Part shown: positions 1 through 64,000 of the stretch, piece by piece | Layout of the letters: every line of letters starts with the position of its first letter | Numbering within the stretch: the first letter of the stretch is position 1 | From: Streptosporangium amethystogenes | GTDB lineage: Bacteria > Actinomycetota > Actinomycetes > Streptosporangiales > Streptosporangiaceae | Reading direction: 5' to 3' | Length of the DNA stretch: 64,000 nt | Assembly: GCF_000721075.1 (NCBI RefSeq) | Contig: NZ_JOEQ01000004.1 | Span: forward strand, 248,001 to 312,000 | Notes under the pieces: generated by a model | What the model was told of the DNA's origin: nothing | Database searches by the model: none | Seen by the model: the letters and a program-made list of their open reading frames with translations, nothing else | Program-made: the position numbers and the translations under genes

Positions 1-5
1 GAAGG

Positions 6-1673
6 TCAGCGGCGGCGGGTGATGGCCCGTTTGACCGAGGAGAGCAGCCCGTACTGGACGATCTTCCTGGCGGCGGCCAGTTCCTTGCGCAGGGTGCCGA
101 CCTCGCGCCGCAGCTCGACCGCGCTCTTTCGCCAGCGGCCCGCCTCGTCACGCCATTTGGTCACCTGACCGCGGAGCCGCTCGTTCTCCCTGGTGAGACG
201 GGCCACCTGGGCCTCCGCCTCGATCCTGGCCCGGTGGGCACCCCGGCGGCCGACGATGGGGCGGGCCTCGGACGCGAACCCGTAGGTCTCGCCGTCCACC
301 CAGACCACGCCGAAGGTGTCCGCCACGGCGTCGTCGAGGTCCTCTCCCTCCTCCAGCACGATCACGGCGCGCGCGAACGCGGCGGCGCGCTCCAGCCGCG
401 CCGCGACGATCATCCGCTCCGCGCCCGCTCCGCCCTCGCCGTCCTGTCCCCCCTCGGCCAGCAGCACCGCGACCAGGCCGTAGCCGTCGTCCCCGGCCAG
501 GTCGAGCAGGCGGGCCAGGGTGTCGTCACCGGGCACCCACCCGGCGGGCAACCTGAGCCGGTAGGGGGCGGAGGTGACGGGGGCCTCCTCGACGAAGCGG
601 ACCCTGGGCTCGTGGGCGTAGTGACCGCGGATCAGCACCAGGTCCAGGTCCGGATCCTTCAGGGGGGCGCGCCCCTCCGTGCCGATGCCATCCCACGGAC
701 CGGCGAGGGTGACCGCGACGTCGGGCAGGGTACCCGCGAGGACGGCGTCGACCGTGGCGCGGACCTCGTCGTAGGAGTATCCCGTCCCCTCCCCGGGCTC
801 GACGACCACCTCCAGGTACGGCACCTTCCACTGCCTGCCCGGATGGGAGCGGAGCCAGCGGTAGGAGGGGATCCGGTCGGCCACGAAGGCGTGGCTGATC
901 CGGTCGATCGGCGCCTTGTCGCGCATCCGCATGGTCGGGCCCAGGTGGAAGGCGCGCGACAGTGGCTCGGGGACGAAGACGGCACCAGCCTGGGCGAGCC
1001 GGTAGCCCATCTCGGTGTCCTGGCCGAGGATCAGGTCGGTGTCCATCGGCCCGGCGGCGGCGAGCAACGCGGCGTTGACCGAGGTCGCGCCGCCGACGTG
1101 CAGGCTGAACGCGCGGTGCGGGTTGGCGGTGAGACCGTCGGTGCGCTCGACGAGGTCGACCAGCCAGGCATGCGGCTCGGCGGGCTCGAAGAGCTCGGCC
1201 AGGTCGTCGGCGGCGGCCACCGCCTCGGGAGCGGGCAGCCTGGCCGGAGTGAAGCGCAGGTAACCGGTGACCGCCAGGTACGGGGCGGCATGGTGCCAGC
1301 GCATGTGCGCCTCGACCGACCTGCGGTCGAGAACCACGTCGGAGTCGAGCCAGTGGATCACGTCACCGGTGGCGGCCGACAGACCGGCGTTGCGGGCGTG
1401 GGCCCGGCCGGGGGTCGGGCAGACGATCAGGCCGGTGCCCTCCGGGCGGAGTTCGGGCAGGCGTAGCGGCGGGCTGCTGCCGTTGTCGACCACGATGACC
1501 TCGGTCAGCGCGGCCGGGTAGGTCTGCACGGCCAGCCCGGCGAGTGCCAGGTCGAGTTTCTCCTGATCACCGTAGGCGGGAATGACGACGCTTACCCGGA
1601 GCGAGGGTGTCCAGGCCCCCAGGGGGGGCGGCGTGAGGCTCCGGTAGTCGTTACCGGCTATCCGTGCTGTCAT
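6..1673 (-). CDS. Family 2 glycosyltransferase with C-terminal coiled coil
   Basis: Predicted 555-residue GT-A fold sugar transferase of the cytoplasm or inner membrane face; donor and acceptor are unknown. The N-terminal domain opens with a VSVVIPAYG strand near residue 27, has a DSD metal/nucleotide motif near residue 110 (HWLDSDVVLDR) and a GQDTEMGYRLAQAG segment typical of family 2 enzymes. A second alpha/beta region follows, then a charged heptad-rich coiled coil from about residue 480 that ends in basic residues. The start at 1673 is chosen because its ATG overlaps the stop of the upstream glycosyltransferase (ATGA); an in-frame codon 13 residues upstream would lie inside that gene. The protein is a close paralogue of the products at 3490 and 7082. 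Family is clear; the sugar is not. Confidence 0.85.
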   Translation of the reverse strand: MTARIAGNDYRSLTPPPLGAWTPSLRVSVVIPAYGDQEKLDLALAGLAVQTYPAALTEVIVVDNGSSPPLRLPELRPEGTGLIVCPTPGRAHARNAGLSAATGDVIHWLDSDVVLDRRSVEAHMRWHHAAPYLAVTGYLRFTPARLPAPEAVAAADDLAELFEPAEPHAWLVDLVERTDGLTANPHRAFSLHVGGATSVNAALLAAAGPMDTDLILGQDTEMGYRLAQAGAVFVPEPLSRAFHLGPTMRMRDKAPIDRISHAFVADRIPSYRWLRSHPGRQWKVPYLEVVVEPGEGTGYSYDEVRATVDAVLAGTLPDVAVTLAGPWDGIGTEGRAPLKDPDLDLVLIRGHYAHEPRVRFVEEAPVTSAPYRLRLPAGWVPGDDTLARLLDLAGDDGYGLVAVLLAEGGQDGEGGAGAERMIVAARLERAAAFARAVIVLEEGEDLDDAVADTFGVVWVDGETYGFASEARPIVGRRGAHRARIEAEAQVARLTRENERLRGQVTKWRDEAGRWRKSAVELRREVGTLRKELAAARKIVQYGLLSSVKRAITRRR

Positions 1674-2806
1674 CGCGCTTCCAGGATCAGACTCGGGCGG
1701 AAACCGCGCCACTGGTTCGACGCGACGCGCAGGAAGTGAGCCAGGGAGAGCCGCCAGGTGTGCTCGGCACCGACCGAACGCCGCAGCACATAGCCCAGGC
1801 CGTGGGTGCGGTAGATGCGCGCCCCCGCGGCGCGCGCGGCCTTCAGCAGCCCGGCGTCGACGCCCCGGGGCAGCGGAGGGAAGCCGCCCGCGTCCCTGAA
1901 GGCGTCGGCGGGGAGCAGGATCGTGCCCCCGGCGACGTGCTCGGACCAGACCTCGCTGGCGTAGTCGGTACGGCGGACCGTGGCGTTCAGCGGCTCCAGG
2001 TGGAAGAACTCGGCCGCGGTGCCGACGATGTCCGCCCCGGAGTAGGCGCGGGCGAGCAGCAGATCGGCCAGATGCTCGGGGCCGTACCAGTCATCGTCGT
2101 CCCACTTGGCCAGATAGTCGCCCTCCGCCCTGGAGGCGGCCAGGTTGAGCACCTCCCCGAAGGGGGTCTCCCCTGCGGCCTCGAACACCGTGACGGGCAG
2201 GGCGCACCCGCGCAGTGCCCGCCTGACCTCCTCGTGCGCGGCGGGCACGCCGTGCAGGCCGAGCAGGACCTCGACCCGTACCCGGCGCTGCCCGGCGATC
2301 TGGCCGAGCGCGGCGCCCAGCAGGTGCGGCCGCATGCTGGACATCACGACGCTGACCGTGGGCGGCGTCTTCGCGTGATCTGTCCCCATCCGGTCGCGGA
2401 GCCCGTGGCGGCGTAGTCGCACACTGTGCTCCTCCCTGCGCAGAGCGGTCACCGACCGGAGACCTGAGCCGTCGTCCTCCTCGGGCGCCCAGGCCGCGAG
2501 CAGGCGGGCCAACTCGGGATCCACCCAGTCAGGCGAGACGGCGGCGTGCAGCGGCACCCCGGCCGCGGCCAGGCCGGTGACCGCGCCGACCGGAACCTCG
2601 GAGGCGGGCCAGCGGACGACCAGTCCCCGCAGCGGGCGCAGGCGGGCCACCTCCTCGGCGTCCGGCCGGTCGCCGAGCGGTGAACCGGCCGCCAGCCAGC
2701 CCTCGCCGGTCCAGGACAGCTCGGCCGTCTCCCCGTCCGCCGGCCGCAGGAAGCCCGCCGGTGTGGCGAGAAGGGACGGGGGCAAGGAGATCGACTGCGC
2801 GGGCAC
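1670..2806 (-). CDS. Family 2 glycosyltransferase, short form
   Basis: A 378-residue protein whose first 150 residues are a non-catalytic-looking alpha/beta domain, followed by a family 2 glycosyltransferase domain beginning near residue 151 (VSVVMSSMRPHL). The acidic metal-binding cluster KWDDDDWYGPEHL lies near residue 237, and the tail is NQWRGFRPSLILEAR. The same tail and DDDDWYG motif occur in the C-terminal part of the 640-residue protein at 5163, so the two are paralogues. It starts with GTG and no clear ribosome-binding site is seen, so a slightly different start is possible. It is the first gene of a leftward two-gene operon and is coupled by ATGA overlap to the next glycosyltransferase. 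Confidence 0.85.
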   Translation of the reverse strand: MPAQSISLPPSLLATPAGFLRPADGETAELSWTGEGWLAAGSPLGDRPDAEEVARLRPLRGLVVRWPASEVPVGAVTGLAAAGVPLHAAVSPDWVDPELARLLAAWAPEEDDGSGLRSVTALRREEHSVRLRRHGLRDRMGTDHAKTPPTVSVVMSSMRPHLLGAALGQIAGQRRVRVEVLLGLHGVPAAHEEVRRALRGCALPVTVFEAAGETPFGEVLNLAASRAEGDYLAKWDDDDWYGPEHLADLLLARAYSGADIVGTAAEFFHLEPLNATVRRTDYASEVWSEHVAGGTILLPADAFRDAGGFPPLPRGVDAGLLKAARAAGARIYRTHGLGYVLRRSVGAEHTWRLSLAHFLRVASNQWRGFRPSLILEAR

Positions 2807-3019
2807 GACCGAAGGATAGCGAGGTAGGGAGATCCCTTCTCACCACACCTCACACTTGACCCGTGCAATCACCCTCAATCACTCACAGCTGTCACACAGG
2901 TCACAGGAACCTTGGAATTTCCCATTTCCAGCCATATTTGCACATGAAGAGCGGATAGCCTCATTTATCTCCCCGTCAATGCACAGGTAATGACAGAGCG
3001 GCATGGAAGGTAAGCGCGG

Positions 3020-3493
3020 ATGCCCACGCCCCGAAAACTGACGCTTCTGGCGGCGACCATCGGTCCGGTGGTACTGATCGCGCTGGCACTGCTCGCGGGT
3101 ACCGATGTCATCTCGGTCACGGCGGCCGTCGTGCTCGGTGCGATCGCGACGGTGTTCGCCGTCCAGATGCTGGCGATCGCGACAGTGCGCAGGGTCGACG
3201 GCAAGGCCCTGCGGATCGACACCCGCATCAAGCGCTACGAAGCGGAGCTGACCACGGTCAAGGCCGCCACCGAGCGGCTGGACCGGCGGCTGGACGAGAT
3301 CGTCGAACTGCTCAGGGAGCACGAACGGAAGCGGGACGAGGACCTGCAGACGATCCTGGTCTCGCTGGGCGAGGATCGGCTGGTCTCCATACCGCAGCGC
3401 CAGGAGATGGCGGAGGTGGTCAACAACCTGCTGCCGCGACTGGCCGCCGTGGAGGCGCGGACCGAACAGGCCGCCTCGGAGGGAGAGGCGTGA
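3020..3493 (+). CDS. Small membrane-anchored coiled-coil protein
   Basis: A 157-residue protein of unknown function. Two hydrophobic segments are visible at about residues 7-25 and 31-53 and should form a membrane hairpin. They are followed by a basic stretch and a long charged amphipathic helix (about residues 65-150) with coiled-coil character. A GGAAGG ribosome-binding site sits 8 bases before the ATG. Its last codons overlap the GTG of the following glycosyltransferase (GTGA), so it is first in a four-gene rightward operon. Because the glycosyltransferases downstream also carry coiled coils, it may tether or assemble them at the membrane; that is inference. Confidence 0.75.
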   Translation: MPTPRKLTLLAATIGPVVLIALALLAGTDVISVTAAVVLGAIATVFAVQMLAIATVRRVDGKALRIDTRIKRYEAELTTVKAATERLDRRLDEIVELLREHERKRDEDLQTILVSLGEDRLVSIPQRQEMAEVVNNLLPRLAAVEARTEQAASEGEA

Positions 3494-5163
3494 GCGGGGC
3501 CGGGCACGGCGACCTGGCCGGCCGGAGCGGCGTCCCGCGCGCCGGGGTCAGGCAGAACGACTACGGGCCGCTGCTCCCACCCGACCTGGGCCGGTGGGAG
3601 CCCCGGCTCAGGGTGAGCGTGGTGATCCCGGCGCACGACTGCCAGGACGCCCTGGACCGCACGCTCGCCTCCCTCGCCGCGCAGACCTACCCCGCGCATC
3701 TGATGGGGGTGGTCGTGGTCGACGACGGCAGCGAGCCGCCGCTGCGCGTCCCCGAGATCACTCCGGCGGGCACCCGCCTTGTCCGGGTACCGGAAGGCCA
3801 CTGGGGACGGGGCTGGGCCCGCCAGACCGGCGCCGAGGCGGCGGTCGGCGACATCCTGCACTGGGTCGACTCCGACATGATCCTCGACCGGGAGCACGTC
3901 GAGGCGCACATGCGCTGGCACCACCTCCTCCCCTACGCCGTCGTGATGGGCGACGTCCGCTTCACCTCCGACGGGACCTGGCCCCGTGCCGGGGAGGTCC
4001 TCTCCGCCGTGGAGGCCGGGGACGCGGAGAGACTGTTCGACGGGTCCGCGCCACACGAGTGGCGGGCGGGCGTGCTCAAGGAGACCCGGTGGCTGCGGGA
4101 CGCGGGCACCGGGGCCCACCGGCTCCACTCGGGGGCCAGCACATCGGTCCCGGTGGCACTGCTCCGCTCGGCCGGCGGCGTGAACACCGCGTTGAACATG
4201 GGTGAGGACACCGATCTCGGCTTCCGCCTCGCACAGGCGGGCGCGGTCTTCATCCCCGATCCGCAGGCCCGCGGCTGGCACCTCGGCCCGTCCACGGTCA
4301 TGCTCAGGGAGAAGGAGGTGCACCGGCACAACTGGTCGGTGCTGCCCGACCTCATCCCCGATCTGCGCTGGCTGCGCACCCACCCGCGCAGGACCTGGCT
4401 GGTGCCGTACGTGCACGTCGTCGTCGACGTCGGCGGCGCCCGCTACGAGGACGTGCGGGCGAGCGTGGACAGCGCGCTCGCGGGCACCCTCGTCGACGTC
4501 GCCGTCACCGTGGTCGGGCCCTGGGCCCGGCTCCCCGCCGGACGCCGCCCCTCCCTCGACGAGCCGCTGCTCGATCTGCGTCTGGTGCACAACCTGTACG
4601 CCCATGAGCCACGGGTCTCCTTCGCCGAGGAGGCGCCCGCCGGCTCGGCACCCACGCCGTTTCGCCTCACCTTCCCCGCCGGGTGGGCACTCGGCGCCGA
4701 CAGCCTGGCCGAGCTGGTGAAACTCGCCGAGAGCGAGGGGTACGGGCTGCTGAGCGCGGTCCTCGACGAGGGGGCCACTGGGGTCAGAGCGGCCAGGTTG
4801 GAGCGCACCGCCGCCTTCGCCAGGGCGGCGCTGGTGGCCGGAGACACTCCAGACGGTGACATCGACGGCGCCGTCCACGAGCTTTTCGGTTCCCTGTGGG
4901 TGAGTGCCGCCGAGTTCGGCGTGACGACCGCCGGGGAGGCGGAGCCCGTCGCCGGGGACCCCGCGAAGTGGCGGGCCGAGAGCACCCGGTGGAAGCGCGA
5001 GGCGGAACGGCTGCGGGGCGAGGTGGAGAGCCTGCGCGCCGAGACCGAGCGCCTGCGGACGGAGGCCGGGCACCAGCGGGACGAGCGGCGGCGCGGCCCC
5101 CTGGGGAGGATCATCCCGACGACCAGGCGGCAGACCGCTCCGCGCCGGGGGAAGAGCGGCTGA
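3490..5163 (+). CDS. Family 2 glycosyltransferase with C-terminal coiled coil
   Basis: 557 residues, with the same architecture as the proteins at 6-1673 and 7082-8872. A GT-A domain starts with VSVVIPAHD near residue 40, has a DSD motif in HWVDSDMILDREHV, and an acceptor-side GEDTDLGFRLAQAG. A middle domain beginning VPYVHVVVDVGG may be a degenerate second GT-A fold, and the basic C-terminal coiled coil covers about residues 495-540. It starts at GTG overlapping the stop of the membrane coiled-coil gene, and ends in TGATG, where the next gene begins. It probably acts with its neighbours in building a cell-surface glycan; the substrate cannot be read from the sequence. Confidence 0.86.
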   Translation: MSGAGHGDLAGRSGVPRAGVRQNDYGPLLPPDLGRWEPRLRVSVVIPAHDCQDALDRTLASLAAQTYPAHLMGVVVVDDGSEPPLRVPEITPAGTRLVRVPEGHWGRGWARQTGAEAAVGDILHWVDSDMILDREHVEAHMRWHHLLPYAVVMGDVRFTSDGTWPRAGEVLSAVEAGDAERLFDGSAPHEWRAGVLKETRWLRDAGTGAHRLHSGASTSVPVALLRSAGGVNTALNMGEDTDLGFRLAQAGAVFIPDPQARGWHLGPSTVMLREKEVHRHNWSVLPDLIPDLRWLRTHPRRTWLVPYVHVVVDVGGARYEDVRASVDSALAGTLVDVAVTVVGPWARLPAGRRPSLDEPLLDLRLVHNLYAHEPRVSFAEEAPAGSAPTPFRLTFPAGWALGADSLAELVKLAESEGYGLLSAVLDEGATGVRAARLERTAAFARAALVAGDTPDGDIDGAVHELFGSLWVSAAEFGVTTAGEAEPVAGDPAKWRAESTRWKREAERLRGEVESLRAETERLRTEAGHQRDERRRGPLGRIIPTTRRQTAPRRGKSG

Positions 5164-7085
5164 TGTCACTGCTGATCGATCTCGTCCGCACCGCCGGGGA
5201 ACGGAACGGCAAGCGGCGCGTCCTCGTCTACTGCGCGGGCTTCGAGACACTCGGCGAGCTGGAGTCGTATGGGGCGATGGACCTCGACGGCGACCTCGAC
5301 GGCATCCCGCGCGCGGAGGAGGGCGCCGCAGAGATCCTGGTGCTCGCCCGCACCCCGACGGACCTCCGCAGGGCCGCGAGCCTGCAGTCACTGCTGGCCA
5401 TGGCCCCCCGGGTGGTCGTCGCCGTGGAGGAGACGCCGCACTGGTACACCGCGCCGGTGCCCTCGCCCACTCCCGCCCACCGCTGGCGGTCGCTCGTCGA
5501 GCTCCGGGTCCACCAGCCGGCGGCGCCCGCCTGGGTGATCGAGGCGCGGTTCTCCAAACCGGCCCCCGCCGGGCGGACGCTCGCCGCGACCGCCAGGGCG
5601 TTCGCGGGACACCGGATGGACGCCGTCGCCGCGCCCGTCGCCGGTCTGGCCGGCCCCGGGGCGGCCCACTGGCGTCCCGGTGACCCGAACGCGGCCCCGT
5701 CCTCGCCGGAAGGGCCGGTCCCCGACAGGTTCGGCGCCCGCGGCGCCGACCTGGTCGTGCGCGCGGTCGACGAGGAGCCGCCGCCCTGGTCCGGCGACGA
5801 GAACCCGGCGGACCGCCCGGTCGCCGAGCTGATGAGCTGGGAGCGGCTCGGCCGCCCCGGCGGCGGCAGGATCCTCCAAACCGGTCTCGGCGACCTGTCA
5901 GAACCCCGGACCGTCCCACCGATCGACGACCGCTCGGTCAACCCCATGGGCTTCGTCACCGTACCGTCCCTCGGCATCGCCGAGCTGTCCGTGGAATCCG
6001 GCCGCTGGGCGATCACCTGCGGTGGCCGGACCCTCACCGCCTTCGCGGCCTCCGGCGCCGTCACGGACGTGGACGTCAATCGGATCAGGCAGGTCAGAGG
6101 GGTACGGGTGGACTGGCGGCGCGGCCACAGCGGCCCGGTGGCCGCGCTCCGCGTCGTCACCGGGCTGGCGGCGGCCGGGGTGCCGCTGGTCTCCGAGGCC
6201 GTGCCGCGCTGGGCGGGCGCCCTCGGCCCGGAGCTGGCCAGACTGATCACCTCGGTCGACGAGCCCGCGCTCAAGGACGACCTGGAGCGCGAGGAGCACA
6301 GCATCCGGCTGCGCCGCGAGGCGCTGCGCGGCCACGGCGTCCGCGCCCGCTGGGAACAGCTCGGCGCCCCCGCGAGGCCCTCGCCGCCGGTCTCGGTGCT
6401 GCTCGCCACCCGCCGCCCGGAGATGGTGGGCTTCGCGTTGGAGCAGCTGGCCAGGCAGCGCGGCGCCGAGTTCGAGGTGATCCTCGCCCTGCACGGCATC
6501 CCGGCGACGCATCCTGGCGTGGCCGGGGCGCTGGCCTCCTTCGAGCGGCCGGTCACCGTGTTCGAGGCGAACGAGGAGAGCGTGTTCGGGGCCGTGCTGA
6601 ACGAGGCCGCGGCCAGGGCGTCGGGATCGTTCCTGCTGAAGATGGACGACGACGACTGGTACGGGCCCGACTTCGTCTCCGACCTGCTGCTGGCCCACTC
6701 CTACTCGGGAGCCCAGGTGGTGGGCATGGTCCCGGAGTTCGTCTACCTCGCCTCGATCGGGGTGACCGTCCACCGCGAGCAGGTCACCGAGCAGATCACC
6801 AACTTCATCGCCGGAGGGACCATCTTCGCCGAACGCTCCGCCTTCGAGGCCGTGGGCGGCTTCCGTCCCCTGCCCGGCACGATCGACGCCCAGTTCCAGC
6901 ACGCCGTACAGGCCGCGGGCGGGCAGATCTACCGCACCCAGGGCCTGGGCTACATCCTGCGGCGTGGCAACGTCGCCAACCACACCTGGCGCGAGCCGAT
7001 CGGCACGTTCCTGCGACGGAACAAGCGCCAGTGGCGCGGCTTCCGGCCCAGCGCGCTCATGGAGCTCCCCCAGGAGGCACCGTGA
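5163..7085 (+). CDS. Family 2 glycosyltransferase, long two-domain form
   Basis: 640 residues. The first 400 or so residues show no recognisable catalytic motif. The C-terminal third is a family 2 glycosyltransferase (VSVLLATRRPEMV near residue 410, MDDDDWYGPDF near residue 495) closely matching the 378-residue protein at 1670, including the QWRGFRP tail. The start MSLLIDLVRT at 5163 is chosen because its ATG overlaps the previous stop (TGATG); an open frame further upstream lies inside the preceding gene and reads as low-complexity Arg/Gly. It is coupled by GTGA overlap to the following gene. Confidence 0.84.
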   Translation: MSLLIDLVRTAGERNGKRRVLVYCAGFETLGELESYGAMDLDGDLDGIPRAEEGAAEILVLARTPTDLRRAASLQSLLAMAPRVVVAVEETPHWYTAPVPSPTPAHRWRSLVELRVHQPAAPAWVIEARFSKPAPAGRTLAATARAFAGHRMDAVAAPVAGLAGPGAAHWRPGDPNAAPSSPEGPVPDRFGARGADLVVRAVDEEPPPWSGDENPADRPVAELMSWERLGRPGGGRILQTGLGDLSEPRTVPPIDDRSVNPMGFVTVPSLGIAELSVESGRWAITCGGRTLTAFAASGAVTDVDVNRIRQVRGVRVDWRRGHSGPVAALRVVTGLAAAGVPLVSEAVPRWAGALGPELARLITSVDEPALKDDLEREEHSIRLRREALRGHGVRARWEQLGAPARPSPPVSVLLATRRPEMVGFALEQLARQRGAEFEVILALHGIPATHPGVAGALASFERPVTVFEANEESVFGAVLNEAAARASGSFLLKMDDDDWYGPDFVSDLLLAHSYSGAQVVGMVPEFVYLASIGVTVHREQVTEQITNFIAGGTIFAERSAFEAVGGFRPLPGTIDAQFQHAVQAAGGQIYRTQGLGYILRRGNVANHTWREPIGTFLRRNKRQWRGFRPSALMELPQEAP

Positions 7086-8872
7086 ACGCACCGCGCACGC
7101 CGCGGGTCCCGGCCGAGGAGCCCATGGACGCGCCGTACGCACCGCCGATTCCGGTCCAGGCCGCCGCGCCGCGGATTCCCGGCAACGACTACGGGGTGCT
7201 GCCGGCGCCCGCCCTCGGCGCGTGGGAGCCGCGCCTGCCGGTGAGCGTGGTGATCCCCGCCAGGGGAGGGCAGGACAGACTCGACCTCACCCTGGCCGCG
7301 CTCGCCGCGCAGACCTATCCCGCGCACCTCCTTGAGGTGATCGTCGTGGACGACGGCAGCGCGCCCCCGCTCCGGCTCCCCGAGATCGCCCCCGAACACA
7401 CCCGGATCATTCCCGGCGCCCCCGGCCGCCGGGGCATCGCCTGGGCCCTGGAGACCGGCACCGCCGTCGCGGACGGCGAGGTGATCCACCGGATGGACGC
7501 CGACATCGTCTCCTACCGGGAGCACGTCGAGGCGCACATGCGCTGGCACCACCTGGCCGGCTACCTGGTGGTGCTGGGGACGCTGCGCTTCACCGCCATG
7601 ACGGGCACCTCGCCCGCCCCCGCCGAGGTCCAGATCGCCGTCGCCAAGGACAGGGCGGACTCCCTCTTCACCGAGGATCCCGAGCACGGGCACGACTGGA
7701 TCGCCGACCTCGTCGCCGCGCACCGCGGCTTTCGCGACGCGCCCAACTCGCTGCTGCACCGCGTCCACGTGGGCGCGACGGTCTCGCTGCCGGCCGCCCT
7801 GCTGAAGGAGGCGGGAGGGCTGGACACCTCCCTGCGGCTCGGCGAGGACACCGAGCTGGGCTACCGGCTCACCCAGACGGGCGCGGTGTTCGTCCCCGAC
7901 GCCGAGGCGCTGAGCTGGCACCTGGGCACGACGACCGCCATGCGCAGGCCCGCGGACGTCAGGCGGCACAACGACCCGTTCATCGCCGACCGGGTCCCCT
8001 ACCGGCGCCACCTGCGCACCGACGCGGGCCGGCAGTGGCTGGTCCCCTACGTCGACGTCGTGGTGGACGCCCGAGGCGCCTCCTTCGAGGACGTCAGAGC
8101 GAGCGTCGACGGGGCACTGGCCAGCAGCCTGCCCGACGTGCGCGTCACCCTGGCCGGGCCGTGGGCGTCGCCCGCGGGCGAGCGCCATGAGGCGGTGGGC
8201 GGGCCGCTGGACGACCCGCTGCTCGACCTGCGGCTGCTGCGCGGCCAGTACGCCCACGACGGCCGCGTCTCCTTCGTCGAGCGGGTCCCGCCGACCTCGG
8301 CCCCCGCACCGTTCCGGCTCGTCTGCCCCGCCGGGTGGGTGCCCGGGGCGGAGTCGCTGGCCATGCTGGTCGAGCGGGCGGAGCAGGACGACGAGGGCCT
8401 GCTGCTGGTGGCACTGGACGAGGACGAGTCAGGTGTGCTGGCCGCCCGCCTGGAGCGGACCTCCGCCGTGGCGAGGGCGAGGCGGGTGGCCCGCGCGGGC
8501 GAGTCGCTCGACGACGTGATCGCCGAACTGCACGGCGCGACCTGGCTGGACGCGGAGTCCTGGCGGCTGCGGCCGGCGGCGCGCGCCTACCCCTACTGGG
8601 CCACGAACCGTAACCGGGAGGCCGTGCGCTGGCGCGCGGCGGCCGAGTCGCGGGCGCGGGAGGCCGAACGGGCCCAGCAGCAGATCGCCGCGCTCAAGGC
8701 CGAGCTCAAGGAGTTGCGCGCGGTGGCCGCCAAGGGCCGCCGCGACATCGTCAGGTGGAAGGAGAAGGCCGAACAGCGCCGCCTGGAGGCCGTCGCCCTG
8801 CGCCAGGCCCGGCAACGCTCCCTGCTCGGCCGTGCCGCCCGCGGCCTCCGCAGGCTCACCGAGAGCTCCTGA
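7082..8872 (+). CDS. Family 2 glycosyltransferase with C-terminal coiled coil
   Basis: 596 residues and last gene of the rightward operon. After a 30-residue Pro/Ala-rich leader comes the shared IPGNDYG...LGAWEPRLPVSVVIPA block, a MDADIV acidic motif, GEDTELGYRLTQTG, the second domain beginning WLVPYVDVVVDARG, and a coiled coil rich in Arg, Glu and Ala near residues 505-580. The GTG start overlaps the TGA of the preceding gene. The protein is the third member of this paralogous subfamily in 9 kb. The DSD of its paralogues is DAD here, which still supplies the metal-binding acids. Confidence 0.85.
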   Translation: MNAPRTPRVPAEEPMDAPYAPPIPVQAAAPRIPGNDYGVLPAPALGAWEPRLPVSVVIPARGGQDRLDLTLAALAAQTYPAHLLEVIVVDDGSAPPLRLPEIAPEHTRIIPGAPGRRGIAWALETGTAVADGEVIHRMDADIVSYREHVEAHMRWHHLAGYLVVLGTLRFTAMTGTSPAPAEVQIAVAKDRADSLFTEDPEHGHDWIADLVAAHRGFRDAPNSLLHRVHVGATVSLPAALLKEAGGLDTSLRLGEDTELGYRLTQTGAVFVPDAEALSWHLGTTTAMRRPADVRRHNDPFIADRVPYRRHLRTDAGRQWLVPYVDVVVDARGASFEDVRASVDGALASSLPDVRVTLAGPWASPAGERHEAVGGPLDDPLLDLRLLRGQYAHDGRVSFVERVPPTSAPAPFRLVCPAGWVPGAESLAMLVERAEQDDEGLLLVALDEDESGVLAARLERTSAVARARRVARAGESLDDVIAELHGATWLDAESWRLRPAARAYPYWATNRNREAVRWRAAAESRAREAERAQQQIAALKAELKELRAVAAKGRRDIVRWKEKAEQRRLEAVALRQARQRSLLGRAARGLRRLTESS

Positions 8873-8932
8873 GGGCCTTCCCCCACACCTTCCCGCCCCC
8901 GTATCGCGGAAAGGGCCTGACGGGGCCGTTCC

Positions 8933-9739
8933 TCAGCCGGGCACAGGGCGGTAGCGGGCGCCGACGGCACTCTGCAGCGTCTTCACCACGGTGCCGCGGG
9001 ACTTGCGCGCCGCCAGCCAGTCGAGGAAGGGGTTCAGCCGCTCGGGAGTCACCGAGTAGAGTCCGCAGCGGTCGCAGACCCGGTGGAACACCAGCGGGAC
9101 CAGGCCGCCACCACTCTTCTCCGCGTTGAGCACCTGCTGTTTCATGTGTCGCAGCAGGGTGCCCTCGCGGACGGAGCCTGGTGTGCGGATCTCGTAGCGG
9201 TCTTTCGGGCGGGTGGTCTCGCTCGCCGGGCAGCCGGGGCACTTCCACTCCCTGAGCCCGCCGACCGAACGGGCCGCGTCGTAGCCGCACCGCCTCGCCA
9301 CCGCCTTGGCGTCGGAGTCGACCGCACCGAACGGGTAGGCGAGGGTGGCCGGCCGGTACCCCCACGCCACCAGCCTCCTGCGGTCGTCGCAGATCTGCCC
9401 CTCCTGCTCGCTCTGGGTCAGCTCGGTGAGGCGGACGTGGGTCAGCGTGTGACCGCCGATCTCGTGGCCCTTCCCGGCTATCGCGGCGAGGTTGCGACGG
9501 GTCAGTTTGAGCTCGCCGCCGATGGTGTCGGTGTTGACGTAGAACGTTCCACGCATACCGCGTTTCTCCAGCATGCGGGCCACGGCCAGGTGGGAGGAGT
9601 CACCGTCGTCGAAGGTGAGCGCGACGACGGTCTCCACCTTCTTCGAGGGTTTGGCGGTCTTCGCGTGAGCCACCGGTCCCAGCGCCATCGCGATGGCCAG
9701 CGCCACCACCGGCGCCACCACTCGGCGAACGATCTTCAC
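8933..9739 (-). CDS. Exported polysaccharide deacetylase (NodB domain)
   Basis: 268 residues. A signal peptide (basic VKIVRRVV, hydrophobic core, AHA cleavage site near residue 25) precedes a NodB-homology domain with the metal-binding TFDDGD motif and the HTLTH motif. It should remove N- or O-acetyl groups from a cell-wall or extracellular polysaccharide. Several Cys residues (CGLRE-type pairs, CPGCP, CDRCG) may form disulfides or bind metal. The GTG at 9739 is chosen because GGAAGGAGAG lies just upstream and because it starts exactly at the signal peptide; the frame stays open further upstream. It converges on the glycosyltransferase operon and may modify its product (inference). Confidence 0.88.
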   Translation of the reverse strand: MKIVRRVVAPVVALAIAMALGPVAHAKTAKPSKKVETVVALTFDDGDSSHLAVARMLEKRGMRGTFYVNTDTIGGELKLTRRNLAAIAGKGHEIGGHTLTHVRLTELTQSEQEGQICDDRRRLVAWGYRPATLAYPFGAVDSDAKAVARRCGYDAARSVGGLREWKCPGCPASETTRPKDRYEIRTPGSVREGTLLRHMKQQVLNAEKSGGGLVPLVFHRVCDRCGLYSVTPERLNPFLDWLAARKSRGTVVKTLQSAVGARYRPVPG

Positions 9740-10018
9740 GGTGAACTCTCCTTCCGGGAGGCGTGGGCGCCCCAGGAGGCTGGGAGTCGTACGGGCGCGG
9801 ACGATCACCGTGAGGAGGACGGCGAAGTCGTTCAGCGAACGAGGTACACAGGAAATCACTATATAAGCCCACCGGGCCAACTAAATGATCTACCAGCAAA
9901 CCCCCAGGAACCCGCCCCCGCCCACACCTGCCATCCACACCCCCGGCGTTCTCGCCACCGGCAACATCATTGGTTCGGGATCGGACAGCCGGTTGGGCCC
10001 TGCCGGGGGCCGTCGGGG

Positions 10019-11467
10019 TCAGCGCCCGTTCTCCCGGGAAGGACGGCTGCGATAGACCTGGGTCTCGATGTTCAAACTCATCTCGCATTCCGTGCCGAAG
10101 TAGAAGTCCTGCGCCTCCTTGAAGACCTGCTCGACACCTCTCTGCGCACGCACGAAGGACAGGAGTCCCCAGGCGTCCGCCCGCCCGATACGGATCTCAT
10201 CCGGGCCGAAGGCCGGTTGCGAGCCTCCCGTGTTGCGCAACGTCGTCGAGAAACGGCGGACAGGTTCGAAGCCGAACTGCTCGGCACGCCCCGGCAGGTC
10301 GGTCAGGAACGTGCGGTCGCCGGCGTAGTTGCGGTTGTGCGTCTCGATCAACCGACGGATCACATCGGGACCACGGAAGCTGTCGTCGTTGACATCGACC
10401 ACGTACAGGAGTCCGCCGGGCCGCAGCACCCGCCGCATCTCAAGCAGGGCCAGATCCGGACTGCGCAGGTGAACGAACACGAAGTTCGCCGTTATCACGT
10501 CGTGTGACGAATCGGCTTCACCCGTGGCGTAAGCGGTGCCCTCGCGGAACGTGATTTCCGGAAAGCTCGACCGGGCCCTGGCGAGCAGCTGAGGTGAGGG
10601 CTCCACCCCCCGCACGCGATACCCGGCGAGTGGCTCCTCCTGCGCAACCGCCGCCAGGTACTCCCCGGGCCCGGTGCCGATGTCGAGCAACGAGGCGGGC
10701 GCGGACGGGAACGGCGTCGACGCCAGACGCGACCGCTGCTCGGTGGCCATCAGCCGGCCCTGCGCGGCCAGGCGCGGCATCTCGGCCTCAACGGACAGCG
10801 GCTCCAGGTAGTGGTTCTCGGCCCCGAGGCGTTCGGCCGCCAGCACGTCGCCGCGTCCGCCCTCCACCAGAAACCGGACGAGCGAGGGGACGGAGATCCG
10901 ACTGCCGCTGGGCGCCGGTTTCTTGTCCAGGGCCCGGTTCTTGAAATAGAAATCCTCTACGGCCTCTCCTCCTTCCACTGTCATCACCGTGCGCACATCG
11001 TCGGCGGAACCGATGTCGGCGTGCCTGACGAAATTCCGCCTGGTGTACCGGTCGATAAGGTTACGGTGCTGCCCCCTGACGAGGAGGAAAAAGCGGTCCG
11101 GCCGCAGCGACTCGCAGATCTGGCGCAGCATCGAGGTACCTATGCGTTCACTGACATGACGCCCCCGATGCTCGGCGAGTTCCACTCGCTTGCCGATCTG
11201 AACCGTCAGCCCGTCCACTTTCTGCAGTTCCAGGGCGGACAGCTCGGGTGCCCCCGGCTCGTAAAGATAAGCCGATATCACGGCGATGATCTCCCCGTTG
11301 AGCATGGCGCCCAGGTGAAGGCCCTCCGGGTCCTTCTCGTGGTTCACCATCTCCTCTCCCCAGCCCTGTTCAGTCGCGAACACATGCCGCCGGAGCCCGA
11401 GAATCATCTCGTTGCAGTCATTCCAATTCAGCCAGCGCGCTTGGATCTCACCGCTGTTTCCGGTCAC
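10019..11467 (-). CDS. GNAT-like acyltransferase fused to SAM-dependent methyltransferase
   Basis: 482 residues. Residues 1 to about 185 resemble a GNAT/N-acyl-amino-acid-synthase fold (LRRHVFATEQGW, then LNGEIIAVISAYLY, then a helix with RIGTSMLRQICESL). After a linker, residues 250-430 form a class I methyltransferase: motif I LLDIGTGPGEYLAAV near 259, an acidic GVEPSP strand end, ANFVFVHL, and LRPGGLLYVVDVNDD. The C-terminal tail FRAQRGVEQVF is typical of small-molecule methyltransferases. A GTG start with GGGAGG six bases upstream supports the N-terminus. It follows an 80-residue gene by 19 bases. Such a fusion could acylate and methylate one small molecule; the substrate is unknown. Confidence 0.75.
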   Translation of the reverse strand: MTGNSGEIQARWLNWNDCNEMILGLRRHVFATEQGWGEEMVNHEKDPEGLHLGAMLNGEIIAVISAYLYEPGAPELSALELQKVDGLTVQIGKRVELAEHRGRHVSERIGTSMLRQICESLRPDRFFLLVRGQHRNLIDRYTRRNFVRHADIGSADDVRTVMTVEGGEAVEDFYFKNRALDKKPAPSGSRISVPSLVRFLVEGGRGDVLAAERLGAENHYLEPLSVEAEMPRLAAQGRLMATEQRSRLASTPFPSAPASLLDIGTGPGEYLAAVAQEEPLAGYRVRGVEPSPQLLARARSSFPEITFREGTAYATGEADSSHDVITANFVFVHLRSPDLALLEMRRVLRPGGLLYVVDVNDDSFRGPDVIRRLIETHNRNYAGDRTFLTDLPGRAEQFGFEPVRRFSTTLRNTGGSQPAFGPDEIRIGRADAWGLLSFVRAQRGVEQVFKEAQDFYFGTECEMSLNIETQVYRSRPSRENGR

Positions 11468-11486
11468 CGAACACCTCCCAATGAAT

Positions 11487-11729
11487 TCATAGCTGATTCA
11501 CAGAAATTCCACGGCGTTTTAAATCCGATCGGGGACCGACCGGCGCGTTCGTCCCTTTGAGCGAGGCCGGACGTCCGGCCTCGGCGAGCACCCGCTCAAA
11601 CCACCTCGCCCCGAACTTCGGGTGGGCGTGGCCTGTCCGGGCCGCCATGACCCGCTGTGTCTCCAGTAGGTACTTGACCTCTCGGTCCACGATCAGCCCG
11701 CTGTGATCACGATAACCAGTAATGATCAT
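11487..11729 (-). CDS. Small hypothetical protein upstream of the fusion enzyme
   Basis: 80 residues, soluble, with a basic C-terminal half (KFGARWFERVLAEAGRP). I do not recognise a family. It lies 19 bases before the acyltransferase-methyltransferase gene on the same strand, so the two may form an operon. No ribosome-binding site precedes the ATG, and the ATG sits inside a perfect 6-7-6 inverted repeat, so the transcript could be leaderless. An internal ATG at 11648 is an alternative start. It may be a remnant of a longer gene. Confidence 0.4.
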   Translation of the reverse strand: MIITGYRDHSGLIVDREVKYLLETQRVMAARTGHAHPKFGARWFERVLAEAGRPASLKGTNAPVGPRSDLKRRGISVNQL

Positions 11730-11737
11730 GACATTAC
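11719..11737. promoter_or_regulatory. Inverted repeat over the start of the 80-residue gene
   Basis: GTAATG and CATTAC flank a 7-base spacer containing the start codon. A regulator bound here would block both transcription and translation of a leaderless message. Seen directly; function inferred. Confidence 0.4.
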
Positions 11738-12296
11738 GAACAGCTACTTGCGGCTGACTTGTAATTCAATGATCTGGCACTCAACGCCCTGCCGATCGTC
11801 CCGATCTCCCTGGACACGGTGAAGAGCCAGGGGGCATATGCGGAACCATGTCGCGCCGGGGTTCACGATCTTGGCCGGAGAAAGGGCCGAGACCCACTCG
11901 GCACATGTCGGAGGGCGCGAGGCGTCCCGTCGGCGCTGGACGCACGCTACCCGCCGACGAACTTCGAGACGGCGCGGATCGCGGGCGAGGCGGAGACGGT
12001 GACCGGCTTCGGCGGCCTCTTCCCCGTCGGGTACGCCGTGTTCACGACCGGGCACGTCTTTGTCGAACCGCCGGGCCGGGAGCCGTTTCCTACGGCATCC
12101 GCAACCGCTTCCAGCTCAGCGCGATGATCTGGGCCCTGCGGATCCAGCCGGCCGGAGCATGTCGTGCGCCGGCCGGTTTGCGGATCTCGCGTTCCTCAAT
12201 CGTCTCGTGCGGCGTCCGCCCGAACGGAGGCCGCGGCACTGCCCCACCGGGCCTTGACGGTACGTCTCATCTGATTGCTCGAAAAGGAACGGAGCA
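11738..12296. other. Gene-poor, degenerate stretch
   Basis: No complete gene is convincing here. From about 11936 to 12085 the plus strand reads as coding-like sequence with GC-rich third positions (for example VTGFGGLFPVGYAVF). From about 12085 to 12160 the neighbouring plus-strand frame takes over (YGIRNRFQLSAMIWALRIQ). This is what a frameshifted gene fragment looks like. I do not recognise the family. An open frame on the minus strand at 11744-12055 has an antisense-like composition. Confidence 0.4.
11936..12170 (+). pseudogene. Possible frameshifted gene remnant, family unknown
   Basis: Two adjacent plus-strand frames each look coding for part of this interval and would join by a frameshift near 12085. 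There is no good start, ribosome-binding site or recognisable domain. It sits exactly where thrC is found next to hom in many actinobacteria, but nothing in it resembles threonine synthase. Confidence 0.25.
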
Positions 12297-13589
12297 CTAA
12301 GAAGCGTCCTCGCCCTCCACCCGCATGACGCTCACCACGTCGCGGACGATGTCCAGCTCGCGCAGGGCCTCGATGGTGGCCGAGAGCGCGGCGTCGCTGG
12401 CCCGGTGGGTGACCAGCACGAGCTGGGCGTCCGCGCCGTGGCCCTCCTGGCGGACGGTCTGGATGGAGACGTCCTGCTTGGCGAACATGTCGGCGACCCT
12501 GGCGAGCACGCCGGGTTTGTCGGCGACGTCCAGCGATACGTGGTAGCGCGTGACGGTCTCGCCCATCGGGTGCACGGTCAGGTCCGCGTAGGTGGACTCC
12601 TCCGGACCCCGGGTGCCCGCCAACACATTGCGGGCCACGGCCACGATGTCGCCCAGCACCGCGCTCGCGGTCGGCGCACCGCCGGCGCCCGCGCCGTAGA
12701 ACATGAGCTGGCCGGCGGACTGCGCCTCGACGAACACCGCGTTGTACGCCTCTCGGACCCCCGCCAGCGGATGTGTCCTGGGGATCATCGCCGGGTGCAC
12801 CCGTACGCCGAACGACCCGCCGTCCTCCGAGCGGGCACAGATCGCCAGCAGCTTGATGACGTAGCCCATGGCCTTGGCGCTGGCCACGTCCGCCGCGGTG
12901 ATCTCGGTGATGCCCTCGCGGTGCACGTCGGCGGCCGTCACCCGGCTGTGGAAGGCGATCCCGGCGAGGATCGCGGCCTTGGCCGCGGCGTCGAAGCCCT
13001 CCACGTCGGCGGTGGGATCCGCCTCGGCGTAGCCCAGGGCCTGGGCCTCCCCCAGTGCGTCGGAGAACGAGGCCCCGCTGGAGTCCATCTTGTCGAGGAT
13101 GTAGTTGGTGGTGCCGTTGACGATGCCGAGCACGCGGTGGACGTGGTCCCCGGCGAGCGACTCGCGCAACGGGCGGACCAGCGGGATCGCGCCCGCGACG
13201 GCGGCCTCGAAGTAGAGGTCGGCGTTACCGGCCCTGGCCGCGGCGTGGACCGTCGCGCCGTACTCGGCGAGCAGCGCCTTGTTGGCCGTGACGACGGACT
13301 TGCCGCCGTTCAGCGCGGCCAGGATGAGTGTCCTGGCCGGCTCGATTCCGCCGATCACCTCGATGACGATGTCGATGTCGTCCCGGGCGACCAGGGCCTC
13401 GGCGTCGGTGGTGAGCAGGGCGGGGTCCACCTCGGCGTCCCGCCTGCGGCCCAGGCGCCGCACGGCGACCCCGGCGAGCTCCAGCGGTGCCCCGATGCGT
13501 GCGGCGAGGTCGTCGGCCTGCTCGTGCAGGAGCCTGACCACCTGGGAGCCGACGACTCCGCACCCCAGAAGTGCGACTTTCAGCGCCAT
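12297..13589 (-). CDS. hom: Homoserine dehydrogenase
   Basis: 430 residues, the usual length of the Gram-positive monofunctional enzyme, which reduces aspartate semialdehyde to homoserine with NAD(P)H in threonine/methionine synthesis. The N-terminal Rossmann motif is LLGCGVVGSQVVRLL. The catalytic domain holds the conserved GIVNGTTNYIL and LGYAEADPTADVEGFDAAAK segments. A C-terminal ACT domain (about residues 350-425, YHVSLDVADKPGVLARVAD) implies feedback control by an amino acid, normally threonine. GGGGAGG lies nine bases before the ATG. It follows lysA by 61 bases on the same strand. The expected thrC and thrB are not downstream. Confidence 0.97.
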   Translation of the reverse strand: MALKVALLGCGVVGSQVVRLLHEQADDLAARIGAPLELAGVAVRRLGRRRDAEVDPALLTTDAEALVARDDIDIVIEVIGGIEPARTLILAALNGGKSVVTANKALLAEYGATVHAAARAGNADLYFEAAVAGAIPLVRPLRESLAGDHVHRVLGIVNGTTNYILDKMDSSGASFSDALGEAQALGYAEADPTADVEGFDAAAKAAILAGIAFHSRVTAADVHREGITEITAADVASAKAMGYVIKLLAICARSEDGGSFGVRVHPAMIPRTHPLAGVREAYNAVFVEAQSAGQLMFYGAGAGGAPTASAVLGDIVAVARNVLAGTRGPEESTYADLTVHPMGETVTRYHVSLDVADKPGVLARVADMFAKQDVSIQTVRQEGHGADAQLVLVTHRASDAALSATIEALRELDIVRDVVSVMRVEGEDAS

Positions 13590-13650
13590 ACGATCACGCC
13601 TCCCCTCTCGCCCACGCCACGCACGGGTTTCTCGTCCGCTCCTGGTCGTT

Positions 13651-15033
13651 TCACAGCTGTCCTCTCAGCAGGTCGTCCTCGGTCTCCCTGCGGACGATCA
13701 CGCGGGACACCCCGTCCTTGACCGCGACCACGGCGGGCTTGGGGAGGTAGTTGTAGTTGTTGGCGAGCGAGCGGCAGTAGGCGCCGGTGCCCGCGACGGC
13801 GATCAGGTCGCCGGTGGCCAGGTCGCCGGGGAGCCACAGGTCGCGCACGACGATGTCGCCGCTCTCGCAGTGCTTGCCGACCATCCGGGAGAGCATCGGC
13901 TCCGCGGCGCTCTCCCGGGAGGCCAGGCGCGCGGTGTACTCGGCCCCGTAGAGGGCGGTGCGGAGGTTGTCGCTCATACCGCCGTCGACGCTGACGTAGG
14001 TGCGCAGCCCCTCGACGTCCTTGATCGTGCCGACCTCGTAGAGCGTCACCCCGGCGAGCCCGGCGATGCCCCTGCCGGGTTCGACGGTGAGCTTGGGCAC
14101 CGGCAGGCCGGCGTTCCCGGCCACCTTGCTGACGATCTCCCGCAGGCTGTCGGCGATCTCCTTGACGTCGAGCGCCGTGTCACCGTCGACGTAGGGGATG
14201 CCGTAGCCGCCGCCGAGGTCGAGCTCGGGCAGCACGACGTCGTGCTCGTCCTTGATCTGCACCAGGAGCTTGGCCAGGCGGCCCGCGGCCACCTCGAACC
14301 CCGCGGTGTCGGTGATCTGGGAACCGATGTGGGAGTGCAGGCCGACGAGTTCCAGCTGGGGCAGGGCGAGGATCCGCCTGGCCGCCTCCGCCGCCGCGCC
14401 GGAGCTCAGCGAGAAGCCGAACTTCTGGTCGTCGTGGGCGGTCGCGATGAACTCGTGGGTGTGTGCCTCGACGCCCACGGTGACCCGGATCATCACCCGG
14501 GGGCGCCTGCCGTACTTGTCGGCGAGGAAGCCCAGGCGGGCGATCTCCTCGAAGGAGTCGGCCACGATGTGCCCGACACCGGCCTCGACGGCCCTCTCCA
14601 GCTCGGCGAACGACTTGTTGTTGCCGTGCATGGTGATCCGCTCGGGCGGGAAGCCGACGCTGAGCGCGACGACGAGCTCGCCGGCGCTGCACACGTCGAG
14701 GCCGAGGCCCTCCTGCATGATCCAGCGGGCGACCTCGCGGCACAGGAACGCCTTGCCCGCGTAGTGGACCTCGCCCCCGGAGAACGCGTCGGCGTAGTCG
14801 CGGCAGCGGGAGCGGAAATCCTCCTCGTCCACCACGTAGAGCGGGGTGCCGTGCTCGGCGACCAGGTCCCTGACGTCCATGCCGCCGATCGTGATCGAGC
14901 CTTCGGCTCGGCCCGACGTTCGCGGCCAGATGGTCGGGTCGAGCGTGTTCAGGTCGGCGGGTGCGTGCGGAGGGCGCTCCTCGGGCAGCACTTCGGCATG
15001 CCGGTCACCGGCGGGATGGGCGAATCGACTCAC
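13651..15033 (-). CDS. lysA: Diaminopimelate decarboxylase
   Basis: 460 residues. PLP-dependent enzyme that decarboxylates meso-diaminopimelate to lysine. Visible landmarks are the PLP lysine in [18 protein letters not shown], the HIGSQI segment, the GGGYGIPY glycine-rich phosphate site, EPGRGIAG, and the active-site Cys in HCESGD. The GTG at 15033 gives the N-terminus [16 protein letters not shown], which is conserved in actinobacterial LysA; an upstream GTG at 15081 would add an atypical leader. The first ~55 residues are an actinobacterial extension. It is likely co-transcribed with hom. Confidence 0.96.
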
Positions 15034-15173
15034 CCGATCGAGGCTATCGGACCCGGTGATCCCCCTGAGACGATTGCCCACCTATCGAGACGCGATCGCC
15101 CTCGAACACGCGAACTTTTTACGTTATTGACCACTTTGGCGACATATTTTAAGGTCGCGTCACGACAGGATCC

Positions 15174-15986
15174 TCAGGAGACCCGCTCGGCGGGAGCGCC
15201 CCAGGTGTTACAGGACGCCACCGTGCCCCCCTCCTGGCCGCGCCGCATCCACTCGGCGCTGCTGGCGCCCGAGCCGTGCGACTGCCGGTAGCCCGCCTCC
15301 GTGCCGTCCTCGGCGCCGGAATCCTGCCTGGCGAAGCCACGCAGGCTCGCCAGCCGGCGCGGCGCGGCGATGCGCAGCGTCGCCGCCGCCAGGCAGTCCG
15401 CCTGGAGTTCGAGCCGCCGCGACCAGGCCTCGTCGAAGGCCTCGGAACCCCTCTGGTCGGCGATCCCGCTGACCTCCTGAACGTGGTGGGCGTACTCGTG
15501 GGCGAGCGTGAACATCATCGGGAAGGCCCGTTCGTCCTCGACCAGCACGTTGACGACGCGGGAGTCGGGACAGTAGATCCCGGCCCAGTCGTAGTCGTCG
15601 ATCCCGCACGCGGCCGTTTCGGGGGCGGCGATCAGCCGCACCTCCTCCGGCGGCGCGTAGTCGATGCCCGCCTTCGCCAGGGTGTCCGCCCACATCCGGT
15701 CCAGGCACCCGGCGAGGGCCTTCAGCGACGCGTGGGCGTCGGCGTCGAGGTTTCGCGGGAGCGTACCGCAGCGGGCGTCGATCGGCCCCGCCTCCTCGTA
15801 CAGGCGGTGCGTCGCCGCGGCCGAGTGGGGCGAGCCCGGCGCGGTTCCGAGAAGTTCGCGCAGGTCGTCCCCCAGATAGGCGAGCCCGCCGAGGATCACC
15901 GCGACGGCGAGGAGCATGGGCAGCACCCTACGGATCATCCCGGGGCGGCGCGGCTCGTACGCCTCCCAGTCGCGAGGACCGCCCAT
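15174..15986 (-). CDS. Membrane-anchored neutral zinc metallopeptidase
   Basis: 270 residues of the YpfJ/neutral zinc metallopeptidase family. A transmembrane segment at about residues 17-36 is followed by an extracytoplasmic domain carrying the zinc site HEYAHHVQ and a downstream RLELQADCLA with the third ligand. Conserved IYCPDSR and four Cys residues are present. The start at 15986 is set by AGGAGAG seven bases upstream; the reading frame is open further upstream but Arg-rich. It lies between lysA and the anticodon-binding protein on the same strand. The physiological substrate of the family is not known. Confidence 0.86.
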   Translation of the reverse strand: MGGPRDWEAYEPRRPGMIRRVLPMLLAVAVILGGLAYLGDDLRELLGTAPGSPHSAAATHRLYEEAGPIDARCGTLPRNLDADAHASLKALAGCLDRMWADTLAKAGIDYAPPEEVRLIAAPETAACGIDDYDWAGIYCPDSRVVNVLVEDERAFPMMFTLAHEYAHHVQEVSGIADQRGSEAFDEAWSRRLELQADCLAAATLRIAAPRRLASLRGFARQDSGAEDGTEAGYRQSHGSGASSAEWMRRGQEGGTVASCNTWGAPAERVS

Positions 15987-16029
15987 TCGCCGCTCTCCTG
16001 ATCCTTTTGATCTTCTTTGAGGGGGTCTA

Positions 16030-16686
16030 TCACAACCTGTCGGGGGCCGTCTCGCCAAGCGCCGCCAGCGCCTCGGCCAGCACGTCCCGTACCGCCCGCG
16101 CCAGGCGTACGCGGGCGGTGTGCAGCTGTGACGGCTCCTCGTCGCCGGCGGGGAGCGCGGCGGCCCCCTCGAAGGCGTCGTGGTAGGCCAGGGCCAGATG
16201 TTCGGCGTAGGCGGCCCATCCGGGATCCCGGCTCACCCGCCTGCCGTGCACCTCGGCCAGCGACCTGAGCACCGCCCGATCCCTGCGGTCGTCGAGCAGT
16301 TCGGGCCTGAAGGCCCCGCCGACGCCCAGTTCCACCGCCCAGCGCTGCACGGCGACCGCCCGTGCGTGCGCGTACCTGACGACGAAACCGGGGTTGGCCC
16401 ACGTCCTGGGGAGGTCGTCCCACGGGGATGTGCCCGTGACGGGCGGCACGGGCCCGCCGATCTCCGTGACGAGCTCGCCGGGCACGGACACCGCGATCTC
16501 CAGGAAACCGCCGGCCAGCACCCGGACGGCCGCGACGCCCGGCAGCGCGCGGAGCCGGTCGGCCATCCTCTCCGGGTCCTCTCCCCGGCGCAGCGCGGCC
16601 GGGGAGAGGTAGATCGCCTCCTCGGCCCACGTCCCCTTGGGGATCGGCGGCAGGCCGAGGACCTCACCGAGCGCGCCTGGCCTCAT
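16030..16686 (-). CDS. nrtL: ArgS-related anticodon-binding (DALR) protein
   Basis: 218 residues. The C-terminal half resembles the DALR anticodon-binding domain of arginyl-tRNA synthetase (FVVRYAHARAVAVQRWA, then an all-helical domain ending RLARAVRDVLAEALAALG). The catalytic HIGH and KMSKS motifs are absent, so it cannot charge tRNA alone. The N-terminal portion resembles the ArgS N-terminal additional domain. This matches the NrtL-type protein found near lysA and hom in actinobacteria, and its position here agrees. Function is not established. Confidence 0.75.
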   Translation of the reverse strand: MRPGALGEVLGLPPIPKGTWAEEAIYLSPAALRRGEDPERMADRLRALPGVAAVRVLAGGFLEIAVSVPGELVTEIGGPVPPVTGTSPWDDLPRTWANPGFVVRYAHARAVAVQRWAVELGVGGAFRPELLDDRRDRAVLRSLAEVHGRRVSRDPGWAAYAEHLALAYHDAFEGAAALPAGDEEPSQLHTARVRLARAVRDVLAEALAALGETAPDRL

Positions 16687-16716
16687 CGGATCAGCCTAGG
16701 GTCCGGACGTACGCGC

Positions 16717-18624
16717 TCAGATCAGCGCGTGCGGTTCGGCCGGGCCGTAGTCGACGAGCTGGGCCGAGCCGAGCAGCCAGCGGTCGCGGTCACGGAGGCA
16801 GACGTAGCCGAAGCGGTCCGCGGAGAAGACCTTGATCCCGTCCGCGCGGCACTGACGCATCAGCACGTCGGCCCAGTTCTCCGAGACGTCGGCGAAGCCG
16901 ATGTCGCGCAGCACCGTACGGCGGGCCAGCAGGGTGGCCCCCGCGACGTCGGGAAGGTAGGAGTACTCCGCCGAGGGCTGGCGCAGCACCGTCGCCGCGA
17001 CGTCGCGCAGGTGGGCGTAGTAGGCCGCCTTGCCGACGATGTCGGCGCTCGCGAACAGGAACGCCCGGCTGAGATCGGTCAGGTAGTGCTCCCCGTACCG
17101 GTCACGGGCGTCCATGACCGCCACCAGGTCTCCCTGGCACAGGTCGAGGGCGCGGTTGAGCATGCCGCCCGTGGTGAGACCGGGGTCGGGGCGACGTACC
17201 GTGACGTGCACCCGGTCGGGCAGCGCGGCGCGGGCCCGCGCGGCGGCGTCCGGGACGTCCGAGAGCAGTACCAGCTGGACGACGCCCTTCTGCGGCGCGA
17301 CCTGGGCCAGCGTGTGGTCCAGATCGCCCCGGTCGATCATGATCACCGAGATGTTCAGGGTGGCCCGGCCGCTGGGCAGGCCGATCGCGTCCAGCAGGTC
17401 GTCGACCTTGTTGGTCATCGTGCCCGAGGCGTACGCCTGGCGGAGCGCCAGGTGGGCCCGGCGCGGGTCGGGCTCGGTGCCGATGGAGGTTCCGCAGGCG
17501 GCCAGCTCGGCCATCCGCCAGGGCTCGGTGCCCGGCGGGCAGTCGACCGTGACGGGCCAGCGGTAGGAGGTGAGCACGTCCGGATACGACAGGTGCCCGG
17601 GGAGCAGCTCCTCCAGCGAGAGCACCCGCTCGAACCGGTCTCCGGCCAGCGGCAGCGGGTTGTGCACGCGCGGCTGGATGGCGAAGGGCAGGATTCCCAG
17701 CGAGGGCGCCCGGCGGCCCGGCTCGGGCTCCTGGGCCGCCAGCGCGGCGCCCCAGGCCCCCACCGACTTGGGCAGCGCGGTCACCACGTGCTCGAACAGC
17801 CTGGCCGCGGCGACGAATCCGGCGGCCTCGCCCCCGGTGTGCCAGAAGACCGTGCGGATGCCCCGCTCCGCGCACCAGGACAGCAGGGCGCGCAGCCCCT
17901 GGCCCGGCTCGCGCAGCTCCGGTGCCCACGGCCCCTCGGTCACCGACTCGACCAGCAGCAGGTGCGGGACCTCCGCCGCCAGCACCCGGGCGAAGTCCTT
18001 GGGCGTGAAGCCGGTGCTCTGGCGCCACTCGTAGCGCAGCAGTGCCTCGCCGTGCGGTGAGGCGATCACAGCGGCGGTCAGGTGCGGGCGGGTGTTCGGC
18101 CCGGTCGGGACGCGAAACGGCTTGAGCTTGACCGACCTGCCGCCGACGGTTCTGACGGAGCTGGTGGCCTGGAAGGACGCACCGGGCACCACCGCCTTGT
18201 CGCCGCTCTTGCGCGGCACCGGCTGGCGCTTGGGGGCGGTCGGGCGTTTGGCGGGCTTGGCCGCCCCGCGCAGGCCACGTGCCAGCCGCACCGGGTTGCT
18301 CTTGCCCGTCTTGATCGCGTCGCCGAGCCGGGACCAGCGGGCCACCTGCACCGAGGAGAGCTTCCACCTGGCCACCTCGGCCTGGTAACGCTGCTCCGCC
18401 AGGTCCTTGCGGAGCTTCTCCTCGGCCGCGTTCGCCGCCTCCAGCCGCTCCTCGGTCTCGCTGAGAAGTTCTCGCACCCCACGTAGTTCTTCGGTCACCC
18501 GCTCCGCGTCAGCGATCTTGGCCTGTGCCGCGTCAAGCAGACGGGCCAGTTCGGAGGCCCTTTCCGCGTGGGCCACCGCCTCCCGTAACGCCTGTCGTGT
18601 GCTTTCGAGTTGGTCGCCCGCCAC
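16717..18624 (-). CDS. Glycosyltransferase-like protein with N-terminal coiled coil
   Basis: 635 residues. Residues 1-90 are a heptad-rich coiled coil, followed by a basic Pro/Lys-rich linker (about 110-145). A central alpha/beta domain (about 170-400, VFWHTGGEAAGFVAAARLFEHV) resembles a glycosyltransferase N-lobe. A C-terminal family 2-like GT-A domain (about 425-600) has VMDARDRYGEHYLTDLSRAF in place of the acidic metal motif and DVAGATLLARRTVL. It starts with GTG after GGAGG. It is divergent from the asparagine-synthase-like gene with only 71 bases between starts. It resembles the coiled-coil glycosyltransferases at the left end of the window in design, though not in detail. Confidence 0.7.
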   Translation of the reverse strand: MAGDQLESTRQALREAVAHAERASELARLLDAAQAKIADAERVTEELRGVRELLSETEERLEAANAAEEKLRKDLAEQRYQAEVARWKLSSVQVARWSRLGDAIKTGKSNPVRLARGLRGAAKPAKRPTAPKRQPVPRKSGDKAVVPGASFQATSSVRTVGGRSVKLKPFRVPTGPNTRPHLTAAVIASPHGEALLRYEWRQSTGFTPKDFARVLAAEVPHLLLVESVTEGPWAPELREPGQGLRALLSWCAERGIRTVFWHTGGEAAGFVAAARLFEHVVTALPKSVGAWGAALAAQEPEPGRRAPSLGILPFAIQPRVHNPLPLAGDRFERVLSLEELLPGHLSYPDVLTSYRWPVTVDCPPGTEPWRMAELAACGTSIGTEPDPRRAHLALRQAYASGTMTNKVDDLLDAIGLPSGRATLNISVIMIDRGDLDHTLAQVAPQKGVVQLVLLSDVPDAAARARAALPDRVHVTVRRPDPGLTTGGMLNRALDLCQGDLVAVMDARDRYGEHYLTDLSRAFLFASADIVGKAAYYAHLRDVAATVLRQPSAEYSYLPDVAGATLLARRTVLRDIGFADVSENWADVLMRQCRADGIKVFSADRFGYVCLRDRDRWLLGSAQLVDYGPAEPHALI

Positions 18625-18695
18625 GCCGTCCTCCGTTTCCTCAGCCGGGCGAAAGGATACCCTTTGCTCAATCGCGACACAGAGGAGTCAGCACG

Positions 18696-20366
18696 GTGCA
18701 GTGGCCGACGTTCAATGTGAGGCCGTACGTCTGCGGCGGCATCGGGCACCTCGACGAGGCGGTCCTGGAGACGCTGCGCGGGGCGGGGCCACGGGTCAGA
18801 CCCGCCGTCCAGAGCGGGCACGCGGCCCTGTTCAGCTCCTCCCCGCTGCCGCCCTACCGGCGGGACGAGCGCGGCTGGGCCTTCGCCTGGGGGGAGCGCA
18901 AGCCCGGCGGGGCGGCGCCGTGGAACGCACAGTGGATCACCGTGGCCGAGACCTACGAGACGCCCGGCCTGATCGACGACGGCGAGCGGATCACCCTGCA
19001 CGCCGGCGGCCTCGGCCTGGTGGACGTCTACTACCTGTTCCGCGGCGGGGCGCTCTACTTCTCCTCGCTGCTCGAACCACTGCTCTCCCTGGCGCGCACC
19101 CCGTACGAGATCAACTGGGACGCCTGGGCCTCGATCATCCAGCTCACCTTCCCGCTGCGCGACGACACCCCGTACACGCAGGTGAAGCGGCTGGCAGGGG
19201 CGAGCGCGCTGGTCTTCGACCGGGCGTCGGGCCGGATCTCCGTCGAGCGGATGCTGCCCCGGTGGCTGCGCGAGGAGCCGTACGAGGCGGGAAGGACCGC
19301 CGGGGAGATCCTGGAGATCCTGCACGAGGTCTACAAGGAACTCGACGGGCGCCCGCTGCTCGTACCGGTCAGCGGTGGCTACGACTCGCGGCTGCTCTGC
19401 TCGGTGGCGGTGGCCCGCGGTGCCGACGTGGAGTCGTGGACGACCAGTCCCGACGACGGCACCGACACCGACATCGTCTTCGCCAAGGCGATAACCCGCG
19501 AGCTGGGCGTGCGCCACCGGGTGATCCCCCAGGACGCCGCCGCCTATCCCGACGACGCGCTGGCCGCGGCGCGACGGCTGGAGTTCCTCACCCCGCACCA
19601 CGCCTGGTACACCCCTTTCGCCCGCGAGGTGCACCGGGCCGGGCGGACCCTGGTCGACGGGCTGGCCGGGGGGCCGCTGCTGAAGAACTTCATGGTCAGC
19701 GGGGCCGCGCTGGAAGCCTCCAACCAGGCCGAGCGCAAGGCCGCGTTGCTCGGCTCGCTGGCGCTTGGCTCCCCCTCCACGCCCTTCCTGTCGGAGCGGG
19801 CAGAAGAGTGGATCACCGACAGCGTCGGGCACGCCTTCACTCAGTCGACCTCCATGCTCAACGGCCACCGGGCGGAACTGCCGCTGTCGGTCCTGCACAC
19901 CAGGACGGCGCGGGGCATCGCCCGTTCCCCGGTCAACCTGGTCGGCCCCGAGGTCTCGTTCACGGCGCCGTTCATACACCCCGACTTCTTCGACGCGGCG
20001 CTCTCCGTCGGGGTGAACCGCAAGGACCAGGGGCGCTTCTACCGCGAACTGCTGTACGCGGCCAACCCGCGGGTGGCCGCGCTGCCCTCCACCAACGTGG
20101 TCAAGCAGCCACTGGCGCGGGTTCCGCTCCGCTCGGCCGCCGCACCCGCCAGGGAGTACGGCCACCGGATGCTCACCCTCGTCGCCGACGCCGTGCCCTC
20201 GCTGCTCTCCGAGCAGTTGCACACCGTGATCGCCGAGGGCCCCGACGGCCTGACGCGGTTCAACGGCTGGAACGACCGTTTCTGGGTACGCGGCCTGGTG
20301 CTGTTCGGCGCCTGGCTCGGCGACTACGAGGACCGTCTGCCCGACCTCACCCCGCCCTGGACCTGA
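18696..20366 (+). CDS. Asparagine-synthase-like protein with degenerate glutaminase domain
   Basis: 556 residues. The C-terminal two thirds hold an asparagine synthase B fold with the PP-loop SGGYDSRLLCSVAV and the later LVGPEVSFTAPF and LPSTNVVKQPLARVPLR segments. The N-terminal domain has the size of a glutamine amidotransferase domain, but the mature enzyme would begin MQWPTF rather than with the Cys2 nucleophile, so glutamine-derived ammonia is unlikely. The protein may adenylate a carboxylate and transfer an amine other than ammonia, as AsnB homologues do in peptide maturation or glycan amidation. The start at 18696 is supported by AGAGGAG nine bases upstream. Confidence 0.8.
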   Translation: MQWPTFNVRPYVCGGIGHLDEAVLETLRGAGPRVRPAVQSGHAALFSSSPLPPYRRDERGWAFAWGERKPGGAAPWNAQWITVAETYETPGLIDDGERITLHAGGLGLVDVYYLFRGGALYFSSLLEPLLSLARTPYEINWDAWASIIQLTFPLRDDTPYTQVKRLAGASALVFDRASGRISVERMLPRWLREEPYEAGRTAGEILEILHEVYKELDGRPLLVPVSGGYDSRLLCSVAVARGADVESWTTSPDDGTDTDIVFAKAITRELGVRHRVIPQDAAAYPDDALAAARRLEFLTPHHAWYTPFAREVHRAGRTLVDGLAGGPLLKNFMVSGAALEASNQAERKAALLGSLALGSPSTPFLSERAEEWITDSVGHAFTQSTSMLNGHRAELPLSVLHTRTARGIARSPVNLVGPEVSFTAPFIHPDFFDAALSVGVNRKDQGRFYRELLYAANPRVAALPSTNVVKQPLARVPLRSAAAPAREYGHRMLTLVADAVPSLLSEQLHTVIAEGPDGLTRFNGWNDRFWVRGLVLFGAWLGDYEDRLPDLTPPWT

Positions 20367-20384
20367 CCTCCTGACGCCCTCCAC

Positions 20385-20418
20385 CCGCCGGGCCGTACCA
20401 CACGGCCCCGCGGAGTTT
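20385..20418 (+). terminator. Rho-independent terminator after the asparagine-synthase-like gene
   Basis: A GC-rich stem (GGGCCGT and ACGGCCC around ACCAC, extended by CCGC/GCGG across one C-C mismatch) followed by AGTTTT. It starts 18 bases after the stop codon. Confidence 0.75.
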
Positions 20419-20842
20419 TCGGGCGCCCCTGGAATCAGGCTCGGCCATCCCTTCGAGAACGCCGGAGCGCGTTCCCACCACACCGCGCGCGCCCCGGCCG
20501 GGGCCGCGGACATAAGCCGAGGTCACCTCGTTGGGGCGTGTCGTGTTTCAGTCAGGAAAACAGTAAGCGACGCGGCGATTACGCGGGCTTGGCGCGATGC
20601 GCGCCGCGATTCCGTGTGACAGGGGCGACCTCCCCTGCCAAGAGGGCTTCGACGGGTTCACTCGGCTGGTAGTGTTCGGCCCAGAAAGCGCCACAACGGA
20701 TGGTCCCGAATCACAAATTCGGTCTGTCCTAGGGCATGGAGCTCATGGGGATGACGACTCCGGCCGGCGCGGTCACCACACATCATCAGCCGGAGCATCC
20801 GGTGACTTCGTCCTGCCCTTCATCACCGTGAGCGAGAACACG
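20419..20842 (+). other. Long leader upstream of trehalose synthase
   Basis: About 420 bases with no convincing gene. It contains the GGCGCG-ATG-CGCGCC hairpin (20591-20605), a CAGGGG...CCCCTG hairpin (20620-20637) and a perfect inverted repeat at 20706-20722. The treS reading frame stays open through part of it, but the translated sequence is low-quality and lacks the family's N-terminus. Confidence 0.4.
20706..20722. promoter_or_regulatory. Inverted repeat CCGAAT-N5-ATTCGG upstream of treS
   Basis: A perfect 6-base inverted repeat with a 5-base spacer, about 120 bases before the treS start. It is a candidate operator for a sugar-responsive regulator. No direct evidence links it to a particular protein. 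Confidence 0.35.
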
Positions 20843-22540
20843 ATGACCTCATCCCCCTTCCCCTCCCCTGCCCATGAGTCCGTCGCCGAGGACTTCGTCT
20901 CGGCCGACCCCCAGTGGTACAAGCGCGCCGTCTTCTACGAAGTGCTGGTCCGCGGGTTCAAGGACTCCAACGGCGACGGTACGGGCGATCTGCGCGGCCT
21001 CATCGAGAAGCTGGACTACGTCCAGTGGCTCGGTGTCGACTGCCTGTGGCTGCTCCCGCTCTACGAGTCCCCCCTGCGTGACGGCGGTTACGACATCTCC
21101 GACTACATGAAGATCCTCCCGGACTTCGGCGATCTCGGAGACTTCGTGGACCTGATCGAGTCGGCGCACCAGCGGGGCCTGCGCATCATCACCGACCTGG
21201 TGATGAACCACACCAGCGACAAGCACCCCTGGTTCCAGGCGTCCCGGCACGACCCCGAGGGCCCGTACGGCGACTTCTACGTCTGGTCGGACAGCCCGAC
21301 CGGCTACCCCGACGCGCCGATCATCTTCATCGGCGCCGAGGAGTCCAACTGGACCTACGACCCGATCCGCAAGCAGTACTACTGGCACCGCTTCTTCCAC
21401 CACCAGCCGGACCTGAACTACGAGAACCCGGCGGTCCAGGAGGCCATGCTGGAGGTCCTGCGCTTCTGGCTGGACCTGGGCATCGACGGCTTCCGCCTCG
21501 ACGCGGTGCCCTACCTCTTCGAACGCGAGGGCACCGACTGCTCCGGCCTGCCGGAGACCCACGCCTACCTGAAGAAGGTCCGCGCCGAGGTCGACCGCCT
21601 CTATCCCGACCGGGTGCTGCTGGCCGAGGCCAACGGCTGGCCTGAGGACGTGGTCGAGTACTTCGGCGACCCCGCGGTCGGCGGCGACGAGTGCCACATG
21701 GCCTTCCACTTCCCGCTCATGCCGCGCATCTTCATGGGCGTGCGGCGGGGCAGCCGCGAGCCGATCTCCGAGATCATGTCGCGGACTCCGAAGCTCCCCG
21801 ACAGCGGCCAGTGGGGCATCTTCCTCCGTAACCACGACGAGCTGACGCTTGAGACGGTCACCGAGGAGGAGCGCGACTACATGCACTCCGAGTACGCCAA
21901 GGACCCGCGCATGCGGGCCTACCTCGGCATCCGGCGCCGCCTCGCCCCGCTGCTGGAGAACGACCGCGACCAGATCGAGCTGTTCACCGCGCTGCTGCTC
22001 TCGCTGCCCGGCTCCCCGGTCATGTACTACGGCGACGAGATCGGCATGGGTGACAACATCTGGCTGGAGGACCGTGACGCGGTCCGCACCCCGATGCAGT
22101 GGAGCCCGGACCGCAACGCGGGCTTCTCCACGGCCGACCCCGGACGCCTCTACCTGCCCGCCGTGATGGACCCGATCTACGGCTACCAGGCGGTCAACGT
22201 GGAGGCTCAGCAGCGGAACCCCGCGTCGCTGCTCCACTTCACCAGGAACATGCTGGCGATCCGCCGTGAACACCCGGTCTTCGGCACCGGCGTCTACAAC
22301 GAGCTGTGGTCCAGCAACCCGGCGGTGCTCAGCTTCGTCCGTGAGGACGGAGACGACCTGATGCTCTGCGTCAACAACCTGTCGAAGTATCCCCAGCCGG
22401 TCGAGCTCGACCTGCGCCGCTTCGCGGGGATGACCCCGGTCGAGGCCAGGGGCGGGGTGCACTTCCCTCCGGTGGGCACCCTGCCGTACCTGCTGACCCT
22501 GCCGGGTCACGGCTTCTACTGGTTCTCGCTCAGGCCCTGA
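20843..22540 (+). CDS. treS: Trehalose synthase (maltose alpha-D-glucosyltransferase)
   Basis: 565 residues, a GH13 enzyme that isomerises maltose and trehalose in the cytoplasm. The N-terminus [19 protein letters not shown] is the family signature. Catalytic motifs are [11 protein letters not shown] (nucleophile Asp), LLAEANGWP (acid/base Glu) and [10 protein letters not shown] (transition-state Asp), with the C-terminal beta domain after residue 470. The gene is not fused to, or followed by, a maltokinase gene, unlike many actinobacterial loci. Start: the ATG at 20843 or a GTG at 20828; neither has a strong ribosome-binding site. It ends just before a bidirectional terminator. Confidence 0.95.
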
Positions 22541-22554
22541 GGACGGCTTTCGAG

Positions 22555-22590
22555 AGATAGGCCCCGGGACGCGTGTCCCGGGGCCTATCT
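22555..22590. terminator. Bidirectional terminator between treS and the ABC exporter
   Basis: A perfect 16-bp stem (22555-22570 with 22575-22590) with a GCGT loop. It lies 14 bases after the treS stop and includes the TAG stop of the convergent ABC permease gene. Confidence 0.85.
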
Positions 22591-24864
22591 GGCCGTTACC
22601 GGGACCTGGGCACGGGCCGCGCGGCCCGCCGGGATCAGCGTCACCAGCAGGGCGGAGCCGACCGCGACGAGCATCGCGACGGCGAGCGTCAGGGCCGAGG
22701 GCGTACGGCCGATGCCGGCGCCGACGCCGCTGCTGTGGCCCTGCAGGTCGATCAGCCCGCCCACCAGCGAGGCCCCGGCCGCGGTGCCCGCGAGCACGCC
22801 CAGCACGATCAGCAGGCCGGTCCCGGTGACCAGGGTGGCGGCCACCTGCCTGGGGGTGAGGCCCATGGCCTTGAGCACCGCGAGGTCGAAGGCGTGGTCG
22901 CGCAGGCCCAGGGCGGCGGCCGTGAGGAGATTGGCCAGGCCCAGCAGGGCGAGCACACCGATCAGCGCCACGATCACCACCCGGATGATCGCGAGCCGCT
23001 CCGCCGGGTTGACCACCCGGTGCACCTCAAGGGCCTCTCCCGAGGCGGTCAGCAGCCGCGCCCGCACCTCGGACGGGTCCGCGCCCGGCCTGAGCACCAG
23101 ACTGTAGAACTGCGGCGGTACCGCGTCCTTGGCCGCGAGGGTGTCGATGCCGAAGGAGAGCACCTCCCCGTCCTGGTCCGGTTCCACCACCCGGCCCACC
23201 AGGTGCACGATCAGCGGGGTGCCGCCCACGGTCAGCCGGACCCGGTCGCCGATCCTCACCCCCAGCAGGTCGAGCAGCCCCTGCCCGGCGACCGCCTCTC
23301 CCCTGGCGGCGTACATCCGGCCCTCGACCACCGAGAACGGGTACGGCTCGGCCGAGGTACCCGCGGCGCGGGTCAGCACGCTCCTGGTCTGCTCGGGCTC
23401 CAGGGCGAGCACCTCGGCGCCGGGATAGGCGGCCAGCACCCCGGGGTCGGCCCTGGCGATCCTGAGAGCCTCGTCCGCGGGAAGCTTGTCCGGGCGCACC
23501 GTGAGCGCCGCCGCCTGGCCCACCTGTTCGGGGTGGCGCAGGAAGTCGTCCAGGGTGGCCCAGCAACCGAGCCCGATGGTGATCATCATCATCGGGATCG
23601 CGACGCCGAAGATGCTCAGGAAGGCCGGGACCCGCCTGGTGAAGGCGTCGCGGGTGCCCAGGACCAGGGCGGGCGGCAGCCGCAGCAGCAGCGCCAGCCG
23701 CGCCAGGTGCGACAGGTGCCCCCGGAGCGGGGCCGCGGGGGCCGCGGGGATGGGCGGGGTGCGCCCGCCGCGCCAGGCCGGCAGGGCCACCGCCACGCAG
23801 ACCACCGCGGCGGTGCCGCCGGCGATGGCGAGCAGCGGGCCCGACGAGAGCGGCAGGATCGGCGTCCCGTCCAGCACGAACGAGGCGGCGACCTGACCGC
23901 AGAGGAGCCCGATGACGATGCCGAGCAACCCGAGCGCGCCGTGCTCGGCCATGAGCACGCCGAAGACCTGGCCCCGGGTGTAGCCAAGGGACTTGAGGGT
24001 GGCGATGTCACGGGTCTGGGTCAGCACCCGGCCGCCCACCGCGTTGGCGATGGCGAGCGCGGCGGCGACCAGCCCGGCGATGCCGAACAGCGCGAGCAGC
24101 AGGCCGAGCAGCCGGTTGTCCAACTCCATCGAGGCGCGGACCTCGCGCCAGGTGGACATCCGCTGGATCTGCCCCTCCAGGAGGGTGACGGCACCGTGCA
24201 CGGCGGGCAACGTGGCCTCGCCGTCGGCCAGGCGCAGTCCGGTGACCGACTCGCTGCGGCCCAGCGCGGGCTCGACCCTGGCCAGGACCGGCGCGAGCGT
24301 CCAGGCCAGGCCGGGCGTCCACTCGGGGTAGAAGCCCTGGTCGGTACTGTCCGCCAGGCCGACCACGATGAGCGGATGGGTGGCGCCGTTGAGCCCGGTC
24401 ACCGGGAAGGGTCCGCCCACCCTCAGGTCGAGCGCCCTGGCGAAGGAGCGCTCGACGACCACGCCGTCGGTGTCGCCGGGACGAAGCGGGCGCCCCTCGC
24501 GGATCAGCGGGACGGCGACCTTCGGCGGCGTCGCGGACATCTCGCGCAGCGCCACCGGCGACTTCTTCCCGTCCAGGGTGAGCGTGACCGGGGCCGACCG
24601 GTAGGGACCGGCCACCTGGACCACGCCGGGAAGCCTCGACAGCGCGGCCACCTCGGGGGCGTCCCTGGTGTGTATCCACACGTGCGCGCCCCTGGACTCG
24701 GCGAACAGGCCGCGCCACGGGTTGGTGCCGTCTTCCAGCAGGGTCGCGGAGGTGATCAGCGCCGTGACGATCCCGGCCACGGCCAGCACCGTCAGCAGTG
24801 CCTGCACCCTGCGCGCTTTGAGGTCGGCCCGGATCCACCTGACGGAGGCGCGGATCGTGCTCAC
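22585..24864 (-). CDS. MacB/FtsX-type ABC transporter permease
   Basis: About 759 residues with two FtsX-like repeats. Transmembrane segments appear near the N-terminus (VLAVAGIVTALITSATLL), in clusters around residues 255-400 and 460-480, and at the C-terminus (residues 600-750, AVAMLVAVGSALLVTLIP). Large extracytoplasmic domains lie between. Such permeases move lipids, peptides or drugs outwards or perform lipoprotein transfer. The GTG at 24864 has GGGAG seven bases upstream; a GTG at 24963 that overlaps the stop of the ATPase gene (GTGA) would add 33 residues. It is the third gene of the padR-ATPase-permease operon, and its stop codon lies in the terminator stem shared with treS. Confidence 0.88.
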   Translation of the reverse strand: MSTIRASVRWIRADLKARRVQALLTVLAVAGIVTALITSATLLEDGTNPWRGLFAESRGAHVWIHTRDAPEVAALSRLPGVVQVAGPYRSAPVTLTLDGKKSPVALREMSATPPKVAVPLIREGRPLRPGDTDGVVVERSFARALDLRVGGPFPVTGLNGATHPLIVVGLADSTDQGFYPEWTPGLAWTLAPVLARVEPALGRSESVTGLRLADGEATLPAVHGAVTLLEGQIQRMSTWREVRASMELDNRLLGLLLALFGIAGLVAAALAIANAVGGRVLTQTRDIATLKSLGYTRGQVFGVLMAEHGALGLLGIVIGLLCGQVAASFVLDGTPILPLSSGPLLAIAGGTAAVVCVAVALPAWRGGRTPPIPAAPAAPLRGHLSHLARLALLLRLPPALVLGTRDAFTRRVPAFLSIFGVAIPMMMITIGLGCWATLDDFLRHPEQVGQAAALTVRPDKLPADEALRIARADPGVLAAYPGAEVLALEPEQTRSVLTRAAGTSAEPYPFSVVEGRMYAARGEAVAGQGLLDLLGVRIGDRVRLTVGGTPLIVHLVGRVVEPDQDGEVLSFGIDTLAAKDAVPPQFYSLVLRPGADPSEVRARLLTASGEALEVHRVVNPAERLAIIRVVIVALIGVLALLGLANLLTAAALGLRDHAFDLAVLKAMGLTPRQVAATLVTGTGLLIVLGVLAGTAAGASLVGGLIDLQGHSSGVGAGIGRTPSALTLAVAMLVAVGSALLVTLIPAGRAARAQVPVTAR

Positions 24865-24959
24865 CGCGACGCTCCCGGCAACGAGGCCCGTACGGTCCGC
24901 GAAGGCATGGTTCGGGCGATCCCCGGCGATGTCGGCTGGGGAGGGGGGATTCGCACCGG

Positions 24960-25703
24960 TCACCCTCTCAGTTCGATGACGTCACCCGCGCCGCCCCGGG
25001 GACGGCGGCGAGCCAGGCCGGCGCCGCCGTCGTCGACGATCTGACCGTCCAGCAGGGAGACCACCCGGTCGGCCAGGCTCGCCACCCGGGCGTCGTGGGT
25101 GACCAGGACGATGGCCTGGCCCTCGCGGTGGACCTCGCCGAGCAGGCGCAGCACGTCGCGGGTGTTGCGGCTGTCGAGGTTGCCGGTGGGCTCGTCCGCG
25201 AGCAGCAGGCTCGGTTTGTTGGCCAGCGCGCGGGCCAGCGCGACCCGCTGCTGCTCGCCACCGGCGAGCTGGGCGGGCGCGGCGTCGGCGCGGGCGGTCA
25301 GGCCGAGCTCACCGAGGAGGTGTTCGCGGCGTCTGCGGGCCTCCTTCGCGGAGACCCCGGCCAGCAGCGCGGGCAGCTCGACGTTGTCGGCCACGGTCAT
25401 GTTGGCGACCAGGTTGAAGAACTGGAAGACGAAACCGATCTTCCTGCGGCGGAGCAGCGCCCAGGCGCTCTCCTTCAGCATGTCGGCCCGTTGTCCGTCG
25501 AGCCAGATCTCGCCGCTGGTCCTGGCCTCAAGGCCGCCGATCATGTGGATCAGGGTGGACTTGCCGGAGCCCGAGGGTCCCATGACCGCCACGAACTCCC
25601 CCGCCTCCACCCGCAGGTCGACCCCTCGTACGGCGGGTACCGGCACCTCACCGTCCTGGTAGATCTTGACAAGATTGACGGTGTCGACCACGGGGGACGT
25701 CAA
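24960..25703 (-). CDS. ABC transporter ATP-binding protein (LolD/MacB type)
   Basis: 247 residues. Walker A GPSGSGKST, Q-loop FVFQFFNL, signature LAGGEQQRVALARAL (Ala replaces the usual Ser, as is common), Walker B LLLADEPTGNLDS and the H-loop VTHD are all present, so the ATPase should be active. The TTG at 25703 is chosen over a TTG at 25721: AGGAGG lies seven bases before it and it overlaps the padR stop (TTGA), giving translational coupling. It partners the FtsX-type permease encoded directly downstream. Confidence 0.92.
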   Translation of the reverse strand: MTSPVVDTVNLVKIYQDGEVPVPAVRGVDLRVEAGEFVAVMGPSGSGKSTLIHMIGGLEARTSGEIWLDGQRADMLKESAWALLRRRKIGFVFQFFNLVANMTVADNVELPALLAGVSAKEARRRREHLLGELGLTARADAAPAQLAGGEQQRVALARALANKPSLLLADEPTGNLDSRNTRDVLRLLGEVHREGQAIVLVTHDARVASLADRVVSLLDGQIVDDGGAGLARRRPRGGAGDVIELRG

Positions 25704-26206
25704 CTCAGCTCCTCCTGACAACGTTCGAGCCAGTCGAGATCAGCCTGGAGGTGGAGCATGGCCCCCTCGACCAGCAGGAGCGCGGCGCGATTGTCGCGGT
25801 CGGTCTGCCCGGCGAGTTCGTTGAGGTCACGCATGAGTCCGAGGTAGTGACGGCGCTGGCGGTTGATCATCGCCATCCTGTCGGCGATGCCGGTCATCGG
25901 GGCCAGCACGAGTTTCATGAAGAACTCGTCTCTGACCCTGGGCCCCTCGGTGGGCTCGTCCACCCACCCTTCGAGGGCCTCGCGGCCCGCGGCCGTCAGG
26001 TAGTAGACCTTCTTGTTCGGCCGGTTGGACTGCTCGACGTCCACGACACGCACGAGGCCGTCCTTCTCCAGACGGCCTAGCGTGACGTAGATCTGCCCGA
26101 TGTTCGGGGAAGGATAGGCGCTACCGAAGATCTGTTCAAGAGCCTGTTTGAGCTCGTACCCGTGGGCAGGTTCCTTCGCGAGGAGCGCCAGCAGCATCGG
26201 CCGCAC
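25700..26206 (-). CDS. PadR-family transcriptional regulator
   Basis: 168 residues. The N-terminal winged helix (residues 1-80: LLALLAKEPAHGYELKQAL, then IYVTLGRLEKDGLVR) is diagnostic of PadR, and the C-terminal helical region (about 95-165) resembles the Vir_act_alpha_C dimerisation domain. It starts with GTG after GGAGG. It heads the operon with the ABC exporter, a common arrangement in which PadR represses its own drug or envelope-stress transporter. A perfect inverted repeat 60 bases upstream is a likely operator. Confidence 0.92.
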   Translation of the reverse strand: MRPMLLALLAKEPAHGYELKQALEQIFGSAYPSPNIGQIYVTLGRLEKDGLVRVVDVEQSNRPNKKVYYLTAAGREALEGWVDEPTEGPRVRDEFFMKLVLAPMTGIADRMAMINRQRRHYLGLMRDLNELAGQTDRDNRAALLLVEGAMLHLQADLDWLERCQEELS

Positions 26207-26264
26207 GCCCCACCTCCTCGGAGAGCTCGTTACGTGAGCGTTACGGGTTTATCCGTTGACGACG

Positions 26265-26286
26265 ATGTTATCGCTATGCATAACAT
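26265..26286. promoter_or_regulatory. Probable PadR operator, ATGTTAT-N8-ATAACAT
   Basis: A perfect 7-base inverted repeat with an 8-base spacer in the intergenic region between padR and the sugar importer. ATGT/ACAT outer half-sites are typical of PadR operators. It overlaps a plausible plus-strand promoter (TTGACG at 26256-26261, CATAAC at 26279-26284, 17-base spacer), so it could affect the importer as well. Confidence 0.6.
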
Positions 26287-26337
26287 GCATGCATCTACCT
26301 AACACGTATGTAATCAACGGGAAACCTGGAGGTCACG

Positions 26338-27594
26338 GTGCGCCGACTCATCCCCGTCGTGCTCACCGTGCTTCTTGTCGCGGGGTGCTCGGCGGCCGGC
26401 TCGCAGCAGACCGAACGGTTCGGCGGAACCGGCCCGTTCACCCTCGTCATCGGCCGCGACACGACGGCGTACCTGCAACCGCTGCTGGATCGGTGGAACC
26501 AGACGCACCCCGAGGAGCGGGTGAGCCTGCTCGAACTGCCCGAGGCGGCCGACGAGCAGCGCGCTCAGATGGTCGCCAACCTGCAGGCGGGGAGCGACCG
26601 CTACGACGTGCTCGGGCTGGACGTGGTCTGGACCGCGGAGTTCGCCGAGGCGGGCTGGATCCTGCCGCTGGACCGCGCGATGTTCCCGCTCGACCGGTTC
26701 CTGCCACCGGTCGTCGACACGGCACTCTACCGGGGCAAGCTCTGGGCGGTGCCGTACACCAGCAACGCCGGACTGCTCTACTACCGCAAGGACCTGCTGG
26801 CCAAAGAGGGGTTCGAAGCACCGAAGACCTGGGCCGAACTGCGCAAGCAGGCGCGGACCCTGCGCACCAAGTACGACATCGGCGGCTACGCGGGCCAGTT
26901 CCTGGCCTACGAGGGCCTGACCGTCAACTTCACCGAGGCCGTGCAGTCGGCGGGCGGGCAGATCCTCAGCCCGGACGGCACCTCGGTGACCATGGACGTG
27001 GCCAGTGCGAAGGCCGGCCTGGACTTCCTGGTGAACGGGTTCAGAGAGGGTTGGATCCCGCCCGAATCGCTCTCCTTCAAGGAGGAGGAGTCGCGACTGG
27101 CCTTCCAGGAGGGCCGGCTGGCCTTCGCCCGCAACTGGCCGCACGCGTACGGACCGGCCACCCTCTCGTCTGTCGCGGACAAGTTCGGGGTCACCAGGCT
27201 TCCCGGACTGAACGGCCCGGGAGCCGGCTCACTCGGTGGCTACAACCTCGCGGTGAGCGCCTTCTCCAAGCGGCAGAAGTCGGCCACCGAGTTCATCCGC
27301 TACTTCACCAGTCTGGAGAACCAGCGGCGGGTGCTCGCCGACGGTTCGTTCCCGCCCGTGTGGGCCGAACTGTACGACGACCCCGATCTGATCAAGCGTT
27401 TCCCCTACCTGCCGGTCCTGAAGCAGAGCATCCTCTCCGCCCGCCCCAGACCGGCGAGCGCCAACTACAACCAGGTGAGCCTGGTGATCGCCAGTGCGGT
27501 CTCCAACGCGCTCACCCCCCCTTTCGAGGAGGCCGGCGACGACGTTGTCGCCTCCATGAAAGGTCAGCTCAACGAGATCATTCGGGTTCGTTGA
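26338..27594 (+). CDS. Sugar ABC transporter substrate-binding lipoprotein 1
   Basis: 418 residues. A lipoprotein signal peptide ends in the lipobox VAGC at Cys17, followed by an extracellular family 1 solute-binding fold (TLVIGRDTTAYLQPLLDRW; YDVLGLDVVWTAEFAEAGWILPLD; LYYRKDLLAKEGFEAPKTWAEL). The type resembles trehalose/maltose-binding proteins. It starts with GTG, with GGAGG six bases upstream, and is the first gene of a four-gene import operon. A second, different binding protein follows. The ligand cannot be assigned from sequence alone. Confidence 0.9.
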   Translation: MRRLIPVVLTVLLVAGCSAAGSQQTERFGGTGPFTLVIGRDTTAYLQPLLDRWNQTHPEERVSLLELPEAADEQRAQMVANLQAGSDRYDVLGLDVVWTAEFAEAGWILPLDRAMFPLDRFLPPVVDTALYRGKLWAVPYTSNAGLLYYRKDLLAKEGFEAPKTWAELRKQARTLRTKYDIGGYAGQFLAYEGLTVNFTEAVQSAGGQILSPDGTSVTMDVASAKAGLDFLVNGFREGWIPPESLSFKEEESRLAFQEGRLAFARNWPHAYGPATLSSVADKFGVTRLPGLNGPGAGSLGGYNLAVSAFSKRQKSATEFIRYFTSLENQRRVLADGSFPPVWAELYDDPDLIKRFPYLPVLKQSILSARPRPASANYNQVSLVIASAVSNALTPPFEEAGDDVVASMKGQLNEIIRVR

Positions 27595-27700
27595 CCTGGG
27601 GCCACCCCTCGGAACGAGCCGTCATCCCCATCTCAAGTGCTGGCAAGTCCACATATATCCCCCATTCCAAAACCTCAATATCTCAGGAGGTCTGCCCAGC

Positions 27701-29014
27701 ATGCGTAAAACCATTGCAGCGGTGACCACGGCAGGACTCGCCCTGGCACTCGCCGCGTGCGGCGAGTCGACCCCCACCACCCCGGCCGGAAGCGCGTCCG
27801 CGCCCGCTGCCGCCAAGACCCTCGAAGGGGTGACCATCGAGGTCGCCGCCAAGTGGACCGGCGCCGAGCAGACCAACTTCCAGGAAGTGCTCAAGGCGTT
27901 CGAGGCGAAGACCGGTGCCAAGGTCACCTACGCCTCCACCGGTGAGGACACCGGCGCCTACCTCGGGCCCCGCATCGAGGGCGGCAACCCGCCGGACATC
28001 GCGATCCTGCCCCAGCCGGGCCTGGTCCAGCAGTACGCGGACCAGAAGGCGCTCAAGCCGCTCACCGCCGAGGTCCAGAAGCAGATCGACGACAACTACA
28101 CCCCGTACTGGAAGGAACTCGGCTCGGCGGACGGCCAGGCCTACGGCGTACTGGTGAAGGCGGCCCACAAGTCGCTCATCTGGTACCGCGACCAGGCGTT
28201 CCAGGACGCCGGGGTGCAGCCTCCGGCCACCTGGGACGACCTGGTCAAGGCCGCCCAGGCGATCGCCGACTCCGGCACCCCGCCGTTCTCCCTCTGCGGC
28301 GCCTCCGGCTGGACGCTGACCGACCTGTTCGAGAACGTCTACCTGTCCAGCGCGGGTCCGGAGAACTACACCAAGCTCTCCAAGCACGAGATCCCGTGGA
28401 CCGACCCCAGCGTGACCACCGCGCTGGAGAAGATCGGGCAGCTCGTCGGCAAGAAGGAGTTCCTGCTCGGCGGCTCCTCCGGCGCCCTGCAGACCGACTT
28501 CCCGACCTGCGTGACCCAGGTCTACGGCCAGGACAAGTCCGCCATGGTCATCGAGGCCGACTTCGTGGGCACCACCGCCGAGGAGTCGGGCGCCAAGCTG
28601 GGCGAGGAGGCCAAGTACTTCCCGTTCCCGAAGGCCGGTGACACCGAGCCGGTCGTGCTGGGCGGCGACATCGCGGTGGCGCTGAAGGACTCCAAGGGCG
28701 CGATGGCCCTGCTGGAGTTCCTCGCCTCCTCCGAGGGCGGCGAGATCTGGGCGAAGCTTCCCGGCTACCTCTCCCCCAACCGCAACGTCTCGCCCGACAA
28801 CTACCCCGCCGAGCTGACCAAGCAGCTCGCCCAGACGATCATTTCCGCCGGTGACGCGGTCCGCTACGACATGTCCGACCTGGCGCCGAGCGCCTTCGGC
28901 GGCACGGACGGCAAGGGTCAGTGGAAGCTCCTGCAGGACTTCGTGCGCGACCCCTCGGACATCAAGGGCATCCAGACCAAGCTTGAGGCCGAGGCCAAGA
29001 AGGCCTGGAAGTAA
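27701..29014 (+). CDS. Alpha-glucoside-type ABC substrate-binding lipoprotein 2
   Basis: 437 residues with a lipobox LAAC at Cys20 and a Ser/Thr/Pro/Ala linker. The mature part begins VTIEVAAKWTGAEQTNFQEVLKAF and carries IEGGNPPDIAILPQPGLV and HKSLIWYRDQAF, matching the AglE-like group that binds alpha-glucosides. GGAGG lies about 10 bases before the ATG. It is 106 bases after binding protein 1 and 12 bases before the permease, so this protein is the more likely direct partner of the permeases. Confidence 0.92.
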   Translation: MRKTIAAVTTAGLALALAACGESTPTTPAGSASAPAAAKTLEGVTIEVAAKWTGAEQTNFQEVLKAFEAKTGAKVTYASTGEDTGAYLGPRIEGGNPPDIAILPQPGLVQQYADQKALKPLTAEVQKQIDDNYTPYWKELGSADGQAYGVLVKAAHKSLIWYRDQAFQDAGVQPPATWDDLVKAAQAIADSGTPPFSLCGASGWTLTDLFENVYLSSAGPENYTKLSKHEIPWTDPSVTTALEKIGQLVGKKEFLLGGSSGALQTDFPTCVTQVYGQDKSAMVIEADFVGTTAEESGAKLGEEAKYFPFPKAGDTEPVVLGGDIAVALKDSKGAMALLEFLASSEGGEIWAKLPGYLSPNRNVSPDNYPAELTKQLAQTIISAGDAVRYDMSDLAPSAFGGTDGKGQWKLLQDFVRDPSDIKGIQTKLEAEAKKAWK

Positions 29015-29026
29015 GGGAGAAAGGCC

Positions 29027-30502
29027 GTGACCAACCGGTTGGACGGCCCGCAGGACCCGCCCGGCGACACCGCCGGCGGGTCCTCCCCCGGACCGAACGA
29101 CACCCTGCGGCCGGCACCCGACGCCGGCCCCGAGGTCCGCACCCCCCCACCCGGCGCCCCCACCGGGGACACCTCCGCCGAGGACGCCGCGCCGGTGAAG
29201 CCGGCGAAGAAGGCCACCCGGCTGGGACCGCCGCCGAGCATGGCGATCTGGTTCCTGCTGCCGGGGGCGCTCCTGCTCGGCGTGATGGTGATCTACCCGA
29301 TCATCTACTCGATCTTCCGTAGCCTCTACGACGCCAACGGTGACGGTTTCGTCGGCGCGGGAAACTACGCCACCATCTTCAGTGACTCCGCCACCCTGAT
29401 CACGATCAGGAACAACCTGATCTGGGTGGTGGTGGCCCCCCTCCTGGTCACCGCGATGGGCCTGATCTTCGCGGTGCTCACCGAGCGGATTCGCTGGGCG
29501 ACGGCCTTCAAGTTGATCGTGTTCATGCCGATGGCCGTCTCCCTGATGGCCTCCGGCGTCATCTTCCGTCTGGTGTACGAGCAGGCCCCCGACCGGGGCG
29601 TGGCCAACGCCGTGATCACCTCGGTGAGCGGCCTCTTCGATTCCGACCAGGGCTACCCGGACGCCCGTCCCAGGGAGAACGACCAGGCACCGGTCGCCGC
29701 CTCGCAGGGCGCGGTGGTGAGCAAGCAGCCCGCCGCCCCCGGACGGGCGGTGCTCGTCCCGCTGGTCGGCGTGAAACCGGGCTCCATCGCCTCGGCCGCG
29801 CCGGCGAAGGCGGCCCAGCCGGGTCCCGGCGAGCTGGCCGGAACGGTCTGGGTGGACTTCACCCAGGGCGGCGGCGGAGCGGTCAACCAGGTGGATCCGA
29901 CGGAGAAAGGTCTGGTCGGAGTGACCGTGGAGGCGGTACGGAACGGTGCCGTCCAGGCCACCGCCCGCACCGAGGCCGACGGCACCTTCCGCTTCACCGG
30001 CCTCGCCCCCGGCGATTACCAGGTGCGGCTGCCGTCGTCGAACTTCCAGGCGCCCTTCAACGGGATCTCCTGGCTGGGACCGACGCTGATCACCCCGGCG
30101 ATCATCGGAGCGTTCATCTGGGTGTGGGCCGGATTCGCCATGGTGCTGATCGCGGCGGGCCTGGCCGCCATCCCGCGTGACGCGCTTGAGGCGGCCCGTA
30201 TCGACGGCGCCACCGAGTGGCAGGTGTTCCGGAAGATCACCGTCCCGCTGCTCGCCCCGGTGCTGCTCGTCGTGTTCGTCACGATGATCATCAACACGTT
30301 GAAGGTCTTCGACCTGGTCTTCGTCATCGCGCCGGGATCGGTGCAGCCGCAGGCCAATGTGATCGCGCTGGAGATGTGGCGCGTCTCCTTCGGCGGCGGA
30401 GGCAACCAGGGGCTGGGCAGCGCGCTCTCCATCTTCCTGCTGGTCCTCGTGCTGCCCTTCATGGTTCTCAACATCCGCCGGTTCAGGAGGGACAACCAGT
30501 GA
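29027..30502 (+). CDS. Sugar ABC permease (MalF/AglF type) with inserted extracellular domain
   Basis: 491 residues, against about 300 for usual relatives. A Pro-rich cytoplasmic leader (1-65) precedes TM1 (about 72-96), TM2 (about 127-150) and TM3 (about 160-185). Residues about 198-345 are an insertion: a Pro/Ala-rich linker and then a beta-sandwich-like module (GTVWVDF, GVTVEAVRNG, TEADGTFRFTGLAPGDYQVRL) matching the CnaB / carboxypeptidase-regulatory-like fold. TM4-TM6 follow, with the EAA loop EAARIDGATEWQVF that contacts the ATPase. By topology the insertion lies outside the cell. It is coupled by GTGA overlap to the next permease. Confidence 0.9.
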   Translation: MTNRLDGPQDPPGDTAGGSSPGPNDTLRPAPDAGPEVRTPPPGAPTGDTSAEDAAPVKPAKKATRLGPPPSMAIWFLLPGALLLGVMVIYPIIYSIFRSLYDANGDGFVGAGNYATIFSDSATLITIRNNLIWVVVAPLLVTAMGLIFAVLTERIRWATAFKLIVFMPMAVSLMASGVIFRLVYEQAPDRGVANAVITSVSGLFDSDQGYPDARPRENDQAPVAASQGAVVSKQPAAPGRAVLVPLVGVKPGSIASAAPAKAAQPGPGELAGTVWVDFTQGGGGAVNQVDPTEKGLVGVTVEAVRNGAVQATARTEADGTFRFTGLAPGDYQVRLPSSNFQAPFNGISWLGPTLITPAIIGAFIWVWAGFAMVLIAAGLAAIPRDALEAARIDGATEWQVFRKITVPLLAPVLLVVFVTMIINTLKVFDLVFVIAPGSVQPQANVIALEMWRVSFGGGGNQGLGSALSIFLLVLVLPFMVLNIRRFRRDNQ

Positions 30503-31377
30503 CCACCTCCACCACCCTCGGCGCTCCACCGCGCAGCGTGGCGGGCCGTGTCGTCGATCGGATCGGCGGCGGCCTGGTCCAGGCGGTGCTGGTGCTGATC
30601 GGCGTCTTCTGGCTGGTCCCGACCCTCGGGCTGTTCGTGGTCTCACTCCGCGAGGAGACGGCCAACAACTCCACCGGCTGGTGGACCGCCCTGACCAAGC
30701 CCGCCGAGTTCACCCTCAAGAGCTACTCCGATCTGCTGGCGAGCGGGTTCACCGCGTCGTTCTGGAACACCGTGTTCATCACGGTGCCCACGACGCTCCT
30801 GGTGATCGGCATCGCGGCCATGGCGGCGTACGCGTTCGCCTGGATGGAGTTCCCCGGCAGGGACGCGCTCTTCCTGGTGGTGGTCGGCCTGCTGGTGGTG
30901 CCGATCCAGATCGCGCTGATCCCGGTCGCGAAGCTCTACGGCACGGTCGGCATCTTCGGCTCCATCGCGGGCGTCGTCCTCTTCCATGTCGCCTTCGGGC
31001 TTCCGTTCGCCATCTTCCTGCTCCGCAACTTCTTCGCGGGCATCCCCAGCTCGCTGCTCGAAGCGGCGCGGATGGACGGCGCCGGGGAGTGGAAGATCTT
31101 CTCGACCGTGGTGTTCCCGCTGGCCAAGCCCGCGGTCGCCTCGCTCGGCATCTTCCAGTTCCTCTGGGTCTGGAACGACCTGCTCGTCGCCCTGGTCTTC
31201 GCCAACACCGAAAACCAGCCGATGACCAAGGCCCTGCAATCCCAGATGCGGCAATTCGGGACCAACGTGGACATTCTTGCGCCAGGTGCTTTCCTGTCGC
31301 TGATCATCCCATTGATCCTCTTTTTCGCCTTCCAGAGGTATTTCGTGCAAGGGATGATGGCCGGTTCGGTGAAGTAA
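30499..31377 (+). CDS. Sugar ABC permease (MalG/AglG type)
   Basis: 292 residues with six transmembrane segments and the cytoplasmic EAA loop EAARMDGAGEWKIFSTVVFPL. GTG start overlaps the stop of the first permease and AGGAGGG lies just upstream. It is the last gene of the importer operon. No ATP-binding subunit is encoded, so a shared MsiK-type ATPase elsewhere in the genome probably energises it (known for actinomycete sugar importers; inferred here). Confidence 0.93.
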   Translation: MTTSTTLGAPPRSVAGRVVDRIGGGLVQAVLVLIGVFWLVPTLGLFVVSLREETANNSTGWWTALTKPAEFTLKSYSDLLASGFTASFWNTVFITVPTTLLVIGIAAMAAYAFAWMEFPGRDALFLVVVGLLVVPIQIALIPVAKLYGTVGIFGSIAGVVLFHVAFGLPFAIFLLRNFFAGIPSSLLEAARMDGAGEWKIFSTVVFPLAKPAVASLGIFQFLWVWNDLLVALVFANTENQPMTKALQSQMRQFGTNVDILAPGAFLSLIIPLILFFAFQRYFVQGMMAGSVK

Positions 31378-31387
31378 GGACAGGGGC

Positions 31388-31436
31388 AGGCCCGGTACGG
31401 CGCGTGCTGATTTCCGGCACGCGCCGTACCGGGCCT
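31388..31436 (+). terminator. Terminator after the sugar importer operon
   Basis: A perfect 20-bp stem (31388-31407 with 31417-31436) and a 9-base loop, 10 bases after the stop codon. No T-run follows, which is common for actinomycete terminators. Confidence 0.8.
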
Positions 31437-31459
31437 AAAACATCGATAGGGTCCTGCAC

Positions 31460-32137
31460 ATGGCCGCACGTCCCTTGAACGAAGTCGTGGAAGCCGGGTG
31501 GGCCGAGGCCCTGGAACCCGTCGCAGAGAAGATCGCCGAGATGGGCGAGTTCCTCCGGAGGGAAGTGGCGGAGGGCAGGCAGTACCTTCCGTCCGGGGCC
31601 AACGTGCTCCGCGCCTTCCAACAGCCCTTTGACCAGGTCAAGGTGCTGATCGTGGGGCAGGATCCGTACCCCACGCCGGGTCATCCCATCGGTCTGAGCT
31701 TCTCCGTCGCCGCGGACGTACGCCCGATCCCGGCCAGCCTGCGCAACATCTACAAGGAGCTCACCGAGGATCTCGGGCTGCCGATGCCGAGCAACGGCGA
31801 CCTGACCCCCTGGGCCGATCAGGGCGTGCTCCTGCTCAACCGGGTGCTCACCGTCATGCCGGGCAAGCCCGCCTCGCACCGGGGCAAGGGCTGGGAGGAG
31901 GTCACCGAGCAGGCCATCAAGGCCCTCGTCGCGCGCGAGCAGCCGATGGTGGCGATCCTGTGGGGACGCGACGCCCGCAACCTGCGCCCGATGCTCGGCA
32001 AGATCCCGGCCATCGAGTCGGCCCACCCCAGCCCCCTGTCGGCCCGCAGCGGCTTCTTCGGCTCCCGCCCGTTCAGCAAGACGAACGAGCTTCTCCAGCA
32101 GCAGGGCGCGACCCCCGTGGAGTGGAAGCTCCCCTAG
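31460..32137 (+). CDS. ung: Uracil-DNA glycosylase, family 1
   Basis: 225 residues. It removes uracil from DNA to start base-excision repair. Motif [23 protein letters not shown] contains the catalytic Asp and uracil-recognition residues. WGRDARNL and [21 protein letters not shown] supply the catalytic His and the DNA-intercalation loop. Length is typical of the family. It follows the importer terminator and probably has its own promoter. Confidence 0.97.
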
Positions 32138-32228
32138 GCTCCGTTCCGCGGATCTCGCGGCGGGCAAAAGATCCAGCGGACAGGTCCCCTGCCCTGTCCG
32201 CCCCTAACCAGGCACTAGGATTTCCACC

Positions 32229-32651
32229 ATGAGTGATGAATCGGGCACTGAACGCTATTTGCGTCTGACTGTTGAGCTGACCGTGGAGGTGCAGGACATC
32301 GCCTCCCTGCAGGCCGCCGCGCTGAAGGAGATCAACCACCCTGACGCCGACCTGGACGACGACGAGCGCAAGGAGCAGGCCGAATTGGTCTCGGCCGACG
32401 AGACCGGCGCCACGGCGCTGCAGTGGCTGATCGAGCCGGACCACGTCCTGGGTTTGATCGAGCACGTCGAGCAGATCGAGCCCCGCGAGGCCGTGCTGGG
32501 CGTCGAGCCCTCCGAGGGCCCCTCGGACGAGGACGAGGACGAGGACGACCACGCGGGCCACGACCACGCCGGTCACAACCACCGGCGGGGTTTTCGGCAC
32601 CCGGAGCATCCGACGGGTATTCACTCCATGGGGACGAGCGGCGCGGGGTAG
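32229..32651 (+). CDS. Acidic protein with His-rich tail, unknown function
   Basis: 140 residues. The first 95 residues form a predicted alpha/beta unit (RYLRLTVELTVEVQDIASL, then ALKEINHP, then a helix before LGLIEHVEQ). Residues 96-133 are a low-complexity acidic run followed by HAGHDHAGHNHRRGFRHPEHPTGIH, with nine His that could bind Zn, Ni or Cu. I do not recognise a family. It overlaps the 3' end of the convergent photolyase gene by 31 bases. Confidence 0.65.
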   Translation: MSDESGTERYLRLTVELTVEVQDIASLQAAALKEINHPDADLDDDERKEQAELVSADETGATALQWLIEPDHVLGLIEHVEQIEPREAVLGVEPSEGPSDEDEDEDDHAGHDHAGHNHRRGFRHPEHPTGIHSMGTSGAG

Positions 32652-33910
32652 CCGGGGACGCCAGCGGGGAGCTTCCACGGCTCGTGGATCACCCGCTTCG
32701 GCAGGGTGGCGAGCTCGGGGACGTAGCGGCGGACGTACTCGCCCTCCGGGTCGTACCTCTTGGCCTGCCGGATGTGGTTGACGGGCCGGTTGGGCCGGGT
32801 GTCGTTGCCGGTCCCCGCGACCCACTGCCAGTTGCCGTAGTTGTTGGCCACGTCGCCGTCGAGCAGCCGTTCGAAGAAGTGGTCGGCCCCGACACGCCAG
32901 TCGACACGCAGCCGCCTGACCAGGAACGAGCCCACGATCAGACGGGCCCGGTTGTGCATCCAGCCCTCGGCGAGCATCTGCCGGATCCCGGCGTCCACGA
33001 TGGGGATTCCGGTCATGCCCTCCCGCCACGCCTGCGCCGCGTGCTCGTCGTCACGCCACTCGTGCCCGCGCGGGCGGTAGTCGTCCCGGTTGATCCGCGG
33101 GAAGGCCCGTGTCACCTGGTAGAAGAAGTCCCGCCAGCACAGCTGCCTGACGAACTCGCCGGGGTCCCCGGCCTCCCTGGCCAGCGACTCCAGCTCCAGC
33201 GGCGAGACGCAGCCGAAACGGAGATAGGGGCTGAGCCTGGAGGTGCGGTTGCCCGCCATGTCGTCGTGGCCGTCGGCGTAGTCGTCCACGCAGTGTCTCA
33301 ACCACTGCTCCATCCTCCGGCGCCCGGCCGTCTCACCGCCCCTGAACAGCTCGTAGGTCTCGGGACCGGGCTCGGGCAGCCTGCCGGGGCCCAGGGCCCC
33401 GGGGACACGGACCACGCCGGGGGCCTTGAGCACATCCCTGCGTGGTTGCCGGCTCCAGGCCCGCCAGTAGGGGGTGAAGACCCGGTAGTGGTCACCGCCG
33501 CCCGACGGCCTGAGCGCGTCCGGCGGCACGACCGTCAGGCCGGGGAAGGCGCGGAACGCCATCCCCGCACGCTCGCACTCCGCCGCCAGGCGCCGCTGCC
33601 TGCGGCGCGCGAGGGCGCTGACGTCCGTGCCGGTGTGGACCGCCCCGGCCCCCGACTCCCCCGCCAGGCGCATCGTCTCCGCGACCGGATCACCCCTGCG
33701 CACGATCAGCTCACCGCCCCGTTCACGGAGCGATCCGCGCAGGTCGGCGAGGCATTCGGCGAGAAATCCCAGGCGGTTGCCCGCGGGTATGTCGGGGTCG
33801 ATGACGAAGAGTGGTATGACATGACGTGCGCGCTCGCACGCGGCGGCGAGCGCCGGGTGGTCGTGCACCCGGAGATCGCGGCTGAACAAAACGATCACAG
33901 TATCGGTCAC
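32621..33910 (-). CDS. phr: Deoxyribodipyrimidine photolyase
   Basis: 429 residues, a class I CPD photolyase/cryptochrome-family flavoprotein that uses blue light to split pyrimidine dimers. N-terminal antenna domain begins VIVLFSRDLRVHDHPAL. The FAD domain has the conserved YSxxRxxxxxxxTSRLSPYLRFG-type stretch (NRTSRLSPYLRFG), WRDFFYQ, the substrate-contact WMHNRARLIVGSFL and GDVANNYGNWQWVAGTG. The GTG at 33910 is chosen because AAGGGA lies upstream and the sequence begins exactly at the antenna domain; the open frame continues upstream. It is divergent from a MerR/cobalamin-domain regulator. Confidence 0.95.
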   Translation of the reverse strand: MTDTVIVLFSRDLRVHDHPALAAACERARHVIPLFVIDPDIPAGNRLGFLAECLADLRGSLRERGGELIVRRGDPVAETMRLAGESGAGAVHTGTDVSALARRRQRRLAAECERAGMAFRAFPGLTVVPPDALRPSGGGDHYRVFTPYWRAWSRQPRRDVLKAPGVVRVPGALGPGRLPEPGPETYELFRGGETAGRRRMEQWLRHCVDDYADGHDDMAGNRTSRLSPYLRFGCVSPLELESLAREAGDPGEFVRQLCWRDFFYQVTRAFPRINRDDYRPRGHEWRDDEHAAQAWREGMTGIPIVDAGIRQMLAEGWMHNRARLIVGSFLVRRLRVDWRVGADHFFERLLDGDVANNYGNWQWVAGTGNDTRPNRPVNHIRQAKRYDPEGEYVRRYVPELATLPKRVIHEPWKLPAGVPGYPAPLVPME

Positions 33911-34044
33911 GTTTTCCCTTCGCCGGGTCACGCTCCGCCGGTTGCATCCGCCGGAGGCTCGGAATTCGAAAGAATGTCCGGGGAGCGACCGCTCGTGTCG
34001 CCTGTCACGCTGGTACGGCAGTAGCGGGCTTGAAATGGGATGAG

Positions 34045-34974
34045 ATGGAAAAGCAGCGACAGGTGACCGCTGATGAGGAGCCGGGATACGGCATCGGCGC
34101 CGTCTCACGCCGCCTCGGCGTACCCGCCCCCACGCTGCGGACCTGGAACCTACGCTACGGCGTGGGCCCGAGCCGCCGGAGCCCCGGGGGGCATCGGCGC
34201 TACGACACCCGCGACCTGTGGCGCCTGGAGGAGATGAACCGGCTCATCAGAAGCGGGGTTTCCCCCTCCGACGCGGCACGGGAGGTCCTGAGGATCGAGA
34301 CCGTCCCACCGGCGGCTCCGGAGGCGGGCACCGAGGAGATCTCCTCCCCCGCGACGGAGCGGCCCGGCATCCCCACGGCGGCGATGCTGGCGCGGGCGGC
34401 GATGATGCTGGACAGCCGAACCGTCTACGACTGGATAGAGGAGTCGCTGGTCAGGCACGGCGTGCCGTGGACCTGGGAGCGGCTGGTGGTGCCGGTCTTC
34501 GAGACGATCTGCGAGCGCCAGGCCGAGAGCGGCGCGAGCGTCGAGATCGAGCACCTGTTCTCCGACCGGCTGCTGGCGGCGCTGATCCGGCTCACCACAC
34601 GTCCCGCTCAGCCGGTCAACACCCGCCCGGTGCTGCTCGCCTGCGCCGAGGACGAGCAGCACAGCCTGCCGATCTACGCTCTGGCCGCCACGCTGACCGC
34701 CGACCACCGGGTGGAGACCCGGGTGCTGGGCGCCAGGACCCCGTACCCGGCGCTGGCGGACGCGATGCGCCGGCTGGGCCCCGCGGTGGTCTTCGTCTGG
34801 TCCCAGCTGCCCGCGACCGGCGACCCCGCCCCGCTCGCGTCGCTGCCCGCGCTCCGCCCGCCGAGCCTGGTCGTCGCGGGCGGTACGGGCTGGTGGGAGG
34901 GGCTGCCGGCGTCGGTCCCCCACGTCACGTCGTTCCAGGACGCGCTCACCCGCGTCCTCTCCGCTCTGGCCTGA
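34045..34974 (+). CDS. MerR-family regulator with CarH/LitR-like cobalamin-binding region
   Basis: 309 residues. The N-terminal MerR winged helix (YGIGAVSRRLGVPAPTLRTW, GGHRRYDTRDLWRLEEMNRLI) is followed by a linker, a four-helix region and a Rossmann-like domain, the layout of B12-dependent photoreceptor repressors. The EH pair of the Wx9EH motif is kept (VEIEHLF), but the Trp ten residues earlier is Gln. The lower axial His appears kept (EDEQH), though the following Gly is Pro. B12 binding is therefore plausible but not certain. ATG at 34045 is preferred; TTG at 34030 and GTG at 34063 are alternatives. It is divergent from phr and upstream of an ECF sigma gene. Confidence 0.82.
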   Translation: MEKQRQVTADEEPGYGIGAVSRRLGVPAPTLRTWNLRYGVGPSRRSPGGHRRYDTRDLWRLEEMNRLIRSGVSPSDAAREVLRIETVPPAAPEAGTEEISSPATERPGIPTAAMLARAAMMLDSRTVYDWIEESLVRHGVPWTWERLVVPVFETICERQAESGASVEIEHLFSDRLLAALIRLTTRPAQPVNTRPVLLACAEDEQHSLPIYALAATLTADHRVETRVLGARTPYPALADAMRRLGPAVVFVWSQLPATGDPAPLASLPALRPPSLVVAGGTGWWEGLPASVPHVTSFQDALTRVLSALA

Positions 34975-35044
34975 CCGCCTTTCTCCCTCCCGTTGACCGG
35001 CGTGCCGCCGTGCCCTGCTTGCGATCACGCCGACCGGCCAGGTA

Positions 35045-35066
35045 TGAATAGGTTTTGAATAAGTTT
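35045..35066 (+). promoter_or_regulatory. Two adjacent 11-bp direct repeats before the sigma gene
   Basis: TGAATAGGTTT and TGAATAAGTTT lie end to end, one helical turn apart, in an AT-rich patch 20 bases before the sigma start. CarH-type photoreceptors bind head-to-tail operators of this spacing, so this is a candidate site for the neighbouring regulator. Confidence 0.5.
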
Positions 35067-35086
35067 TCTCGATGGGCGGAGGCGTC

Positions 35087-35611
35087 ATGACGGATAACCT
35101 GAACATCCGGTTCGCCGAGGGCGACGATGCGGCCCTGGCCGAGTGCTTTACCGCCCACGGCTCCCTCATCCGCTCCTACCTGCGGCGATTCGTATCGCAG
35201 CAGGAGGTCGAGGACCTTCAGCAGGTCGTGTTCGCCGAGGTCTGGCGGTCACGGCACCGCTTCGACCCGGCCCGCAGCCTCCCCGCCTGGATGCTCGGCA
35301 TCGCGCACAAGCGCGCGGTCGACCAGCTTCGGATGCGCACCCTGCGTACGGTGCCGCTGGACGTGGTGGCGGATCCGGCCGGCGACGACGGCAGGATCGA
35401 CGGCGACGGCCTGGCCGAGCGCGACCAGGTGCGCTGGGCGCTGGCCAAACTGCCCGCGCCGCAGCGCCAGGCGATCGAACTGGCCTACTACGGCGACCTG
35501 ACCCAGCGGGAGATCGCCGAGAGGCTGCGGGTCCCGCTCGGCACGGTCAAGGCCCGTACCGCCCGCGGTCTGCGCCGCCTGTCCGACATCCTCACCCCGG
35601 TCGCGGCGTGA
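35087..35611 (+). CDS. ECF-family sigma factor
   Basis: 174 residues. Region 2 (about residues 20-85: SYLRRF, EVEDLQQVVFAEVWR, AWMLGIAHKRAVDQLR) and region 4 (about 118-170: LPAPQRQAIELAYYGDLTQREIAERL, GTVKARTARGLRRL) are complete; region 3 is absent, as in ECF factors. The ATG at 35087 has GGAGG four bases upstream; an in-frame ATG at 35072 is the alternative. No anti-sigma gene is adjacent. Placement after a LitR-like regulator and near phr suggests control at the level of transcription by that regulator, as for LitS in Streptomyces. Confidence 0.92.
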   Translation: MTDNLNIRFAEGDDAALAECFTAHGSLIRSYLRRFVSQQEVEDLQQVVFAEVWRSRHRFDPARSLPAWMLGIAHKRAVDQLRMRTLRTVPLDVVADPAGDDGRIDGDGLAERDQVRWALAKLPAPQRQAIELAYYGDLTQREIAERLRVPLGTVKARTARGLRRLSDILTPVAA

Positions 35612-36108
35612 ACGGCTGGACGGACGGCACGGCCGTCATGGAGCGGATCTTCGCTCACCTCCGGCTCCGCGCGCTGCTGGAGAGCGACTGGCGCCCCCGG
35701 GACCTGGTGTCCTTCCACGCCCGGCACAAGATGCAGCTGCTGGCCCACCACCCCGTGGCCTACCGGCAGGCGGGGCGGGTGGTGGCTCAGGCGGGCGTGC
35801 GGCCCCGCGAGGAGCTGGCCGCCGACTACGCGAGCCTCTTCCGCGCGGCGTTCGCCGTCGGGGCCGGCATCGGCCGCAACGTCAACGTCCTGCAGCACTG
35901 CATGGGCATGGTGGGCGACTCGCTCGACCCGGCGCACCGGTCCGAGCTGGTCGAGGCCATCGCCTCCTACCAGGCCGGACAGGTGGCACTGAGCGTCCCC
36001 GCGGCCCTGCTGCGCGACTACGCCCGGGGCGAGGCCGCGCGGTACGTACGGGACCAGACGTTCTTCTCCCCGTACTCGGAGGATCTCCGCGACCAGGTGA
36101 CCGACTGA
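35608..36108 (+). CDS. DUF1722 (YbgA-like) protein
   Basis: 166 residues. Conserved features of the DUF1722 domain are SFHARHKMQLLAHHPVAYRQAGRVV, a central NVNVLQHCMGMV, SYQAGQVALSVPAALLRDYARG and the C-terminal FFSPYSEDL. GTG start overlaps the sigma factor stop (GTGA), so the two are co-translated. In Escherichia coli ybgA is immediately upstream of phr, so this is the same gene partnership in a new arrangement. Biochemical function is unknown; a role with photolyase is inference from context. Confidence 0.85.
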   Translation: MNGWTDGTAVMERIFAHLRLRALLESDWRPRDLVSFHARHKMQLLAHHPVAYRQAGRVVAQAGVRPREELAADYASLFRAAFAVGAGIGRNVNVLQHCMGMVGDSLDPAHRSELVEAIASYQAGQVALSVPAALLRDYARGEAARYVRDQTFFSPYSEDLRDQVTD

Positions 36109-36128
36109 GCCTGCGGCCACCGCGGCGG

Positions 36129-37856
36129 TCAGACGGGCGGATTCAGTCTCACCACCGCGAGGGAGTGGGCGGGCAGGGACAGTTCCTCTCCCCGCACCGT
36201 CGCCGACGCCTCCGAGGCGAGCAGGATGTGGCCGGGCGCGGACCGTCCTGGCCCGAGCCTGACGGTGAGCGGGACCGGACCGAGGTTGGCCGCCACCCTG
36301 AGTCCTCCCCGGTGGACGACCAGCCAGGACTCACCGTGGTCGACCCGGACCCGGTCCAGTCTCGGGTCCGTCAGCTCGGGGTGTGCCCGGCGCAGCGCGA
36401 TCAGGGCCCGGTACCAGTCCAGGTGGGCCCGGTGGGCGTCGTCGTCCAGCTCGCTCCAGTCGAGCTTGGACCGCAGGAAGGTCAGCTCCTCGCCGGGGTC
36501 GGGGGCCTTCTCCGCCCAGTCGTCGTAGCCGAAGCCGACGAACTCCCGCCGCCGCCGGTCGGCCTCGCCCTCGCGCAGCTGCGGCTCGACGTGATCTGTG
36601 AAGAACAGGAACGGCGTGCGCGCGCCCCACTCCTCCCCCATGAACAGCATGGGGGTGAACGGCGAGGTCAGCAGGAGCCCGGCGGCCAGCCGGAGCGCCT
36701 CGGGCGCCAGCCGGTCGCCCTCCGCGCGGTTGCCGATCTGGTCGTGGTTCTGCGCGCAGCAGACGAAGCGGTAGCCGGGCAGGTGGGCCGCCGGTCGGCC
36801 GTGGGACCGCCCCCGGAAGGACGAGTAGGTCCCGTCGTGGTAGTAGGCGCGGGTCAGCACCTTGGGCAGTGCCCCGTAGAAGTCGTCGTAGTAGCCGTGC
36901 CGCTCCCCGCTCACCGCCACGTGCAGGGCGTGGTGGACGTCGTCGTTCCAGGCGGCCGCCAGGCCGTATCCCCCGGCCTCGCGGGGGGTCATCAGCCGGG
37001 GGTCGTTGAGGTCGGACTCGGCGATGAGCGTCAGCGGCCTGCCCACGGCCGCCGACAGCGCCTCCGTCTCGGCGGCGATCTCCTCCAGCAGGTGGACGGC
37101 CCGGTCGTCGCGCAGGGCGTGCACGGCGTCCAGCCGCAGGCCGTCGATGTGGTAGTCGCGCAGCCACTGCATCGCGTTGCCGACGAGGTAGGCGCGCACC
37201 TCGTCGGAGCCGGGGCCGTCCAGGTTGACCGCCTGCCCCCAGAAGGAGGAGGCACTGGAGTGGAAGTAGGGGCCGAAGGGGGCGAGGAAGTTGCCCGAGG
37301 GCCCGAGGTGGTTGTAGACGACGTCGAGGATCACACCGAGCCCGCGCCGGTGACAGGCGTCCACGAGGCGCTTGAGCCCGTCAGGGCCGCCGTAGTTGTC
37401 GGTGACGGCCCACAGGTCCACGCCGTCGTAGCCCCAGTTGCGCCCGCCGGGCACCGGCGGCACCGGCATGATCTCCACGAAGTCGACGCCGAGTTCCGCC
37501 AGGTGTTCCAGCCTGCCGATCGCCGCGTCGAAGGTGCCCTCGGGGGTGAAGGTGCCGATGTGCAGCTCGTAGATGACCGAGCCCGGCAGGTCACGCCCCC
37601 GCCACAGGGCGTCCCCCCACTCGAAGCGGTCATGGTCGTAGACCCGGCTCGGGCCGAAGATCCCCTCCGGCTGCCAGCGGGTACGGGGATCAGGCAGCGC
37701 CTCGCCCCCGTCCAGCCGGAACCGGTAGTCGGTGCCGTGCCCGGCACCGGGCACCTCCGCGAACCACCAGCCGCCGCCCGCGGACGACATCGGGTAGCGC
37801 ACCTCGCCGATCTCCACATCCACCGCCGTCGCCCGCGGCGCCCAGACCTCGAACAT
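36129..37856 (-). CDS. treZ: Malto-oligosyltrehalose trehalohydrolase
   Basis: 575 residues, GH13. Releases trehalose from maltooligosyltrehalose made by TreY. N-terminal carbohydrate-binding domain (FEVWAPRATAVDVEIG), catalytic barrel with VIYELHIGTFTPEGTF, HIDGLRLDAVHAL (nucleophile Asp), LIAESDLNDPR (Glu acid/base) and CAQNHDQIGNRAEG. The ATG lies two bases after the treY stop, with GGAAAGGG as ribosome-binding site inside treY. Last gene of treX-treY-treZ. Confidence 0.97.
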   Translation of the reverse strand: MFEVWAPRATAVDVEIGEVRYPMSSAGGGWWFAEVPGAGHGTDYRFRLDGGEALPDPRTRWQPEGIFGPSRVYDHDRFEWGDALWRGRDLPGSVIYELHIGTFTPEGTFDAAIGRLEHLAELGVDFVEIMPVPPVPGGRNWGYDGVDLWAVTDNYGGPDGLKRLVDACHRRGLGVILDVVYNHLGPSGNFLAPFGPYFHSSASSFWGQAVNLDGPGSDEVRAYLVGNAMQWLRDYHIDGLRLDAVHALRDDRAVHLLEEIAAETEALSAAVGRPLTLIAESDLNDPRLMTPREAGGYGLAAAWNDDVHHALHVAVSGERHGYYDDFYGALPKVLTRAYYHDGTYSSFRGRSHGRPAAHLPGYRFVCCAQNHDQIGNRAEGDRLAPEALRLAAGLLLTSPFTPMLFMGEEWGARTPFLFFTDHVEPQLREGEADRRRREFVGFGYDDWAEKAPDPGEELTFLRSKLDWSELDDDAHRAHLDWYRALIALRRAHPELTDPRLDRVRVDHGESWLVVHRGGLRVAANLGPVPLTVRLGPGRSAPGHILLASEASATVRGEELSLPAHSLAVVRLNPPV

Positions 37857-37858
37857 GC

Positions 37859-40333
37859 TCAGTCCCTTTCCAGGAGTGCGACGGGGTGGACCGAGAGCAG
37901 GTGGGCGAGCGGGATCCTGCCGGTGTACTCAACACCGGAGAGCAGGTCCCGCCAGGTACCGTGCGGCAGGGTGAGCGTGCTGCCTCCCCAGCCGCCGCGC
38001 CGCTCCAGGCCGACCGGCAGCCGGGTGGCCACCGCCACCGCCCGTTCCCCCCTGGCGAAGGCGATCGCGTGCTCCCCGGCCTCGATCGGGACGTACGGTG
38101 CCGCGGGGTCCAGCCTCCGCCGCAGGTCCAGCGCCCGGCTGGTGATCGCCAGCTTGGCCTCGTCCCAGGACAGGCCCTCGGTGGCGGGACTCGGGTGTGC
38201 CTGCTCCGGGTGGGCCTGGCTCGCGTGAGCCTGGGCCGCCGAGAGCATCCTGCGGCGCAGCGGGAAGTCGACCGGGCGGCGGTTGTCCGGGTCCACCAGG
38301 GAGAAGTCGGTGATCTCGTTGCCCCAGTAGAGATCGGGCACGCCGGGCAGCATGAGCTGGACGAGCTTCTGGCCCAGCGAGTTGGACCTGGCGTACGGCT
38401 CGATCCGCGTGGCGAACTCCTTGATCGAGGCGCCGCACTCCTCGACGGCCCGGGTGACGAAGTCGCGGATGCCACGCTCGTAGGCCGGGTCGGGGGCGGC
38501 CCAGGAGATAGAGGTCTTGGCCTCGCGGGCCGCCTTGAACAGGTAGTCGAAGAACCTGTCGGGGCCGATCGGCCAGGAGGCCATCAGGTTCTGCCAGGCC
38601 AGGTAGTCCAGGGCCGGGTCGAAGGAGACCTTCGAGGACCACTCGCCGACCGCCGCCGCCCACTCCTCCGGAAGCTCGGACAGCACGGCCAGCCGGGCCC
38701 GCACGTCCTCCGAGCGCTTGGTGTCGTGGGTGGACAGCGTCGTCATCGTGCCCGGCGACATCCGCCGGCAGAACGCGTGGAACTCCTCGATCGGCTCGCC
38801 GAACCTGTCGGGCTCACCGCCCACCTCGTTCAGGCAGGACAGCGGGTACCAGCGGTAGAGGGCGGTGTCCTCCACCCCCTTGGCCATCACCGGGCCGCAG
38901 GTCTGCTGGAAGCGGACGACCGCCTCGGCGGGCCCGGCCAGCACCCGCTGGACGACCTCCGCCACCGGGGCGCCCTCGGGCAGCCGTCCCGCGGCGACCT
39001 GTCCGGCCTCCTCGACGATCTGGGCCGAGATCTCGGGCACCGGCTCGCCCGGCACCGCGTAGGCCCGGTAGACCGGCATCGCGGCGAGCAGCTCCACCAG
39101 CGTCCGGCGGTCGGAGCCGACGGCGGCGTGCAACCTGTCGATCTCCGAATCGAAGAACAGGTTCAGCACCTCCGCCTTGGACTCGCGGACCACCGCGGCG
39201 TAGCCGGCGGGCATGCCGGTCTGCAGGGTGAACAGCTCCACCAGCGGCTCTTTCCCCGCCGGGTCGACGAACAGCCCGGTGATCCGGTTGAGCACCTCGT
39301 AGCCGGTGGTCCCGTCGCACTCCCAGTCCGCGGGCAGCCGCTCGGAGCCGATCAGGATCTTCTCCGCCACGGTCCACACGCCCGAGGCGGCGCGCAGCCG
39401 CGACAGGTAGCCGCGCGGCTCGGCGAGCCCGTCGGGGTGATCCACCCGCAGCCCCTGAATGATCCCCTCCCGGACCAGCGAGAGGATGACGGCGTGCGTG
39501 GCGTCGAACACCTCCGGGTCCTCCACCCGCAGCCCGATCAGCGAGGACACGTCGAAGAACCGGCGGTAGCCCGGCCCGCGCCGCCAGTCGACCAGCCGGT
39601 AGTTGGTGTCCGGCAGCGGGAAGACGTGGTCGTGGTAGCGCAGCACGTCACCGTCGACCACCGCCTCCCCCGAGTCGCCGAGCACCGGCAGGTTCACCTT
39701 GCCGTCGCCGCCGGCCCAGTCGATGTCGAACCAGGACGCGTACCGCGACTTCTGCCCCTCGGCGAGCACCGACCACAGTTGCGCGTTGCCCGACTCCGGC
39801 ACCGGGACCGTCATGTGGTTGGGCACGATGTCGACGACGATGCCGATCCCGTGCTGGGCGAGCGTCGCCGACATCGCCCGCAGTCCCTCGACCCCGCCGA
39901 ACTCCTCGCGGACGCGCGAGTGGTCGGTCACGTCGTAGCCGTGCCTCGACTCCGGCACGGCCTGCAGGATCGGCGACAGGTAGACATGGCTCACCCCCAG
40001 GTCCCGCAGGTACGGGGCCAGCTCGGCCACCTTGTCGAACCCGAAGTCGGGGGTCAGCTGGAGCCGGTAGGTCGAGACCGGCACCTCGTAGGAGCCGGGC
40101 GAGGGCGGGGGCTCGGGAACCTCCTCGGGGAGCTCCACCGGCTCTGGCACGTTCTCGCCGAACGGTGCCGCCCCGGGTTCCGGCAGGACCTCGCCATGGG
40201 CGACCTGCGGCGGGACCACACCGGGCACCGGCTCTCGCGGCACCACGGTGGGCACGGGCTCGGGCGGGACCACGGTGGGCGCGGGCTCCAGGGGAGCGGG
40301 CTCGGGGGTGGGTTGCGTGATGGGCTCAGACAC
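37859..40333 (-). CDS. treY: Malto-oligosyltrehalose synthase with Pro-rich N-terminal extension
   Basis: 824 residues. GH13 enzyme that converts the reducing end of glucan chains to a trehalose unit. After residue 80, the family pattern appears: VPVSTYRLQLTPDFGFDKV, VDIVPNHM, GLRVDHPDGLAEP (nucleophile region), VAEKILIGSERLP (Glu) and LSTHDTKRSEDVRARL. Residues 1-80 are an unusual Pro/Glu/Val-rich tract with imperfect repeats such as PPEPVPTVVPREPVPGVVPP. The GTG start overlaps the end of treX by 8 bases. The extension could be a flexible docking arm; an internal start is not evident. Confidence 0.95.
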   Translation of the reverse strand: MSEPITQPTPEPAPLEPAPTVVPPEPVPTVVPREPVPGVVPPQVAHGEVLPEPGAAPFGENVPEPVELPEEVPEPPPSPGSYEVPVSTYRLQLTPDFGFDKVAELAPYLRDLGVSHVYLSPILQAVPESRHGYDVTDHSRVREEFGGVEGLRAMSATLAQHGIGIVVDIVPNHMTVPVPESGNAQLWSVLAEGQKSRYASWFDIDWAGGDGKVNLPVLGDSGEAVVDGDVLRYHDHVFPLPDTNYRLVDWRRGPGYRRFFDVSSLIGLRVEDPEVFDATHAVILSLVREGIIQGLRVDHPDGLAEPRGYLSRLRAASGVWTVAEKILIGSERLPADWECDGTTGYEVLNRITGLFVDPAGKEPLVELFTLQTGMPAGYAAVVRESKAEVLNLFFDSEIDRLHAAVGSDRRTLVELLAAMPVYRAYAVPGEPVPEISAQIVEEAGQVAAGRLPEGAPVAEVVQRVLAGPAEAVVRFQQTCGPVMAKGVEDTALYRWYPLSCLNEVGGEPDRFGEPIEEFHAFCRRMSPGTMTTLSTHDTKRSEDVRARLAVLSELPEEWAAAVGEWSSKVSFDPALDYLAWQNLMASWPIGPDRFFDYLFKAAREAKTSISWAAPDPAYERGIRDFVTRAVEECGASIKEFATRIEPYARSNSLGQKLVQLMLPGVPDLYWGNEITDFSLVDPDNRRPVDFPLRRRMLSAAQAHASQAHPEQAHPSPATEGLSWDEAKLAITSRALDLRRRLDPAAPYVPIEAGEHAIAFARGERAVAVATRLPVGLERRGGWGGSTLTLPHGTWRDLLSGVEYTGRIPLAHLLSVHPVALLERD

Positions 40334-42431
40334 GGCGCAACACCCTCACCGAGCGGCCGACCACCGGCGCACTCTCTCCGGCCCGGCAGACCCGGGTGTC
40401 AACCGTGATCGGCATCGCCGTGTCGATCTCTGTCAGCCACATCTCACCGTAGTCCTTCGGAAGGGTGAACTTGATGACGTCGTGGTGGGCGTTGAACAGC
40501 AGCAGGAACGAGTCGTCGACGATCTGCCGCCCCCTGCGGTCGGGCTCGGTGATGGCCTCACCGTTCAGGAAGACGGCCAGCGACCTGGCGTAACCAACGT
40601 TCCAGTCGGCGTCGGTCATCTTCTCCCCTCTCGGAGTGAGCCAGGCGATGTCGCTGAGGTTCTCCTCGGAGCCTCGTACGGGCCGCCCGTAGAAGAACCT
40701 GCGCCGCCGGAAGACCGGGTGGTCGGCACGGAGCTTGGCCAGCCGCCGGGTGAACTCGAGCAGCAGCCAGTTCTCCCTGACGTCGGACCAGTCGACCCAG
40801 CTCAGTTCGTTGTCCTGGCAGTACACGTTGTTGTTGCCCCGCTGGGTGCGGCCCAACTCGTCGCCGTGGGAAATCATCGGAACGCCCTGGGACAGGAAAA
40901 GAGTGGTCAGGAAGTTGCGCTTCTGCTGCTCGCGCAGGGACTCGATGGCCAGCGAGGCGGGCCCCTCCTCACCGCAGTTCCAGGAGCGGTTGTCGTCGGT
41001 GCCGTCCCGGTTGTCCTCGCCGTTGGCCTCGTTGTGCTTGCCGTTGTAGGAGACGAGATCCTGCAGGGTGAACCCGTCGTGGCAGGTGACGAAGTTGATG
41101 GAGGCGGCGGGACGGCGGCTGTCGTCCTGGTAGAGGTCGCTGGAGCCGGTCAGCCTGGAGGCGAACTCGGGCAGCGAGGCGGGCTCACCCCGCCACAGGT
41201 CGCGGATCGTGTCGCGGTACATGCCGTTCCACTCGGTCCACCTGGCGGGGAAGTTGCCCACCTGGTAGCCGCCGGGGCCGACGTCCCACGGCTCGGCGAT
41301 CAGCTTGACCTGTGACAGCACCGGATCCTGCTGGACCAGGTCGAAGAAGGCGCTCAGCCGGTCGACCTCGTGCAGCTCCCGCGCCAGTGTCGCGGCAAGG
41401 TCGAACCTGAAACCGTCCACGTGCATCTCGATGACCCAGTAGCGGAGCGAGTCCATGATCATTTGCAGCACGTGCGGGGAGCGCATGAACAGGCTGTTGC
41501 CGGTGCCCGTGGTGTCCAGGTAGTACCGCCTGTCGTCGTCGACCAGGCGGTAGTAGTCGGTGTTGTCGATGCCCCGCATGCTCAGTGTCGGGCCCAGGTG
41601 GTTGCCCTCGGCCGTGTGGTTGTAGACCACGTCGAGGATGACCTCGATGTTCGCCTCGTGCAGGGCCTTGACCATGGCCTTGAACTCCAGCACCTGCCCG
41701 CCGCGCTGCCCGGTGCTGGAGTAGGCGTTGTGCGGGGCGAAGAACCCGATGCTGTTGTAGCCCCAGTAGTTCGTCAGCCCCCGCTCGACGAGGACGTGGT
41801 CGGTGACGAACTGGTGCACCGGCATGAGCTCGATCGCCGTCACCCCGAGGGCGGTCAGGTGATCGATGATCTCCGGATGCCCGATCGCCGCGTAGCTGCC
41901 CCGGATCCGCTCGGGGATCTTCGGGTGGTTGATCGTCAGCCCCTTGACGTGCGCCTCGTAGATCACCGTGTTGTGGTACGGGGTGCTCGGCGGCCGGTCG
42001 TGCCCCCAGCCGAAGAACGGGTTGATCACGATGGAGCGCGGCACGAACGCGGCCGAGTCCGCGTCGTTACGGGTCTCCGGATCGCCGAAGCGGTAGTCGT
42101 ACACCGCCTCGTCCCAGTTCACATCCCCCTCGACCGCCTTGGCGTACGGATCGAGCAGGAGCTTGGCCGGATTGCACCGCTGTCCCCTCCGCGGATCGTA
42201 CGGTCCGTGCACCCGGTAGCCGTACCGCTGCCCGGGGCCGACACCGGGCAGGTAGCCGTGCCAGACGAAGCCCTCGCACTCGGTGAAGGTGACTCGTGTC
42301 TCCTGGTTCTCCTCGTCGAACAGGCACAGCTCGACGCGTTCGGCGGCCTCGGTGAAAAGCGCGAAGTTGGTCCCCGCGCCGTCGTAGGTGGCCCCAAGAG
42401 GATAGGGATCACCCGGCCATATCTCGATCAT
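40326..42431 (-). CDS. treX: Glycogen debranching enzyme
   Basis: 701 residues, GlgX/TreX family, GH13. It hydrolyses alpha-1,6 branches to provide linear maltodextrins for TreY. N-terminal domain starts IEIWPGDPYPLGATYDGAGTNFALF-like; catalytic motifs are DVVYNHTAEGNHLGP, HVDGFRFDLAATLARE (nucleophile Asp), LIAEPWDVGPGGYQVGNFP (Glu) and NFVTCHDGFTLQDLVSYN. AAGGGG lies about nine bases before the ATG. First gene of the trehalose operon; treX and glgX names are used interchangeably for this clade. Confidence 0.95.
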   Translation of the reverse strand: MIEIWPGDPYPLGATYDGAGTNFALFTEAAERVELCLFDEENQETRVTFTECEGFVWHGYLPGVGPGQRYGYRVHGPYDPRRGQRCNPAKLLLDPYAKAVEGDVNWDEAVYDYRFGDPETRNDADSAAFVPRSIVINPFFGWGHDRPPSTPYHNTVIYEAHVKGLTINHPKIPERIRGSYAAIGHPEIIDHLTALGVTAIELMPVHQFVTDHVLVERGLTNYWGYNSIGFFAPHNAYSSTGQRGGQVLEFKAMVKALHEANIEVILDVVYNHTAEGNHLGPTLSMRGIDNTDYYRLVDDDRRYYLDTTGTGNSLFMRSPHVLQMIMDSLRYWVIEMHVDGFRFDLAATLARELHEVDRLSAFFDLVQQDPVLSQVKLIAEPWDVGPGGYQVGNFPARWTEWNGMYRDTIRDLWRGEPASLPEFASRLTGSSDLYQDDSRRPAASINFVTCHDGFTLQDLVSYNGKHNEANGEDNRDGTDDNRSWNCGEEGPASLAIESLREQQKRNFLTTLFLSQGVPMISHGDELGRTQRGNNNVYCQDNELSWVDWSDVRENWLLLEFTRRLAKLRADHPVFRRRRFFYGRPVRGSEENLSDIAWLTPRGEKMTDADWNVGYARSLAVFLNGEAITEPDRRGRQIVDDSFLLLFNAHHDVIKFTLPKDYGEMWLTEIDTAMPITVDTRVCRAGESAPVVGRSVRVLRRV

Positions 42432-42571
42432 TGCACCGCCCCTTCAGCGGTGAACAGATATGCCCCGTCTCAGCCCGGCCATGCGCACATCTCCATTCCC
42501 GCGACAGTGATCTCGGAGTCACCCGGCGACATCCGTGGACGGGCCGGGGCCAGACCGGGGTCAGGCCGGGG

Positions 42572-45500
42572 TCAGGCCGGGCGAAACCCATGGGCCAGCG
42601 CGCGGATCGCGGGCTCGTACACGCGCGGCCCCGCCCCGGCGGCGAACGCCGCCGCCGCTCGCAGGTGAACCTCGGCCCGCTCCTCGTCACCGTCGAGCAG
42701 GGCCAGTCTGGCCAGGCACAGGTCGGTCAGCGACCAGCCGAGCAACCGGCCCGCGTGCGGGACGAGCCTGCGGTACAGGATCTTCCCCGCGACCCCGTCG
42801 CCGAGCGCCGCGCAGATCTCGCTGACGGCATCCGGTACGAACCGGTAGGCCAGCTCGGGGCCGAGTGCCGCGAAGCCGTCGCGGGCGAGTTCGGCGAAGA
42901 CCTCCCGTGCCGCGTCCGTCCTGCCCAGGTCGATCAGGGCCAGGCAGCGCAGGATCCGCCAGGGGATCTGCCCCGGACGGTGGGCGAGTATCTCATCGGA
43001 GAGCGCGAGCGCCTCGCCCGCCGCCCCTTCGGCCCGCAGCTCCAGGAAGCGGAACGTCTCCCGCCGCAGCAGCGCGTCGCCCCGGCCCAGCGCGCCCTCC
43101 GGGTGGGCCGCGCCGGACGCGTCGGCCGCGGCGAGCGCGTCGGTGAACCGCCCGGCCAGGTAGGCGTGGACCGCGCTCTGCCAGGCGGCCAGGCTGACCA
43201 TCGAGGGGAGCCGGAGCCTCTCCGCGCTCTCTCGCAGCCAGGCCAGCAGCTCCGTGGCAGGGCCCGCGGCGCCCTGGGCGTTCAGCTCGACGTATTCGTT
43301 CTCCCTGCCGATCCACTCGGTGGCCAGGTCGCCGGTGCGGCGGCCGATGTCCACGATCTCGGCGATGACCGCCCGCCGGTGGTCGTGATCGTGGCCGGAC
43401 CGCAGCAGGATCTCCAGGGCGATCAGCGTCCTGGACAGGGTCCGGTCCTCCCCGGTGCGGCGAGCCAGCCGCACCGCCTCCTCCGCCATCGCCACGCTCT
43501 GCTCGACGGGCCGGCCGGTGGAGCCGGTCAGCGCGGCGGCGGCGAGCAACTGGGCCCGCCACGGCGAGTCCTCCACGAGGTCGGAGGCGAGCACCCGGTC
43601 GATGCGCTCGGCCAGCCTGTCGATCCCGGTCATCTCCTCGTACATGGCCAGATAGATCGGGTTGGAGAATCCCAGCACCGCTCTGGCCAGCCGGTTGTCG
43701 TCGCCGAGCCCTTCGGCGGCCTGCGCGGCGGCCTCCAGCGAGGCGTGGGCCGCGCCGCTCATCCCCGAGACCGCCTGCGCCTCCGCCAGGTCCAGCAGGA
43801 GGTCACAGCGGAGCCCGTTGTCGGCCCCCGGCAGCCGGTCGATCATCGCGATCGCCCGTTCCAGGCCCTCCACCGCGTCCTCGTGGGCGAACTGCGCGGT
43901 CGCCTGGGCCGCCGCGCGCCGGGTGTAGCCGATGGCCCTGCCCGCCATCGCGGGAGACAGCAGGCCCTCACGGTAGTGGTGGGCGATCTCGGTCAGCCGC
44001 GTCCCGCTCCGCTCCTCCAGCACCTCCGCGATCCGCGCGTGCAACCTCCTGCGGCGTAGCGGCGGCAGCGCCTCGCGCAGCACGTCGCGGACGATGTCGT
44101 GGACGAACCGGCAGCTCGGCCCCTCTCCCTCGACCAGCAGCCGGGCCCCCACCGCGGCGTCGACGATGTCGAGAACCCGCCCCTCGGGCAACTCCGCCAC
44201 GCGCGTCAGGATGTCTGTCGCCGCCTCCCTGCCCAGCAGCGCCGCGACGGTCAGCACCTCCTCGGTGTCGGGCGGCAGGTGGGCCATCCTGCCGCGCACC
44301 ACGTCCGAGAGCGCCTCGGGGGTCTCTCCCAGCTGTAGCACCTCGCCCAGAAAGAACGGGTTGCCCGCGGTCAGCCTGCCCATCTCCCCGGCCCGTCCCG
44401 GGTCGGCGCCCGCCCGCCCCAGATACTCGCGGATCTCCTCCTCGGCCAGGCCGCGCAGCAGGAGCCGCCGTACGTGCGGCAGCCTGAGCAGCACGCCGAG
44501 GGTGCGCTCCAGCGACTCGCCGGGGCGCACGTCGGTGTCGCGGTACGTGGCCACGACCGTCAGCTCCGGGCAGAGCCGGGTGGAGGCCAGGAACTCCAGC
44601 AGCCGCAGCGAGGAGGTGTCCGCCCATTGGAGGTCGTCGAGGACCACCAGCACCCGGCCGTGCTCGTTCAGCAGCCGGGCGAACGCCTCGTACAACTCGA
44701 ACTGCCCCGCCTGCCCCTCTTGTCCGGTATGGCCGGTCCCGGCTCCGGTCCCGGCTCCGGCTCCGGCGAGTTGCACCAGTTCGCCGACCCTGCCGACCAG
44801 GTCCTGCACCGCCTGCGTCCAGGGCCAGAAGGGGGGCGCGCCGGCGCCGTCCCAGCAACGGCCCCACACCACCCGCCGGCCCCGTGCCCGCGCGACGTCG
44901 GCCGCGTACTCGGCGAGGCTGGTCTTCCCGATACCCGGCTCCCCGGCGAGCAGCACCACCCGGTGCCCGTCTCCGGCGACCGCCCGCTCCAACACACCGG
45001 CCTCCGCCTGCCGGCCCACCAGCCCGGTGCCGTTCTCCAGCCCGACCGGCTCCGCCGCCCCTGACGGCCTCGCGGCACCGGTCGCCTCCGCCACGACGGC
45101 TGCCTTTCCCGCGTCAGCCGTGTGCCTGGGCCTCAGCGCGGGATCCTGGCCGAGGATGCGCCGCTCCATCTCCCGCGACCGGGGGTCGGGGTCCAGGCCC
45201 AGGTCCTCCATCAGCAACCGGCGTCCCTCGGCGAGCAGGCCGAGCCCGTCCGCCTGCCGTCCCGCCTGGTAGAGCGCGTGGGCGGCGAGCGTCCGCAGCC
45301 GTTCCCTGAACGGATGGGCGGCGACCAGCTTGGCCAGCCTGCTCGTCACCGCCGTTCCCCGGCCGAGCGCGAGCTCCGCCTCGGCCAGGTCCTCCTCGAT
45401 CGTCAACCGCAGCTCGATCAGATGCGCGCGCTCCTCCGCCACCCAGGAGGACTCCGCGAGACCGTCAAGCGGTTCTCCGCTCCACTCCCCCAGGGCCAGC

Positions 45501-45895
45501 CGCAGCTCCCGCACCACCCCCTCGTGATCTCCCGCCGCGCCCAGACTCCTGCCTTCGGCCACCTGCCCCCGCACCCTGCCCAGGTCGATCGCGGTGGCGG
45601 GGACGTCCAGGACATAGCCTCCCGGCCTGCTGGCCAGGACCTTCGGAGGCACCCCCCTCGGCCTGCCCGGCTCGAAGACGCGGCGGAGTTTGGAGACGTA
45701 TGCCTGCACGGTGTTGAGCGCCCCCGGAGGGGGGGCATCCTCCCAGAGGGCGTCGATCATCCGGTTCGGCCCGACCGGTCGCGGGGCCGCGAGAACGCAT
45801 ATCGCCAGCACCAACCGCTGCTGGTAGGGGCCGATGTCCAGTACCGCCCCGCTGTCGGCGATCACCTCGACCGGGCCAAGCACACGAAATTCCAT
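42572..45895 (-). CDS. SARP/AfsR-like transcriptional regulator with AAA ATPase and helical repeats
   Basis: 1107 residues. Residues 1-95 are an OmpR-type DNA-binding domain (FRVLGPVEVIADSG, ALWEDAPPPGALNTVQAYVSKLRR), followed by a bacterial transcriptional activation domain to about 250 (LAAHALYQAGRQADGL). A STAND/AAA ATPase follows, with Walker A GEPGIGKTS and Walker B VLVVLDDLQWAD, and then about 500 residues of helical TPR-like repeats. Start at 45895 is set by GAGGTGG upstream and the exact onset of the DNA-binding domain. Such proteins activate secondary-metabolite or differentiation genes; no biosynthetic cluster is adjacent, so its target is unknown. Confidence 0.9.
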   Translation of the reverse strand: MEFRVLGPVEVIADSGAVLDIGPYQQRLVLAICVLAAPRPVGPNRMIDALWEDAPPPGALNTVQAYVSKLRRVFEPGRPRGVPPKVLASRPGGYVLDVPATAIDLGRVRGQVAEGRSLGAAGDHEGVVRELRLALGEWSGEPLDGLAESSWVAEERAHLIELRLTIEEDLAEAELALGRGTAVTSRLAKLVAAHPFRERLRTLAAHALYQAGRQADGLGLLAEGRRLLMEDLGLDPDPRSREMERRILGQDPALRPRHTADAGKAAVVAEATGAARPSGAAEPVGLENGTGLVGRQAEAGVLERAVAGDGHRVVLLAGEPGIGKTSLAEYAADVARARGRRVVWGRCWDGAGAPPFWPWTQAVQDLVGRVGELVQLAGAGAGTGAGTGHTGQEGQAGQFELYEAFARLLNEHGRVLVVLDDLQWADTSSLRLLEFLASTRLCPELTVVATYRDTDVRPGESLERTLGVLLRLPHVRRLLLRGLAEEEIREYLGRAGADPGRAGEMGRLTAGNPFFLGEVLQLGETPEALSDVVRGRMAHLPPDTEEVLTVAALLGREAATDILTRVAELPEGRVLDIVDAAVGARLLVEGEGPSCRFVHDIVRDVLREALPPLRRRRLHARIAEVLEERSGTRLTEIAHHYREGLLSPAMAGRAIGYTRRAAAQATAQFAHEDAVEGLERAIAMIDRLPGADNGLRCDLLLDLAEAQAVSGMSGAAHASLEAAAQAAEGLGDDNRLARAVLGFSNPIYLAMYEEMTGIDRLAERIDRVLASDLVEDSPWRAQLLAAAALTGSTGRPVEQSVAMAEEAVRLARRTGEDRTLSRTLIALEILLRSGHDHDHRRAVIAEIVDIGRRTGDLATEWIGRENEYVELNAQGAAGPATELLAWLRESAERLRLPSMVSLAAWQSAVHAYLAGRFTDALAAADASGAAHPEGALGRGDALLRRETFRFLELRAEGAAGEALALSDEILAHRPGQIPWRILRCLALIDLGRTDAAREVFAELARDGFAALGPELAYRFVPDAVSEICAALGDGVAGKILYRRLVPHAGRLLGWSLTDLCLARLALLDGDEERAEVHLRAAAAFAAGAGPRVYEPAIRALAHGFRPA

Positions 45896-46123
45896 CTGGC
45901 CACCTCGCTCGCGAACTGCGCCGATATTAACCTTTCGCACTAACTGTCCAGTCCAGCCTGTAACGATCTCGGGACTTCCAGCTCCACATATTCTCAGTCG
46001 GACGCGTTAACCTCCGTCCAGACCACCCATCAGGGGGTTCCGGTGGACTGCCGGAAAACAGCGGAGCTCTGGTCGCCGCCCTCCCGGGCAGCGGCCCTTC
46101 TTTACGAGTGGAGGACATGAGGA

Positions 46124-46552
46124 ATGGGTGGATTCAAGAAGTTCCTGCTGAGAGGGAACCTCGTCGAGCTGGCCGTGGCGGTCGTGGTCGGGGCGACCTT
46201 CAGCGGGCTGGTGCAGGCTCTGGTCAAGGACCTCATCACGCCGCTGATCGGGGCGGTCACCGGCGGCCGGGAGCCGGACTTCTCGGATTACGTGTTCACG
46301 GTCAACGGCGCCAAGTTCATGTACGGCGACTTCATCAACCACCTGCTGAGCTTCCTGATCATCGCCGCGGTCATCTACTGGCTCGTCGTGATGCCGATGA
46401 CCCGGCTGATCGGCTACTTCGACCGGAACAAGGAGGCCACCGAGAAGGAATGCCCGGAGTGCCTCAGCGATATCCCGATCGCCGCCAGGCGCTGCGCGTT
46501 CTGCACCGCGGTGCTGTCGCAGGTCCCCATCGCCGACAGGCCCCCGGCGTAG
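46124..46552 (+). CDS. mscL: Large-conductance mechanosensitive channel with zinc-ribbon tail
   Basis: 142 residues. Homopentameric membrane channel that opens on hypo-osmotic shock. N-terminal amphipathic helix (GGFKKFLLRGNLVELAVAVVVG) leads into TM1, then the extracellular loop and TM2 (LLSFLIIAAVIYWLVVMPM). The C-terminal cytoplasmic region carries CPEC and CAFC separated by 10 residues, a probable zinc ribbon, which is seen in many actinobacterial MscL proteins. A GAGGA lies just upstream of the ATG. It is divergent from the SARP gene. Confidence 0.96.
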   Translation: MGGFKKFLLRGNLVELAVAVVVGATFSGLVQALVKDLITPLIGAVTGGREPDFSDYVFTVNGAKFMYGDFINHLLSFLIIAAVIYWLVVMPMTRLIGYFDRNKEATEKECPECLSDIPIAARRCAFCTAVLSQVPIADRPPA

Positions 46553-46615
46553 GAACCCTCTCCTCCTGGGCGGTACGACCTTCCGGTCGGCCGGGAGAAT
46601 CCCGCGGAGGACAAT

Positions 46616-47281
46616 GTGAGCGTGAGCTTCGAACTGGCCGTCTGGCACGAGCCCAAGCCGATCACCAGGGAACACGCTGAGAACGTCTTCCAGACGTTCC
46701 GTCACGGAAAGCCGCATGGCGCGAGCCCTCGCCCCGAACCGGGGGCTCCCCGCTCCGGAGAGCAGGAGCCCGCGGAGACCCACCCGGGGGTGGCGGCGTT
46801 CGTCGAGCGGGTTCCCGAGGCCGAGCCGCTCTCCGCGGCCTTCGCCCTGGTGACCGTGGACCTGGAACGGGCCGACGAGGTGGCGGCCGAGGTCTTCGCC
46901 CTGGCCGCCGAGTGCGGGCTGGTCTGCTACGACCCGCAGCGCGGCCTGGTGCACAACCTGTCTCCGCGTGGCGTCCATCCCACCATGGAGATGCGTACCG
47001 GCGACGGGATGATCGTGGTCGGCCCCGACCTTCAGCTCATCTCCGACGCGCTCGCCACCATGTCACCGCAGAACCCGTTCACGGCGCTGGTCGTCTTCGG
47101 CGAGCACTTCGTCCAGACCTCCCCGGAGGTCTCGGGGTACGAGCTGGAGTACAAGGACAGCGTCCGGAACCGAATGTTCCGCACCCATGTTCCCGACCTG
47201 GAAGCGGTTCAGACCGCTTTCATCGAGTACGCCATGGGAGAACGCGCTTTCCTGGAACGGCACGACTGGCGGCTTGTCTGA
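46616..47281 (+). CDS. Hypothetical cytoplasmic protein
   Basis: 221 residues, no signal peptide or membrane segment. Residues 30-60 are a low-complexity linker. A putative alpha/beta domain has strands FALVTVDL and GLVCYDPQRGLVHNL, then a conserved-looking MEMRTGDGMIVVGPDLQLISDAL and ELEYKDSVRNRMF. GTG start with GGAGG five bases upstream. I do not recognise the family with confidence; this type of protein occurs as an uncharacterised actinobacterial gene. It follows mscL by 63 bases and may be co-transcribed. Confidence 0.75.
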   Translation: MSVSFELAVWHEPKPITREHAENVFQTFRHGKPHGASPRPEPGAPRSGEQEPAETHPGVAAFVERVPEAEPLSAAFALVTVDLERADEVAAEVFALAAECGLVCYDPQRGLVHNLSPRGVHPTMEMRTGDGMIVVGPDLQLISDALATMSPQNPFTALVVFGEHFVQTSPEVSGYELEYKDSVRNRMFRTHVPDLEAVQTAFIEYAMGERAFLERHDWRLV

Positions 47282-47375
47282 CTTTTCCGGGCGTGGTTTT
47301 CGCTGTGCGCTGCGGTGAGCGGGTGTTCCTGGGCCGGTATCTCGTCTGGCTGATTCGGGTACGCGGCTTGCTCGC

Positions 47376-47525
47376 TGCGCGGCTTGCTCGCCGTGCTCGC
47401 TGCGCGGCTTGTTCGCCGTGCTCGCTGCGCGGCTTGTTCGCCGTGCTCGCTGCGCGGCTTGCTCGCCGTGCTCGCTGCGCGGCTTGCTCGCCGTGCTCGC
47501 TGCGCGGCTTGCTCGCCGTGCTCGC
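47376..47525. repeat. Six tandem copies of a 25-bp repeat
   Basis: Six adjacent 25-bp units beginning TGCGCGGCTTGCTCGCC; the second and third have GTTCG for GCTCG. A partial unit precedes (47361-47375) and the array ends in TGCGG. Because 25 is not a multiple of three it is not a protein repeat. No spacers exist, so it is not CRISPR. Confidence 0.95.
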
Positions 47526-47849
47526 TGCGGTGGGCGGGTGTTCCGGCCGGCCGTCTCAGTCGCCGTCTGGTGATTCCGGCCTCCGGCCTGCCCGGGCGCG
47601 GTGGTTGCGGGCTCTTTTTACGCCGGCCGGAACACCCGCCCACCTCCGCTGCACGCGCTCTGGCCGTACGGCGGGCATGCCGTAGCCGCTTGCTTTCCGG
47701 CCGCCCGGGTAGGCACCGTCGCTGAAGCGATTCTTGGGGGCCGTTCGGGGCTGATCGCCGTAGCTGAAGCGCCCCCGCATGACCCAGTCCAGGGCCGGGC
47801 GCCGTAACCATTCCAGGGCTGGGCTGCACAAACAGTCCAGGGGTGGGCC

Positions 47850-47891
47850 CTGCCTGTTTGGGGGTGGGGGCTGCCTGTTTGGGGGTGGGGG
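47850..47891. repeat. Two tandem 21-bp G-rich units
   Basis: Two exact copies, each CTGCCTGTTT followed by GGGGGTGGGGG. The four G5 tracts could form a G-quadruplex. They lie at the 3' end of the TetR gene. Confidence 0.85.
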
Positions 47892-47894
47892 CTT

Positions 47895-48494
47895 TCAGGG
47901 GCAGTCGTTCATCGCGGCGCGGGCCTGGGAAGGGGTCATGGGCGGGGTGGGGAGGGGGTGGGCGGCGGTGGCGCGTAGGCCGTCGAGGGTCAGGGCGAGA
48001 TGCCGCCGCCAGACTCCGGGAGCGACGCGGAACGTCGCGCGTACGGTCGCCGCGACCCCCCAGATCACGAATGCCATGTCCTCAAGCGTGACGTCGTCCC
48101 GCAGGGCGCCTGACTCCTGGGCGCGCTCGATGATCCGGCGCATCAACGCGTAGCCCGCGGCCGTGTCGGCCGCGGCGCCGCGTACGGCGAGGTCGTTGTA
48201 GCCGAGGTCGGCCGCCTGTAGCTCGCACACGCCGGTGATGAACGCGACGAGCCCCTTCCAGGCGTCGTCCATCGCGAGTGACCGCTCGGCCAGTTCGGCG
48301 ACGGTCGCCACCCGGTCCTCGAACACCGCCTCCACCAGTTCGGCCCGGGTGGGGAAGCGGTTGTACAGCGTCCCGATGCTCACCCCCGCCGTACGCGCGA
48401 TCTCTTCGAGCGGCACGTCGAGTCCCCGGTCGGCGAAGAGGCTCCTGGCCGCCCGCAGGAGGAGCTCGCGGTTGTGCAGGGCGTCCTTGCGCAT
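47895..48494 (-). CDS. TetR-family transcriptional regulator
   Basis: 199 residues. N-terminal helix-turn-helix (residues about 8-55: RELLLRAARSLFADRG, VPLEEIARTAGVSIGTLYNRF) and a C-terminal ligand-binding domain of typical size (AAADTAAGYALMRRIIERA, DMAFVIWGVAATVRATF). It is divergent from an SDR gene with 55 bases between, which contain a perfect AAGTTGAG/CTCAACTT repeat. It very likely represses itself and the SDR gene. The inducing ligand is unknown. Confidence 0.93.
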   Translation of the reverse strand: MRKDALHNRELLLRAARSLFADRGLDVPLEEIARTAGVSIGTLYNRFPTRAELVEAVFEDRVATVAELAERSLAMDDAWKGLVAFITGVCELQAADLGYNDLAVRGAAADTAAGYALMRRIIERAQESGALRDDVTLEDMAFVIWGVAATVRATFRVAPGVWRRHLALTLDGLRATAAHPLPTPPMTPSQARAAMNDCP

Positions 48495-48510
48495 GTCCGG
48501 AAGCCTAGCT

Positions 48511-48549
48511 AAGTTGAGGTCAATCTCAACTTGAGGAGGGCCTCAACTT
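48511..48549. promoter_or_regulatory. TetR operator: three AAGTTGAG half-sites
   Basis: AAGTTGAG at 48511-48518 and CTCAACTT at 48525-48532 form a perfect inverted repeat with a 6-base spacer. A third CTCAACTT at 48542-48549 abuts the SDR start codon, and the SDR ribosome-binding site (AGGAGGG) lies between half-sites two and three. Confidence 0.75.
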
Positions 48550-49353
48550 ATGCGACGGACCATCGTGATCACCGGCGGCACGAGCGGCATCGGCAAGGCG
48601 CTCGCCCGGCACCACGCCGAGCGGGGCGATCTGGTCATCGCCGTGGGCAGCGGCGAGGCAGGCGGGCGGCGTTTGCGCGAGGAGGTGCCCGCGGCCCGCT
48701 TCATCCAGGCGGATCTCAGTTCCATCCGGCAGACACACGATCTGATCCGGAAACTCCGTGACGAGCATCCGGTGATCGACGCGCTGGTGCTCGGGGCCTT
48801 CAGGTACAACCTGACGAGGATCGAGACCGAGGAGGGCTTCGAGCACACCTTCGCCCTGTATGTGATCAACCGCTGGCTCATGGCCGAGGGCCTGCGCGAA
48901 TCACTGGAGGAGGCGCGAACGCCCGTGATCGTCAATCTGTGCGGGGTCGGGGGCATCCGCGCGGGAGAGATCCGCTGGGACGACCCGCAACTGACCGAGG
49001 GGTATCGGCCTTTCAGGGCGACCATGCAGGGTGCCAGGGCCGTCGAGTTGCTGGGCATGGCCTACGCCGGCGAGCGGACGAGCTATGTGCTCTACAACCC
49101 GCTGTTCGTGGCGACGGGGATGTTCAAGCCCTTCCGGCAACCGGTACGCGGCCTTGTCCGGGTGCTGTCGGCGGTGTTCGCCCAGCCGGCGGCCAGGGCC
49201 GTACCCCCGATCGCCGCCCTCATCGACCATCCGCCGGTCGGCCCGCTCACCGCCTACCGGAAGGGCAGGCCCGTCGAGCTCACCGTGGACCGCGACCTGG
49301 CCCTGAGATTCGAGAAGACCGTCCACACGATGGCATCGTCACTCCCCGAATGA
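48550..49353 (+). CDS. Short-chain dehydrogenase-like protein lacking YxxxK
   Basis: 267 residues. Rossmann glycine motif ITGGTSGIGKALA at the N-terminus and the LGAFRYN and NLCGVGG strands are SDR-like. The catalytic Tyr-x-x-x-Lys is not found: the expected helix reads FRATMQGARAVELLGMAYAG, with Met and Arg where Tyr and Lys would be. NAD(P) binding is likely, but classical dehydrogenase chemistry is doubtful. It is preceded by AGGAGGG and a strong TetR operator. It may be a sensor, a reductase of altered mechanism, or a stress protein. Confidence 0.85.
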   Translation: MRRTIVITGGTSGIGKALARHHAERGDLVIAVGSGEAGGRRLREEVPAARFIQADLSSIRQTHDLIRKLRDEHPVIDALVLGAFRYNLTRIETEEGFEHTFALYVINRWLMAEGLRESLEEARTPVIVNLCGVGGIRAGEIRWDDPQLTEGYRPFRATMQGARAVELLGMAYAGERTSYVLYNPLFVATGMFKPFRQPVRGLVRVLSAVFAQPAARAVPPIAALIDHPPVGPLTAYRKGRPVELTVDRDLALRFEKTVHTMASSLPE

Positions 49354-49386
49354 TCCCAACATTCCGGGCTCCCGACCTCCCACAAC

Positions 49387-49402
49387 CGGCTACCGGTAGC
49401 CG
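49387..49402. terminator. Palindrome between convergent SDR and TauE genes
   Basis: A perfect 16-bp palindrome (CGGCTACCGGTAGCCG) between two convergent genes. It may terminate both transcripts, but there is no loop or T-run, so it could also be a protein site. Confidence 0.35.
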
Positions 49403-49468
49403 TTCGGCGACGGCCGGTGCCCGCCGCCGATCAGCTGCCCCCGTATGCCGCCCTGTGCCGGGCAGGGG

Positions 49469-50200
49469 TCACAGGCTCCACAGCCCCTTACCTATCGTGG
49501 TGAACCCGCCCACCAGCGCGAGCAGCAGCACCAGCACCCGGGCCCGCCGTTCCGGCACTCGTTCCGCGAGTGCCTTCCCCAGCACGGCGCCTGCCGCTAT
49601 CCCGGCCGCGACCAGCAGCCAGAGCGGCATCGTGAGCTTCGGCACGCCCTTGGCCGTAACGGAGAGCACGTTCACCACCACCCCGTAGAACTGCGCGTTC
49701 GGCACGAACTCCCGCACCGTCCAGCCCGCGTTCACCGCGTACAGGGAGACCGCCGGACCGCCCACCCCCGCGGAGGAGTTCATGAACCCGCTCGCCGCAC
49801 CGGCCGCCACCGCACCCCCGGCGCCGCGCAGGGCGGGCACCCGGCTGCCCCGCATCACGAGCAGTACGGCCACGCTCACCAGCGTCCCCATGCCGACCAG
49901 CAGCATCGGTTCGGGCAACCGGGCGGCCACCCAGGCCCCGGCCGGCACGGTACAGGCGGCCGCGGCGACCAACGGAACCATCGCGGTCAGGCGGACCTCC
50001 CGCCAGGTGCCGGCCAGCCCGATCGCGCTGATGGCACCGGCCGCGCAGTTCGCCAGCACCACCCCCTCGGCCGGGCCGAGAAGCAGCACCAGAGCGGGCA
50101 CCGCCACAAGCGCGAACCCGATCCCCGCCATCCGCTGCACGGACGCGCCCACTAAGACGATGCCCCCAAGCAGGAGACCGGCGCTCCAGTCATCCACCAC
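49469..50200 (-). CDS. Sulfite exporter TauE/SafE-family membrane protein
   Basis: 243 residues, almost entirely hydrophobic with about seven to eight transmembrane segments. Family marks are GIGFALVAVPALVLLLGP near the N-terminus and its inverted-repeat partner GFMNSSAGVGGPAVSLYAV in the second half. The family exports or imports anions such as sulfite, sulfoacetate or organosulfur compounds; the substrate here is not clear. Starts with tandem GTG codons. It is convergent with the SDR gene. Confidence 0.9.
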   Translation of the reverse strand: MVDDWSAGLLLGGIVLVGASVQRMAGIGFALVAVPALVLLLGPAEGVVLANCAAGAISAIGLAGTWREVRLTAMVPLVAAAACTVPAGAWVAARLPEPMLLVGMGTLVSVAVLLVMRGSRVPALRGAGGAVAAGAASGFMNSSAGVGGPAVSLYAVNAGWTVREFVPNAQFYGVVVNVLSVTAKGVPKLTMPLWLLVAAGIAAGAVLGKALAERVPERRARVLVLLLALVGGFTTIGKGLWSL

Positions 50201-50431
50201 AGACGCTCCCCGTGACTTCTCCTCATGAGCGATCCGGCCCTCTCGCCCACGCGGAAAGCACCATCATGCAGGCCATCGAGAGAGCAGACAGCAGATCGGG
50301 CGAACGGAAAAACCAGAACACGAACGCCCGCCCACCGTAGCGGGCACGGCGAAAACCCCGAAACCCCGCACACGCCCCGGAGCCCCATCGCGTCAAACAC
50401 CCCAGGCGTACAGCGGAAAGCTCCCGATCAG

Positions 50432-51412
50432 TCATTCACCGGGAAATCGGACACCCACCTGCGCGCGGACCTCGTCCAAGATGCCCATCACGTCCAACGT
50501 CGCCTGCCACGGCACCAGCGGACTCTCCAGCAGCCCCTCGCGCAGGCAGCGCATGGCCTCGGCCGCCTCGTGCAGCATGCCGGTCCCCTCGAAGGGGACG
50601 TGGAAGGTCTCCGGCTCACCGCCCATGCGGTGCAGGACGAACGTGTCGGGACGGAAGAACGGGTTCGGCAGCTCGATCCGGCCGAGCGGCCCGGAGATCG
50701 ACGCGGTGACCGGGCTGCCCGCGGTGATACCGCAGGAGAGCAGGGCGACGGCTCCGCTGTCGTAGCCGAGCAGTACGCCGGTGTTCTCGTCCACGCCCTC
50801 GGGGGTCAGCCGCGCCCAGGACCGCACCCCGGCGGGGGCACCGAGCACGAGGTGGGCGAAGGAGATCGGGTAGACGCCCAGGTCGAGCAGGGCGCCGCCG
50901 CCCAGCTTCGGGTCGCGGAGCCGGTGGTCGGGCTCGACGGAGACGGAGATCGAGAAGTCGGCGTGCACGGAGTCGACCGGACCGACGGCCCCGCCCTCGA
51001 CCAGCTCCATGAGCTTGCGGATGCCCGGGACGCAGCGCATCCACATGGCCTCCATCAAAAACAGCCCCCGCTCCCGCGCGAGGTCGACCAGCTTGGCGGC
51101 CTCGGCCCGGTTCAGGGTGAACGCCTTCTCGCACAGTACGGCCTTGCCCGCCTCCAGACAGGTCCGTACCGCGGCGTAGTGGGCGTTCTGGGTGTTGGCC
51201 ACGTAGATGATGTCCACGTCCGGATCGGCAGCAAGCTCTGCCCAGCTGCCGTGCGCCCGGGGAATGCCGTGCCGGTCGGCGAAGGCCCGCGCGGACTCCT
51301 GCGACCTCGATCCGACCGCGACCACCTCGGCGTCCGGCAGGAGCTTCAGGTCTTCGGTGAAGGTGGTGGCGATGCCACCGGTCGCCAGGATTCCCCACTT
51401 AATCGCACTCAT
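50432..51412 (-). CDS. Gfo/Idh/MocA-family oxidoreductase
   Basis: 326 residues. N-terminal Rossmann domain (KWGILATGGIATTFTEDL, VDIIYVANTQNAHY, CEKAFTLNRAEA with the conserved Lys) and C-terminal alpha/beta substrate domain (DPKLGGGALLDLGVYPISFA). It is predicted to oxidise a sugar or polyol, or its derivative, with NAD(P). The glucose-fructose/dihydrodiol dehydrogenase subgroup is likely. ATG at 51412 is chosen at the onset of the Rossmann strand; the frame extends six codons upstream. It follows prfC by 74 bases on the same strand. Confidence 0.92.
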   Translation of the reverse strand: MSAIKWGILATGGIATTFTEDLKLLPDAEVVAVGSRSQESARAFADRHGIPRAHGSWAELAADPDVDIIYVANTQNAHYAAVRTCLEAGKAVLCEKAFTLNRAEAAKLVDLARERGLFLMEAMWMRCVPGIRKLMELVEGGAVGPVDSVHADFSISVSVEPDHRLRDPKLGGGALLDLGVYPISFAHLVLGAPAGVRSWARLTPEGVDENTGVLLGYDSGAVALLSCGITAGSPVTASISGPLGRIELPNPFFRPDTFVLHRMGGEPETFHVPFEGTGMLHEAAEAMRCLREGLLESPLVPWQATLDVMGILDEVRAQVGVRFPGE

Positions 51413-51486
51413 GACGACATATCTCACCATGCACGGCAGGCAGACGGGCCGGGTACGGCTTTCAGGAAAGGTCGTACCCGAGCCGG

Positions 51487-53070
51487 TCAGCCGCGAGTGT
51501 CGGCGAGCAGGGCGTTCAGCACCAGGTCAGGGTGGTCGCGCATGACGCCGCGCATCCGCCACTCGTCGGTGAACAGCGCCAGCAGGGCCCCGTCCAGCGA
51601 GCGGGTGAAGACCTCCACCCCGCGCTGGCGGGCCAGGATCGGCGCCGACTCGGCGTCGGTGAGCCTGGCGATGCCGAAGTCCAGCCGGTCCATCAGGATC
51701 TCGGTGTTGAACTCGGCGTCCATCCGGTGCTTGACCACGTCGAACTGCATCGGGCCCACCGCGGCGAGCACCGGCGACTGGTCGCCTCTGACGTCGGAGC
51801 GGAGCACCTGGACCACGCCCTCGGCGTCGAGCTGCTCGATGCCCTTGCGGAACTGCTTGGACCGGCTGGAGTCACGGACCCTGGCCGTGGAGAAGTGCTC
51901 GGGGGCGAAACTCGGAATTCGAGGGAACTCGACGGGCGAGCCGTCGTACAGCGTGTCGCCGGGACGCAGCGCGCTGGCGTTCACCAGTCCGACCACGTCA
52001 CCGGGGTACGCCTCGTCGATCGTGGCGCGTTCCTGGCCGAAGACCGACTGGGCGTACTTGGTGGCGAACGGGCGGGCGGTGGCCGCGTGGACGAGCACCA
52101 TGCCGCGCTCGAACCTGCCCGAGCAGACCCGGACGAAGGCGATCCGGTCGCGGTGCGAGGGGTCCATGTTGGCCTGCACCTTGAAGACCAGGCCGGAGAA
52201 CGGCTCCTCCAGCGGGCGCGGGTCGTCGTCGACGTCCGGCCGGGGTGCGGGAGCGGGGGCGATGTCGACCATGGCGTCCAGCAGGCGGCCGACGCCGAAG
52301 TTGGACAGCGCGGCCCCGAACAGCACCGGGGTGGACTCGTGCGCCTCGAAGGACTTCTGGTCGTGGTCGGCGCCGATCGCGGAGAGCAGGTCGATCTCGT
52401 CCTTGGCCCGTTCCCAGTCACCGCCCAGCTCGACCAGGGCCTGCTCGGCGCTCAGGTCGGTCTCGATGGCCTTGGTGGCACCGCCGGGGGTGCGGGTGTA
52501 GCGGACGATCCGGTCGGCGGCGCGGTCGGCCACCCCGTGGAAGAAGCCGCCGGTGCCGATCGGCCAGGTGATCGGCGTGGGCCGCAGACCGGTCTTCTCC
52601 TCGATCTCGTCCAGCAGCTCCAGGGCCTCGCGGCCCGGCCGGTCCCACTTGTTGACGAACGTGATGACGGGGATGCGGCGGTGCCGGCACACCTCGAACA
52701 GCTTCAGCGTCTGCGGCTCCATGCCCTTGGCCGCGTCGAGCAACATGACCGCGCAGTCGACGGCGGCCAGCACCCGGTAGGTGTCCTCGGAGAAGTCCGC
52801 GTGGCCGGGAGTGTCGACCAGATTGAACATGTGGCCGCGGTATTCGAACCTGAGCGCGGCGGAGGTGATGGAGATGCCTCGGGCCTTCTCCATCTCCATC
52901 CAGTCGGAGGTCACCCCTCGGCGCCCGGACTTGCCGTGCACCGCGCCCGCCTGGCTGATCGCGGAGGCGTGCAGCGCCAGCGCCTCGGTCATGGTCGACT
53001 TGCCCGCGTCGGGGTGGCTGATCACCGCGAACGTGCGGCGACGTGCCGCCTCCTGCATGATCGCGGTCAT
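51487..53070 (-). CDS. prfC: Peptide chain release factor 3
   Basis: 527 residues, the usual RF3 length. GTPase that recycles RF1/RF2 from the ribosome after termination. G1 SHPDAGKSTMTE, switch MEKARGISITSA, G3 DTPGHADFSEDTYR and G4 NKWDR are intact, and the C-terminal VGPMQFDVVKHRM is typical of RF3. The start at 53070 has AGGAG seven bases upstream; an open frame further upstream lacks support. A TTGACA on the minus strand at 53174-53179 is a plausible -35 element. Confidence 0.97.
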   Translation of the reverse strand: MTAIMQEAARRRTFAVISHPDAGKSTMTEALALHASAISQAGAVHGKSGRRGVTSDWMEMEKARGISITSAALRFEYRGHMFNLVDTPGHADFSEDTYRVLAAVDCAVMLLDAAKGMEPQTLKLFEVCRHRRIPVITFVNKWDRPGREALELLDEIEEKTGLRPTPITWPIGTGGFFHGVADRAADRIVRYTRTPGGATKAIETDLSAEQALVELGGDWERAKDEIDLLSAIGADHDQKSFEAHESTPVLFGAALSNFGVGRLLDAMVDIAPAPAPRPDVDDDPRPLEEPFSGLVFKVQANMDPSHRDRIAFVRVCSGRFERGMVLVHAATARPFATKYAQSVFGQERATIDEAYPGDVVGLVNASALRPGDTLYDGSPVEFPRIPSFAPEHFSTARVRDSSRSKQFRKGIEQLDAEGVVQVLRSDVRGDQSPVLAAVGPMQFDVVKHRMDAEFNTEILMDRLDFGIARLTDAESAPILARQRGVEVFTRSLDGALLALFTDEWRMRGVMRDHPDLVLNALLADTRG

Positions 53071-53321
53071 TCCTGATCTCCTAGCGGTGCGTAAAGTGGG
53101 GAACTCCGGGCACAGTGCGGGGGCACTGAGGAGGCACTGGACGGCCACTGAAACAGCTTACGCGCCACTACCGGTGTCAACAGATGTGGCAACACTTCCC
53201 CAGGCCGCTTGCGCCACCATGGTGTTAAGTGGATCGTGGAACATCTCGGTTCGCCATAGGCCCATCCCAACTGTCCGAAAGCGGCTCAGCTCGTGCAACT
53301 CGACGATCTAGTGATGTGCAG

Positions 53322-54083
53322 ATGATCACGCTGCGCTATACGGCAGGGTCCGACGTCGGCCGGATCCGGCAAGGCAACGAGGACGCCGCCTACGCGGGCG
53401 CGCGGCTTCTGGCCGTCGCCGACGGAATGGGCGGTCACGTGGGTGGTGAGGTCGCCAGCTCGGCGGCCATCGCCACCGTGGCGTCCCTGGACCAGGAGTG
53501 CCCGGGCGACCTCGCCGCCGCCGCCGAGGCCGGGGTCCGCAAGGCCAACCAGCGCCTGCGCGAGCTGGTCGCCGAGGACCCGTCACTCACCGGCATGGGG
53601 ACCACTCTGACCCTGATGCTCTGGAACGGCTCGCGCGTCGCCCTCGCCCACATCGGCGACTCCCGCGCCTACCTGCTCCGCAACGGCGATCTCTATCAGA
53701 TCACCTACGACCACACCCTGGTCCAGACGCTGATGGACGACGGCCGGATCACCGCCGAGGAGGCCGCCCGCCACCCGCACCGGTCGATCCTGCTGCAGGT
53801 CCTCGACGGCAGCGAGAACCTCGAACTCGACCTCTCCCTGCGGGACGCCGAGGTCGGTGACCGCTACCTGCTCTGTTCCGACGGGCTGTCGGGGGTGGTC
53901 GAGGCCGAACGGCTCCGCCAGGTGCTCGCCGAGGTCGACGACCTGCAGGAGGTCACCCGGCAGCTGATCGCGCTCGCCTGCGAGGCGGGGGGACCCGACA
54001 ACATCACCTGCGTGGTCGCCGACGTGGTCGAGGGGGAGATCACCGACAATCCCGTGGTGGTCGGCTCGGCCGTCCCCTCATAA
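53322..54083 (+). CDS. PP2C-type Ser/Thr protein phosphatase
   Basis: 253 residues. PPM family phosphatase with the metal-binding motifs GSDVGRIRQGNEDAAY, VADGMGGHVGGEVAS, GMGTTLTLML, ALAHIGDSRAYLLRNG, LLCSDGLSG and GGPDNITCVVAD. All catalytic aspartates are present. It is soluble, with no membrane segment. ATG at 53322 or GTG at 53316 starts the conserved region; no strong ribosome-binding site is seen, so a leaderless message is possible. It resembles the cell-division/PknB-type PstP catalytic domain but lacks its membrane tail and kinase neighbours. Confidence 0.94.
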   Translation: MITLRYTAGSDVGRIRQGNEDAAYAGARLLAVADGMGGHVGGEVASSAAIATVASLDQECPGDLAAAAEAGVRKANQRLRELVAEDPSLTGMGTTLTLMLWNGSRVALAHIGDSRAYLLRNGDLYQITYDHTLVQTLMDDGRITAEEAARHPHRSILLQVLDGSENLELDLSLRDAEVGDRYLLCSDGLSGVVEAERLRQVLAEVDDLQEVTRQLIALACEAGGPDNITCVVADVVEGEITDNPVVVGSAVPS

Positions 54084-54309
54084 GCGCGCACAGCGGCTTA
54101 CAGCGGCTCGTGGAAGCCGCCCGCCCGCGGCCGGCCACCGCTCGTGCGGACAGGTCACGGCACGGAGGTACGACGCGTGCGCCGGCGAGTGTCCCCGGGA
54201 TGCCCCGGTGGCTTCCCGCTGCCCGGTGAGCCCTGGTCACAGGCGCAGGACAGCGGTTATCGTCGGAAATCCACGTTCCTCACCGCCCCCCTTCGGAGGG
54301 ATGTCCCCC

Positions 54310-54402
54310 ATGTACAAGGAATTCGCCATCGAGGCCATCGTGTGGCTCATCCCCGTGGTGATTCTCGTCGGTCTCGCCTACATGATCACCCGACCCGCCT
54401 GA
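54310..54402 (+). CDS. Tiny single-pass membrane peptide
   Basis: 30 residues with a polar N-terminus (YKEFAIEA), one transmembrane segment (IVWLIPVVILVGLAYMI) and a TRPA tail. GGAGGG lies nine bases before this ATG; an in-frame ATG three codons earlier directly abuts the ribosome-binding site and is unlikely. Short membrane peptides of this kind often attach to larger transport or respiratory complexes. No family recognised. Confidence 0.55.
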   Translation: MYKEFAIEAIVWLIPVVILVGLAYMITRPA

Positions 54403-54644
54403 TCTCTCGGGATCCCGCCGAGGACGAGAGGCCACGCCCGCGCTCCTCGGTTTCCACACGCCCTCTGACGCCCCCGCGCCACCACCCGCGCGCAGGCCCC
54501 GGAACCCGCAGGTGGAGCGGTTAATACGGATATTTTTCCAATTTGGGAACTATTCTCTTTAACCAATCTTTACCTGTATATAGTCGCTTACGTGCGCTCG
54601 GGGGAGCGCGATCCGGTACGCCAGCAGGGGGACCTCACACGCCA
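54403..54644. other. AT-rich promoter region of the flotillin operon
   Basis: 240 bases with no gene. Bases 54520-54595 are strikingly AT-rich for this genome (AATACGGATATTTTT, CTGTATATAGTCG) and contain TATATA-like -10 elements. This likely drives the downstream three-gene operon. Confidence 0.5.
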
Positions 54645-55247
54645 ATGGGCCAGTTCGTCGATGCCACGCTGTCCTTTCCGACCGTCCTGTTCACGTTCCT
54701 GCTCCTGGTGATCATCGCGTACTGGGTGCTCGTCGTGTTCGGCGTGTTCGGGTTCGACGGCGACGGCTCCGAAGCCTCAGGGGCCACCGGCTTCCTGAGC
54801 GGTCTGGGACTCGGCGGAGTCCCGGCCGCACTGGTCATCTCGCTGCTGGTCGTCGTCGCCTGGTTCGCGAGCCTGGTGGGCGGCACACTGTTCACCGGCA
54901 CCCCCGCCCTGATCGCGGTACTGGTCGCGGCACTGGTCTGCGCCTGGGCGTGCACGCGCCTCATCGTGCTGCCGCTGCGACGCCTCATCCCGAAGGAGCG
55001 CGTTCCCTCCCGCGCCGACTTCGTGGGCCGTGCGTGCGTTATCCGTACAAGCCGGGTCGGCGGTGACTTCGGCCAGGCCGAGGTCACCGCCGCGGACGGC
55101 TCCTCCGCTCTCGTTCAAGTGCGTCAGACCGGCGACGACGTCTTCGCCGCCGGAAGCACCGCCCTGATATTCGCCTATGACTCCCCCGGCGAGTTCTTCT
55201 GGGTGATGCCGTACGCCGCGGAACTCGACCCTGATCGTCCTATTTAA
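54645..55247 (+). CDS. YqiJ/NfeD-like membrane protein with OB-fold domain
   Basis: 200 residues. Transmembrane segments at about residues 11-33, 57-80 and 84-106 are followed by a small beta domain (about 115-195: SRADFVGRACVIRTSRVGG, GQAEVTAADGSSALVQVRQ, FAAGSTALIFAYD) of the NfeD/OB type. In many bacteria YqiJ/NfeD proteins are encoded next to flotillin-like SPFH proteins and anchor them in the membrane; that is exactly the arrangement here (14 bases to the flotillin gene). The ATG at 54645 starts at the first hydrophobic helix, but the best purine tract upstream is 14 bases away. Confidence 0.8.
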   Translation: MGQFVDATLSFPTVLFTFLLLVIIAYWVLVVFGVFGFDGDGSEASGATGFLSGLGLGGVPAALVISLLVVVAWFASLVGGTLFTGTPALIAVLVAALVCAWACTRLIVLPLRRLIPKERVPSRADFVGRACVIRTSRVGGDFGQAEVTAADGSSALVQVRQTGDDVFAAGSTALIFAYDSPGEFFWVMPYAAELDPDRPI

Positions 55248-55260
55248 CCGAGGGACCATT

Positions 55261-57369
55261 TTGGACGTCATCTCCACCGGACTCGGCATCTTCCTCGCCG
55301 TCGTCCTCCTCGTCGTCGTCGGCCTGCTCGTCATGATCAGCCGCCTGTTCAACAAGGTCGAACAGGGTAAGGCCCTGATCATCTCGAAGATCAACAAGGT
55401 GGACGTCACCTTCACCGGGGCCATCGTGCTGCCCATCTTCCACAAGTCGGAGCTGATGGACATCTCGGTGAAGACCATCGAGATCGCCCGGACCGGCCGT
55501 GAGGGCCTGATCTGCCGCGACAACATCCGGGCCGACATCCGCATCACCTTCTTCGTCCGGGTCAACAAGACCGTCGAGGATGTGGTGAAGGTCGCCCAGG
55601 CCATCGGCACCGCCCGCGCGAGCGACCAAGAAACGCTGCAGGAGCTGTTCAACGCCAAGTTCTCCGAGGCGCTCAAGACGGTCGGCAAGCAGCTCGACTT
55701 CGTGGACCTCTACACCCAGCGTGACCGGTTCCGCGACCAGATCATCCAGGTCATCGGCACCGACCTCAACGGCTACAGCCTTGAGGACGCAGCCATCGAC
55801 TACCTCGAGCAGACCTCGCTGATGTCCCTCGACCGCAACAACATCCTCGACGCGCAGGGCATCAGGAAGATCACCGAGCTGACCGCCATCGAGCACGTAC
55901 GAACCAACGAGTTCCAGCGTCGCGAGGAGAAGGAGATCACCCGCCAGAACGTGGACGCGCGGGAGGCCATCCTGGAGCTTGAGCGCCGCCAGGCCGACGC
56001 GGAGACCAAGCAGAAGCGCGAGGTCGAGACCATGCGTGCCCGCGAGGAGGCGGAGACCGCCAAGGTCCAGGCCGAGGAGCGGCTCAAGGCGCACGCCGCG
56101 AATCTCCGTACCGACGAGCAGCTCGGCATCCAGCAGGAGAACCAGGCTCGCGAGATCGCGGTGGCGGCGAAGAACCGCGAGCGGGTCCTCGCCATCGAGA
56201 CCGAGCGGATCGAGAAGGACCGCCTGCTGGAGGTCATCGCCCGCGAGCGCGAGACCGAGCTGTCGCGCATCTCCAAGGACAAGGAGCTGGAGGGCGAGAA
56301 GCGCTCCATCGCCGAGGTGATCCGCGAGCGGATCGTGGTGGAGAAGACCGTCGCCGAGCAGGAGGAGAGCATCAAGCGCCTGCGTGTGGTCGAGGAGGCC
56401 GAGCGGACCCGCCAGGCCGTGATCATCCAGGCCGAGGCCGAGGCGCAGGAGAGCCTGGTCAAGGACATCAAGGCGGCCGAGGCCTCGGAGGCGGCGTCCA
56501 AGCACCGGGCCCGCGAGGCGCTGGTGCTGGCCGAGTCCCGGCAGCAGGCCGCCGAGCTCGACGCCCGCGCCAAGATCCGTCTGGCCGAGGGCGTCCAGGC
56601 CGAGACCGCCGCTTTCGGCCTGGCCGAGGTGCAGGTGCGCGAGCGGGACGCCGCGGCGATCGAGAAGATCGGCCGCGCCGAGGCCGCCGTCGAGCGGGAG
56701 AAGGCGCTGGCGGTCGCCGAGGGCGAGCAGGCCAAGGCGCACGCCGTGGCCACCGCGGTACGCGAGAAGCTGAAGGCGGAGGCCGAGGGCGAGCAGGCCA
56801 TGGCGATGGCCGCCGCCGCGATGGTCGGCGAGAAGCTCAAGGCCGAGGCCGAGGGTCTCACCGAGAAGGCCGCGGCGATGGCCGCGCTCACCGACGCGAC
56901 CCGCGCCCACGAGGAGTACCGCCTGCGCCTGGAGGCCGAGAAGGAGATCCGCCTCGCCGGGGTGAACGTGCAGCTCAAGATCGCCGAGGCGCAGGCCTCC
57001 GTGGTCTCCGCCGGCCTGTCCAAGGCCAACATCGACATCGTCGGCGGCGACAGCGTGTTCTTCGACAGGCTGATGAGCTCGATCAGCATGGGCAAGGCGG
57101 TGGACGGCTTCGTGGCCCACTCCGACGTCGCCCGTACGCTGGCCGAGCCCTACCTGAACGGCTCGTCGAGCATCCCCGCCGACCTGGGCAGGGTCCTCGG
57201 CTCGATCGACACCGCCGACGTGCGGAACCTCTCACTGTCCGCGCTGCTGGTGAAACTGATCAAAGACGGCGGCCCCGACGCCGACCGGCTCCGCGGCCTG
57301 CTGAGCGAGGCCCAGGCCGCGGCCACCACCGAGGTCCCGGTCGCCGCGCTCAACTCCGCCGGCAAGTGA
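55261..57369 (+). CDS. Flotillin-like SPFH protein (YqiK type)
   Basis: 702 residues. An N-terminal membrane segment (about residues 5-28) is followed by an SPFH/band 7 domain (30-200: VEQGKALIISKINKVDVTFTG, EGLICRDNIRADIRITFFVRV). A long Glu/Ala/Arg-rich coiled coil covers 205-570, with EAEGxTEKAAAMAA-like repeats, and the C-terminal tail is about 600-702. TTG start with GAGGGA upstream. Flotillins oligomerise in the inner membrane and mark ordered microdomains. It lies 13 bases after the YqiJ-like gene and overlaps the giant ATPase gene (GTGA), so all three proteins should be made together. Confidence 0.93.
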   Translation: MDVISTGLGIFLAVVLLVVVGLLVMISRLFNKVEQGKALIISKINKVDVTFTGAIVLPIFHKSELMDISVKTIEIARTGREGLICRDNIRADIRITFFVRVNKTVEDVVKVAQAIGTARASDQETLQELFNAKFSEALKTVGKQLDFVDLYTQRDRFRDQIIQVIGTDLNGYSLEDAAIDYLEQTSLMSLDRNNILDAQGIRKITELTAIEHVRTNEFQRREEKEITRQNVDAREAILELERRQADAETKQKREVETMRAREEAETAKVQAEERLKAHAANLRTDEQLGIQQENQAREIAVAAKNRERVLAIETERIEKDRLLEVIARERETELSRISKDKELEGEKRSIAEVIRERIVVEKTVAEQEESIKRLRVVEEAERTRQAVIIQAEAEAQESLVKDIKAAEASEAASKHRAREALVLAESRQQAAELDARAKIRLAEGVQAETAAFGLAEVQVRERDAAAIEKIGRAEAAVEREKALAVAEGEQAKAHAVATAVREKLKAEAEGEQAMAMAAAAMVGEKLKAEAEGLTEKAAAMAALTDATRAHEEYRLRLEAEKEIRLAGVNVQLKIAEAQASVVSAGLSKANIDIVGGDSVFFDRLMSSISMGKAVDGFVAHSDVARTLAEPYLNGSSSIPADLGRVLGSIDTADVRNLSLSALLVKLIKDGGPDADRLRGLLSEAQAAATTEVPVAALNSAGK

Positions 57370-60300
57370 CGTCCTCCACGGCGGAGGCCGTCACCGACGC
57401 CCCCGGCGCGGAGGGGGCCGGGCTGGACGCGGGCACCTACGAGGTGCTCCGCGCCCGGCTGGCCGAACAGGCCGCCGAGCTGGCCGGGCGGTCCGACGCG
57501 CTCAACGCCGAACGCCTGGCGGTGTTCGGCGGAGCCGAGCTGCGCCTGATCGGCACCGAGCGGATACGCACCGAGAACAACTGCGTGCCGCGCGACATCG
57601 TCTCGGTCGGCGGGCTCATGCTCTTCGGCTACAACGTGTTCATCGGGCTGAAGCCGGAGACGTCCGTCTCGGACGTCTTCTCCATGCACACGTTCGTACG
57701 GGACACGGCGGACGCGTTCCGGTTCGACCCGGCGCCGATGTTCCGTGACCCGCGCTTCGAGCGGGACTTCGCCGAGCTCTACCGGTACTACCGGGAGACC
57801 CGGCTGCTCCAGCTCCGCCGGGTCGAGGGCAAGCTGCTGGCCGTCTTCCAGACCGGCCCGCAGGACACCCGGGTGCTGCGCTGGCAGGTCGGGGCGGACG
57901 GCACGCTCACCTACATCGACGACCGGGGGGAGCGCGACCACACGTTCCCGCCCTCGCACGACTTCGAGTGGACCCCCGCCACCCGTGACGACCACGTGCT
58001 CGGCCGCCATCCGCACATCTCGATCCAGGGCGAGGTGTTCGTCGAGACCGTCGGCGGCGACCTCACCATCAAGATCGAGAACAATACCGAGTCCGGTGAG
58101 GGCATCTACCGCGAGCCCGTCACCGAGCCGCTGCAGAGCCTCGCCGACGCGGAGGTCCAGCACGCCAGGATCGGCCCGCTGATCCTGCTCCGGATCCGGC
58201 CGTACAAGGAGCCCGAGTGGCGGCACCTGGTCTTCAACACCCGGACCAAGGGCGTGGTCCGCCTCGACGGCATCGGGCAGGCCTGCCAGCGCCTGCCCGA
58301 GGACCAGGGGATCATCTTCCCCGGCGGCTACTACCTGTCCACCGGGGTCAGCAAGACCTTCGACACCGACGTGTCCGAGCTGGAGTTCGAGCGGGTCATC
58401 CGCTCCCCCAACGGCGAGGACGTGCTGTACGTCTTCCACGCCCGCGCAGAGGGGCGCTCGCTGCTGCTGCCGTACAACGTGATCCGCAAGCAGGTGGCGA
58501 ATCCGCTCTCCTGCCACGGCTACTCGCTGTTCGACGACGGCACGCTGGTCGTCTTCAGGGCCACCTCCGACGAGCCCACCCGCGTCCACCCGATGCAGGT
58601 CTGGCAGACGGCGTACCAGTCGGACCTCTACGCCGCCGGCCGTCCGGTCGGCACCGGCCCGCTGGAGCGGATCGGCAACGCGGAGCTGGTCCGGGGCATC
58701 TCCGACTGCCTCTCGGTGGCCAGGATGGTCGACGAGATGGCGCCGTCGATACCGGTCTTCGAGGCGCTGATCGCCTCCTGCGTCCGGGTCTTCGACCATT
58801 ACCACTGGCTGGGCGAGCACGGGTTGCGCGGTCCGCTCGCCGACGTGCGGGCCACCGCCGAGCAGGTGCTGGACGAGTTCGAGAACGTCCAGTCGCTCAC
58901 CCGGCAGGCCGCCGAGGCGCTGGAGGCCGCCGCCACCGACATCACCGCACTGATACGACACGCGCGGAGCGAGGCGCCCAGGTCCGCCCAGGGTTGGGTG
59001 GACCGGCTCTCGCAGCTGCGCCAGTCGCAGGGTCACCTGGTGACCCTGCGCGAACTACGCCACGTCGACGTCGCCAGAATCGACGCGCTCGACGCGGAGC
59101 TGACGGCCGAGCTGGACAGCACCGCGCAGCGCGCGGCGGGCTTCCTGCGCGGCGACGACGCCTTCGCCGGCTACCACGCGGAGGTCGAGTCGCTGGTCTC
59201 CGAGGCGGGCGCCATCGCGACCGTGGCCGAGGCCGGGCCGATCGGCGAGCGGCTGGAGCGGCAGGCGCGGGGCCTGGAGATCGTGGTCGAGGTGGTCGGC
59301 ACGCTCGACATCGCCGACGCCACCGTGCGGACCGCCATCCTGGAACGGGTCGGCGAGGTGCTCGGCGGCGTCAACCGCGCCCGCGCCACGCTGGACGCCC
59401 GGCGCGGTGAGCTGCTGGCCGGTGAGGGCAGGGCCGCCTTCGCCGCCGAGTACGCCCTGCTGGGGCAGGCGATCACCGGGGCGCTGGCGATGTCCGACAC
59501 CCCCGAACGCTGCGACGAGCAGCTGGGCCGGCTGATGCTCCAGCTGGAGAACCTGGAGTCGCGCTTCGCCGAGTTCGACGACTTCCTGGGGCAGCTGTCC
59601 TCGAAGCGGGAGGACGTCTATGAGGCGTTCTCCTCGCGCCGCCAGGCGCTGCTCGACGAACGGGCCCGCCGTGCCGACCGGCTGGCCGACTCCGCCACCC
59701 GGATCCTGTCGAGCGTACGACGCCGCCTGGCCGCTCTGAAGTCGCTGGACGAGGTCAACACCTACTTCGGGTCCGACCCGATGGTGCTCAAGCTCAAGGG
59801 CGTGGCCGGGGAACTGCGCGCGCTGGGTGACCAGGTCCGTGCCGAGGAGCTCGAAGGCCGGGTCAAGTCCGCCCGCCAGGAGGCGGGCCGCGCCCTGCGC
59901 GACCGGCTCGACCTCTACACCGACGGTGGCGAGACCATCCGGCTCGGCCGCCACCTGTTCGCGGTCAACACCCAGCCGGCCGACCTGACCCTGGTCCCGC
60001 ACGAAGGCCGGATGGCGTTCGCCGTCACCGGGACCGACTACCGCTCCCCGGTGCTTGACGCGGCCTTCGAGGAGACCCGGCCGTTCTGGAACCAGCTGAC
60101 GGTCTCGGAGTCGCCGGAGGTCTACCGGGGCGAGCACCTGGCCGCCGCCATCCTGGCCGCCGCCGAGTCCGGCACCCTGACGCTGGGCGAGCGACAGGTC
60201 TCCCTGGACGCGCTGCACGAGGCGGCGGTGGCCGACGGGGAACTGCTGGAGATCGTCCGCCGGGTGGCGGAGACCCGCTACGACGAGGGCTACGAGCGGG

Positions 60301-62438
60301 GTGTCCACGACCACGACGCCACCGCGATCCTGCGGGCGGCGCTCCGCCTGCACGCGGGCGCGGGCCTGCTCCGCTACCCGCCGGCGGCGCGGGCCGCCGC
60401 CCAGCTCTTCTGGACCTACGGCACCGACGAGGCCACCCGCGCGACCTGGACCGTCCGGGCCACCTCGCTGGCCCGGGCCCGGACCCTGTTCGGCCAGGTG
60501 GAAGCGGTACAGGAGACTCGTGCCGCCCTCGGCTCCGCGATCGCGTCCTTCAGCCGGGGTCTCCACGACCGGCCGGAGGGTCCGGCGGGCGCGCTCGCCG
60601 TAGCCGCCGCGAGCACGTCCGGGGCGCCCCGGCCGGCCGGGACCCGCGCGCGGGGAGACGAGGGCGTCTTCGAACTGGCCGGGGAGTATCTCTTCGAGGA
60701 GCTGGTCGGCAAGCCGTTCGGGTTCGTGACGAGCGCGGGGGCACGGGCGCTGCTCGACCGGTTCGACCGGGCGATCGGCCCCGCGCGCCAGGAGTTCGAG
60801 GACGACCTGCGAGCGTTCGGCGACGACCTCTCCGGGCGTCACCGCCTGGCCGAGGCGTGGCTGTCCGCCTTCGACCTCTCGACGCCGGACTCGGGGCCGG
60901 ACTTTGGGCCGGACTCTGGGCCGGGCTCGGCATCGGCCCCCGGATCGGCCGAACTGGTGGAGGCGGTCGCCGTACTGCTCTGCGAGGTGGCGCGACACGA
61001 CTCGGCCGCGGCGCTGACCGCCACGGTCGAGGGGCTGCTCGGCGCGCACCCCCGGATCTCCGGGCGCGCGATCCGGCTGCGGCTGGACGAGTTCCTGGCC
61101 AGGACCCGGCACTTCCGCGACCACCGCGTCCCCGCGTACCGCGCCTACCAGAAGCGGCGCAACGAGCTGGTCGCGGCCGAGCGGGCGCGGCTGCGTCTTG
61201 AGGAGTTCCAGCCGAAGGTGATGACCGCCTTCGTCCGCAACCAGCTGCTCGACGAGGTCTACCTGCCGCTGATCGGCGACAACCTGGCCAAACAGCTCGG
61301 CGCGGCCGGGGACGCCAAGCGGACCGACCAGATGGGCATGCTGCTGCTCATCTCCCCGCCCGGCTACGGCAAGACCACCCTGATGGAGTATGTGGCCAAC
61401 CGGCTGGGGATGATCTTCGTCAAGGTCAACGGCCCTGCCCTGGGCCACCTGGTGACCTCGGTGGACCCGGCGCAGGCGCCCGACGCGACGGCACGGCAGG
61501 AGATCGAGAAGATCTCCTTCGCGCTGGAGATGGGCAACAACGTGCTGCTCTACCTGGACGACATCCAGCACACCTCCCCGGAGCTGCTGCAGAAGTTCAT
61601 CTCGCTCTGCGACGGCCAGCGCCGGATGGAGGGCGTCTGGGAGGGCCGGACCCGCACCTACGACCTGCGCGGCAAGCGCTTCGCGGTCTGCATGGCGGGC
61701 AACCCGTACACCGAGTCGGGCAAGCGCTTCCGCATCCCCGACATGCTCGCCAACCGCGCCGACGTGTGGAACCTCGGTGACGTGCTGTCCGGCCGGGACG
61801 AGCTGTTCGCGCTGAGCTACATCGACAACGCGCTGACCTCCAACCCGGTGCTGTCCCCGCTCTCCACCCGCGACCGCGACGACATCCGCCTGCTGGTACG
61901 GCTGGCGCGGGGCGACTCGGGGGTCCGGGCCGACCAGCTCTCCCACCCGTACTCCTCGGTGGAGCTGGAACAGGTCCTCGCGGTGCTCCGCAAGCTGCTC
62001 CGGATCCAGAAGGTGGTGCTGGCCAACAACCAGGCGTACATCGCCTCGGCCGCCCAGTCGGACGCCTCGCGGACCGAGCCCCCCTACCAGCTCCAGGGCT
62101 CGTACCGGAACATGAACAAGCTCGCGGCCCGGGTCGTCCCGGTGATGAACGACGCCGAACTGGAGGCGGTGATCGACGATCACTACCTCGGCGAGGCCCA
62201 GACCCTCACCTCGGGGGCGGAGGCCAACCTGCTCAAACTCGCCGAGCTACGCGGCACCCTGACCGCCGAGCAGGCCGCCCGATGGGCCGAGGTGAAGACC
62301 GCCTACCTGCGCTCCCAGGCCCTCGGCGGCGCCGAGGACGACCCGATGACCCGCGCGGTCGGCGCGGTCGGCCTGCTGGCCGACCGGGTGAGCACCGCCA
62401 TCGAACACGCCGCCGACCGGATCTCCGCCGAACCGTGA
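57366..62438 (+). CDS. Giant AAA+ ATPase of the DUF3686 / 'DNA repair ATPase' type
   Basis: 1690 residues. Residues 1 to about 490 are a beta-rich domain (FGGAELRLIGTERIRTENN, DIVSVGGLMLFGYNVFIGLK, FIFPGGYYLSTG-like) of the DUF3686 type. Residues about 500-880 are helical and coiled-coil. Then mixed domains lead to a low-complexity linker of PDSG/PDFG units near 1174-1190. The C-terminal AAA+ core has Walker A PPGYGKTT (1331-1338, Lys1336), Walker B YLDDIQ (1396-1401), sensor-1 AGNPYTESG (Asn1446) and RFRIPDMLANRADVW. The GTG start overlaps the flotillin stop. The annotation 'DNA repair' is historical; coupling to membrane proteins suggests envelope remodelling or stress response (inference). 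Confidence 0.88.
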   Translation: MTSSTAEAVTDAPGAEGAGLDAGTYEVLRARLAEQAAELAGRSDALNAERLAVFGGAELRLIGTERIRTENNCVPRDIVSVGGLMLFGYNVFIGLKPETSVSDVFSMHTFVRDTADAFRFDPAPMFRDPRFERDFAELYRYYRETRLLQLRRVEGKLLAVFQTGPQDTRVLRWQVGADGTLTYIDDRGERDHTFPPSHDFEWTPATRDDHVLGRHPHISIQGEVFVETVGGDLTIKIENNTESGEGIYREPVTEPLQSLADAEVQHARIGPLILLRIRPYKEPEWRHLVFNTRTKGVVRLDGIGQACQRLPEDQGIIFPGGYYLSTGVSKTFDTDVSELEFERVIRSPNGEDVLYVFHARAEGRSLLLPYNVIRKQVANPLSCHGYSLFDDGTLVVFRATSDEPTRVHPMQVWQTAYQSDLYAAGRPVGTGPLERIGNAELVRGISDCLSVARMVDEMAPSIPVFEALIASCVRVFDHYHWLGEHGLRGPLADVRATAEQVLDEFENVQSLTRQAAEALEAAATDITALIRHARSEAPRSAQGWVDRLSQLRQSQGHLVTLRELRHVDVARIDALDAELTAELDSTAQRAAGFLRGDDAFAGYHAEVESLVSEAGAIATVAEAGPIGERLERQARGLEIVVEVVGTLDIADATVRTAILERVGEVLGGVNRARATLDARRGELLAGEGRAAFAAEYALLGQAITGALAMSDTPERCDEQLGRLMLQLENLESRFAEFDDFLGQLSSKREDVYEAFSSRRQALLDERARRADRLADSATRILSSVRRRLAALKSLDEVNTYFGSDPMVLKLKGVAGELRALGDQVRAEELEGRVKSARQEAGRALRDRLDLYTDGGETIRLGRHLFAVNTQPADLTLVPHEGRMAFAVTGTDYRSPVLDAAFEETRPFWNQLTVSESPEVYRGEHLAAAILAAAESGTLTLGERQVSLDALHEAAVADGELLEIVRRVAETRYDEGYERGVHDHDATAILRAALRLHAGAGLLRYPPAARAAAQLFWTYGTDEATRATWTVRATSLARARTLFGQVEAVQETRAALGSAIASFSRGLHDRPEGPAGALAVAAASTSGAPRPAGTRARGDEGVFELAGEYLFEELVGKPFGFVTSAGARALLDRFDRAIGPARQEFEDDLRAFGDDLSGRHRLAEAWLSAFDLSTPDSGPDFGPDSGPGSASAPGSAELVEAVAVLLCEVARHDSAAALTATVEGLLGAHPRISGRAIRLRLDEFLARTRHFRDHRVPAYRAYQKRRNELVAAERARLRLEEFQPKVMTAFVRNQLLDEVYLPLIGDNLAKQLGAAGDAKRTDQMGMLLLISPPGYGKTTLMEYVANRLGMIFVKVNGPALGHLVTSVDPAQAPDATARQEIEKISFALEMGNNVLLYLDDIQHTSPELLQKFISLCDGQRRMEGVWEGRTRTYDLRGKRFAVCMAGNPYTESGKRFRIPDMLANRADVWNLGDVLSGRDELFALSYIDNALTSNPVLSPLSTRDRDDIRLLVRLARGDSGVRADQLSHPYSSVELEQVLAVLRKLLRIQKVVLANNQAYIASAAQSDASRTEPPYQLQGSYRNMNKLAARVVPVMNDAELEAVIDDHYLGEAQTLTSGAEANLLKLAELRGTLTAEQAARWAEVKTAYLRSQALGGAEDDPMTRAVGAVGLLADRVSTAIEHAADRISAEP

Positions 62439-62620
62439 AGCCCGGTCACGGCGGCCAAGGCAGGCAAGGAACGCTCCGGTGGCCCTTGCCCGCCCGGCCC
62501 CGTGACCGGCACCCGGCCGAGTGCGCCCCGCTGACCACCGACATCCGCCACCACCTGCGGCAGGTCTTTGGCAGCGACGTCCCCGACTACGAGGTCGACG
62601 TCACGCTGTCGCCCAGTTGA
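62435..62620 (+). CDS. Possible 61-residue protein coupled to the giant ATPase
   Basis: An open frame starting at a GTG that overlaps the ATPase stop (GTGA), as for the other genes of this operon. The first half is basic and Gly/Pro-rich and looks poorly conserved. The second half (LTTDIRHHLRQVFGSD, then YEVDVTLSP) looks more protein-like. No family recognised and it could be untranslated. Confidence 0.35.
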   Translation: MKPGHGGQGRQGTLRWPLPARPRDRHPAECAPLTTDIRHHLRQVFGSDVPDYEVDVTLSPS

Positions 62621-62674
62621 TGACCCGACTCCCCCCGGTGGCTGCCGTTACCCTCGTCTGGGAATGACCACGGC

Positions 62675-63055
62675 ATGACTACCGAACCAAAAGTACGGGT
62701 GCGCCGGGTCTACGAGGAGCCGGAGGCCTCCGACGGCGCCCGGGTGCTGGTCGACCGGATCTGGCCGCGCGGACTGTCCAAGGAGAAGGCGCATCTGGAC
62801 GAGTGGTGCAAGGCCGTGGCGCCCTCGACCGAGCTTCGTACGTGGTACGGCCACGATCCGGCCCGGTTTGAGGAGTTCGGCCGCCGCTACCGGGCCGAGC
62901 TGGAGGACCCTGAGCGGGCCACCGCGCTGGAGCACCTGCGCGAGCTGGCGAAGAAGCGACCGTTGACGCTCCTGACCGCGAGCAGGCAGGCCGACATCAG
63001 CGAGGCCGTGATCCTCGCCGACCTGCTACGGAGCCGAGGGCCGCGCCCCATGTGA
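62675..63055 (+). CDS. DUF488 family protein
   Basis: 126 residues. Family pattern is clear: VRRVYEEPEASDGARVLVDRIWPRGLSKE, LDEWCKAVAPSTELRTWYGH, FGRRYRAELEDP and TLLTASRQADISEAVILADLL. Length is normal. Members are small cytoplasmic proteins of unknown biochemical role. ATG start; ribosome-binding site weak. It converges with the XRE-cupin gene. Confidence 0.9.
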   Translation: MTTEPKVRVRRVYEEPEASDGARVLVDRIWPRGLSKEKAHLDEWCKAVAPSTELRTWYGHDPARFEEFGRRYRAELEDPERATALEHLRELAKKRPLTLLTASRQADISEAVILADLLRSRGPRPM

Positions 63056-63091
63056 TCACAGAAGTCGCGCACCCGTACGGCACCCGGCGAC

Positions 63092-63706
63092 TCACCTGTT
63101 GGAGGGGCGGGCGCGGACGTGCGGGCGTTCGCCCTGGGGGCCGAAGAGGCTGAGGATCTCGACGGGTTCCGGCCCGAGATTACTGAGCGCGTGCGGAAGG
63201 TGTGCGTCGAACTCCGCCACCTCTCCGGAGGTCAGGACGATCTCCTTCTCACCGAGCCTCAGGGACAACCGCCCGGACAGGACGTACATCCACGCGTACC
63301 CCTCGTGGGTCCGCGGTTCCAGGCCGCAGCCGGGCCGGCCCGCCGGGATGATCATCTTGTACGCCCGGAGGCCGCCGGGGCGGCGGGTCAGCGGGATGAA
63401 CGTGACGCCGTTGCGGGTGGTCGGGCGCTGGTGGACGCGGGGGTCACCGGTCTCCGGTGCGCCGACGAGCTCGTCCAGGGGGAGCTGGTGGGCTCGGGCC
63501 AGCAGGAGCAGGAGCTCCAGGGTGGGACGGCGCTGGCCGGCCTCCAGGCGGGACAGGGTACTGACCGAGATCCCGGTGGACTCGGAGAGCTGCGCCAGGG
63601 TCGCACCGCGCTGCCGGCGCAGGGCCCGCAGGCGCGGGCCCACGGCGTCGATGACCGTGTCGAGGGCTCCGTCCAGGGCGGGGGTGTCGTTGTTGACGCT
63701 ACTCAT
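63092..63706 (-). CDS. XRE-family regulator with C-terminal cupin domain
   Basis: 204 residues. Helix-turn-helix at about residues 20-75 (LRALRRQRGATLAQLSESTGISVSTLSRLEAGQRRPTL) and a cupin_2 domain at about 115-190 (EPRTHEGYAWMYVLSGRLSLRLGEKEIVL, SGEVAEFDAHLPHALSNLG). Such regulators sense small metabolites through the cupin fold, and often control an adjacent oxidoreductase. The ATG at 63706 is preferred (AGGTGAG upstream) over a GTG at 63715. Two palindromes lie in the divergent promoter region to the FAD oxidoreductase gene. Confidence 0.92.
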   Translation of the reverse strand: MSSVNNDTPALDGALDTVIDAVGPRLRALRRQRGATLAQLSESTGISVSTLSRLEAGQRRPTLELLLLLARAHQLPLDELVGAPETGDPRVHQRPTTRNGVTFIPLTRRPGGLRAYKMIIPAGRPGCGLEPRTHEGYAWMYVLSGRLSLRLGEKEIVLTSGEVAEFDAHLPHALSNLGPEPVEILSLFGPQGERPHVRARPSNR

Positions 63707-63722
63707 TTGGCTCACCTACTTA

Positions 63723-63753
63723 TTTGCCATCTCGGCAAAGGCATTTGTCAAAT
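63723..63753. promoter_or_regulatory. Two palindromes in the xre/oxidoreductase promoter
   Basis: TTTGCC-ATCTC-GGCAAA (63723-63739) and ATTTG-T-CAAAT (63743-63753) share a TTTGxC-type half-site. They are likely operators of the XRE-cupin regulator controlling itself and the divergent gene. Confidence 0.6.
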
Positions 63754-63834
63754 CTGTCGCCGTGGGCGGATAGTCCAGCAACGAGACGGCCGCCGTGAGG
63801 CTATGGCCGTACGACGAGTAGAGGAGAGCACACG

Positions 63835-64000
63835 ATGCGGGAGAAGTACGACGTGGTGGTCGTCGGTGGTGGCGCGGCCGGGCTCAGCGGGGCCCTGACC
63901 CTGAGCCGGGCGCGCCGCTCGGTGCTGGTGGTCGACGCCGGTGCCCCGCGCAACGCCCCGGCCGGGCATGTGCACAACTACCTGGGCCGCGAGGGCACGC
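63835..64000 (+). CDS. FAD-dependent NAD(P) oxidoreductase, 5' part only
   Basis: The first 55 residues of a protein that runs off the window. YDVVVVGGGAAGLSGALTL is the FAD-binding Rossmann motif, followed by RRSVLVVDAGAPRNAPAGHVHNYLG, which resembles thioredoxin-reductase-like flavoproteins. GGAG lies about 9 bases before the ATG. It is divergent from the XRE-cupin regulator, which probably controls it. C-terminal domains, and so the electron acceptor, cannot be seen. Confidence 0.85.
   Translation, partial: MREKYDVVVVGGGAAGLSGALTLSRARRSVLVVDAGAPRNAPAGHVHNYLGREGT

Follow-up and report, generated by a model that had tools for sequence, protein, structure and literature searches.

A flotillin clade encoded beside a giant AAA+ ATPase of predicted MoxR-like fold in Streptosporangium amethystogenes and other bacteria

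When analyzing a 64-kb stretch of DNA from Streptosporangium amethystogenes (the window, meaning the whole stretch analysed), we found a flotillin gene directly beside the gene of a 1690-residue ATPase, and the ATPase-flotillin partnership is well supported across the genomes and plasmids searched. With moderate confidence, we propose that the operon encodes a flotillin scaffold together with a dedicated, non-proteolytic remodelling ATPase of the MoxR type. This model is based on gene order, ATPase-flotillin reciprocity, the separate flotillin clade, the predicted propeller and MoxR-like folds, and the constant catalytic residues.

In the window, the genes of a YqiJ-like protein, an SPFH/flotillin protein and the ATPase are consecutive and all on the (+) strand, with the following features.

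54645..55247, + strand: YqiJ-like membrane protein, 200 aa (ORF, ATG 54645 to stop 55247)
55261..57369, + strand: SPFH/flotillin protein, 702 aa (ORF, TTG 55261 to TGA 57369)
57366..62438, + strand: giant ATPase, 1690 aa (ORF, GTG 57366 to TGA 62438)
57477..58805, + strand: DUF3686 domain, ATPase residues 38-480, beta-propeller-like (Pfam)
59157..59408, + strand: DUF7902, ATPase residues 598-681, within a long helical region of about 490-850 (Pfam; helices in the model)
60300..60320, + strand: G-V-H-D-H-D-A motif, ATPase residues 979-985, unexplained (alignment)
61218..62258, + strand: AAA+ module, predicted MoxR-like, ATPase residues about 1285-1631

The ORF coordinates bear out the frames and the tight packing given in the initial annotation: a 13-base spacer separates the YqiJ-like and flotillin genes, and the GTG of the ATPase at 57366 lies inside the flotillin stop (TGA 57369), so that the GTG and the TGA have the four bases GTGA in common. 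Such tight spacing is not general, since, of the 84 loci listed, 13 offer a start permitting the same 4-base overlap, and gaps of about 70-100 bases or larger occur in numerous Streptomyces copies. The same annotation had placed a further 61-codon frame over the ATPase stop. This frame (GTG 62435 to 62620) was matched in only one of 16 genomes of the genus, the window's own, and had no Pfam match, while the fetched loci gave, among the matches listed, chance-level ones that do not lie at the ATPase stop (best E 3e-4); judging from these comparisons it is probably not a gene. A 30-codon frame with one transmembrane segment (54310-54402) was matched, among the fetched loci, in the window's own genome alone. 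A scan for sigma-70 promoters, the only promoter type covered, and for terminators found none at either end of the operon, and tRNA and Rfam scans of the 64-kb window were empty.

Among 394 Actinomycetes genomes, the window's own included, 60 carry the ATPase, a strong flotillin match occurs in the same 60 and in no others, and the remaining 334 have neither. The two genes were adjacent on one strand in 62 of 62 cases, with 81-1361 bases between the matched domains; this count takes 62 of 67 ATPase rows and 62 flotillin rows, one per place, secondary pieces of the same protein and weak matches having been dropped beforehand. Of the 62 ATPases, that of genome G128 is split into two parts (frame of 622 aa). 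In the set of 396 phylum genomes, nine have both proteins and 387 neither, and the 12 plasmid records with the ATPase are the same 12 that gave the top flotillin matches (E<=6e-52, against 1e-26 for the best of 28 others listed); these reciprocity counts come mainly from Actinomycetota, with at most two flotillin candidates scored per genome and with genomes that are not independent of one another. The flotillin was also found at 78 of 80 ATPase genome loci, the other two being cut by a contig end; these loci are the best 80 of at least 549 confirmed relatives, and since only the best-scoring relatives were kept, the sample leans to close kin. Four of the 80 (L050, L071, L073 and L088) are not actinobacterial or have no phylum given. 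Distances among the ATPases and among the flotillins co-vary (r 0.93 over 83 loci, reached by none of 2000 shuffles), a result that shared ancestry alone could give. The ATPase and flotillin are thus a strictly conserved pair, as the initial annotation had anticipated; ATPase genomes lacking the flotillin were absent from the samples, and therefore the objection it had foreseen, that such genomes usually lack the flotillin, does not hold for these samples.

The ATPase-flotillin set is scattered in Actinomycetota, Deinococcota, Pseudomonadota, Myxococcus and Bacteroidota. This patchy spread and the presence on megaplasmids would suit an anti-phage or other conflict system, a reading that we find hardly credible: PADLOC gave no match beyond weak AAA+ matches to IetA (E 0.001), and viral contigs encoded no relative among 74 pattern-matching stretches.

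The flotillin has a single N-terminal hydrophobic segment (8-26), an SPFH domain and a long coiled coil, and so has the layout expected of the SPFH superfamily, in which the domain follows a membrane segment at the N-terminus. Over 192 residues its SPFH part (residues 12-200) shares 31% identity with E. coli YqiK (E 1e-30). In a tree, 17 ATPase-linked flotillin rows separated from 6 YqiK-type rows at 100/100, the latter being five flotillins without the ATPase, hand-picked from 309 plasmid matches, and E. coli YqiK; by its sequence, the window flotillin is a member of the ATPase-linked clade, apart from E. coli YqiK. It has no Pfam Band_7 or Flot match above cut-off, whereas the E. coli proteins match, and of two other ATPase-linked flotillins tried, that of pQBR103 matches Band_7 (9e-11) and that of Hymenobacter matches no model. 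A PDB sequence search with the single sequence returned nothing, and the profile gave weak matches with no clear relative, including one to Flotillin-2 within the coiled coil (E 0.05). YqiK-type flotillins, some adjoining PspA, occur without a DUF3686 ATPase, which counts against the proposed model.

Hydropathy of the YqiJ-like protein gives three to four hydrophobic segments (14-32, 47-65, 67-85 and 90-108), after which the sequence turns basic and then, towards the C-terminus, aligns with the OB part of YqiJ. The family profile (alignment A3) matched E. coli YqiJ with 89% probability (E 2.1e-6, 154 columns), which, together with the membrane segments, would fit an NfeD2/YqiJ-like protein with a putative OB-like domain. 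The window protein has no Pfam match above cut-off, including YqiJ_N and YqiJ_OB, whereas the E. coli protein matches; the PDB sequence search gave nothing with the single sequence and weak matches with the profile, none of them a clear relative. The comparison with the YqiJ/YqiK pair of E. coli stands for gene order, membrane segments and SPFH similarity; it does not extend to the clade of the flotillin, to the Pfam models, or to the ATPase, which does not adjoin YqiK. Nor is the YqiJ-like gene as constant as the other two, as had been implied, since it was present in 64 of the 80 loci and not found in 10 Streptomyces loci having room for one.

The ATPase is a very large DUF3686-type protein with its AAA+ motifs intact, as first described. 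It matches Pfam DUF3686 (PF12458) over residues 38-480 (8.4e-218, 723.7 bits, cut-off 25), DUF7902 at 598-681 (3e-30) and AAA at about 1326-1451; with 7996 candidates scored, its homologues at E<=0.001 number at least 7996. Walker A (GYGKT), Walker B, the sensor-1 Asn1446, Arg1464 and Arg1581 are identical in all 87 rows of an alignment of the window protein with 86 loci. Walker B reads DD and not the usual DE in 87 of 87 rows, and because the usual glutamate is missing, ATP hydrolysis is an assumption here. G979, H981, D982 and D984 of the G-V-H-D-H-D-A motif are likewise constant in 87 of 87, a conservation that is partly built in, since the loci search used two peptide patterns and the genome-contig loci were partly retrieved by this motif itself, though the 14 sequences of alignment A1 were not.

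In the structural model of the ATPase, a beta-propeller and long helices accompany a single AAA+ module. Structural matches of the DUF3686 propeller had low TM-scores (<=0.28), which counts against that part of the model. In a second structural alignment the best matches of the AAA+ module were the MoxR-class CbbQ and NorQ, RuvB being absent from all 50 rows; Foldseek's own ranking put dynein and RuvB ahead of NorQ, all with weak scores, and the nearest solved modules by sequence are Cdc48/p97, Rix7, Rpt3 and RuvB. Since the Foldseek order and the sequence favour other AAA+ proteins, it is the second alignment that places the module with MoxR. A fold missing from the VIA match lists is no evidence against that fold. 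On the predicted model, the AAA+ module appears closest in fold to MoxR members. A role in DNA repair or at the nucleoid, implied by the Pfam and NCBI names of the ATPase, is a very improbable alternative: to the weak P-loop sequence similarity to RuvB, the high place of RuvB in the Foldseek list and a divergent LexA-family regulator near the Hymenobacter operon L006 are opposed the constant membrane-protein partner, the predicted MoxR-like fold of the second alignment, the absence of any Pfam DNA-binding domain in the ATPase, and the lack, besides the ATPase, of any repair-annotated gene in six annotated loci, where many products are "hypothetical". The initial view that the "DNA repair ATPase" label fits poorly is thus shared here.

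Clustering of the neighbour genes was largely dominated by antisense artefacts; prominent among the matches listed were a divergent PucR-type regulator and, in Streptomyces, TrkA_N and exchanger genes. Genes for cation transport recur in the operon's vicinity, chiefly in Streptomyces (a TrkA_N-type protein at 12 loci, a Na/H exchanger at 5 and NhaA at 6, one of the NhaA loci in Nocardia, of 101 sources searched). Their recurrence, and CbbQ and NorQ as best folds, would fit an ATPase that works like NorQD or RavA-ViaA, inserting a cofactor into a respiratory or transport complex of the membrane or helping to assemble it, the flotillin serving as a local platform. We regard this as unlikely, as the transport neighbours vary between groups and may reflect shared synteny, and no single enzyme is a constant neighbour.

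PspA offers another partner. The flotillin/YqiJ-like/AAA+ gene set, which the initial annotation took for an undescribed machine, was already described in a 2024 phage-shock-protein survey (PMC11237479, consulted in part), where the full form includes CesT/Tir-PspA, an "abbreviated" form without PspA is more widely distributed, and a role in the assembly of membrane-linked complexes is predicted; the literature yielded no experiment on the operon's action. CesT/Tir-PspA is joined to the triad in the full operons of that survey and in Hymenobacter L006, PspA lies upstream in pQBR103 (L004), and PspA is present in all 9 ATPase genomes of the 396, with two copies in the window's genome. The ATPase may then work on PspA polymers as Vps4 does on Snf7, in PspA/ESCRT-III-type remodelling with the flotillin merely positioning it, an explanation to which we give a low probability. 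The PspA matches of the window's genome lie away from the operon (C4:407295 and C6:213892); with no CesT/Tir-PspA dyad at the operon, the window has the abbreviated form, and the case for PspA as main partner of the ATPase is weakened.

In the favoured reading, that of a flotillin scaffold with its own remodelling ATPase, the flotillin would form an SPFH ring or cage as part of a machine at the cytoplasmic side of the membrane, all soluble parts probably facing the cytoplasm, and the YqiJ/NfeD-type partner, where present, would stabilise this scaffold. The ATPase would probably assemble as a hexamer, with the C-terminal AAA+ modules making up the ring, its beta-propeller and long helical arms might reach the scaffold or clients, and ATP would be used to remodel, extract or help assemble scaffold-held proteins without proteolysis, perhaps as an accessory envelope-stress function. 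The operons in the accessible part of PMC11237479 are alike in combining a flotillin with transmembrane segment, band-7 and coiled coil, a YqiJ-like transmembrane protein and a propeller-AAA+ ATPase; there the ATPase occurs "in some cases", whereas the flotillin clade described here was accompanied by it in each of the cases searched, and the MoxR affinity predicted here was not met in that part. S. aureus FloA-NfeD pairs a flotillin with an OB-fold partner, described as cytosolic, a pairing that the flotillin and the YqiJ-like protein with its putative OB-like domain would resemble; according to the part of PMC11222466 consulted, it stabilises unfolded proteins without ATP, which leaves the energy step open, whereas here a giant ATPase is encoded. 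The SPFH proteins HflK/C complex with an AAA+ machine, FtsH (PMC13220708, in part); however, FtsH is a membrane-bound protease, whereas the operon ATPase has no hydrophobic segment by hydropathy and Pfam found no protease domain in the operon. MoxR ATPases, in partnership with VWA proteins, remodel targets and insert metals, RavA-ViaA acting on fumarate reductase (PMC13036017 and PMC10585395, in part), and a helix-2 insert marks the clade (PMC9976466, in part). The predicted module of the operon ATPase matches CbbQ and NorQ in fold; however, Pfam found no VWA domain, the usual partner of MoxR proteins, in the three operon proteins, which counts against the proposed model, and NorQ, in the consulted part of PMC9976466, is a single AAA+ module without a propeller.

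Bacterial flotillins have mostly been viewed as scaffolds, with one case studied in which unfolded proteins are held independently of ATP (PMC11222466, in part). We propose, more tentatively than the model itself, that one flotillin subfamily may exist solely with its own MoxR-type AAA+, as an ATP-powered scaffold that would actively remodel flotillin/NfeD-held clients, with a patchy spread and a constant His-Asp motif in its ATPase. The name "DNA repair ATPase", given to many of the 120 homologues listed, does not sit well with these findings. The clade was never found without the large, predicted MoxR-type ATPase, an indication that some flotillins come with an engine for remodelling, and the ATPase and flotillin together provide a clean two-gene system for asking what flotillin scaffolds do.

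The initial annotation described three closely coupled genes, and the reading frames of the window agree with it:

54645-55247, + strand: ORF, YqiJ-like membrane protein, 200 residues
55261-57369, + strand: ORF, SPFH/flotillin protein, 702 residues, TTG start
57366-62438, + strand: ORF, ATPase, 1690 residues, GTG start

The first two genes are spaced by 13 bases and the flotillin and ATPase genes overlap in GTGA, just as claimed. The locus is single copy in the 9.4-Mb assembly (window, contig C4:248001-312000), and the closest other ATPases (homologues P0002-P0024; 86-99% identity over residues 1200-1690) all come from organisms named Streptosporangium. The further 61-codon frame proposed to follow the ATPase found no counterpart in 15 other Streptosporangium genomes, at least one of which (G681) also lacks the ATPase. 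A G-x-H-D-x-D motif is constant at ATPase residues 979-985 (window 60300-60320), outside the AAA+ module, and could be a candidate metal site. Upstream of the operon, GGAGGG precedes a 30-codon frame (window 54310-54402) for a peptide with a single TM segment, without a match in the fetched loci except in the window's own genome. The product of the downstream gene (window 62675-63055) belongs to the "inactive N3" subclade of DUF488 and had no match in the other sources searched.

Co-occurrence was assessed in a 396-genome phylum sample and a 394-genome class sample (Actinomycetes), which overlap in genomes, with at most two flotillin candidates scored per genome. PF12458 was present in 9 of the 396 phylum genomes, and the same 9 were strongly matched by the flotillin profile A2 (best E 1.7e-161 or better), while 4 others gave weak flotillin-profile matches only (E 1e-8 to 2e-4). 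Within the class, the ATPase occurred in 60/394 genomes and the flotillin profile matched 68, comprising 60 strong matches in the same 60 genomes and 8 at E 1.1e-8 or weaker. A strong flotillin lay just upstream on the same strand at 62/62 ATPase places, which accounts for all 62 such flotillins; the ATPase counted for genome G128 is a broken copy. Fisher's P for the association is 2e-72, which is overstated because related genomes are not independent. Twelve plasmid records, 3 of them chromosome-like in size (11.9 and about 4.1 Mb), hold the ATPase and rank first among 309 flotillin records (ranking of the best 40 of 309); their hosts are Nonomuraea, Streptomyces, Deinococcus, Pseudomonas (pQBR103), Proteus, Hymenobacter, Vibrio, Photobacterium and Halomonas, and by coordinates the two genes adjoin in every one. 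With the flotillin accompanying the ATPase in 60/60 class genomes, 9/9 phylum genomes and 12/12 plasmid records, the partnership is well supported. Both genes are absent from G681, another Streptosporangium genome, which makes the pair an accessory unit.

The YqiJ-like protein is less constant. Its profile matched 64/80 genome loci; of the remaining 16, 6 are cut at a contig end, and profile search found none in the 10 with room, all Streptomyces by title. In Streptomyces locus L002 it has 144 residues, with most of the OB part missing, and none was found in locus L009. Thus, the flotillin-ATPase pair is the operon core, and of the claimed three-protein unit this pair stands, but a constant YqiJ does not.

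A tree of 23 full-length flotillins separated 17 ATPase-linked proteins from 6 without ATPase at 100/100, and the SPFH-part tree (16 rows) gave the same split at 100/100, the program warning of long branches in both. On this split, the ATPase-linked flotillins are, among the sampled sequences, a subfamily separate from YqiK. Unlike the window operon, E. coli yqiJ-yqiK has no adjoining ATPase, and an identity of the window's flotillin with the YqiK of that pair was not supported. Numerous plasmid records of E. coli carry a YqiK-type flotillin (the matches include 229 from Escherichia, some chromosome-sized); in one (L110, 2785-5126) the YqiJ-flotillin pair lies between replication and pilus genes.

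By hydropathy, the flotillin has a single membrane segment at its N-terminus (residues 8-26), the YqiJ-like protein has 3-4 and the ATPase has none. Basic residues flanking a membrane segment mark its cytoplasmic side (the positive-inside rule). Such residues come after the flotillin segment and after the last YqiJ segment, which would place the SPFH and OB parts in the cytoplasm, on the same side as the ATPase.

The Hymenobacter locus L006 carries, in a row, a Tir chaperone, PspA, DUF1449 (YqiJ), flotillin and ATPase, matching an arrangement in a survey of phage-shock-protein systems (PMC11237479); a LexA-family regulator is divergent from this operon (610-1395, minus strand). Upstream in pQBR103 (L004) are PspA, DUF2491, DUF350, DUF1190 and a glutathionylspermidine-synthase-like gene, resembling another gene group there. 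A PspA profile found none elsewhere in 101 sources at E 0.01, a search that likewise fails to detect the truncated PspA in L004. Three loci (L107, L108, L109) have PspA, a YqiJ-like protein and a YqiK-type flotillin in a row without ATPase. In Vibrio campbellii (L007, 10834-12612), the genes directly after the ATPase encode a PLD-like protein and the toxic-anion-resistance protein TelA, a possible link of the operon to Ter-type stress systems; the survey mentions PLD for some Proteobacteria. A divergent PucR-type regulator (GGDEF_2 + HTH_30) lies upstream in Streptomyces (L072 6200-7372 and L085 6304-7512, minus strand) and is a candidate operon controller; a cluster of upstream minus-strand frames spanning 21 loci, L055 among them, may be its gene. 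Also near the operon, 12 loci carry a TrkA_N-type protein (L002, L028, L031, L041, L047, L051, L053, L059, L060, L062, L075, L080), 5 a Na/H exchanger and 6 NhaA.

The system had been taken as undescribed; the same survey already reports the flotillin/YqiJ-like/ATPase gene set and predicts a chaperone-like assembly of membrane complexes. No experimental work on the ATPase was apparent in the titles and abstract openings matched by searches of the open-access journal literature. Within the scope of these searches, the reciprocity, the separate flotillin clade, the MoxR affinity and the YqiJ dispensability are new.

In S. aureus, FloA and NfeD are reported to clamp unfolded proteins independently of ATP (PMC11222466). 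The AAA+ protein FtsH is reported to be in a complex with HflK/C (PMC13220708), and MoxR proteins to act with VWA partners in metal insertion and remodelling (PMC9976466, PMC13036017). In the model that these precedents suggest, where physical contact, a hexamer, the client and the direction of action are inferred, clients would be held on the flotillin scaffold, and the ATPase would supply the energy for remodelling them.
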